Of a stretch of 32,567 nucleotides of DNA, positions 1 to 32,567 are shown in pieces. The notes beneath the pieces were generated by a model that was not told where the DNA came from, did not search any database, and saw only the letters and a list, made by a program, of their open reading frames with translations. The stretch lies in IMG/VR virus record IMGVR_UViG_3300030410_000098, positions 1 to 32,567 of that record; one strand, written 5' to 3'. Both the position numbers and the translations under genes were made by a program. This DNA comes from a virus. How positions within the stretch are numbered: position 1 is the first letter of the stretch; the number at the start of each line of letters is the position of its first letter.

Positions 1-98
1 ATTTCCGCCTGGGACCGATTCTGGCTGTCCCGATTTTGAAACGAGAATACCGTTTTTATTAGTCGCCTGAGTGGACTTAATCGTAGTCCCACTTGTGG
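1..98. repeat. Terminal overlap, left copy
   Basis: Bases 1-98 are identical to 32469-32566; the next base differs (G at 99, A at 32567). Both copies lie in the same frame of one tail gene, so this is read as an assembly overlap of a circular or circularly permuted genome and not as a true terminal repeat. Removing one copy gives a circle of about 32,468 bp. Confidence 0.9.
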
Positions 99-1815
99 GA
101 AGAGCCGGCGTGTAGGCGGTGCCATGCGCTGAAGCAAAGGCGTAGAAAGTCGAGCCCCCGTTTCCTTGCTCTTCAAAAAGAATTTGCCCTGGAAGATCCG
201 TAGGGCCTGAGATTAGATACGCATACACCGCAGTATTTGAGGTGTATCGATTCACAATTTTAATAAGAGAGTTTACGGTATTGGCAATATTTTGCGCTGG
301 GGTACCGGAACTAAAGACCTGAAAATTTCCCGTTGCCGTATTTTCCGAATTGGCGGCGGTAAAGATGACGCCACCTACACTAATCGTATCTCCGACTTGT
401 AGTCCGTTCGGAGCGCCTACGGCTAAGAAAGTCAAAGTTAAGCGCTGCTTTGCTTTGGTATTGGCGTAAAAAGCGTAGTTTTTAAATGCGCAAAAATCTT
501 TACAAAAAGGTGGCGGATCATTGCTCTGAGAAATTCCCTGCTGACTGATGCCGGTATATAGGAATGCTCCACGCAAGGAGTCCGGAGTAATGTCAGTGAT
601 CTGAATATAGCCATTCGTAAGGTCTGTGGAATTAGGGTTTCCCTCGTAGACAAGTTGCATATCGTCTAGTGGGGTTATGCTAGAGGCCGCAGTCTGTGCA
701 GACCGATACAATTGATAAAAATATGCGGTGGTAATCCCTGCTGGGATGCTCGACGTAGCTTGGGCGTTTGAAGTGCCACCGGTATTATTTGTGATTGAAG
801 AAAATTGGGTGGGGCTACCATAGAGCAAATTCTGATTCGCGTCTTTAATTCCCCAAATCAACCGGTAGGCTACTTGTGAGCCCGCGCTGAAGGTAAGCGA
901 TACTGAGGCGCTAGCCGTAGCATTGGAGCTCATCGTAATAATAGGATCGGACGCAAAAGAGACGGCTATGGCGGTATTGGTAGCGATCGCACTTTGAGTC
1001 ATGGTGACGACGTAGGGCCCCACGCCGGAGATACTTTGGATGCGAGAGCCTGAAGGGATACCGGCGCCGGTGATAAGTTGATTATTAGAAAGTCCGGCGT
1101 TTGTTGGCACCGCGCTTAGGGCGGTAGAGCCGGCTGTAGTGCTCCCTGTAGTGATAAGCACCTGGGCACTTTGAGTGATGCTAGAAACCGTGGTGCCCGG
1201 CGAGATACCGGCGCCTAAAATAAATTGCCCGAATGAAACCGAAGCTAAGCTAGAGAGAAGGGTAAGGTTAGCCGAACCGATTGCGGTTGTTCCGGTTAGG
1301 GTTGCGGCGATATTAGTTCCTAGAAATCCACTTGCCCCAGTCAGTGCTACTTGCAGGTCGAGACCCTTCGGCACTCCGGCTTTTACGGGGGTGGCTGTAT
1401 AAGTGTCTAGCTTCCAAACTCCACTTGAGGTTGAAAAATAAAGATTTTGATTGGCTTCAAAAAACCGCGTCTGCGCTAGCGAACTATCCGGGGGTAGATA
1501 CGTTCCGGGGTAAGTATTCCATGCGCCGGCAGAATAATAAGCAAGGTTGCTATTGCTATAGCTTGCGATTTGCACGCTTTGAAAATTTACAAAATTATTT
1601 GCTCTATCGTTTGTATTGGGGAAACTTCCGGGAACGTAAGAGAAACCTCGTCTGGGTTCCGCAAGACTCTCCTGATCAATCACGATATCGTCGGCAGTAT
1701 CGAGAGCCCCATCGGGGACGCCGGTAAAATCATTGGGAGCGGTATAGAGCCCTTTAATCCTAAGGTTGACCGCTTGGGGAGATGGGGGCTGCATTATTTG
1801 TGGTTGATAGGGCAT
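1..1815 (-). CDS. Tail nozzle/hub-like protein, N-terminal 605 codons (gene crosses the circle junction)
   Basis: The frame is open from an ATG at 1815 to base 1 with no stop. It continues in the same frame at 32468 and ends at 31335, giving about 982 residues when the circle is closed. The N-terminus (MPYQPQIMQPPSPQAVNLRI) is followed by a segment of the type DDIVIDQESLAEPRRG, as in phage tail hub/nozzle proteins (P22 gp10 and T7 gp12-like, beta-propeller tail-tube proteins). The middle is Ser/Thr/Ala-rich beta-type sequence. The start overlaps the stop of the upstream adaptor gene by one base (TGATG), so translation is probably coupled; the ribosome site itself is weak. Role inferred: part of the short tail through which DNA leaves the head. 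The family call rests on recalled similarity and position; the continuity across the junction is seen directly. Confidence 0.75.
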   Translation of the reverse strand, partial: MPYQPQIMQPPSPQAVNLRIKGLYTAPNDFTGVPDGALDTADDIVIDQESLAEPRRGFSYVPGSFPNTNDRANNFVNFQSVQIASYSNSNLAYYSAGAWNTYPGTYLPPDSSLAQTRFFEANQNLYFSTSSGVWKLDTYTATPVKAGVPKGLDLQVALTGASGFLGTNIAATLTGTTAIGSANLTLLSSLASVSFGQFILGAGISPGTTVSSITQSAQVLITTGSTTAGSTALSAVPTNAGLSNNQLITGAGIPSGSRIQSISGVGPYVVTMTQSAIATNTAIAVSFASDPIITMSSNATASASVSLTFSAGSQVAYRLIWGIKDANQNLLYGSPTQFSSITNNTGGTSNAQATSSIPAGITTAYFYQLYRSAQTAASSITPLDDMQLVYEGNPNSTDLTNGYIQITDITPDSLRGAFLYTGISQQGISQSNDPPPFCKDFCAFKNYAFYANTKAKQRLTLTFLAVGAPNGLQVGDTISVGGVIFTAANSENTATGNFQVFSSGTPAQNIANTVNSLIKIVNRYTSNTAVYAYLISGPTDLPGQILFEEQGNGGSTFYAFASAHGTAYTPALPTSGTTIKSTQATNKNGILVSKSGQPESVPGGN

Positions 1816-2756
1816 CAGGTAGCTCGATACGCTCGCGAGCGACGGAAGCCGCCAATGACACCGCAATCAGGAACAATACGTTTAGGTTGGTTAGAGACTC
1901 TTGGGTTAATTAACTCAAATACGTCTTTTTCCATATCCTCTAATTTCTTTTGAGCCACCGGAATTTTATCTTTGTAGTTTTGGATTTCGTAATACTTAAC
2001 AATCGTCCGCTGAACTAAAAGCGGAATAAATTCTACCGGGAGCTGAGGAATGGGGCTTTGCCCTGCTAACGCCACCCAATCACCCACCTGGATTAGGGCG
2101 TTGCCGTAGGTATCAGTAGGGAGGTTTGCAAAGGTCAACGTAGTGGAACTAATTCCGGTGGGAACGAAATCAATAAACTTCCACCGAAAATGCGGTTGAT
2201 CGGCGATGCAATCAAAGGCTGAAGAGATTAGGAAACTTGTAGGTAGCGAAGCGAAAGTCAAAACGCCGGTGCCTTGGTTAATCGCAGTCACTTGTGATGC
2301 GCTAGCAACCGGAACTAACTTATTAGGGCGCCGCATGTGCCAGAGTCTCACTACGCCGGTAGTGGGATTGGGCTTTGCTAAGATTTGATCATTGATCAGT
2401 TCAAAAGAATAATACCCGGTAGGGGATGTGATGGTTGAGAATTGCTCATTGCTTTCAGTTCGGCAGACGGGAAAAATTTGAGTGCCCGTCACTAACTGAA
2501 TATCGTCTAGGGCAATGCCTACCGCTCTTGTGGGGATATCGTAATAGCCGTTAACGCTAGGAGCGAGATCTACATAGGTCTTATAGAAACCCTCTCTTGC
2601 CGTTCTCACCTGCCTCAAGATAGCGGTGCAGAGTTCGTCGTCTGCTAAGGAAAGTAAGTCCGCATCCTGAAAAGGTGTTTGAGAGGGCGGAATATGTCCT
2701 TTGCGTCTTATCGACGCTAGAAATTCCGTCGTCGTATAGCGATTAGCGGAGGGCAT
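1815..2756 (-). CDS. Head-tail adaptor-like structural protein, 313 aa
   Basis: The N-terminus (MPSANRYTTTEFLASIRRKG) is followed by an Ala/Leu/Glu-rich helical stretch at about residues 30-65 and then mixed beta sequence. This layout occurs in a recurrent but poorly named family of podophage structural proteins that sits next to the tail hub. Position between the acidic protein and the nozzle gene fits a connector that joins portal and tail (P22 gp4-like role, inferred). A clear ribosome site (GAGGAAAG) precedes the ATG. The stop overlaps the next start by one base. The C-terminal codons contain a perfect 12-bp palindrome (1830-1841) with no obvious role. Confidence 0.6.
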   Translation of the reverse strand: MPSANRYTTTEFLASIRRKGHIPPSQTPFQDADLLSLADDELCTAILRQVRTAREGFYKTYVDLAPSVNGYYDIPTRAVGIALDDIQLVTGTQIFPVCRTESNEQFSTITSPTGYYSFELINDQILAKPNPTTGVVRLWHMRRPNKLVPVASASQVTAINQGTGVLTFASLPTSFLISSAFDCIADQPHFRWKFIDFVPTGISSTTLTFANLPTDTYGNALIQVGDWVALAGQSPIPQLPVEFIPLLVQRTIVKYYEIQNYKDKIPVAQKKLEDMEKDVFELINPRVSNQPKRIVPDCGVIGGFRRSRAYRAT

Positions 2757-2763
2757 TCTTTCC

Positions 2764-3027
2764 TCATTTCTGCGAGAGATAGTGCTCTAAAAGCTGCTTA
2801 AGCTCGTCGTCATCGTTCCCATCGCCTTCACCTTCGCCCTCTTCGTCGTCGCCTAGAGCTGAGGCCATGCCAAGCTTTGATTTATCGTCATCCATGGAAA
2901 TGCCTAACGCTGGCTTTGCGGAAGCATCGTCACTGACCGTCACTTGTTTTAATTTGGATCCCTCGTGCTGATCCAAATCTTCTAGGATTTCGTCGAGAAT
3001 TTTATCTTTAAGGCTCATGAGATTCAT
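2764..3027 (-). CDS. Small acidic protein, 87 aa, unknown function
   Basis: The protein is strongly acidic. Its N-terminal helix (MNLMSLKDKILDEILEDLDQ) and C-terminal helix (DELKQLLEHYLSQK) flank a low-complexity Asp/Glu/Gly run at about residues 60-74. A good ribosome site (AAGGA) lies 8 bases before the ATG, and the gene fits exactly between the tail-fibre stop and the adaptor start. Small acidic proteins of this kind are common beside podophage head and tail genes and may act in assembly or bind basic partners, but no function can be assigned from sequence. A second frame covering its upstream edge (3024-3314) is a shadow of the fibre gene. Confidence 0.7.
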   Translation of the reverse strand: MNLMSLKDKILDEILEDLDQHEGSKLKQVTVSDDASAKPALGISMDDDKSKLGMASALGDDEEGEGEGDGNDDDELKQLLEHYLSQK

Positions 3028-3042
3028 TGTAGGTTTTCCTTT

Positions 3043-5421
3043 TTAAATGTCCAAGTCTGCTGCCCACTGCCATGTGTATTGATGTCCACTGGTAAATGTC
3101 CAGCCCAACAAAATTCCGCTTTGGCCGCCGTTAATTGAAGCCACGCTAACGTCTTGGCCGATCGAGATATCTCTAACCGAGCCGCTAGCGCCGGTAGCGG
3201 GGCTATAGATAACAAAAGTGGGGATTGTGGGGATTGCGCGTTTTGTCGCCTTAAAGTTAGCTTTGACTGGATATCCACTACCAGTGAATGAGGCGAACCA
3301 AGTTTCCTGTCCATTGGTATCTCCTACGCTTCCAGGGGCGTTAGCTAGGTCACCGGTTTTTTCAAAGTATCTCTGACAGGCGTTTAATTCTTGAGCCAGG
3401 GAAGGATTTTTTCTTTTGAAAGGGGCTATCGCGGCTGCCAAGTTAATATTTGCTTGCTCTACGATAAATCCATTATTTAAATCATAAGTATTGCCTGCGC
3501 TGACTGTGGTAATTCGGATACGAACTCCGATAACTCCAGCGGTTGTCATGCTAGCGCCCAATGCTTGCCCGTTAATCGCACAAGAAACAAAGGAAGCGCT
3601 ATTGACGGTGGTTAGCACCTCAGCGCCGATAAAGACGGTCGGTTTGATTTCCGTTGTTGCGTAGCAAAATTGGATACCGACTTGAGTTACGTTATTCAGC
3701 CCCTTCACTTGCACAGAAAAGGAAGCGGTTTGATTGTAGAGCGCAATCGAGTCAGCATTCTCTAGCACTTGGTAAAATTCACAGCCATTGACTTGAGCTG
3801 CGGTGGGGGCAGTCGTAATCTGAAGCTTAGCCGCGTAGACCGAACCGGTCACTGTGCCCGCCACTCGGCTCGTAGTGATTCTTCCGCCGGTGCCGAGAGC
3901 ATTCTTAATAAACCATCGGTCACAGACGTAGGTGCTTAATCCATTGCCCGCATCAAGGGCAGTAGTGTTTCTCTGCCAAATAGAAAAATCTCCGTTGTAC
4001 AAATAATTATACGAATTGGATGAGGCGGCGCTTAGCGTATTGAGCTGCACTTGAACGTCGGAGGTTGCCGTAGACAGATATCCTAACTGAGCGGCTGTGG
4101 TAGCGGATGCTACAATATTTTTACTACCATCCAAGGCTAACGCTCGGCTAGCGGTAGCTAGAGGGAGTGAGACGTTTTGTGAGCCATCAATAGCGAGTGC
4201 GATTGTGCCATTGGTTTTGAAGTTGATGGGGTTAATCCCAAGCTGAGAGAGAGAGAAACCGCCAGTAAAAAGAGCATTAGAAGTAATTCCGGAGCTAGCG
4301 CTTCCAGCGGAATTTGCGAAAATGTTTAAGTCATCTATCGAAGAGGAAATCCTTAATAGTGACTGAGCGCCGGCGTTGCTCAATCCGTTAGTGACGTTGA
4401 GTAAAGTGGTGCCTATCCAATCCTTTCGCAGCGTAGCGCCTGGGCCATTCCAGTTTATTCTATCGTTTGCGTCTGGGGAGAGAACAAGATCAGCGGAATT
4501 TGCGTTGTTGCGCCAATTAATCGTATCCGCGTTAGCGAGGCGGTGAAGCCCGGTTAGGGAGGGATTTGCGGCGCCTGATTTTAGAGCCCCATTGATAATG
4601 TGAGCTGAGGTGTTTGAGTCAGACCCTAGAGTGACGTGCCCGTCAGTGGCATAGGCTCTAATCGCGGGGCTAGAAAAAGTCGCGCCGTCGGCGATAGTTG
4701 AGGGAGTGATTTCAAAAACGTTATTTGCGGCGTATCCCGAAGCGACCTGCCAATTATAGAAACCGGAAGTCGGACTGTAATAATTAAGACGAATGGCTGC
4801 TGCGGAAGAACCATCGACGCTAGATAACTGAGCATACCCTCGATTAAGTTTGAGAACGGGATTTGAGAAAGTGGTTCCGTCTACGGTTGTAGAGGGAGTT
4901 ACTTCAAACATATCTGAGCTAGTTAATTGTGCGCCCGTCCGCCAATTATAATGCCCTGAGGCGGCTTGGTTTAAATATCTTAGTTCGCCAGCTCCTCCGC
5001 CACCGCCAGTGAGCTCTAAGCTAACGCCGGTATAGGCGATGCCTAGTTTACCGGTCATGGTTCCGCCAGAGAGCGGGAGGAATGCGCCGGCCGTTCCGAA
5101 GGTGAACTGATCAGAGGCATTGATGCCTATAGGTAAATCTAGGGTATTGGCGTTGTTTCTAAAATTGATGGTATCCGTCTTAGAAAGCCTTACGACTCCG
5201 GCCACGGCGGGATTTACTGTGACTGAGGTGAAATACTTTGAAAGAAGTCCGAAAGAGGCGCCAAAATTCAAATCACCGGTGAGAACAAAGTTCCCACCGG
5301 ATTTTTGAATAATATTATTTGTGACGGCCGTGGCCCAGTTCGTGACGTTATCGCCCCAGGTCTGATCCCCCGTATTGGGGAAACTGTAAGCAACGCCATT
5401 GATTACCAGATTGACTGCCAT
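3043..5421 (-). CDS. Tail fibre protein, 792 aa
   Basis: The N-terminus (residues about 10-65) has the tail-fibre pattern FPNTGDQTWGDNVTNWA followed by TGDLNFGASFG. LSGGTMTGKL at about 117-126 is a common fibre motif. Two imperfect tandem modules follow at about 145-193 and 208-257, each containing YNW, FE(V/I)TPST and DG(T/A)TFS(N/S)P. A second internal duplication is T(I)NFRNNAN near 84 and T(I)NWRNNAN near 305. The C-terminal half carries a domain beginning NYLYNGDFSIWQR and the phage-fibre motif LAQELNACQRYFEK, both typical of host-binding fibre tips. A ribosome site (GGAG) lies 9 bases before the ATG. Expected role: receptor binding by the virion. It shares the LGYLS/LGFVSGV...QTQ-type module with the 22662-24146 protein. 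Confidence 0.85.
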   Translation of the reverse strand: MAVNLVINGVAYSFPNTGDQTWGDNVTNWATAVTNNIIQKSGGNFVLTGDLNFGASFGLLSKYFTSVTVNPAVAGVVRLSKTDTINFRNNANTLDLPIGINASDQFTFGTAGAFLPLSGGTMTGKLGIAYTGVSLELTGGGGGAGELRYLNQAASGHYNWRTGAQLTSSDMFEVTPSTTVDGTTFSNPVLKLNRGYAQLSSVDGSSAAAIRLNYYSPTSGFYNWQVASGYAANNVFEITPSTIADGATFSSPAIRAYATDGHVTLGSDSNTSAHIINGALKSGAANPSLTGLHRLANADTINWRNNANSADLVLSPDANDRINWNGPGATLRKDWIGTTLLNVTNGLSNAGAQSLLRISSSIDDLNIFANSAGSASSGITSNALFTGGFSLSQLGINPINFKTNGTIALAIDGSQNVSLPLATASRALALDGSKNIVASATTAAQLGYLSTATSDVQVQLNTLSAASSNSYNYLYNGDFSIWQRNTTALDAGNGLSTYVCDRWFIKNALGTGGRITTSRVAGTVTGSVYAAKLQITTAPTAAQVNGCEFYQVLENADSIALYNQTASFSVQVKGLNNVTQVGIQFCYATTEIKPTVFIGAEVLTTVNSASFVSCAINGQALGASMTTAGVIGVRIRITTVSAGNTYDLNNGFIVEQANINLAAAIAPFKRKNPSLAQELNACQRYFEKTGDLANAPGSVGDTNGQETWFASFTGSGYPVKANFKATKRAIPTIPTFVIYSPATGASGSVRDISIGQDVSVASINGGQSGILLGWTFTSGHQYTWQWAADLDI

Positions 5422-5450
5422 GAATTATTACTCCGTCACTGCCTACTCGC

Positions 5451-6014
5451 CTAAGGCGCTTGGGTTCCCGAAAGCGGAACGCCGACGATCTGAAAATAAA
5501 CTCTGACCCACAAGTCACTATTGCCCAGTGTCGGATCAGTCGTCGATGCGACGAGCACTAGAGGCGCTCCCGTATCAGCGGCGTCAATCGGAGAATAGGC
5601 GTTGATAGAGGCCTGAACTACTTGATGGTTAGTTCCGCTAACTGACTGCACAAAGCCCTGAGTGAGAGCAAGACCGGGAGCTGATCCCGACCCATCCGCT
5701 TTGTACTTCAGCGAAACGCCAGCAGCGTTGAGAGCGTAAGCTACCGAGTTAAAAACTATGCTTGCCACCATGAGGTAGGGCACGAGCAAAAAACCCGCTG
5801 GCGGTGCGGGTATGATCGCAACGGGAACGCTATTTAGGGTCAATACGTTTGCCGTGGGAATTTTCACCGTACGATAGCCACCAGTAATGTGCTGCATCGA
5901 GCGATTTAAATTGGGATGAATGCCGGTCTCTTTCCAATGCTGCTGCACATCTGGAAGAGACGGATCCATAATGAAACCGTATAAGTCTGCGTTAAGTCCT
6001 ACTATGCCTGGCAT
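5451..6014 (-). CDS. Probable virion (head decoration or fibre-associated) protein, 187 aa
   Basis: The start is placed at 6014 because AAGGAG lies 7 bases upstream; an upstream in-frame start at 6032 would bury that site. After a short N-terminal region (MPGIVGLNADLYGF) the protein is mainly small hydrophobic residues in alternating beta pattern, with no transmembrane or catalytic motif. It lies directly after the major capsid gene and before the tail fibre, which suggests a capsid decoration or head-completion protein. I do not recognise a named family. The function is inferred from position and composition only. Confidence 0.65.
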   Translation of the reverse strand: MPGIVGLNADLYGFIMDPSLPDVQQHWKETGIHPNLNRSMQHITGGYRTVKIPTANVLTLNSVPVAIIPAPPAGFLLVPYLMVASIVFNSVAYALNAAGVSLKYKADGSGSAPGLALTQGFVQSVSGTNHQVVQASINAYSPIDAADTGAPLVLVASTTDPTLGNSDLWVRVYFQIVGVPLSGTQAP

Positions 6015-6079
6015 CTTTTCTCCTTTTTGCACAAAGGGCGCTCCCAGTTTCCCAGGAGCGCCGATTGGCGAAAAAACTC

Positions 6080-7321
6080 TTAGGTTATTCCAGTGTAGTT
6101 AACCGCGTGCGCTGGGCGCTCGAAGTAAACTCCCTGATCCGACATGCTTCGGATTTCCAGAGCCGTGGTGTCAGTGACGTGCACTTCCATTGGCTCATCG
6201 CTTCCGGGCATTCCAAAGGTAATATCGGTTGCGCCGACTCTGTGAACATGCTCATCCGGAACGAGCATTGCCTGTCCCTGTTTAATGAAGGGATGCGCCA
6301 TCACTTCGATATCAACCGGTCCTAACATGAATTCAACGCCTTTAACGCCGCGCTTAGTGCGCTTAGCATCAGAGTCATTGACGTAGCGTCGGAGAGCCGC
6401 CTCATCGATGCCTAGCTGAGCAAATTTCTCAGGGGCACACAGTAAGAGTCCTTTTTCGAGACCGTAATTCATGCCGAGCGCTCCGCCCTGCAAAATTGCG
6501 GTCATCGAGAGGTTTCCGTTTACGGGGTAGTTCTGAGATTTCCAGGCGTCGAAGATAGCCGCTGACACGTTAAAGAGAGTGCCAGTATTAGTGAGGATAG
6601 AGTCAAAGCCCGGGCACTCATTATATCCAGAGGCTGTGCGAGCGCCTTTGAAGTAAAGAACGTCGGCTGCTACTACAGCTCCGCTGGTACCGGTCACAGT
6701 GACGGATTTACTAGAAACGGAAATAGCGCTGATGGTCAAATCGCCGTTGTGCTGGGTTTCAGAGGAAGTGACGCCAGTCCAAGCTTCGAGGATACAATCC
6801 TTAAGACCCGCTGCCCAAATCCCGGTTGCCCAGGTGGCGGCAGTGAGAGTTAGAACGCCTGCAGCATTTCCGGAAACCGTGCCGAGACCCGTACGGCCAT
6901 ATAGCATGGAAAGTTCCAAGCGATACTGATGGGACTCTTTAAGGTTTTTGAGAACTGCACCGTAGGCCTGAGCAAATGCTTTCTTACCGGCACGCGAAGC
7001 CTTTGCGGCTGCGTCGTAAGATAAACGTGAGCGCATGTAGATTGAGAAACCTTCAACCTGCACCTGGGCAACAAAGCCCGCGATGGAAGCATTCAAGGTC
7101 TGTGGGCCCGAAGCCGCACCCGAAGAAGGAGCGTAGGTTGCGCCGTGCTCTTTTTGAAGCACTACACCGAAAATGTAGTATTGACCGAGAGACTCGGCCT
7201 CTTCAAATTTGTATCGGTCCTGGATAATGCCCCAGGTCGGAATGGCTTCAACCAATCCCGAATTCTGATACAGGTTTTTAAAATCTCCCGCTAACTGTGT
7301 AGGTCCTGACGTGGATGCCAT
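6080..7321 (-). CDS. Major capsid protein, 413 aa
   Basis: This is the expected size and position for a major capsid protein: directly after portal and scaffold. The Shine-Dalgarno (AAGGAGGGG) is the strongest in the genome and fits a highly expressed gene. The N-terminal region (about 1-110) is helix-rich with a Gln/Asn segment. A central beta-rich insertion (about 150-235) contains TLTAATWATGIW and repeated SVS/TVTGTSG strands. The C-terminal half has FMLGPVDIEVMAHPF and ends in a beta strand region. HK97-fold is presumed from synteny; the exact subfamily is not certain. No protease gene and no clear N-terminal delta domain are seen, and scaffolding is a separate gene. Confidence 0.85.
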   Translation of the reverse strand: MASTSGPTQLAGDFKNLYQNSGLVEAIPTWGIIQDRYKFEEAESLGQYYIFGVVLQKEHGATYAPSSGAASGPQTLNASIAGFVAQVQVEGFSIYMRSRLSYDAAAKASRAGKKAFAQAYGAVLKNLKESHQYRLELSMLYGRTGLGTVSGNAAGVLTLTAATWATGIWAAGLKDCILEAWTGVTSSETQHNGDLTISAISVSSKSVTVTGTSGAVVAADVLYFKGARTASGYNECPGFDSILTNTGTLFNVSAAIFDAWKSQNYPVNGNLSMTAILQGGALGMNYGLEKGLLLCAPEKFAQLGIDEAALRRYVNDSDAKRTKRGVKGVEFMLGPVDIEVMAHPFIKQGQAMLVPDEHVHRVGATDITFGMPGSDEPMEVHVTDTTALEIRSMSDQGVYFERPAHAVNYTGIT

Positions 7322-7522
7322 GGATACCCCTCCTTAAAAGACAAAATGGTTAAACGTCATTTATTTGACGCTTTTTAAATAAGTTTTTCCGATGAATCGG
7401 GGCGCTTATTTTGCCGGCTTGTCTTTTTCGGGTATCTGTCCAAGGCTTAAAAGCTTGTTGGGAGAATCCTACTTTTGAGGCTCGTTAGAAATCGCGTTGC
7501 CCTTACCCTTTGGAAGGGTAAA
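7322..7522 (-). other. Scaffold-capsid intergenic leader with hairpins
   Basis: These 200 bases carry no gene. A perfect 8-bp inverted repeat (TTACCCTT / AAGGGTAA, 7503-7510 and 7514-7521, 3-base loop) lies immediately after the scaffold stop but is not followed by a T-run on the minus strand, so it is not a standard terminator. Further short inverted repeats are CCGAT-GA-ATCGG and CGTCA-N6-TGACG before the capsid ribosome site. The leader may carry a promoter or an RNA-processing site that uncouples capsid expression from scaffold; I could not find a convincing -35/-10 pair. Confidence 0.5.
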
Positions 7523-8443
7523 CTATTTCTTCGTCCGTCTCAATTCATTAAAATATTTGTCAACGTCTCTCATCGACCGGCTGCCCGTTGGTTTTGCATT
7601 GCCCGAATTGGGAGAAAGCGACCCGCTCTGAGTGGCCGGCTGAAAGCGTGCCTTAAGCTTTTCCATATCGAAGGTGCGTAGTTTCTTAATCAGTTCGTCC
7701 CCTAGCATCTCTACCAATTGTTGGGGAGTAGCTGTGGAAGTGAGAGATGCGACAATAGAATTTCTTTCGTCTTTCACCTGCTGCACGATGACTTCAGGGG
7801 GAGCATCGTAGCCATTTTTGATATTTTGTTTCATCCAAAAAGCCACACGGTTTGCGGTAAACCGTGTCTTAGGAAGTCCCGAGGTATCTAAGATAGAAAC
7901 AATCTCCTCTTGTACCGATTGGCGCGTTTGAGAATCAAGGTGCTCTTGGGCCGATGTTTTCTCTTGCTCTTCGCGTTGAGATTTTTCTTTCTTATATTGC
8001 TCGGCCTCTTTCTTCCACTGAGCGGCCTCTCGTTGTTCCTTAGTCATCATTTCAGGATCAATAAAATTCTCTTTGTACCAAGATTCAAAGCGGGTCCGGA
8101 TTTGATCTTTCGAGAGTCCTAGTTCCGGGTCCATCAAGGCGGACATAGCGTCCGTCTGGGCTTTTTGTTTCCAGTCGGCAAACTTTTTTTCGGTCTGCGA
8201 GGCCTTTTGAAATTTCTCGTGAGCGCCGTCGGCTAAGATGGCCTTACTGCGTAATTCATCGAGAGTGTATTTGCGGATTTGACCGTTTACCTTTACCTCG
8301 AAGAGTTCGGGGGGAAGAGCCTTTGCATCTACTTGCGGTGCGCCGGTTGATCCGGTTTGTTGGGTTGCCGGTTGCCCGGTAGCTGCTGTCTGTCCGGGAA
8401 CGCCCGGAACGGCTGCTGGTGCAGCTCCTTGTACTTCGCTCAT
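7523..8443 (-). CDS. Capsid scaffolding protein, 306 aa
   Basis: The gene lies between portal and major capsid. The N-terminus is a low-complexity Ala/Gly/Pro/Gln run (residues about 6-37). It is followed by a segment FEVKVNGQIRKYTLDEL, seen in many phage scaffold proteins, and a long highly charged Lys/Glu/Gln coiled-coil region (about 80-170). The C-terminus is basic (LRRTKK), as expected for a scaffold that docks on the coat protein. The ribosome site is AGGAAGG six bases before ATG. It should be present in the prohead and lost or cleaved on maturation. Confidence 0.8.
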   Translation of the reverse strand: MSEVQGAAPAAVPGVPGQTAATGQPATQQTGSTGAPQVDAKALPPELFEVKVNGQIRKYTLDELRSKAILADGAHEKFQKASQTEKKFADWKQKAQTDAMSALMDPELGLSKDQIRTRFESWYKENFIDPEMMTKEQREAAQWKKEAEQYKKEKSQREEQEKTSAQEHLDSQTRQSVQEEIVSILDTSGLPKTRFTANRVAFWMKQNIKNGYDAPPEVIVQQVKDERNSIVASLTSTATPQQLVEMLGDELIKKLRTFDMEKLKARFQPATQSGSLSPNSGNAKPTGSRSMRDVDKYFNELRRTKK

Positions 8444-8465
8444 TATTACCTTCCTCTTTTAAAAA

Positions 8466-10676
8466 TCATGCTGAGACGGGGCCTGGGCCGGGGGCCCTCT
8501 GTCCCGTCGCGGGATTTATTGGCATTCTAGGTTGTTGTGGCATTTGAACATTGGCTGCTTGCACTTCTCCGGGGCCGCCTGGATTCATCATTTTTGGCAT
8601 ACTTTGCGAAGGGCCGCCTTGTGGATGGGGAGGTTGCGGGGGACCGCCATGCGGTGGTGGTCCCGAAGGGCCGGGAGGTGCTTGCCCCATGGGAGGTTGA
8701 GGCGGATTAGTGAGCCACTGCTTATATTCTGGGCCGCCCGGCGTGGGGCCGCCAGGTTGTGGCATGCCGGGGCCAGTCGGCAAAACTTGCTGGTGAGTCG
8801 CAACCAAAAGAGAGGGCTCATTTACCGAGAGCCAGTTCCACCAGTCGACGTGCAAATCAATATGAGCCAAGGATGATTGAACGAGATTCACATCCTCTTT
8901 ACTCTCAGGGCTTGCCACAACCGACATATGCCCTTGGATATGCTCTTGATGATTTTCTACTTTAATCACCGAAGTATTTTTACCTTCGCGAAGCCTTTCG
9001 TTCTCGCTCTTAATCGCTAGTTCGTCTGCCTCGTCATCCTCGATGAAAGCATCAAGGCTTCCGGTTCTGGCTACCATTATGTATTGGCGAGCATTCTTAA
9101 TCAGCTTTGCTTGCAGTAGGTCTTTCGCTAGTGCTTCCTTACCGCCAATTGTTTTTTCTAGGGGATTAGTCATTTCAAACATGATCGCAGATATTTTCTC
9201 TAAATCCTGAGAGCTGTATTTGAATTCCTCTAGGTATTGACCTTGGACTTTTCCAGTGATGCGAATAACTCTTTCGTTATCTGCATATTTTTGAAGCATC
9301 AAAATCATTCCAGTGCAGCACTTAGCTAGGAGCTGATACCAACTTCTCTGGCCGCCTGATTGATACTGAATGGACTGTGCTTGGACTAAGGCCAGAGCGC
9401 TTCCTGAGTTAGAACGTAGCGCCCCTTCCGGATCACCTCTCACGACGGAATTGATGCCGGCAATTGTTTCTTTCTTTCGAGAAAGCGTTTCGAGGTAGGC
9501 ATAGGTTTCGGGAGAACTTTTTGTAAGTTGGAGTGGACGAATCTTATCGATTAGAGCTGGCTCTACTTCAAAATAGGCAAATCCTTTTCCTAGCTGCGTA
9601 TGATCGAGGTTAGCGCCTTTGGGCCCGATGATAGCTTGGGCACCGAAAGAAATATTGTTACTAATCACGATAGAGTGAAGAGCGTCCGTCACTTCCTCTA
9701 ATGCTAGTAAGTCGTTATTGTTGGTATAGCCAAAGGAAGAATCGATCGAGTCGTTCTGACTCATGCGATAGATATTAAATTCGTTGTAAGGAAAATCTCC
9801 GTCTAGAAGAATATCCTCGCTAGTAAACACGGTGAGCCGTCCCGCTGGTACCGAGGGTGAGGGTTCGTGAGAGAGACAATGGATTTCGATTTGATCTGTC
9901 TGGCCAGTGTTAATGGTATTAAAAATTAGGTCCTTAATCTTAGAGCCAGAGCCCTTTAAAATTGAATCTCTGAAGTTAGGATACTTTGCGGCGAGGTCAT
10001 ACTTATTCGTTCGCCAAGAGTAGATGCCCCAATTCATATCATCCGGGGAGGAAAGATGTGGGTCTCTTGCCATATTCCAGGGGGAGATAACCCGCATCGC
10101 CATATCGCCTGTCATCTGCATGCGGCCTGTGGGTTCCCCTGAATCCGGGTTCGATTCGGCCTCTCCCGTTGCGGTATCCACTACGGGGCGCAAAGGGTCT
10201 CCTGATGTCGCATCCCAATCAAGGACGGCGTAGGATTCGTCGCAGACTAGGGCTACTTCAGCATTCTGCACAAACTTTTGCTCATATCCCACTTGGGAGA
10301 GGTAATACTCGATGAGCATAGAACCGATGCGGGCTTGTTTTAAGGAAGTGGGATCGGAATTAATAGCTTTTGCTTCGCCTGCTGGGCGTTGGGAAGTGAT
10401 GAGAATGAGTTGATGCTGAACGAGGTTTCGATAGTCATTCACTTTGGCTAGAGTGAGCTGACCTTGATCCCCACCGCTTGTGACCATGTTTGAGGATTTA
10501 GAACCGTCGGAGGAAACCCCATAATAGTTTTGAAGGGCCCGTTGCCATTTTGAAACCTTTCCTCTGGTCTCGCAATAGCGCCGATAGATATTCACTTTCT
10601 CGATGAGTGCATCGATATAGCGGGCATCCCCGCGAGAGTAAGACGCAAAATAGACGTCATCAGAAAAAGTGCTCAT
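8466..10676 (-). CDS. Portal protein, 736 aa, P22-like
   Basis: This is the large protein directly after TerL, overlapping it by four bases (ATGA). The N-terminal 250 residues are helix-rich with the pattern YIDALIEKVNIYRRYCETRGKV and DYRNLVQHQLILITSQRP, like P22/Mu-type portals. A Trp/Asp segment (VLDWDATSGDP) is followed by DMAMRVISPWNMARDP. The core ends at about residue 620. The last 100 or so residues are extremely Pro/Gly/Gln-rich and low in complexity, an unusual tail for a portal. Twelve copies should form the DNA entry ring and bind the terminase and the tail adaptor. Confidence 0.88.
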   Translation of the reverse strand: MSTFSDDVYFASYSRGDARYIDALIEKVNIYRRYCETRGKVSKWQRALQNYYGVSSDGSKSSNMVTSGGDQGQLTLAKVNDYRNLVQHQLILITSQRPAGEAKAINSDPTSLKQARIGSMLIEYYLSQVGYEQKFVQNAEVALVCDESYAVLDWDATSGDPLRPVVDTATGEAESNPDSGEPTGRMQMTGDMAMRVISPWNMARDPHLSSPDDMNWGIYSWRTNKYDLAAKYPNFRDSILKGSGSKIKDLIFNTINTGQTDQIEIHCLSHEPSPSVPAGRLTVFTSEDILLDGDFPYNEFNIYRMSQNDSIDSSFGYTNNNDLLALEEVTDALHSIVISNNISFGAQAIIGPKGANLDHTQLGKGFAYFEVEPALIDKIRPLQLTKSSPETYAYLETLSRKKETIAGINSVVRGDPEGALRSNSGSALALVQAQSIQYQSGGQRSWYQLLAKCCTGMILMLQKYADNERVIRITGKVQGQYLEEFKYSSQDLEKISAIMFEMTNPLEKTIGGKEALAKDLLQAKLIKNARQYIMVARTGSLDAFIEDDEADELAIKSENERLREGKNTSVIKVENHQEHIQGHMSVVASPESKEDVNLVQSSLAHIDLHVDWWNWLSVNEPSLLVATHQQVLPTGPGMPQPGGPTPGGPEYKQWLTNPPQPPMGQAPPGPSGPPPHGGPPQPPHPQGGPSQSMPKMMNPGGPGEVQAANVQMPQQPRMPINPATGQRAPGPGPVSA

Positions 10677-12124
10677 TTATCCCCCATCCCAAAAGCTTTT
10701 CTTAGAACATTCGCGTTGCGATTGTCGCTTGCCTTAGTGCCAACGTAAATAGTTTCGCTCATCTGTCTACCAAAATAGGCCGGTACCGGATTTTCGTGTT
10801 CTGGGATATTTCGGATGAAATAAACGAGAGCTGCGATTAAATCGAAATGGCCGTGGGTTTCAGACCGAGCAAACTGTTTTCGCTGCTTATCCCATATCCC
10901 AGCTCTGAGCCCGGAGATGAGACGTTCGCATCGCGGATGAATCTCTATTCTATCTGACCTGAACCAGACTCTCACCTTGTTAACCATAGCGTGTAGTTCG
11001 TCTTTATTTGTGGGAGCAAAGTGGAGCTGATACTCAAGTCCTAAATCTTGAATGAGGATTAGATTATTATTATCTGCGATGCGTCGATAAACGTTGTATT
11101 TCGACACATACCCCAATTCCCTTTCCTTCTCCCTAACTAGTTCTGCGATACGCGGGGTAGTGACTTCGTGACCCTTGATGGCAAATTCATGTTCAATCAC
11201 TGCCTTTGCTCTAGCAAAATCGTAGTAGCCAAACAGACAGGCTGTCATATCCACCACGCCAGAATCTAGTGACTCCATGCGGTGCCAGAACTTCCAGGCC
11301 GGGCACTGGGGGGAGATAAGCGCGTGTAGCTTAGGTTTAAACTCGGGGACGATAGCTCTTTCGCTTTCGACGATGCGCTCGCAAAGGTATTCCCGGCGAA
11401 AGGCGGTAGAATCATAGCCACCGCACTCATCTGCGATTTCATTTATTTGCGACAGAGAGAGGAGAGGGTTATCAAATATGGTAAGGCTCACGTAGGATTT
11501 ATTCTTTTCCGCCTTGTCGCAAAATTTAATAAAGTCATGATCCGGAGATTCAGGCTGAGTGGAAAGCATTATGATTTTTGCGTCCCGAACATGGGTTGTA
11601 GCGGGGATGAGAACGTTCCGGTAGATATACCCCAATCTCGTAATGTAACCAGCCTCATCAAGGACTACGAGATCAAGCCGATTGCCGCGAAGTCCGTTCG
11701 GCTTTCGATCAAGTCCAACTAATCTAATTTTTGATTTAGAGGATGGAAAATACCATTCAGATTTTTGCGCTCTCCAAATGGGTCGGAGATGCGCCGGGCA
11801 ATCTTCCAAAACCATATCGAAAGCTGGAATAATAAATTGCTCAAGGTCGGTAAGAAAGGCAGTGGCGTAACGTATTCGAGCGCCTTTTTTCTTAAGCGCC
11901 ACCTCAATACAGGTCTTAGCCGCCCATGTCGATTTTCCGAGCTGTCTAGAAGAGTCGACAACAAATAGCTTTCCAGTGGCGCATTCAAACGCTTCCTCGA
12001 TCTTAAGCTGTCCCGGCTTATCGAAGGTGCCATGAAGCTTCCAAGTCAGAATTCCTTTTTCCCAGAGACGATCGGTGAGATCCTTATCCTCGATGAATTC
12101 CCGTCTATTGGCTTTCGCACCCAC
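10673..12124 (-). CDS. terL: Terminase large subunit (TerL), 483 aa
   Basis: The packaging motor ATPase/nuclease. The Walker A-like motif is SSRQLGKST (about 58-66), Walker B with catalytic Glu is LVVLDEA (152-158), and the coupling motif is STQPE (188-192). The C-terminal RNase H-like nuclease shows acidic residues at D287 (ESLDSG), D351 (RIADNNN) and D428 (HFDLIAALVYF). All key residues are present and the length is normal. It follows a small membrane-protein gene with no gap and overlaps the portal start by four bases. TerL type often predicts the packaging mode; the circular map fits headful packaging, but the terminase clade cannot be placed by eye. Confidence 0.93.
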   Translation of the reverse strand: MGAKANRREFIEDKDLTDRLWEKGILTWKLHGTFDKPGQLKIEEAFECATGKLFVVDSSRQLGKSTWAAKTCIEVALKKKGARIRYATAFLTDLEQFIIPAFDMVLEDCPAHLRPIWRAQKSEWYFPSSKSKIRLVGLDRKPNGLRGNRLDLVVLDEAGYITRLGYIYRNVLIPATTHVRDAKIIMLSTQPESPDHDFIKFCDKAEKNKSYVSLTIFDNPLLSLSQINEIADECGGYDSTAFRREYLCERIVESERAIVPEFKPKLHALISPQCPAWKFWHRMESLDSGVVDMTACLFGYYDFARAKAVIEHEFAIKGHEVTTPRIAELVREKERELGYVSKYNVYRRIADNNNLILIQDLGLEYQLHFAPTNKDELHAMVNKVRVWFRSDRIEIHPRCERLISGLRAGIWDKQRKQFARSETHGHFDLIAALVYFIRNIPEHENPVPAYFGRQMSETIYVGTKASDNRNANVLRKAFGMGDK

Positions 12125-12427
12125 TCACTGCAAACCCATTCGGAGCGCTAGAGCATTCATCTTAGTCTGCATCTTTTCCATTTTATCCGATAATTCATCC
12201 TGATTCTCTCTCAGAAATTCGATTACCTTAGGAAACTTTTCATCAGCGGTGGATTCTTTTTCTTTTTCTTTTTCGACAATATGCAGCCATGCGGCGAAAG
12301 ACCAATAGCCCACAACGCAAAGGGCTAGAGAAATATACACAAGCGCTTCAGCCATATTGATTGGATGTGGATACATAAATTTAAGCAATACACAGGCCAG
12401 AAAGGCCAAGAGCACCTTGTTAAACAT
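12125..12427 (-). CDS. Two-helix membrane protein with charged C-tail, 100 aa
   Basis: The start at 12427 overlaps the end of the upstream gene by eight bases; a longer frame from 12508 would overlap far more. Two hydrophobic helices (about residues 2-18 and 27-50) are followed by a Lys/Glu-rich coiled-coil tail (VEKEKEKEST...DKMEKMQTKM). Size and topology resemble a class II holin, but it lies next to TerL and far from the endolysin. Alternatives are a packaging-associated membrane anchor or a superinfection-exclusion protein. The gene is well supported; the function is open. Confidence 0.65.
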   Translation of the reverse strand: MFNKVLLAFLACVLLKFMYPHPINMAEALVYISLALCVVGYWSFAAWLHIVEKEKEKESTADEKFPKVIEFLRENQDELSDKMEKMQTKMNALALRMGLQ

Positions 12428-12782
12428 GCCGGTACTCAGCCGGGTAGCCAGTGCGCATAGATTCAAGGTGATAAGCCTGCTTCGTTTCCATAACCGCCCT
12501 TGCTTCAAAGGCCGCCAAAGGGTCCGATACGCTTTCTACTTTTTCAATGACGCCATCTTTCAAAAGCAGTTTCACCACCGCGTAATCGGCAAAACCCAAA
12601 TGCGGTCGGTAGATAAAAGCAAAGGAAACTCCGGTGAATTTCATGTTCAGCGCCTTTAGTCGTTCCAATTCCTTGTGGTGTTTCTCCGTCGCCTCATCTT
12701 CAAACATTTTGGGTTTTGGGATCGGAATTTCTTTTTTTAATTTGGTATCCATAGTTTTTTGTTTTGCCCAACGGGTTTCCAT
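12420..12782 (-). CDS. Hypothetical protein, 120 aa
   Basis: The N-terminal 30 residues are Lys/Pro-rich, followed by a compact mixed domain (KFTGVSFAFIYRPHLGFADY ... ETKQAYHLESM). It overlaps the upstream gene by 46 bases if the ATG at 12782 (AAGGAA just upstream) is used; a shorter start at 12752 also exists without a good ribosome site. I do not recognise the family. Its place among small genes between TerS and TerL, in a translationally coupled string, suggests a virion-assembly or packaging accessory role. Confidence 0.6.
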   Translation of the reverse strand: METRWAKQKTMDTKLKKEIPIPKPKMFEDEATEKHHKELERLKALNMKFTGVSFAFIYRPHLGFADYAVVKLLLKDGVIEKVESVSDPLAAFEARAVMETKQAYHLESMRTGYPAEYRHV

Positions 12783-13081
12783 TTCCTTCGAGTTTGTACC
12801 TCAAACACTGTCTCATCGAATGCGCGAATGTCAGCGTCACTCACCTTATCGCCATTCATTTGAGAAAAGAAATCGAGCATCGAGATGAGAAACCACCTTT
12901 GCTTTGAGGTGATTTGAAATTTAGTAGGATGCGCAAAGCTTCCTTGTACCTCTTCGCACTCAACTACGAACTGCTTGCCATCGTCATCCTTAACCCGGCA
13001 AGAGCGCCCTATGTACTGCCTCATATCGGGGACCTGCACGTCCCATCGGAACTTTTTAATCCATGGTGCCTGGATGCTCAC
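12737..13081 (-). CDS. Hypothetical protein, 114 aa
   Basis: GTG start overlapping the stop of the upstream gene (GTGA), with GGGGAA eight bases before it. The sequence is mixed alpha/beta, without transmembrane helices or cysteine clusters; a Phe/Trp/Met-rich segment (QRWFLISMLDFFSQMNGD) lies in the middle. No family recognised. Part of the coupled block between TerS and TerL. Confidence 0.65.
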   Translation of the reverse strand: MSIQAPWIKKFRWDVQVPDMRQYIGRSCRVKDDDGKQFVVECEEVQGSFAHPTKFQITSKQRWFLISMLDFFSQMNGDKVSDADIRAFDETVFEVQTRRKWKPVGQNKKLWIPN

Positions 13082-13533
13082 GCGATAAATTCCCCGTTGT
13101 TTTGAAAGAAATTGTTTGTGGGCACAAAAGGATAATACGAGGAAAAAGCCTTAACGAGGTTCGCGGCTACTCTCGCCTTTTTATCATTGAAGGGAATAGG
13201 TAGGACATCTGAAATAGATATCTCCGGCCCGTTTTCAGAGCGCAAAAAAGTCTCACTCCAGCCCCAGGAAGGATCTCTCCCAGGGAGAATCATAAGCCAT
13301 GCTTTTGAGTGGGCTGGTTCTACCCCCAACCCGCGACAGTCCCACTCAAAGCAGGGAGTAACACCGCCAGTAAGACGCACTTGGCTTATGCCAAACTGAT
13401 ATCTCACTGGCCGCATCAACAAGCATTCATGAGGGCCGAGATAGGTGCGAATAATCCAGTTTCTTACCTGAATCACATCGCGCCTAGAAAGCCCAAGCAG
13501 CCTATAGCGTGGGATTTTCTCCAACCACTTCAT
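13078..13533 (-). CDS. Hypothetical protein, 151 aa
   Basis: The ATG at 13533 has AGAGGA nine bases upstream and overlaps the previous gene by 32 bases. The protein starts with basic residues (MKWLEKIPRYRLLGLSRRDV) and has several Trp/Cys positions in the middle (CFEWDCRGLG, SWGWSETFLR). It ends in an aromatic/Asn-rich segment. No known motif. The GTGA overlap at its end couples it to the next gene. Confidence 0.65.
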   Translation of the reverse strand: MKWLEKIPRYRLLGLSRRDVIQVRNWIIRTYLGPHECLLMRPVRYQFGISQVRLTGGVTPCFEWDCRGLGVEPAHSKAWLMILPGRDPSWGWSETFLRSENGPEISISDVLPIPFNDKKARVAANLVKAFSSYYPFVPTNNFFQNNGEFIA

Positions 13534-13822
13534 TCGCTAATTCCTCTGAAACAACAACCTTCAACGGCGCTGGGGCTTCGGGACCTACCTTACTGTAAAG
13601 ATCAGTCCAGTCTTTATCGAGGTTGAATTCAATATTTTGAAGCCACGCTACGAATTTGTGCAGCTGATTAAAATTTGACACCGTCAAACCGACACTATTT
13701 TTTAGAATATCTAGAATGCCCAAGCAGCATTCCTTAGCATCCTGTATCGCATTCATCTGCTGCTTTTCTGGACTTAGTGGAGCGGTAGCCGGCGGCGCAT
13801 TGACTTTAGTTTCTTCTGACAT
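13502..13822 (-). CDS. Hypothetical helical protein, 106 aa
   Basis: GGGGG lies seven bases before the ATG. Residues 1-20 are Pro/Ala-rich and probably disordered. The middle is amphipathic helix (QMNAIQDAKECCLGILDIL, FNQLHKFVAWLQNIEF) and the C-terminus is acidic. No catalytic motif is seen. It follows the small gene that overlaps TerS, and overlaps the next gene by 32 bases. Confidence 0.65.
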   Translation of the reverse strand: MSEETKVNAPPATAPLSPEKQQMNAIQDAKECCLGILDILKNSVGLTVSNFNQLHKFVAWLQNIEFNLDKDWTDLYSKVGPEAPAPLKVVVSEELANEVVGENPTL

Positions 13823-13849
13823 TGAAAACCCCCAACAAGTAAATTTATC

Positions 13850-14104
13850 TCAGCCATTCTGCTTGTTGAGATATCCAGAGAGCAAGGGGAATTTTTTCTT
13901 TTCATCCTCACTATCGATGCTTATTCCGCCTGGGCCGGCAAGGCTAGGATTCAGGGACGCTTTGGCGGCCGATAAAAGATTCGGGTTCGGGTCCGCACTC
14001 AGATTCGGGATCGTCGATTTGTCGCTCGTAAACTTCGGGGGAGCTATCGGGGAGTGGTTCGAGAACAGATACCCGATTTGTTTTTTCGATTTGGGGAACG
14101 GCAT
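13850..14104 (-). CDS. Small protein overlapping the 3' end of TerS out of frame, 84 aa
   Basis: The ATG at 14104 has AGGAG eight bases upstream, inside the TerS gene. The first residues (MPFPKSKKQIGYLFSNHSP) match a short phage motif of the type MPFKSKxQxRYLFSxxSP found in many small phage proteins. The frame overlaps the last 161 bases of TerS in another frame and then fills the otherwise empty gap to 13850. The C-terminal part is Ser/Asn/Pro-rich then acidic/basic. Function unknown. Ribosome site, N-terminal motif and gap-filling together make it more than a shadow. Confidence 0.65.
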   Translation of the reverse strand: MPFPKSKKQIGYLFSNHSPIAPPKFTSDKSTIPNLSADPNPNLLSAAKASLNPSLAGPGGISIDSEDEKKKFPLLSGYLNKQNG

Positions 14105-14501
14105 ATGCTTGTCTCCTCTCAAGGATCATTTGGATTAGGTCGGTAGTGGTTAATTTTTCTTCAGCTTCGTCAGTTATGATTCTTCTAACTTCCTCTTGGA
14201 TGATATCCTCTTCGCGCTCACCTTGATTTAGATATTGCTTGCCTAACCAAATGAGCATCGTTCTATCGCCCTGCAAGGCTAGTTCAAATTGCTTGCGGCG
14301 CAGCGAGATTTTCCCACGGCCTCGCTTTTGCTCAAAGTATTCCGCAAAATCTGCTTTCCTATCCCTTTTGCAAGCGCGTTCAATAGTATCAACGCTGCAA
14401 TTAAAGTAGTCGGCAATCTCTCTTAGGGTGCATTGTATCCCGCACAGATTATCAAACTGAACCCAGTCAATTTCAATGCGGGGGCGGCCTGCTTTGCTCA
14501 T
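13944..14501 (-). CDS. terS: Terminase small subunit (TerS), 185 aa
   Basis: An N-terminal helix-turn-helix (TLREIADYFNCSVDTIERACKR, about residues 26-47) is followed by GKISLRRKQFELALQGDRTMLIWLGKQYL, a pattern typical of phage small terminase subunits: DNA recognition then oligomerisation helices. It should bind the packaging site and load TerL. It begins directly after the stop of the upstream gene (TAA ATG). The C-terminal 50 residues are Glu/Pro/Ser-rich, probably disordered, and their DNA also encodes the start of another small gene in a second frame. Confidence 0.85.
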   Translation of the reverse strand: MSKAGRPRIEIDWVQFDNLCGIQCTLREIADYFNCSVDTIERACKRDRKADFAEYFEQKRGRGKISLRRKQFELALQGDRTMLIWLGKQYLNQGEREEDIIQEEVRRIITDEAEEKLTTTDLIQMILERRQAYAVPQIEKTNRVSVLEPLPDSSPEVYERQIDDPESECGPEPESFIGRQSVPES

Positions 14502-14876
14502 TTAGAGCTTTTCCCAATTTCTCTCTATGTAGGCCGCAATTTGTTTGAAGGAACGCTTACGGTCGTCGTTAAGGGTAGCCAAGCTGATTACCCCTTTGGG
14601 AAATCTAATATGACCAAACTCAGACTTAATACCCGATAGTTCCATAGCTACTGGGGGGAGACTCCCCGCATGTGAATTGTCGCTGGTCCCATAATTGTAT
14701 CCATGTTCAACACTGAACCCACGTTCAATGCGGTGTTGTTTTTTAGGCACTTCCAGGACTTCACATAGGACGCCGAGGCAGCAGTAACTATCGCCTCTGC
14801 GTAGCTGACAAAAGCCTTGCTTATAGTCTCCGCTGCGCAATGCCTTAACCCATTTCTGCATTACTTCTTTTTTCAT
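14502..14876 (-). CDS. Conserved phage protein with YCCLGVLC motif, 124 aa
   Basis: The pattern MKKEVMQKWVKALRSGDYKQ, then YCCLGVLCEV, then a PP(V/I)A-type region and NDDRKRSFKQIAAYIE, matches a small family common in phages of many hosts with no established function. The conserved Cys residues could bind metal or substrate. It sits between the Mom-like gene and TerS. The ribosome site GGAAAG lies close to ATG. Family pattern recognised; function unknown. Confidence 0.75.
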   Translation of the reverse strand: MKKEVMQKWVKALRSGDYKQGFCQLRRGDSYCCLGVLCEVLEVPKKQHRIERGFSVEHGYNYGTSDNSHAGSLPPVAMELSGIKSEFGHIRFPKGVISLATLNDDRKRSFKQIAAYIERNWEKL

Positions 14877-14886
14877 AACTTTCCAT

Positions 14887-15651
14887 CTAGGACCTCATGT
14901 TTTTTACCGGTGAATGTTTCCCACCGCTCAATAATGACCTGGCAATTTGGAGCGCCGTGGTCGGAATTGCACCGCCCTCTCCCACCTGGTTGGTGAGCGC
15001 AACGTTAACTTTGCTTACGACGCGTTTAGGATAAGGTTTTGAAAGTGGGAGAATTCTAGTTCGGACCCTGGCATCCAACGCCATGAGATACCGATGCTTG
15101 CCGTCATTACCAACACGTGATTTCTCAGCCTGAACTCTGGTTAACCGCCTAGCCTTAATCATTGACGAGATGGTCCTCGAATGGACTTTTTCGCCATTAA
15201 TTAGATACATCCGGTCTGGCTGGGATTTTCCTGAATAAATCCAATTACCCGCTTGGTAAATCCCACCCACATGTCCTTCATGTCCTTGATCTGCAAAAGA
15301 CACAACAAGCTTTAGTCCTGGATTTGATTGCTTAAGAAACTTCAGACTCACTGCAATGATTCTCGATACGGAAGTTTCATGTTTAGTAAGTGCTACGCGC
15401 ACAAGTTCACAACCCTCAGTGGATTTTAGCCCGTACCGGCTTACCAGGGACGAAGTTGCACCGACCCCAAAAATGACTACTCCGATGAATCTTCCATTCT
15501 CCCAGACGCCTATTTTCACTAGTTTAGATTTGGGAATACACCGCGAATAATGCCAATTTTCACAAGCGTACCTAGCAGCTTCGTGCGTTGCCCAATCAAG
15601 CCGTAACGAAACTTTCTCCGCACTTAGGACAGGTGATGGGTTTTTTTTCAT
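14887..15651 (-). CDS. Mom-like DNA-modification protein (GNAT-fold), 254 aa
   Basis: The pattern ARYACENWHYSRCIPKSKLVKIGVWENG, then FIGVVIFG, then CELVRVAL, SRIIAVSLKFLK, LVVSFADQGHEGHVGGIYQAGNWIY, matches the Mom-like family. Phage Mu Mom converts adenine to a carbamoylmethyl form that blocks restriction. Key WHYSR and FAD segments lie at about 33-37 and 119-121. The start at 15651 is chosen because AAGGA lies eight bases upstream; longer frames from 15669 or 15717 lack this. It overlaps the ParB-like gene by 56 bases. The C-terminus from about residue 190 is basic. Likely role: protect phage DNA from host restriction. The family call is by pattern; the chemistry in this phage is inferred. 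Confidence 0.75.
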   Translation of the reverse strand: MKKNPSPVLSAEKVSLRLDWATHEAARYACENWHYSRCIPKSKLVKIGVWENGRFIGVVIFGVGATSSLVSRYGLKSTEGCELVRVALTKHETSVSRIIAVSLKFLKQSNPGLKLVVSFADQGHEGHVGGIYQAGNWIYSGKSQPDRMYLINGEKVHSRTISSMIKARRLTRVQAEKSRVGNDGKHRYLMALDARVRTRILPLSKPYPKRVVSKVNVALTNQVGEGGAIPTTALQIARSLLSGGKHSPVKNMRS

Positions 15652-16093
15652 CAAGCTTTCCTTGTTCATCTTCACTACCTGCTTCGAAGTTAGGAACGTC
15701 CAAATCAAATCCTTCAATCCCTAATAGGTCGATATCAAAGTCGGGGCCTAGATCACCCACATCCGCGTTAATCCCTTTGAGGTCTAGCTCCGCCCACGAG
15801 GCAATGGCGTTGTCGGCGGTGATATCCGCATACTCTTGCTCTTCGCTCTCGTACTCTTGAAAGTTGACGGGCACTTCCTCCCAACCGTTTATCTTGGCTG
15901 CGTCAATTCTTCCATGACCTGATGTGACAAAGCCCGAGCGCTTAGACACTTTCACGGGGTACCGCCAGCCCTGATATTCTAAAATCTTGGCTAGCCTATC
16001 TATTTGCTCTTTTGGATGCTTATTTCTGTTTTTTGGGTGAGGTTTAAGTGCGTTTACCGCTACTAATTCATCAAAAGCGCAACAAACCTTCAA
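15596..16093 (-). CDS. ParB-like domain protein with C-terminal CPxCG knuckle, 165 aa
   Basis: Residues about 8-105 are a ParB/sulfiredoxin-type domain: KPHPKNRNKHPKEQIDRLAKIL, then SGHGRIDAAK (GHGR at 59-62), then EEQEYADITADNAIASWAELD. In phages this domain is usually fused to, or beside, DNA-modification enzymes. Here the methylase half is absent: after an acidic linker the protein ends with one CPKCG (155-159) and only six more residues, half of a zinc ribbon. A TTG start overlaps the upstream stop (TTGA). The next gene downstream is the Mom-like enzyme. Possible roles are DNA-site recognition or NTP-dependent help to the modification enzyme. Confidence 0.75.
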   Translation of the reverse strand: MKVCCAFDELVAVNALKPHPKNRNKHPKEQIDRLAKILEYQGWRYPVKVSKRSGFVTSGHGRIDAAKINGWEEVPVNFQEYESEEQEYADITADNAIASWAELDLKGINADVGDLGPDFDIDLLGIEGFDLDVPNFEAGSEDEQGKLDEKKPITCPKCGESFVTA

Positions 16094-16281
16094 TTACCTA
16101 CCGGAGAGCGGCGGCGCTTCCCATGGCTATATTTGCGCTTTGATTCGTCTAGCTTAGTAACCCACCGAGAGGCAGAGTGGCCTTGGGTCTGAATGTCTCT
16201 GCAATACCAGCAGGCACCCATGAAAAAAACAGACATCTTGTGCCGAGCCTTATGCGCTGCCCATGCGGACGAAAAAATCAT
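16090..16281 (-). CDS. Hypothetical small basic protein, 63 aa
   Basis: It is tied into the operon by an ATGA overlap at its start and a TTGA overlap at its end, which is the main reason to accept it. The C-terminal half is Lys/Arg/Ser-rich (KLDESKRKYSHGKRRRS). His 10, His 14, Cys 24 and Cys 27 (CWYC) could form a metal site. No family recognised. Confidence 0.55.
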   Translation of the reverse strand: MIFSSAWAAHKARHKMSVFFMGACWYCRDIQTQGHSASRWVTKLDESKRKYSHGKRRRSPVGN

Positions 16282-16532
16282 AACTTTTTATCCTTTTGAA
16301 GAATAGCCTCTAGGCGTTTCTTATCCCTATTTCTCTTAGTAGCTAGACCGCCCCTACTCCCCGCTAGACGCGCTTCCTCTAACGTGTACTGATGAGCCTT
16401 GCCCTTGGCGTGGGCTGCTTTCCCGCCGCTACTACAGACGGATTTTCTTCTCTCAGGGCTCATAGCAGCGAACCCCCACTTCTTCTTCGTTTCCATTTGC
16501 TCAATATACAGATGAGGTGCTTCAGTTGCCAT
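16278..16532 (-). CDS. KGG-repeat (Con-10-like) small protein, 84 aa
   Basis: The pattern WGFAAMSPERRKSVCSSGGKAAHAKGKAH (about 19-47), followed by EEARLAGSRGGLATK, matches the KGG repeat of stress-induced and conidiation-type small proteins, also found in many phages. The Gly-rich basic loops resemble nucleic-acid-binding motifs, but the role in phages is not established. The start at 16532 has only a weak GGA. The stop overlaps the next start (ATGA). Confidence 0.7.
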   Translation of the reverse strand: MATEAPHLYIEQMETKKKWGFAAMSPERRKSVCSSGGKAAHAKGKAHQYTLEEARLAGSRGGLATKRNRDKKRLEAILQKDKKL

Positions 16533-16567
16533 TTTAAAAATTCCACATTATCCCCCTAAATCCCACT

Positions 16568-16635
16568 TATAATAGGTTCAGTAGATATGTGTATTTTCCC
16601 CGGTGAGGATGGTCCTCATCGGGGATTTTTATTTT
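16568..16635 (+). terminator. Plus-strand intrinsic terminator with TATAAT box just upstream
   Basis: A 12-bp stem (16598-16609 with 16613-16624, one G-T pair, loop TGG) is followed on the plus strand by TTTTTATTTT. On the minus strand no T-run follows, so it cannot serve the minus operon as a standard terminator. A TATAAT sits at 16568-16573, about 25 bases upstream, without a good -35. It may end stray plus-strand transcription or a very short RNA of about 50 bases. Confidence 0.6.
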
Positions 16636-16912
16636 AGGTGCCTCTACTCTTGGTCTCTTGTTTCCTCAGTGCAAACGAGAGGCCCGTTGGTAGCGCTAGG
16701 AACAAGTTAGGCTTCGGTTTTCGCTTCATGTATCTTTTATCAAATAGGTAGCAACCACAAGAAACCGTGGTTCCTAAAAGCAAGGTATCCGCTCGCACTA
16801 CTTTCTCTATCCCGCAATCGCATCGGCAAATGTAATGCGCTCTACGCTTTTCCACGGGCTCATCTAGGCTAAGCACGGTGAGCCGTCCCAATTTAGTTCC
16901 TGACTTAATCAT
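16634..16912 (-). CDS. Small zinc-finger-like protein, 92 aa
   Basis: The pattern GTKLGRLTVLSL, then YICRCDCGIEKVVRADTLLLGTTVSCGC, is a recurrent phage domain with CxC and CGC pairs that may bind one zinc ion; it is often fused to homing nucleases or found alone. Here it stands alone with a basic C-terminal tail (KRYMKRKPKP). The start overlaps the stop of the 47-residue gene upstream (ATGA). Nucleic-acid binding is plausible but not shown. Confidence 0.65.
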   Translation of the reverse strand: MIKSGTKLGRLTVLSLDEPVEKRRAHYICRCDCGIEKVVRADTLLLGTTVSCGCYLFDKRYMKRKPKPNLFLALPTGLSFALRKQETKSRGT

Positions 16913-17052
16913 GTCTCTTCCGAAGCCTCAGGGCTTTCCTTCCTTGTTGAATCTACATAACCGGCGCAGTAAGCCGCTTTGAATTCACTCTCAATCCATT
17001 CCTCAATCGCTCGCATCTTAGGCAGAATTACTGCGTATTGAAATAGTTTCAT
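16909..17052 (-). CDS. Small protein, 47 aa
   Basis: A short frame (MKLFQYAVILPKMRAIEEWI...) filling the gap after the Erf gene. AAGGGG lies seven bases before the ATG and overlaps the Erf stop region; its TGA overlaps the next ATG. This coupling on both sides supports it as a real gene. It is amphipathic helix with an acidic tail; function unknown. Confidence 0.6.
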   Translation of the reverse strand: MKLFQYAVILPKMRAIEEWIESEFKAAYCAGYVDSTRKESPEASEET

Positions 17053-17054
17053 TT

Positions 17055-17744
17055 TTATCCCCTTGTCTGATCATGGATAGACTTATCTAGAAATGCCTCG
17101 GCTACCTCTAGAAATTCACAGGTCGCATCACTAGGCAATTTCCCTTCTTTCTTTTGTTGCTCGTGAAGCCAACCAACAAAGCTTTGCAATTCCTCAATCG
17201 GAATTTTCCCTAGTGCAATGCCCTTAAATTTCTTTCCAATCGGGCAAATATATTGCGCTAGCTGTATAAGAGGCATTTCCGGGTCAAAATTACCCCTAGC
17301 CTCAGGCTTCAATGCCTGTAGCGCGCCTAATCGATCTGCATGAGGCCTCATAGCCGCATTCCCATCGTCGTCATCGTCAGGCGCCACGCCAACCATAGAG
17401 GCCAGTGAATAACGTCTCGCATAGGTGAGAGCGGAACCAAAACCCTGAGGAGTCTCTTTCTCCGGTGAGATGGGATAGCTCCCGCCTATCCATTGCCCTG
17501 AAGTATGCATAAGAATAGTTATTAGAATAAGCTTTTCCCCCCTCCACTCTGGGCATTGAGAAACGCAAAGCCCGTTCTCCGTAAGGGGGCCTCTGCATGC
17601 TTCCCACACGGAAGAGAGATCAGCATATTTAGAACGAAAATGAGAATTGGTTTTATCTGTTTGAGCGTTTCGAATCTTAGCCTGAGTTTTGGATAGAGCG
17701 GTCGCCAATTCCCCTATGTCTGAACTCTTAAGTTCGCTTAGCAT
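17055..17744 (-). CDS. erf: Erf-type single-strand annealing protein, 229 aa
   Basis: The N-terminal ERF domain shows IGELATALSKTQAKI, NSHFRSKYADLSSVWEAC (about 33-50), GLCVSQ, HTSGQWIGGSYPISP, TPQGFGSALTYARRYSLASMVGVAPDDDDDGN (about 99-129), all typical of the family (P22 Erf and relatives). These proteins anneal complementary strands in recombination and can circularise incoming permuted phage DNA, which suits a circularly permuted genome. The rest of the protein is a less conserved C-terminal domain. It overlaps the upstream small regulator by 17 bases. Confidence 0.88.
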   Translation of the reverse strand: MLSELKSSDIGELATALSKTQAKIRNAQTDKTNSHFRSKYADLSSVWEACRGPLTENGLCVSQCPEWRGEKLILITILMHTSGQWIGGSYPISPEKETPQGFGSALTYARRYSLASMVGVAPDDDDDGNAAMRPHADRLGALQALKPEARGNFDPEMPLIQLAQYICPIGKKFKGIALGKIPIEELQSFVGWLHEQQKKEGKLPSDATCEFLEVAEAFLDKSIHDQTRG

Positions 17745-17913
17745 TTATTTCTCTCATTTTGTAAGCCGCTACGATTAACGATTCAATCACGTGAGTCATT
17801 GTGGTCTCGTTAATCACTGCTACTTTTCTTAGCTTAGCCGCTACTGGGTTAGCTAAGCGGAATGAGAAAACAACGCCGGTGGTAGTTTTCTTAACTGCTT
17901 TTTTCTTTTTCAT
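17728..17913 (-). CDS. Small basic DNA-binding-like protein (ribbon-helix-helix type), 61 aa
   Basis: The ATG at 17913 is preferred over an upstream TTG at 17949, though neither ribosome site is strong. After a Lys-rich start (MKKKKAVKKTT) comes a strand (GVVFSFRLANPV) and two helices (AAKLRKVAVINETTMTHVIESLIVAAYKM), the usual layout of ribbon-helix-helix repressors. It overlaps the Erf start by 17 bases. Likely an early regulator; the fold call is by pattern. Confidence 0.5.
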   Translation of the reverse strand: MKKKKAVKKTTTGVVFSFRLANPVAAKLRKVAVINETTMTHVIESLIVAAYKMREINAKRT

Positions 17914-17950
17914 CTCTACTAGATACAGAATATGTTTTGACGTTGGCAAG

Positions 17951-18205
17951 CTATATTTTATCAGTCCATAGCTTTCTTAACACCTCTCGCAATTCAGGCT
18001 GCCTCTCTAATATTTTATCTAGTCTCTCTCTATCTAAGATAAAATACTTATCCTCTTTTCTCCCTATCCCGTATCTATTCAAGGTGTCGGTAGAATTGCG
18101 TAGCGTCCAGAGTAGAGTCTCCTCTCTCGACTTAAGCTGAATTGACCTAGTAGGTATCTCCGCTAGGTTCTCGCCTCTCTCATTGGGATTTTCTGGATCT
18201 CTCAT
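17951..18205 (-). CDS. First gene of the early leftward block, 84 aa, unknown
   Basis: The ATG at 18205 follows an exceptional ribosome site (GGAGGGGGG). An in-frame GTG at 18253 would place that site inside the gene and is rejected. The protein is highly charged (ENPNERGENLAEIP, GRKEDKYFILDRERLDKILERQPELREVLRKLW) and mostly helical. It lies about 140 bases downstream of the predicted promoter at 18353-18381. No family recognised; an early regulatory or host-takeover role is possible. Confidence 0.6.
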   Translation of the reverse strand: MRDPENPNERGENLAEIPTRSIQLKSREETLLWTLRNSTDTLNRYGIGRKEDKYFILDRERLDKILERQPELREVLRKLWTDKI

Positions 18206-18346
18206 TCCCCCCTCCAATCCATAACATCGGTAATTCTTCACAAGGCATAGCACTGACCTGCCTTTCTACTCACTCATTCCTCGGCTCTACTTCTAATGCT
18301 CCCCAGCTCTTTATCTGCACGCCCTACTCTTCGATCTTAACGTGCT

Positions 18347-18381
18347 GACCTAATTTAAATCTTAGGTCTTGGGAATGTGAA
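18347..18381 (-). promoter_or_regulatory. Leftward early promoter with overlapping inverted repeat
   Basis: On the minus strand, TTCACA (18381-18376) and TTAAAT (18358-18353) are separated by 17 bases. A 7-bp perfect inverted repeat, GACCTAA-N8-TTAGGTC (18347-18368), covers the -10 box and could be a repressor site. The predicted start is near 18346 and would drive the block from 18205 downward. Seen by eye; not tested. Confidence 0.5.
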
Positions 18382-18415
18382 ATCGACAGTCAGCTTACAA
18401 GCTTGTCGCGGAACT

Positions 18416-18653
18416 TTATCCTGATAAAAGAGGGAAACATTATTCACTAGATATTTCGTCGGAGTTAAAAAATGGCTATAGGCTCGCTGAGAGTCAGCAT
18501 AATGAAAGTTGCCCAACGCCTTTAGGATGATCGCCCTTACCTTAACCACAATTCTTCCCCTACCCAACGGTTTCCCATATGGTTTAAATAATAGCCCTGG
18601 GTTATCCAGTTCGCGGGCTAAGCCCTGGCATCCCTCAAGACCCGTTATCCACA
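18416..18653 (+). other. Cluster of DnaA-box-like sequences
   Basis: Sites on the plus strand compared with TTATCCACA/TTATNCACA: TTATCCTGA (18416-18424, 2 mismatches), TTATTCACT (18440-18448, 1), TTAACCACA (18542-18550, 1), TTATCCAGT (18602-18610, 2) and TTATCCACA (18645-18653, perfect). All have the same orientation within 240 bases. Host DnaA binding is inferred. Confidence 0.5.
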
Positions 18654-18683
18654 AGCCTATTCATCGGGATAGTTTTGCTAGCT

Positions 18684-18765
18684 TCCAAACAGTAAGAATT
18701 TAGTAGTTGACTAGATGCGTCGCATCAAGCAAGGTTGGCTTACTGTTTGGACTTCACAAGCCAAC
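18684..18765 (+). repeat. Nested, mutually exclusive inverted repeats
   Basis: Arm TCCAAACAGTAAG (18684-18696) is the exact complement of CTTACTGTTTGGA (18739-18751). GTTGGCTT (18734-18741) pairs exactly with AAGCCAAC (18758-18765) and shares three bases with the first stem, so the two stems compete. The 42-base spacer contains a 13-bp palindrome GATGCGTCGCATC (18714-18726). This may be a structured RNA leader or a protein-binding array. Confidence 0.55.
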
Positions 18766-18769
18766 ATTC

Positions 18770-18820
18770 GCCTCCTTTAGCACGCCTCGTCAAGAGAAAC
18801 TAAGGGAGGCTTTTTTTTTC
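18770..18820 (+). terminator. Strong plus-strand intrinsic terminator
   Basis: GCCTCCTTTAG (18770-18780) pairs with CTAAGGGAGGC (18800-18810), 11 pairs with one G-T, 19-base loop, followed by nine T's. It points in the plus direction, upstream of the tRNA, although no plus-strand gene precedes it; it may end an RNA that starts in the region above. Confidence 0.75.
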
Positions 18821-18882
18821 CCTTTTAGAAACAAATACATCCCATCGTCTTATATAGTTGCACTTGCCCTTCTCATGATTAA

Positions 18883-18955
18883 TGGGGGATAGCTCAATAG
18901 GTAGAGCTCCGGTCTGTTAAACCGGTTGTTGCAGGTTCGATCCCTGCTCCCTCAG
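18883..18955 (+). tRNA. tRNA-Asn (anticodon GTT)
   Basis: Full cloverleaf of 73 bases: acceptor TGGGGGA/TCCCTCA (one G-T pair), D arm GCTC/GAGC, anticodon stem CCGGT/ACCGG with loop CTGTTAA (anticodon 18916-18918), variable loop TTGTT, T arm GCAGG/CCTGC with loop TTCGATC, discriminator G. CCA is not encoded. It may supplement host decoding of Asn codons, for which the Asn-rich ejection proteins are large consumers. No integrase is present, so use as an attachment site has no support. Confidence 0.92.
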
Positions 18956-18965
18956 GTACTTAATC

Positions 18966-19166
18966 TTGAATGAAAACGAAATTAAAAATCTCAATGCCAC
19001 GCTTCGCATTTTGATGAAATACCGCAAGGAAACCGTTCGGCAGACCATTGATATTATCGATAGCTTTCGTAGGTTAGAGGAAGCTAGGAAACGAAAACCA
19101 AAAAGAAAAAGAAAAAGGCCCCAGGTTTCCCCAGGGCCCCTCTCTGAAAGGCTAGGCCTTACTTAG
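18966..19166 (+). CDS. Possible small helical, Lys/Arg-tailed protein, 66 aa
   Basis: A TTG start lies eight bases after an AGGT just behind the tRNA. The first 45 residues read like a coiled-coil helix (LRILMKYRKETVRQTIDIIDSFRRLEEARK). The basic tail comes from the A-rich DNA that is the T-run of a minus-strand terminator, so the tail may be an accident. The frame ends just inside the convergent gene. Weak but possible. Confidence 0.35.
   Translation: MNENEIKNLNATLRILMKYRKETVRQTIDIIDSFRRLEEARKRKPKRKRKRPQVSPGPLSERLGLT
19099..19138 (-). terminator. Minus-strand intrinsic terminator
   Basis: On the minus strand, GGCCC...GGGCC (19138-19117, imperfect inner pairs) is followed by TTTTTCTTTTTCTTTTT (19116 down to about 19100). 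It lies 20 bases after the stop of the 19159-19512 gene and should end its transcript. Confidence 0.65.
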
Positions 19167-19512
19167 GAATTGCCGTCTCAGGAGGAGTGCTTTGAGCACC
19201 CTTCATGGACTGCTGGATGCTAGCAATGGCCGAACCCAAAGCAGAAACCTGCTGGGCTAAGTCGTTGCCGGTCATTTCCTTAAGGGTGGAAACGGCATCT
19301 TTTGGGCTCAATTCGTGAGCATTCTTCACCGCAATGGCGAGATAGGTCTCTGCCAATACGTTGATTCGGTTCAGGTGACCGACTTGGTTACCAAGATATT
19401 GCGTCATCAACTGGCCGTTGATTTCCGCTTCCTTCTTGAAATTTCCGTTAGCCACCGCCTCAACAATCGACGAGTCGAGACCCGAAGTTGGCGAAGTTGG
19501 ATTTGCGTCCAT
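19159..19512 (-). CDS. Independently transcribed helical protein, 117 aa (possible RebB-like)
   Basis: The ATG at 19512 has GGGGG eight bases upstream. The gene is monocistronic: its own promoter (19533-19561) and its own terminator (19099-19138) bracket it, as in phage moron genes. The protein is almost all helix. The stretch VEAVANGNFKKEAEINGQL, then NRINVLAETYLAIAVKNAHE, then DAVSTLKEMTGNDLAQQVSALGSAIASIQQ, faintly recalls RebB-type 'killing trait' R-body proteins. The ends are Pro/Thr-rich. The RebB link is weak; a structural or regulatory role is equally possible. Confidence 0.75.
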   Translation of the reverse strand: MDANPTSPTSGLDSSIVEAVANGNFKKEAEINGQLMTQYLGNQVGHLNRINVLAETYLAIAVKNAHELSPKDAVSTLKEMTGNDLAQQVSALGSAIASIQQSMKGAQSTPPETAIPK

Positions 19513-19532
19513 TTTAGTACCCCCATGCATGG

Positions 19533-19561
19533 ATTATTTGTTTACAGGCCAACAATGTTAA
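19533..19561 (-). promoter_or_regulatory. Sigma70-like promoter for the 19159-19512 gene
   Basis: On the minus strand, TTAACA (19561-19556), a 17-base spacer and AATAAT (19538-19533), each five of six to consensus. The predicted start near 19526 leaves a leader of about 14 bases that still includes the ribosome site. Confidence 0.65.
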
Positions 19562-19608
19562 TCGCCGTGAAAAGTAGGGACAAGACGCACTCAGCCATTC
19601 AATTCAGA

Positions 19609-19637
19609 TTGAACAAGCTAGTTCGCTCACTCATAAT
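19609..19637 (+). promoter_or_regulatory. Sigma70-like promoter for the papain-family gene
   Basis: TTGAAC (19609-19614), a 17-base spacer and CATAAT (19632-19637). The -35 overlaps an imperfect inverted repeat GAACAAGCTAGTTC (19611-19624) that might be an operator. The leader is about 30 bases and ends in a poly-G ribosome site. Confidence 0.55.
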
Positions 19638-19674
19638 TAATCATCTCAATTATTTTTAGGGGGGGCTTCAGCCC

Positions 19675-20448
19675 ATGAAACGGTTTTTTCTTGCGCTCTT
19701 TACCTTACTGTTTTCCTCAAATCTGTTTGCCTCTCCCCACTACGCCACCGGGCTTAAGGTTCCCCAAAATTGGAAACTCCACGCTCGTTTCTCCTCGGGA
19801 ATATTAGGTGTCGATTTTCCGGCTAAGTTTGATTGGAAAGATAAAGAAAATTTACCCCCCATTAAAGATCAAGGTCAGTGCGGAAGTTGCTGGGCATTTG
19901 CTTCTTTGGAGGTACAAGAGGCGTTGATTGCTATCCAAGATAAGAAAATTGAAGCCCTCTCTGCTCAGGAATTGGTTTCTTGCGATAGCTCGTCATCGGG
20001 ATGCTCTGGCGGATATTTCACCGCGTTTGAATATCAAAAACAAAAAGGGCTTACCTACGAAAAAGATTTTTCCTACAAAGCAAAAGATATCCGATGTGAT
20101 GTTTCCTCTCTCTCTCACGACTATCGGATATTTGATTGGGGATATATCGGAAGCACTAGCCAGAGCCCTTCAGTCGACGAAATCAAAGCGCAGATTTTTG
20201 CAGGCGGACCGGTGACAGCCACCGTTTGTGCAGATAACCGATTCATGAATTATCACTCGGGAATATTCAGCGGAAACGCCGGCTGTCAAAATCACATGAT
20301 CGTTCTCGAAGGTTGGGATGATTCATCGCAAAGCTGGTTGCTTAGAAATAGCTGGGGAATTAAATGGGGCGAAAAAGGCTTCATGCATATTAAATATGGC
20401 TCGAATTCCGTGGCCCAAATCGCTGCCTTTGCAGTGTATAAGCACTAA
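19675..20448 (+). CDS. Exported papain-family (C1A) cysteine protease, 257 aa
   Basis: A Sec signal peptide (residues 1-19, MKRFFLALFTLLFSSNLFA) is followed by a short linker and a complete papain fold: oxyanion Gln66 and nucleophile Cys72 in DQGQCGSCWAFA, the CSGGY motif (110-114), catalytic His207 in QNHMIVLEGW and Asn225 in LRNSWG. Four or more Cys positions fit the usual disulfides, which suits a periplasmic or secreted enzyme. Only about 30 residues separate the signal from the domain, so the usual long inhibitory propeptide is missing. It reads on the plus strand against its neighbours, with its own promoter. The start codon follows AGGGGGGG and a small GGGC-TTCA-GCCC hairpin. Papain-like enzymes are rare in phages; possible roles are envelope lysis, defence against other bacteria or phages, or host fitness. 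Confidence 0.93.
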   Translation: MKRFFLALFTLLFSSNLFASPHYATGLKVPQNWKLHARFSSGILGVDFPAKFDWKDKENLPPIKDQGQCGSCWAFASLEVQEALIAIQDKKIEALSAQELVSCDSSSSGCSGGYFTAFEYQKQKGLTYEKDFSYKAKDIRCDVSSLSHDYRIFDWGYIGSTSQSPSVDEIKAQIFAGGPVTATVCADNRFMNYHSGIFSGNAGCQNHMIVLEGWDDSSQSWLLRNSWGIKWGEKGFMHIKYGSNSVAQIAAFAVYKH

Positions 20449-20642
20449 CCTTTTTTTTCCTTGGCTAGATTAAGCATCGTCCGCTCTCGCAATAAGAGCC
20501 TAGCCCTTAGAAAAGTAGAAAGCGTGAGCTCCGCCTCACTAATCCCTGCATACTTTGCGTAAGCCTTAAACTCCGTAAACTCACTCTCTAGAAATATCAT
20601 CTCCACATCGGTGAGCCTTACCCTAACAAAATTATTTCTCAT
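20445..20642 (-). CDS. Small ribbon-helix-helix-like protein, 65 aa
   Basis: An N-terminal strand (NNFVRVRLTDVE) is followed by two helices (FTEFKAYAKYAGISEAELTLSTFLRARLLL), resembling CopG-type DNA binders. GGAGG lies ten bases before the ATG, inside the upstream gene. The stop overlaps the end of the convergent protease gene by four bases. A regulator of the accessory region is plausible. Confidence 0.55.
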   Translation of the reverse strand: MRNNFVRVRLTDVEMIFLESEFTEFKAYAKYAGISEAELTLSTFLRARLLLRERTMLNLAKEKKG

Positions 20643-20853
20643 CTTGGACGGGACCTCCCATTAAAAAGCTTTCGATTTCTACATCCTCCTCAATCATAAT
20701 CCTTCTCCCCCTCTCGTTAATCCCATCAACCGTATCCAATGCGGCTCTTTCCCACGCGTCAAACCACTTGCCTTTTTGCTCACGCAACCTAAGCAAAGCC
20801 TCGTTCGCACGTTTCAGTCGTCCCATTAGAATATCGCTGATCATTGCTTCCAT
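20632..20853 (-). CDS. Small charged helical protein, 73 aa
   Basis: The start at 20853 (MEAMISDILMGRL) is preferred because a longer frame from 20880 would overlap the lipoprotein gene that ends at 20859. It has helices rich in Arg/Glu (RLKRANEALLRLREQKGKWFDAWERAALDTV) and an acidic tail. It overlaps the next gene by 11 bases. No family recognised. Confidence 0.5.
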   Translation of the reverse strand: MEAMISDILMGRLKRANEALLRLREQKGKWFDAWERAALDTVDGINERGRRIMIEEDVEIESFLMGGPVQDEK

Positions 20854-20858
20854 AGGAC

Positions 20859-20999
20859 CTACCGCACAATGTGGCTGCAAGGATTGTTTAAATTGTTGCA
20901 GCTAGGCGCTTGGGCATAACCGTTGATATTGTCACGGCCGCAAGCTGATAAAATAACTACGAGGCTTATAAGGGCTGCGATTAAGAAGTTGTTTCTCAT
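20859..20999 (-). CDS. Small lipoprotein, 46 aa (possible outer spanin)
   Basis: MRNNFLIAALISLVVILSAC: a short basic start, a hydrophobic core and the lipobox LSAC with Cys20, followed by a 26-residue Asn/Cys/Pro-containing tail. Such short lipoproteins are often outer spanins (Rz1-like) or exclusion proteins. It is not beside the endolysin, so the spanin role is uncertain. The ribosome site is poor; a 17-bp palindrome lies ten bases upstream of the start. Confidence 0.6.
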   Translation of the reverse strand: MRNNFLIAALISLVVILSACGRDNINGYAQAPSCNNLNNPCSHIVR

Positions 21000-21008
21000 A
21001 TATCTATT

Positions 21009-21025
21009 GTGACACGTCGTGTCAC
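21009..21025. promoter_or_regulatory. 17-bp perfect palindrome, operator candidate
   Basis: GTGACACGTCGTGTCAC: two exact 8-base arms around a central T, placed between the divergent lipoprotein genes at 20999 and 21074. Length and symmetry suit a dimeric repressor. Its CGTCG centre is also the centre of the GATGCGTCGCATC palindrome at 18714-18726. Confidence 0.6.
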
Positions 21026-21073
21026 TCAATGCAAGCACATAGTTCCTTCACAATGCCTTGCGATAATAAGGTT

Positions 21074-21481
21074 ATGCGGTGCCTCACCCTAATCCTAATC
21101 ATCCTACTTTCTGGTTGCTCCACCCTCCCCAAGGAGAGGGCCTTTGCGCCATACCTCGCAGCGTTTGAGCAAGAAAGTGGGCTCGTGGCCCAAATCGCTT
21201 TCTCCTTTGGCGTGACAAGACACCTAGACGAATATCAGGTGGATGCGGTGGCGGAATGTGTGCCGGGGAGTTGGTCAAAACGGCCCGAGGTGAAAGTGAA
21301 CCTCGAAGCGTGGAAGAAACTTTCAGACGACGATAGGCTTGTTCTCATTTTTCATGAATTAGGGCATTGCCAATTCTCGAAGATGCATGGAAAGGGATTG
21401 ATGCAACCAGCGCTTTTAAGTGGGAAGGAATTTCGAAAACACCGAGAGGCGCTACTCGTTCTCTACAAAGTCACAAATTGA
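21074..21481 (+). CDS. Lipoprotein zinc metallopeptidase-like protein, 135 aa
   Basis: The signal and lipobox are MRCLTLILIILLSGC (Cys15). A longer frame begins at 21029, but the n-region from 21074 is the usual length and AAGG lies just upstream. The zinc motif HELGHCQFSKMH (His94, Glu95, His98, probable third ligand His105) is followed by GLMQP, which matches the pattern HELGHCxxxxxH...(I/L)MxP of a small group of putative bacterial metallopeptidases. It reads on the plus strand and overlaps the convergent RusA gene by 30 bases. It is probably anchored in the outer membrane. Substrate unknown. Confidence 0.75.
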   Translation: MRCLTLILIILLSGCSTLPKERAFAPYLAAFEQESGLVAQIAFSFGVTRHLDEYQVDAVAECVPGSWSKRPEVKVNLEAWKKLSDDDRLVLIFHELGHCQFSKMHGKGLMQPALLSGKEFRKHREALLVLYKVTN

Positions 21482-21877
21482 AAGCGTGACGGTGGCCCCT
21501 TCGCATTCCTCTTTTTCTACGGACTGCTTTTCTGCTGAAACTTTCACAAAGCACGAATCATCGATAAGAAGGGCTGAGGCAAAGCAATCATGGACGGCTT
21601 TGAGTCGGTTTGAAACGTCGAGGCGTTTGAATGAGCCTTTTTTCGTTATTAGGCGAGACTTTAAGAAACGAAATTCTATGGAAACGTTAATCGGATAGCC
21701 AGAAAAGGTATCTCTAGCAAATATCAGTTCCTTTGAGTGCTCGAGCCAGTAGTATTCCATTGATTTTTTAAAAGCCACTAGCTCCTGGGAAGCCACATGC
21801 CGGATACGTCCCCCCGACATGAAAGATCGATATTGATTGTTGGATGAGGGGGGAAGGGGAACGTTTTTAAATATCAT
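21452..21877 (-). CDS. rusA: RusA-type Holliday junction resolvase, 141 aa
   Basis: The start at 21877 is two bases after the upstream stop (TAATATG). The N-terminus NVPLPPSSNNQYRSF and the core RLDVSNRLKAVHDCFASALLIDDSCFVKV match RusA: acidic residues D87, D97, D106 and D107 and Lys93 are in place. It cuts four-way junctions formed by Erf-type recombination or at packaging. Length is normal. It sits oddly at the end of the lysis/fibre block, away from Erf. Confidence 0.85.
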   Translation of the reverse strand: MIFKNVPLPPSSNNQYRSFMSGGRIRHVASQELVAFKKSMEYYWLEHSKELIFARDTFSGYPINVSIEFRFLKSRLITKKGSFKRLDVSNRLKAVHDCFASALLIDDSCFVKVSAEKQSVEKEECEGATVTLSICDFVENE

Positions 21878-21878
21878 A

Positions 21879-22646
21879 TTAGGGAAGGTTCCATTTGGCT
21901 TTCCAGTAGGTATCAATATTAGTCACGAATGAATTTCCCGTTCCCGTATCAATCGCCCACTCGCCGATATCGCCGATCCAAGCAGTGAAGTTAGCTCCGT
22001 TGTCTTTTGAAATATTGAAATTCGTGGTTTTTATAATTCCACCCGCCTGAGTAGTGGTGCTTGCAGAAACCGCATTGATGTAAATCGTAGCCAAAGGCGA
22101 AGTATCTAAGGTGACACACACGCGGTACCACGTGCCAGTCACAATGCTTCCCGCACCTGTGGGTGCTCTCGATCCTACCCCGTCATACCAAAGGTCTAAC
22201 TTATTTGCGCCGGCACCCACTTCGAGAGTCAGCGCATTGTCGGCTATCACTAACCCATGCATTAAGAGTGCGTTGAATTGAGCGAGCGAAGAGGCTTTTG
22301 CCAGCGCGCATTCGGTCCCGATAGTAAGGTTGGTTCCGCTTGCGCCAGTGAGATAGGTTGAAGCGGCAAACCGACAAGTCGAGAGTCCATTTTGTACCGA
22401 GGTGACTAACGTTGGGGCAGTCGCACTTGCCGTCCAGGTATAAGCGTTAGGCGATTTATCGGTGACGGTGGTGATATTTGAACCGCTGACCGCTACTTTT
22501 GTTGGGTCACTGCAATCTCCCCAGCCTCTTAGGTTAGCGGATGAAAGAGGCGTCCATAATGCGGGAGAGAGATTAAGCAGTCTCCGGTTGTCGGCGGCTG
22601 AAAGGGCGGTGGTTAAGATTAAAAAGAGAAGAATAAATTTTTGCAT
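21879..22646 (-). CDS. Secreted LamG/lectin-like protein, 255 aa
   Basis: A Sec signal peptide (MQKFILLFLILTTALSA) is followed by a beta-sandwich pattern: LRGWGDCSDPTKV, then VTDKSPNAYTW, then LDLWYDGV and TGTWYRVCVTLDTSPLATIYIN, as in LamG/concanavalin domains of phage fibres and adhesins. It ends with GNSFVTNIDTYWKAKW. Normally such domains lie in fibres without a signal; here export is predicted. The ribosome site is weak. It lies after another signal-bearing tail-like gene. Confidence 0.7.
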   Translation of the reverse strand: MQKFILLFLILTTALSAADNRRLLNLSPALWTPLSSANLRGWGDCSDPTKVAVSGSNITTVTDKSPNAYTWTASATAPTLVTSVQNGLSTCRFAASTYLTGASGTNLTIGTECALAKASSLAQFNALLMHGLVIADNALTLEVGAGANKLDLWYDGVGSRAPTGAGSIVTGTWYRVCVTLDTSPLATIYINAVSASTTTQAGGIIKTTNFNISKDNGANFTAWIGDIGEWAIDTGTGNSFVTNIDTYWKAKWNLP

Positions 22647-22661
22647 GTGCTTGTACGTTTC

Positions 22662-24146
22662 TTAGTAATTAAGTGACGATGTGCAGAAATAAGATGTCCC
22701 ATCGTAGTAACAAGAGACAATGTCTTGCTTATTGGCGCCTGAACCGGCGGGAGCAGTTCCGCCTGACCATTTTACGCCGGCTGGCCAAATGTAAGATCGA
22801 CTTCCCGTCGCATCTTGCACTAAGTGAAACACGTAGCTTCCTCCGATAACCGGATTAGAAAAAGTAAAAGTGACGTTTGCCGTGGCCGTGGCTTTTTGTG
22901 ATGCGCAATTGGAAAGGTCTAAAGTGAGAGCCGCTCCGGTATTGCCTGCGTTATTTTCGCAGGGTTCAAGATGGTAATTACCAAAAGTGACTTGAGTGGT
23001 GAAGGAAGGGCTTGCCGAGGGGGCTTTGGTATTGATTTGGGTTTGAATCGCGGAACTAACGCCGCTAACAAAGCCCAGTTCCACGGCGGTAGTGGTTGCA
23101 GAGACGAGGTTACTCGAGACATCAGTAACTACCGCCCGAGAGAGGGTCAAGGCGGTTCCTATGGTTCCTGTGAAAGCTGGGGATGCCTTAGGGGCTAGTA
23201 ACCCAATCTGCGTCTGCAAAGCTGAAGTAACACCGGAAACAAAACCTAATTCCGTTGGAGTCACTGCGCTGGAAGTGAGCTGCTTAGTTCCATTGAGATA
23301 GGGCACCGTGGTGGCGGTGAGAACGGAAAAAACCGGAGAGGCCCCGGTTAAAGTTAAGTCGATACCTAAGGTTTGCGCCCCGGTTGCTTTGACAAGCCCC
23401 CTAGCAGTGCCCGAGGCGGAGGGGAGATTAAAAAGATGATTTCCCGCCGCGTTGTCTACCACGGCAAAATCAGTCCCGGCTAAGCCTACGGTTAGAGTCT
23501 GCGCGGGAGTAGCATCGGCATTGATTTGAGTGACATTGCCCGTTCCTGAAGCGGTTGCCCACCGGTTTCCGCAAGCTTGCGCACTATCAGCAGTAAGGAT
23601 TTGACCGTTCGTGCCCACTCCCAAACGACAATCCGAGGTTGCACTGCGCGTATAGATATCCCCCTTTGCCGTAAGAGGGGAAGAGCCACCACCACTACTG
23701 GCTATCGTCGAAGAATCGACAATATAGAGATAGGCTGCACCTTGCGCGGAAACCACCGAGTTTCCGGTTAGGGTGAAGGTGTAGCTTCCAGCTAGAAATA
23801 CCTTCGGATAGATCTGCGCCGTTAGCGAGGCGGAGAGAGACGTTAGCGCACTGTTTAATGCATCTAAAGACGCTCCCAGTGGATCTACAAAGGTAATGCC
23901 GTAACTTGCCGTAGGAGCGGGGCTGGCCGGGACAGTGATGGCTTTCATCACATGACCGGAAAGATAAATCGAGGTGGCCGGAACAGAACCATCCGCCGCA
24001 TCACCCACCCAGGCAAATTTTACAACCTCGACGGACTTTGGAGCGCTTTGCTTACTGAATTCCGTAAACGATCGGGTGACCGTCACAGATCCTACGGCGA
24101 GAGCTAACTCGCTTAGGAAGAGACAAGATAACAAGAGACGTTTCAT
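22662..24146 (-). CDS. Tail-fibre-like protein with Sec signal peptide, 494 aa
   Basis: The signal peptide (residues 1-17, MKRLLLSCLFLSELALA) precedes typical fibre sequence: SPLTAKGDIYTRS...RLGVGTNGQILTAD...W (about 156-197), two copies of a module with ELGFVSGV(T/S)SA(L/I)QTQI at about 299-314 and 356-371, each followed by KA(P)SASP-like spacing, and the C-terminal fibre motif TFTFSNPVIGGSYVFHLVQDATG...WPAGVKW...YYDGTSYFC. AAGGA lies eight bases before ATG. Fibre proteins assemble in the cytoplasm, so an export signal is unexpected. Cys residues could form disulfides outside the cytoplasm. Confidence 0.8.
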   Translation of the reverse strand: MKRLLLSCLFLSELALAVGSVTVTRSFTEFSKQSAPKSVEVVKFAWVGDAADGSVPATSIYLSGHVMKAITVPASPAPTASYGITFVDPLGASLDALNSALTSLSASLTAQIYPKVFLAGSYTFTLTGNSVVSAQGAAYLYIVDSSTIASSGGGSSPLTAKGDIYTRSATSDCRLGVGTNGQILTADSAQACGNRWATASGTGNVTQINADATPAQTLTVGLAGTDFAVVDNAAGNHLFNLPSASGTARGLVKATGAQTLGIDLTLTGASPVFSVLTATTVPYLNGTKQLTSSAVTPTELGFVSGVTSALQTQIGLLAPKASPAFTGTIGTALTLSRAVVTDVSSNLVSATTTAVELGFVSGVSSAIQTQINTKAPSASPSFTTQVTFGNYHLEPCENNAGNTGAALTLDLSNCASQKATATANVTFTFSNPVIGGSYVFHLVQDATGSRSYIWPAGVKWSGGTAPAGSGANKQDIVSCYYDGTSYFCTSSLNY

Positions 24147-24172
24147 GGGATTTTTTCCTTTCTGTATGTTTC

Positions 24173-24367
24173 TTAAATAAGTTTATCGATGTGAGTATCC
24201 AAAGCTTGGATGGCCGCCTGTGCGGTTCCTTGCTCTGCATGGCCAGAAAGCCATTCAACTATTTTTTCTAAAATTGGTTTGATGCCGGGATATCTTGATT
24301 CTAAAAAAGACACGCCCAATTTTAACGCAATCTTCCCCAGGAACTCCGCCAATGGAAGCCACCACAT
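24173..24367 (-). CDS. Small amphipathic protein, 64 aa, possible lysis component
   Basis: GAGGA lies seven bases before the ATG. MWWLPLAEFLGKIALKLGVSFLE could be one weak membrane helix or an amphipathic helix; the rest (IKPILEKIVEWLSGHAEQ) is helical. Position directly after the endolysin suggests a holin or antiholin, but the hydrophobicity is marginal. Confidence 0.5.
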   Translation of the reverse strand: MWWLPLAEFLGKIALKLGVSFLESRYPGIKPILEKIVEWLSGHAEQGTAQAAIQALDTHIDKLI

Positions 24368-24390
24368 GTTTTTTATCCTCTTTTAAAATT

Positions 24391-24792
24391 TTAGCAGGAA
24401 ATTTCTAAACCCCAGCGCGCCATATGTCCCCTCACATCCAAATGCGTGAATTTTAAATATACCCCGATACCACCATCAGAGAAAACCGAGATTCGAGATG
24501 CGGCTTTTCCTACCGCAACCGGAGTCGCATTCTCAGACTCTACGTCCGATGCTTTCCCTTTTATATGCTGCGAATCGGGTACCCCACCCACTTCTCGATT
24601 ATGCGAAGCGCAACGAAAACCACTTGTGATTTTAGGTTTCCCTAAGATGTCAGACAATTCTTCAAGACCTGAGATTAGAACTTCGTCAATCAGCGTCTTG
24701 TCGCACTCTACCTTTTCGCAATGACAATCAAAGTCGGTTGATAAGAAACTTCCCAGTGGAATTGGTATTCCTTTTCCGAAAATGCGAACCAT
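24391..24792 (-). CDS. M15-family peptidase endolysin, 133 aa
   Basis: The pattern ITSGFRCASHNREVGGVPDSQHIKGKASDVE and FTHLDVRGHMARWG matches Peptidase_M15_3. The zinc and catalytic residues are His76, Asp83, His117 and Asp119. These enzymes cut peptide cross-links in peptidoglycan. AAGGGGG lies six bases before the ATG. There is no signal peptide, so a holin is needed for its release. It overlaps the membrane-protein gene upstream by 65 bases. Confidence 0.85.
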   Translation of the reverse strand: MVRIFGKGIPIPLGSFLSTDFDCHCEKVECDKTLIDEVLISGLEELSDILGKPKITSGFRCASHNREVGGVPDSQHIKGKASDVESENATPVAVGKAASRISVFSDGGIGVYLKFTHLDVRGHMARWGLEISC

Positions 24793-25021
24793 ACGACACC
24801 CCCTTGCTTAGACAACAATCATGCCCTTTTGGCATATTATCGATTGTCACTTTCATGACCGCTACGCTTTGCCTTAGCTCCCAAACTATTTCTGATGTCG
24901 CGTCTAATTTATCCACGAGACGTTTTACAAAATATACGTTCCCCGCAAACAAGATGCTGAGCACAGATCCTACCCCGGCGACTAGCAGCCGTTGAATGGC
25001 GAATGATTTTTCTCTGGTCAT
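24728..25021 (-). CDS. Single-helix membrane protein beside endolysin (holin or inner spanin candidate), 97 aa
   Basis: After a basic start, one membrane helix (LLVAGVGSVLSILFAGNVYFV, about 12-32) is followed by a charged helix (KRLVDKLDATSEIVWELRQSVAVMKVTIDNM). It follows the ejection-protein stop by three bases and overlaps the endolysin start by 65 bases, the usual place for a holin or inner spanin. The C-terminus is Cys- and Lys/Arg-containing. Topology fits either role. Confidence 0.6.
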   Translation of the reverse strand: MTREKSFAIQRLLVAGVGSVLSILFAGNVYFVKRLVDKLDATSEIVWELRQSVAVMKVTIDNMPKGHDCCLSKGVSYGSHFRKRNTNSTGKFLINRL

Positions 25022-25024
25022 TCC

Positions 25025-26989
25025 TCATTCTCCCCCGTTGACTGCCTTTTGATACGCTGGCTCGGTTTGCGAAAGAATGAAATGAGTCGTCGCAAGCGCT
25101 CCCTGTCCTTGAGCGGCTGCCGATTTAATCGCGCCGATAAATTGTTGTGCACCTGGCGTCTGAGAAAGGCTTTGCGTAATCACCGTCGCGTCGAGTGCTT
25201 TTTTTGCTATCTGAGGCCCGTATTTATCGACGGTCGCTCCGAGCTGGCCACCCATGGCCCCGCCAATCGCAGCCCCAACCGTTCCCGCGCTCGGCACGCC
25301 GGTCATTGATCCTACGGTATGTCCAATACCAGCACCGGCGGCCATTCCAGCGTAAACTCTACGCCCACCGTTTGTGGCCCCAGAGCCCTCAAAGTAAGAT
25401 CGACCTAAGCTTTTCTCTACGTCGTCCGCTAAGTCGCCATAGCCTTGATCTTTCAATCCCTGAAGCACGCGCGCTCTATCAACCTTGTTCCCCCTAACAA
25501 TATCTTTTAGAGCCGAGAGAGTGCGATCAGAGAAAGTAAATCCCGATTCATTGGCGCCTGAATAATCAGGTTGTAGAGCAAACTTTTGGGCTAGGCCTTG
25601 CTTAGACTGAATGTTTTGCGAGAGATCACTCATGGCCGACTGATAGTCGTTATTTTGGCCTTTGAGCATCTGATTAATATCGCCCGAGGCGATTCGGGCA
25701 CTGGACATTTCACTAGTAGGAAGCGGGCTTTTCCAGTTCCCAGCCGCATCTTGAAACGCTTTCTTTACGTCATGCATCTCACGTTCAGTGAGATAGTTCG
25801 CTTCAGGAGGGGTTTCCGGGACTCCCTCAATCCGATTGTTAGACATTCCCTTAAGCCATTGAGTCGGATTTTCCTCTGGCGTTGTGTAGCCTATATTTGG
25901 TTCTGATTCGTATCCAAAGTTGGTTGGAGTTTCTCCGGTTTGTTTAAGTCCAGCCTCATAATCCGTAGGGGCTGGCTCTTGTTTGATAAAGTCCATTTTC
26001 CTAGTGATCGTGGTGGGTCTTGCCTCAGCTCCTAATCCAGGGGCACGCGCTGCATATTCTTGCTCTAGCCTATCGGCTAGTTTCTGAGTTGAGGGATCAT
26101 TGAAGCGGCGAAGGGAATTAACCGCATCACTTACCTTGAACCCTTCGTTAGGTGCTCGCTCGGTAGATAGAGTGGACATAGCCGCTTCCGAAGCGGGGCC
26201 AGTATCATTGCGTACGTCACCTAAGGTGTCGGCCAGTTTTTGAGCGACGCCCTCCGGGGGTAATGCATTGTTATAGGCTTTGGGATTTCTGAGATAGTTT
26301 TCAGTCAGTTTCTCAGGCGTATCAAAAGCCACGTTGAGTGCTTTCTTACCGGCCCACCCAGCGAGATCCCCTATTTTGCCGGCGGTGTATCCCACGGCCG
26401 GAGCAATCACTTTTTCAATTGCCGGCTGAAGAACTGCGCCAGTGGCCCCGCCGATGCCGGTATCTATACCAGCCTGCACATAGTCTTTAGTCTTTCCTGT
26501 GGTTAAATCAGCGTTAGAATTTCCTAGAGCGGCAGCGGCCCCGAGCCCCGCAGCTCCCGCAATTCTTCCCCCGATGGTCGCGGCTTTTGCGATATTAAGC
26601 CCTGGCACGAACGCGGTTGCGAGGCCTCCCCCCAGCATTCCGCCTGTGAACGTTTTTGGGTTCGCTGCCTTTGCAGCCGCATCGGCTTGGCGGTATTGGT
26701 CTCGGTGCTGGATATAACTTTTGACGATGTCTGCGACGGAGTTATTTCCAAGGCTTGCTCCCGCATCAACAATCGCGCCACCGGCGCCGGCCAATTCGTC
26801 GGCAAAACCCAAGGTTCCGCCTTGAGCCGCTCCTCTAGCTAGGCTTTCCCCATATCCCGGAGCATCAGCCTTTGTAGCCGGCTGGACATCGTTAGGGGAT
26901 AGGTCGGATAGTTTTAAGCTTGGCGCTTGGCTACTCGCTAACTGGACATCACCCGGATTTAAATCAGATAGCTTCAAGAGAATCTCCAT
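25025..26989 (-). CDS. Internal virion/ejection-type protein, 654 aa
   Basis: The N-terminus has two copies of KLSDL(N/S)P(G/N)DVQ (about 6-16 and 26-36). Long Ala/Gly-rich glycine-zipper segments follow at about 105-180 and near residues 545-600, which could insert in membranes. The middle is charged and probably disordered. Large size, order after other virion genes and zipper composition fit a podophage ejection protein that forms part of the DNA conduit across the envelope. It overlaps the upstream gene by 26 bases; a TTG at 26977 with GGAG just upstream is an alternative start. Confidence 0.65.
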   Translation of the reverse strand: MEILLKLSDLNPGDVQLASSQAPSLKLSDLSPNDVQPATKADAPGYGESLARGAAQGGTLGFADELAGAGGAIVDAGASLGNNSVADIVKSYIQHRDQYRQADAAAKAANPKTFTGGMLGGGLATAFVPGLNIAKAATIGGRIAGAAGLGAAAALGNSNADLTTGKTKDYVQAGIDTGIGGATGAVLQPAIEKVIAPAVGYTAGKIGDLAGWAGKKALNVAFDTPEKLTENYLRNPKAYNNALPPEGVAQKLADTLGDVRNDTGPASEAAMSTLSTERAPNEGFKVSDAVNSLRRFNDPSTQKLADRLEQEYAARAPGLGAEARPTTITRKMDFIKQEPAPTDYEAGLKQTGETPTNFGYESEPNIGYTTPEENPTQWLKGMSNNRIEGVPETPPEANYLTEREMHDVKKAFQDAAGNWKSPLPTSEMSSARIASGDINQMLKGQNNDYQSAMSDLSQNIQSKQGLAQKFALQPDYSGANESGFTFSDRTLSALKDIVRGNKVDRARVLQGLKDQGYGDLADDVEKSLGRSYFEGSGATNGGRRVYAGMAAGAGIGHTVGSMTGVPSAGTVGAAIGGAMGGQLGATVDKYGPQIAKKALDATVITQSLSQTPGAQQFIGAIKSAAAQGQGALATTHFILSQTEPAYQKAVNGGE

Positions 26990-28244
26990 CCGCTCCGACG
27001 CGGTATTGCTTTCCCTTCACGTTAACCATAGAGCCGGGAGGGTAGTGACCAACCGCACCTTGAGATGCTTTTGATTGCGATCCGCCTTGCCCTGCTGACG
27101 CATCGTAAAGTTTCGGCATGCGGCCGTGGATGCGACTAAAATCATCGGCCTCACTTTGAATGACCGTTTGTTTCTGAGTTAGTGCGCTATTTTTTTCACT
27201 ATTGAGATACCCGACAATATCTTTTGCTACGTCAGGAGTAATCGTTCCATTCTCAGATTTATTAATGGCCTGAGAGATGCGAGTCATCATATCGCTATTA
27301 GGATGCGCAAAGGCTTCCACGGTAGCTGAATGAAGTCGCTTTCCCTTGGAAGCAAAGTTTGCTAGTTCCGTCGAAAGACTCTGAGCGGATGTCTTATTAG
27401 ACAAAGCTTGGTTAACTAAATTAACCAGAGAGTCAGCGGTATTCGCCGTAGTGTCAGCTTCCTTATATGCTTCATTGGTCTTAAGACCGGTCTTAAAAGC
27501 TTCGTCAGCTTTCATGTCGACGGTGCCAGTCTTATTTCCCATCAGCATTTGTCGAAGCGCGGTTTGTTGATCAATCCTTGCCTGAGCAACTTGTTTTTGT
27601 TCGTCGATCTTTGCTTTTAATTCTACGGGGCTTTGAATCTGTTTTAAGTCATTGGCAGAAAGTTGTCGGACTGAATCAGCCGGAAAACCTAACCGAATGT
27701 AAGCGTCTTGCACTGCCTTTGAAGTGGAGGAGCTAGCATCGGCGCTCCCCATTTGCTCTTCAGCGCCTAAATCCTGTATTTTTGCTTGGCGTAATGCCTG
27801 AATATCTGCGACGGGTTGATTTGCGTGCTGTATCTGCTGCTGATAAAATTGATTGTCCGCTTTTCCGGGTTGTCTCGCTAGCGCCCAACCAATGGTATTG
27901 GCACCTTCTCCCGTCATCGCATTTCCGACATTCTGCTTTGATTCGTCCATCGCAGATTGTAGGGCGTTAGAATCTAGTTTGGGACCGAAACCATATTTCT
28001 GGGCAATGGCTTGCTTTACGACATTTGAACTATCAGCGCTTGGCTGTGATTGAGGCATCCCTTGGCTCATTTGGGAAATCGTAGGAAATGCATGCCCTGA
28101 GGGAGTGCCATCTAAAGAGGCAACTAAATCCGGCGAGGGCATTCCCGCGCTCATCCCGGCTTGTACTCCTTGCACCGGCGCCGAAGTTTCATCGGAGTTA
28201 GCAAGTAACCTTTTCATGTAATCCGAAACTACGTCGTCATCCAT
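26964..28244 (-). CDS. Internal virion-type protein, 426 aa
   Basis: The start at 28244 (MDDDVVSDYMKRL) is preferred: AGGA lies about nine bases upstream and the ATG overlaps the previous stop by eight bases. A longer frame from 28343 would overlap the upstream gene by over 100 bases. The protein is Gln/Ser/Ala-rich and helical, with KYGFGPKLDSNALQSAM and a basic C-terminal SH3-like strand pattern (PPGSMVNVKGKQYRVGADG). It lies among the ejection-type proteins; role inferred from position. Confidence 0.65.
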   Translation of the reverse strand: MDDDVVSDYMKRLLANSDETSAPVQGVQAGMSAGMPSPDLVASLDGTPSGHAFPTISQMSQGMPQSQPSADSSNVVKQAIAQKYGFGPKLDSNALQSAMDESKQNVGNAMTGEGANTIGWALARQPGKADNQFYQQQIQHANQPVADIQALRQAKIQDLGAEEQMGSADASSSTSKAVQDAYIRLGFPADSVRQLSANDLKQIQSPVELKAKIDEQKQVAQARIDQQTALRQMLMGNKTGTVDMKADEAFKTGLKTNEAYKEADTTANTADSLVNLVNQALSNKTSAQSLSTELANFASKGKRLHSATVEAFAHPNSDMMTRISQAINKSENGTITPDVAKDIVGYLNSEKNSALTQKQTVIQSEADDFSRIHGRMPKLYDASAGQGGSQSKASQGAVGHYPPGSMVNVKGKQYRVGADGDSLEAI

Positions 28245-29349
28245 AATAATTTTCCTCATCGGGATTGTATCCCGCGCTTCCCGCTTTTGCTCCGGTTGCG
28301 CCCCCAGATCCCGCCGATGTTCCGTCTGATTGGCCGCTGTCACCTGACTGGTTAGCGTTTTGTCTATGATTATAGCCAGCGGCTATCTGTCCTACCCCTT
28401 GGCCAATCCCGGCGTACATTCCCGCCGTCTGATTTGCTTGGTTGTTTAGGTAGTTTGCTTGCCCTAGTTGAGCGTTAGATAACCCAGAGACTTTTTGAAT
28501 TTGGTTTTGATAATTCTGCTGCGATAATCCTTTATTGTACATCTGCTGCTGATTCGACAGGGCGGTATTCGCATTTGAAATCTGCTGCTGCATGCCTATA
28601 TTGTACTGCTGGGCGGCGTTATTCATGTCCACGTTGCGATTCGAAGTGTTCTGCGAATTCTGCGTATTGTACATGTTAATGGCATCTTGAGCCCTCGCCA
28701 AATTAGACTGCTGATTATACTGCTGGCTTTGCATCTGTCCGCCCAATTGGCCGGCACCCATGATCGATTGCAAGGCCCGTTGTCTAGATTGAGCGGCGGC
28801 GTTGAGAGAATTCATTCCCTGGTTTTGCGTAGCGTTTTGCGCGTTCTGAAGTTGGGCCTGCATCTGTAAGCCGCTACCTCCCAATCCTTGTTGGGCAAAT
28901 TGAGTAGTGATGGCGTCGTTTCTGCCTTTGGCCGAGGCGTTGGTGTTATTTAGTTGATCTTGCATTGTTGCTTGATCCGCTAAGCTCATCCCTCCCATCA
29001 TCCCTTCGTTTTGAAGAGAGTCGAGCGCATTCATCTGCGCGGACTGCAATTGAGGATTTGTCGTAATATTTTGGAACGAGGTGGGATTTGCTTTTACCGC
29101 CTGTTCCATAGCCGGAGTCAATTGGCCGGTCTGTGTATAGGATTGGAGGGCTAGTTGTTGTTGTGTCGGATCAGGGATATTAAGCTGTATCCATTGCGCC
29201 ACCGCATTTTGTTCTGCCGCATTGGCTTGGGCTCTATTCTGAGCTGAGGCGATAGCGCCGATACCGCCGCCGATGATAGGGCCTGCAATGGGAACGGCTC
29301 CCGCCATCTGCTGATAACTTGATGTGCTGCTATTATCTTGCGTCGCCAT
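28237..29349 (-). CDS. Gln/Asn-rich internal virion-type protein, 370 aa
   Basis: Residues about 15-36 are a glycine zipper (AVPIAGPIIGGGIGAIASAQ). The rest is extraordinarily rich in Gln, Asn, Ala and Met, with repeated QN/NAQ runs and long helices. Similar Gln-rich proteins with an N-terminal zipper occur in the ejection-protein set of podophages. GAGGA lies six bases before the ATG. The tail is Gly/Ser-rich and acidic (NPDEENYYG). Confidence 0.65.
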   Translation of the reverse strand: MATQDNSSTSSYQQMAGAVPIAGPIIGGGIGAIASAQNRAQANAAEQNAVAQWIQLNIPDPTQQQLALQSYTQTGQLTPAMEQAVKANPTSFQNITTNPQLQSAQMNALDSLQNEGMMGGMSLADQATMQDQLNNTNASAKGRNDAITTQFAQQGLGGSGLQMQAQLQNAQNATQNQGMNSLNAAAQSRQRALQSIMGAGQLGGQMQSQQYNQQSNLARAQDAINMYNTQNSQNTSNRNVDMNNAAQQYNIGMQQQISNANTALSNQQQMYNKGLSQQNYQNQIQKVSGLSNAQLGQANYLNNQANQTAGMYAGIGQGVGQIAAGYNHRQNANQSGDSGQSDGTSAGSGGATGAKAGSAGYNPDEENYYG

Positions 29350-29359
29350 TATATTTTCC

Positions 29360-30898
29360 TCAAACAGGGTGAGCGAAATTCACGGGTAATTTTGGGACAG
29401 GCTTAAGGCCGTATCCAGCGCGAATTTGGTTTAGTTGATCGATTTGCGCATAGATTGCGTTTGTCTTAGCTTGTGCAGAATCCAACGAGGGATCAGTGCT
29501 CGTGCCAATATTATGCATGTTCTGCTGTATCTGCTGCTGCGCGGTTTGATAGTTAGCCGCCGCAGTTTTTTGGGCGCCTTGTATTTGATTTTGATCTACG
29601 GTGAAAGGTTTCGTTCCATCGTAGGAACCTGCTTGCGAAGCGGTGAAGGGGGTTTGAGTTTCGTTCATCAAACCTTGCAGTGCATTCAGCTTTTGTTGTT
29701 GGGCCGTGCTTAATACGCTCGAAGCATTAGGTGCGCTTGTTGGTTGAATGAAGGTAGGTAAGCCAGACATTCCTTTGTAGGAACTAAGGACTCCCCAATC
29801 ATTGGGCGTTTCTATTCCGCTATTAGGTCCGCGAGTAATATGATCGGTTCCGCCTAGCCCTGCATTCTGCGTTGGGGACGGGAAATTATCGGGTTTAGGC
29901 GGCGAACTAAAGGTTGGGGCATCTCCCGTCCAAAGTCCTTGCGGATTTGCCGTGTAAGGATCAGCCGGACCCGCTGGTATGCTTCCCCCATATTGCCCCA
30001 AGACATCTTGTACTCTTTTAGTATCTCCACTAGAGAAAGCTTGTTGCAGACCGTCTAGAGCGGCCATGCGCGTCTTTTGGGCATCGGTCAATGCGGTTCC
30101 ATATTCTGTCTGCATTCCGCCGATAGCGGTATTCGCCTTACCAGTTACGTCATCTGCCGTGGCCTTTGTGGTTGCTACGTTTTGCGCCGCGTAGTTTTGC
30201 AGAGGCGCCGCTTGTTGTTGGAACGAGACTTGAGCCTTATCCGCGTTTTGCTTTGCTTGGGCCAGCCCTTGAGAAGTCGTCGGATCTGCCTGAACCAAGA
30301 GGTTGTCGAGAGATTTTTGACCTTGATTATAATCCGGAGTGCCAAAGTAATTATTGAGTAGCGCAAACCGGCCGCCCTCGTTTTGTGAAGCGTTCGCCGT
30401 ATCCTGGGCTTTTTGGGTTGCACCATATGCTGTTTGGTAAGCCTGCGCATCGTCGGAATAGGTTAAGGGACCTTTGTAAGAGGCGTTAGCCTGATTTTGA
30501 AAAGCTTGGGAGTTGTCTTTACTCTGGGAAAATCCGTAGGGGTCAGACAAGGCCTGATTAACAACGTTCGGATCTTCCTTAACCGTAGCCGCGTCACTTG
30601 CGCCTTTGAATTGTTGAGCGCCCTGCTGCTGCGCGGTGGCCGCTGCGTTCACATCGCCGGCAACTTTGCCGACAAACTGACTCCCGAAACCACTACCCGC
30701 ATTGGCATCGAGGTAGGAATTGAGATTTTGAAAGTTTCCTGAGTGCGTAGGTTCAGTCCCTCCCGCTGCACCGCCAGTGGGAGAGGTGGTAGCAGATGCC
30801 CCGCCTACTATTGAGCCGCCTGACGCAAGTTGAGGCGCCTGCTGCATCTGCTGCTGCTGATCCTTATCGTCTAAATTAGGGTCAGAACTATACGGCAT
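29360..30898 (-). CDS. Gln/Ala-rich virion-type protein, 512 aa
   Basis: Low-complexity N-terminus (DDKDQQQQMQQAPQ, then Gly/Thr/Ser) followed by long helical Gln/Ala regions (for example AQQQGAQQFKGASDA and LAQAKQNADKAQVSFQQQAAPL). The C-terminus reads LDSAQAKTNAIYAQIDQLNQIR. The start overlaps the upstream stop by one base (TAATG), with AGAGGG before it. It is probably a structural or ejection protein. No recognised domain. Confidence 0.65.
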   Translation of the reverse strand: MPYSSDPNLDDKDQQQQMQQAPQLASGGSIVGGASATTSPTGGAAGGTEPTHSGNFQNLNSYLDANAGSGFGSQFVGKVAGDVNAAATAQQQGAQQFKGASDAATVKEDPNVVNQALSDPYGFSQSKDNSQAFQNQANASYKGPLTYSDDAQAYQTAYGATQKAQDTANASQNEGGRFALLNNYFGTPDYNQGQKSLDNLLVQADPTTSQGLAQAKQNADKAQVSFQQQAAPLQNYAAQNVATTKATADDVTGKANTAIGGMQTEYGTALTDAQKTRMAALDGLQQAFSSGDTKRVQDVLGQYGGSIPAGPADPYTANPQGLWTGDAPTFSSPPKPDNFPSPTQNAGLGGTDHITRGPNSGIETPNDWGVLSSYKGMSGLPTFIQPTSAPNASSVLSTAQQQKLNALQGLMNETQTPFTASQAGSYDGTKPFTVDQNQIQGAQKTAAANYQTAQQQIQQNMHNIGTSTDPSLDSAQAKTNAIYAQIDQLNQIRAGYGLKPVPKLPVNFAHPV

Positions 30899-31335
30899 TA
30901 GGGTTGCCCTCTTAGGATAATATTGTACTTCGAACCGACGTTGAGCGCTGCAATACCGGTTGCGGTTACTTTAAAAAGATTCTTAAAAGTGATGGTGCTA
31001 TTGGCGTAAGACCATGCGGGTACGATCGCAATCGCTAGGCCATCCTCGGTCGCGCTGCATACTCTCACTTCTACAGGCGGAGAAATGGAAGCCCCCAAGT
31101 TATTTTGAGAGACTGTCCATTTTGAAATTTTTGGAAAATCAGCCGCGCTTCCGTAGGTGAAAACTAGTTGAATGAGTTGACATGGAATGTTGTCAGTTAG
31201 CGTAATGTTTCCATTCAACGCGGTGGTTGCAGAGATAAGGAACTGGTTAAGCGGGAAAAAGAGCCGCGAAATCCATTTCTGAACGTCTGGGGGAAAATCA
31301 TCCGTCCGGAGAGTGGAAAGAGAAGGAATTAACAT
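30898..31335 (-). CDS. Virion-associated protein downstream of the tail hub, 145 aa
   Basis: The first 40 residues (LRTDDFPPDVQKWISRLFFPLNQFL) match a short pattern common in phage structural proteins next to tail hubs. The remainder is beta-rich. The start overlaps the hub stop by one base (TAATG), preceded by GAGGAAG. It may be a tail-needle or tail-surface component; exact role unknown. Confidence 0.6.
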   Translation of the reverse strand: MLIPSLSTLRTDDFPPDVQKWISRLFFPLNQFLISATTALNGNITLTDNIPCQLIQLVFTYGSAADFPKISKWTVSQNNLGASISPPVEVRVCSATEDGLAIAIVPAWSYANSTITFKNLFKVTATGIAALNVGSKYNIILRGQP

Positions 31336-32567
31336 TAGGCTACTTCCTCGCTGACATTCTGATACTTAAGCGCGATGCCCTCGCAAGCCCAGTTAGAGTA
31401 GCCGACTCGCATAATGAGCCTTGGCGAAAGCTGAGAGCACATTTGCTTATTTTGAGGCACTAAGAATCGAATCGGTTTCGGACGATTCACTCCGCCCCAG
31501 TTTTGCAATCCCCAGCCGAAGGTTCCCCACGTGCCGACACTTGATCCTTGTAAGGTAGTATCCTCAAAAGATTGATCCACATCCGAGTAAAAAGAAATCG
31601 TTCCGGTATTAAATTTAGTGCGCTTAAAGAGGAGCACCCCTTCAGAGTATTGGCGGACGTAAGCTGGGTTGCCGGCCACAACCGGCTTCCATTGAATGAC
31701 GCTTTTTATCGCGGGAAGAATTGAAGCAACGCCAGGAACCCAAACTAGAGAGTCTTGAACGGTTAAAATAAGAGCGATTGGGTCAATCGCCATAATGACT
31801 GAAAATACCGTGGAGGAACTAGAAAGCACATCGCCTATGGATACATTGGCCGTGGTATTAACCACTATGCTTTGATTAGTGGCGGAAACAATGGTGATAG
31901 GAAAAGATTCCTCCACGTAATCCGCATAGGTATCTGTCTTATTCTCTACGGAAACATTATTGACGCTGCCATTTCCGATATAGAGTTTATTCACTGACGG
32001 ATCAATAAACCCCGCCGTACAAATTCTAGTCCATCTCACCCAGGCGTTAGTAAAAGTAGAAAAGACGAATTCTTGTTGGCATGCCGTATCGCCGTTATTT
32101 GCGGGTAGGGCTAGAATATATTTCCTATCCGTTTCGTAGCCCACTCCAAATCCGATATTTTTTATCGTATTCAATGCGGTGCCGATGAGGCTGCGTAGAA
32201 TATTCTCAATCGCGCGTGACCTTACCTGCACTCCCGTATCGGAAACAGAACACACGCCTTGATCAAACAGTCCCCATACTTCGTTAGATAAAGTGACGGC
32301 GGTGTTAGGGGCTAAAAGCTTGGTAGTTAAATCAAAGGGAGAAACAAGGAAAGTTTGGATGGTAAGGCCTGAGAGTCTAAAGATGCCATCTTGTTTTAAA
32401 ATAATAACGTAATCGCGCAATGGAATAATGCGTAGGATTTCTTTTGAGGCGCTTCCCACGAAAAATAGATTTCCGCCTGGGACCGATTCTGGCTGTCCCG
32501 ATTTTGAAACGAGAATACCGTTTTTATTAGTCGCCTGAGTGGACTTAATCGTAGTCCCACTTGTGGA
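31335..32567 (-). CDS. Tail nozzle/hub-like protein, C-terminal part (joins 1-1815 across the circle)
   Basis: The frame is open to the right edge. It joins the 1815-to-1 segment at 32468/32469 (GGA AAT then CTA TTT), so a GTG at 32459 is not a real start. The segment LFDQGVCSVSDTGVQVRSRAIENIL is characteristic of tail hub/nozzle beta-propeller proteins of short-tailed phages. It includes further propeller-like strands (WVRWTRICTAGF) and ends YQNVSEEVA. The stop overlaps the next start by one base. Confidence 0.75.
   Translation of the reverse strand, partial: STSGTTIKSTQATNKNGILVSKSGQPESVPGGNLFFVGSASKEILRIIPLRDYVIILKQDGIFRLSGLTIQTFLVSPFDLTTKLLAPNTAVTLSNEVWGLFDQGVCSVSDTGVQVRSRAIENILRSLIGTALNTIKNIGFGVGYETDRKYILALPANNGDTACQQEFVFSTFTNAWVRWTRICTAGFIDPSVNKLYIGNGSVNNVSVENKTDTYADYVEESFPITIVSATNQSIVVNTTANVSIGDVLSSSSTVFSVIMAIDPIALILTVQDSLVWVPGVASILPAIKSVIQWKPVVAGNPAYVRQYSEGVLLFKRTKFNTGTISFYSDVDQSFEDTTLQGSSVGTWGTFGWGLQNWGGVNRPKPIRFLVPQNKQMCSQLSPRLIMRVGYSNWACEGIALKYQNVSEEVA
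32469..32566. repeat. Terminal overlap, right copy
   Basis: Exact copy of bases 1-98 in the same orientation. The following final base (A) differs from base 99 (G), most simply a single-base error or one missing G at the contig end. Confidence 0.9.

Follow-up and report, generated by a model that had tools for sequence, protein, structure and literature searches.

The gene at positions 22662 to 24146 (minus strand) of the window, meaning here the entire IMG/VR virus record (32,567 bases), very likely encodes a genuinely Sec-exported fibre-type adhesin, as judged from its sequence. Together with the LamG gene that follows it, it appears to make up an exported adhesin cassette of two genes, which closes the lysis module. 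The cassette is probably stabilised by disulfides, and in our best reading it would act late in infection, beyond the cytoplasm. The usual assumption is that tail fibres fold and are assembled within the cytoplasm. It seems that some phages pass fibre-type adhesins through the cell membrane and do not build them onto the virus inside the cell.

The fibre gene begins with a canonical Sec signal peptide

The first-pass annotation of this DNA gave the coordinates and the strand of the open reading frame correctly. The predicted protein of 494 aa is composed of a signal peptide (aa 1-17), a domain assigned to no family (aa 18-155), a LTAKGD repeat (aa 158-198), a stalk (aa ~200-390) and a tip (aa ~386-494). 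The region coding for the signal peptide, MKRLLLSCLFLSELALA, spans 24096 to 24146 (minus strand). Its ATG is preceded by the Shine-Dalgarno sequence AAAGGA, and an in-frame stop is found 13 codons upstream. The only other starts that would drop the hydrophobic segment are GTG codons 21, 47 and 66, which have a poor Shine-Dalgarno context or spacing, and the ATG at codon 67.

According to a rule-based call, the N-terminus combines a KR n-region and a hydrophobic core with an A-L-A cleavage motif between MKRLLLSCLFLSELALA and VGSV, so that all three regions (n, h and c) of a cleavable Sec signal are present at the supported start. The signal calls made throughout this study follow a simple rule with a background of 18 in 500 ORFs (3.6%). 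The best 8-residue Kyte-Doolittle mean was 2.94 at the N-terminus, compared to a maximum of 1.82 elsewhere in the protein, and none of 20,000 random N-termini with the composition of the fibre matched its hydrophobic core. We therefore reject a hydrophobic N-terminus arising by chance. The cleavable-type signal ending in ALA that had been noticed before is thereby confirmed as a canonical Sec signal peptide at a well-supported ATG.

The body of the protein is that of a phage fibre

The fibre motifs described earlier proved to be genuine, as repeat, stalk and tip all match phage tail or fibre proteins. Residues ~158-198 (the LTAKGD...QILTADSA repeat) match minor-tail proteins of other phages, while residues ~200-390 match virion-fibre stalks and carry 'TELGFVSGVTSALQTQI' repeats. 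The tip (aa 386-494) found matches in 183 named phage records, mostly annotated as tail fibre or minor tail among the matches listed. The window protein therefore contains a stalk and a tip homologous to those of phage tail-fibre or virion adhesin modules. The tip is also the only confidently modelled part of the fibre. In a fold comparison of the tip, its model resembled a capsid spike, T4 gp9/gp10 and CBA120 TSP4 (Z 4.5-7, where values below 8 may mean a common fold only), with 9ny6 at Z 7.0 (rmsd 3.0, 91 aligned), and the leading eight rows were all phage adhesion or baseplate proteins. The 138-aa domain at aa 18-155 yielded an unusable model (pLDDT 30) and no match among phage proteins, PHROG or local sequences. 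A comparison of the fibre to PDB sequences resulted in a chance match only, and none of the exported fibres showed a recognisable domain for attachment to the virion. The signal peptide argues against assembly of the fibre in the cytoplasm.

Homologues of the C-terminal tip occur on ordinary fibres, including Arthrobacter phage Jinkies gp36, cyanophage SS120-1, Caulobacter phage S2B gp010c and DSL-LC06 WKW35115.1. In contrast to the window protein, these fibres lack a signal peptide (6/6 named phages checked), and the conserved tip cysteines of the window fibre were not seen among the tip ends listed.

The window phage encodes a separate virion fibre

A signal-free virion fibre of 792 aa is encoded at 3043 to 5421 (minus strand). 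It has an N-terminal domain common to related phages and is placed like the virion fibre of the relatives, between the capsid and connector genes. Since the phage possesses this separate fibre, the exported one is additional. The two proteins have only a short stalk repeat in common (49 aa at 43%), and their tips differ. We therefore reject the earlier view of a 'secreted copy' of the virion fibre. What stands of it is a fibre-type protein behind a Sec signal, which is very probably secreted because the signal peptide is genuine. The idea that it serves as a decoy is weakened as well, because its tip is unlike that of the virion fibre and a common receptor is thus not implied.

The fibre gene is paired with an exported LamG gene next to the lysis module

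Directly downstream of the fibre gene lies a partner gene of 255 aa (21879 to 22646, minus strand), whose product starts with a signal peptide of its own, MQKFILLFLILTTALSA, continues with a concanavalin A-like/LamG domain (Laminin_G_3, 1.8e-9) and contains four cysteines in its mature form. Upstream of the fibre gene and on the same strand are a 64-aa ORF of no family (24173 to 24367, minus strand), the peptidase M15 endolysin of the lysis module (24391 to 24792, minus strand) and a putative small holin-like membrane protein (24728 to 25021, minus strand). As scans of the window for promoters and terminators gave little beyond chance, we infer co-expression of the cassette with the late lysis genes from strand and spacing. 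A tyrosine integrase was found neither in the window phage nor in its close relatives, which speaks against a role in lysogenic conversion. We set aside a pure lysogenic-conversion gene as less likely, given the missing tyrosine integrase and the location on the same strand as the late genes.

A homologous cassette occurs in an otherwise unrelated phage

We identified a single full homologue of the window fibre that bears a signal, in IMGVR_UViG_3300020219_000008 (G001), with about 50% identity over aa 204-487 and conservation of C396 and C414. Its signal, MTKFSLVYLLCFALQVSSFA, is unrelated to that of the window fibre, and in the mature protein the stalk begins straight after it. The next gene encodes a LamG protein with its own signal, again unrelated to that of the window. 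In G001 the pair is located on the strand opposite the structural genes. The first-pass annotation had suggested comparing start sites among homologues, and this one full homologue also starts at a signal peptide and not downstream of it. Apart from an ERF-type gene, G001 shows no further relationship to the window, so the signal-bearing two-gene cassette is common to two otherwise unrelated phages.

Among 80 viral loci matching the stalk, signals were present only in G001 and one further locus (L071), and the other full-length proteins (about 68-70) start as ordinary fibres. In DSL-LC06, the fibre with the window tip is likewise followed by a LamG gene, neither of them with a signal. Fibre and LamG therefore represent an ordinary pair, both members of which bear export signals in the present case. 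Neither the LamG gene nor a 654-aa protein, used as queries, found a match in viral contigs. The MCP and fibre alignments detected no relative in bacterial genome contigs, and plasmids gave no match.

In G001, a 5' segment, AAGGAAAAATATGANAAAGTTCTCTNTTGTTTATCTT, is repeated ahead of two cassette genes (L002, positions 2216 and 4779), the first copy being frame-disrupted. Recombination thus seems to shuffle the starts that encode signal peptides.

Exported genes and truncated virion fibres occur in related phages

Searches with capsid and terminase recovered a close group (G002 and G004-G007, capsid 63-74% identical) plus a distant group. The cassette is absent from the close group, which represents the nearest core relatives. 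Among named phages, a clear relationship that extends over terminase, portal, capsid, connector and tube was seen only for CP017838, a phage of Silvanigrella aquatica. Its terminase matched with an E-value of 3e-33 (next best about 1e-4), and of 50,697 phage records none but this one matched the tube protein. Silvanigrella belongs to the Bdellovibrionota and has Bdellovibrio as a relative. The identity of about 25-27% to CP017838 suggests a host from this group for the window phage.

Within the late operon of the distant group, signal-bearing low-charge genes are located between portal and scaffold in G009 and G014-G017, a position that hints at a role in the virion more than at the shielding of receptors. 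Further signal-bearing genes lie between capsid and connector in G014 (331 and 198 aa) and G015 (307 aa), and near the endolysin in G016 (545, 684 and 835 aa, the last from a GTG with a good ribosome-binding site). Fibre-like genes with export signals were found in G014, G015 and G016, and G009, G012 and G014-G017 encode small exported beta proteins. Overall, low-charge fibre-like ORFs carried a signal in 12/56 cases versus 32/499 (P = 6e-4). The virion fibre gene of G014 and G015 is a 141-aa stub with a conserved N-terminal motif, directly followed by signal-bearing fibre genes, and that of G016 is an 82-aa stub (loci L126, L128 and L130, respectively), while other relatives keep full-length fibres.

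An exported fibre-type protein of 1253 aa, annotated as hypothetical, was also detected in phage ctLpZ231 (MW202444.1, UOF76952.1), where its gene lies downstream of that for the central tail fibre J. Like the window fibre it is a long low-charge fibre with a signal, and the two have the repeat and a stalk segment in common (36% over aa 160-314). Unlike the window phage, ctLpZ231 has an integrase, and its protein has a different N-terminal part and a YCSDC tip.

The exported proteins are rich in cysteines

The mature exported proteins contain 60 cysteines in 5,090 aa (11.8 per 1000, or 11.2 when the GTG-started gene of G016 is left out), as compared to 3.6 per 1000 for those structural proteins of these phages that lack a signal and 2.3 for homologues lacking one. 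Even cysteine numbers were observed in 12 of the 14 exported proteins that contain any. Members of the exported set are not independent, and with families collapsed both the contrast in cysteine content (P = 0.058) and the excess of even numbers (P = 0.055) are suggestive only. A signal is present on every one of the seven low-charge proteins whose tip has the motif tGxIxxCxxC. After cleavage the window fibre has six cysteines, two of them within the LTAKGD repeat. The cysteine form of this repeat, C-R-L-x-V-G-T-N/D-G-Q, had no exact match in other viral contigs (2.9 million searched). Cysteine richness and even numbers are as would be expected for proteins of a disulfide-forming compartment.

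Possible roles of the exported fibre

We propose that the fibre would be made late in infection and pass through Sec with loss of its signal, that the mature protein would trimerise and form disulfides in the periplasm, and that it would be freed at lysis. The exported fibre has no obvious anchor or attachment domain, which speaks for a soluble product. For the subsequent step our committed guess, which we hold tentatively, is that soluble fibre and lectin bind glycans or receptors of the host envelope at and after lysis. Adsorption to the dying cell and its debris could thereby be blocked, keeping progeny and rival phages off. Such shielding might be functionally analogous to T5 Llp, though by a different protein, a parallel we draw with the same reserve. 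Llp is a phage-encoded periplasmic superinfection-exclusion lipoprotein that controls receptor availability and contains a disulfide (PMC9586334). In contrast to the window protein it is small and no fibre, and it acts on FhuA from the periplasmic side.

It is almost as likely as the shielding step, if still doubtful in itself, that the exported fibre is a virion component, which folds in the periplasm and docks onto released virions only once lysis mixes the compartments. The arrangement in relatives speaks for docking, with the 141-aa stubs of G014 and G015 ahead of signal-bearing fibre genes and the 82-aa stub of G016. So do the exported 1253-aa fibre of ctLpZ231, which occupies the usual fibre place, the exported genes within the head operon of relatives, and the window tip, which is a virion-fibre tip. 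On the other hand, no recognisable virion-attachment domain follows the signal, the mature G001 protein leads straight into the stalk, the window phage already encodes a complete fibre that lacks a signal, and the literature searched provided no precedent. A more specific proposal, which we consider rather improbable, is that the virion fibre of this lineage is outsourced: its distal part would be exported through Sec, fold and form disulfides in the periplasm, and join a cytoplasmic virion stub at lysis. If this were true, there would be tailed phages with a two-compartment assembly route.

An improbable explanation is that the phage carries, or has donated, an adhesin displayed on the surface of a predatory or commensal host, as known for the mosaic adhesive trimer (MAT) fibres of Bdellovibrio bacteriovorus. 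These phage-fibre-like proteins work outside the cell and consist of a signal peptide, a beta-rich domain of about 130 aa, a stalk and a variable tip (PMC10769870). The window fibre, with its signal, 138-aa domain, stalk and tip, has a similar layout, and the nearest named relative by terminase and tube infects Silvanigrella aquatica. Against such a role, the window phage has no tyrosine integrase that would indicate a lysogenic stage, the fibre has no sequence match to solved chains, the model of aa 18-155 reaches a pLDDT of only 30, and the host assignment derives from about 25-27% identity. MAT fibres also differ in being encoded by a bacterium and displayed on the predator. The fold comparison, which covered the tip, returned no MAT structure, and the Pfam scan returned no match to the S74 family, NS74 MAT tips being diverse by definition. 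The least probable reading is that no export takes place, the hydrophobic segment lying outside the true reading frame or being a non-functional relic. While a signal-free protein could start at GTG codon 21 and most fibre homologues start without a signal, the ribosome-binding site is good at the ATG and badly spaced at GTG-21, the G001 homologue and the partner gene of the window carry independent signals, and the cysteine pattern of the exported proteins speaks against this reading as well.

A further phage tail-fibre-like adhesin that acts outside the cytoplasm is PblB of streptococcal prophages, for whose pneumococcal form a signal peptide is predicted (PMC4508584). PblB differs from the window fibre in that it derives from a Gram-positive prophage, has different domains, is released by lysis and binds to other bacteria (PMC4508584). 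Judged by sequence features, the window fibre appears to have traits in common with MAT fibres, PblB and T5 Llp, and we place it in none of these systems. In the literature searched, phage fibres with signal peptides were nowhere described as a class, an absence that is no proof. Exported fibres with signals, paired cysteines and sometimes a truncated virion fibre beside them would represent either a new use of fibres, in extracellular shielding or surface adhesion, or a new assembly route. Such fibres may also be a phage-side counterpart of the exported MAT fibres, and the only named relative found for this lineage infects a bacterium of the Bdellovibrionota.

Further genes in the window and its relatives

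Two genes for predicted peptidases are located on the plus strand of the window. One encodes a cysteine protease of the papain family (C1) that carries a signal peptide (19675 to 20448), on the strand opposite the late genes. The other encodes a lipoprotein-like small metallopeptidase (21029 to 21481, PhageMetallopep 4.4e-5) near the exported cassette. In the close relative G002, the endolysin is followed by a C1 protease that is larger and has a lipoprotein-like signal. The 684-aa signal-bearing protein of G016 (L129, 8047 to 10101) gave a weak match to the glycoside hydrolase 123 N-terminal domain and is possibly an exported phage glycanase. A Mom-family DNA modification gene (14887 to 15717, minus strand; Pfam Mom 1.1e-46) adjoins a ParB_N-like ORF and probably serves anti-restriction modification. 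Finally, in CP017838 (L118) a block that includes the terminase and its neighbours is apparently repeated at about 21.1-25.3 kb and 30.3-34.4 kb, perhaps because of the assembly or because a prophage end is duplicated.
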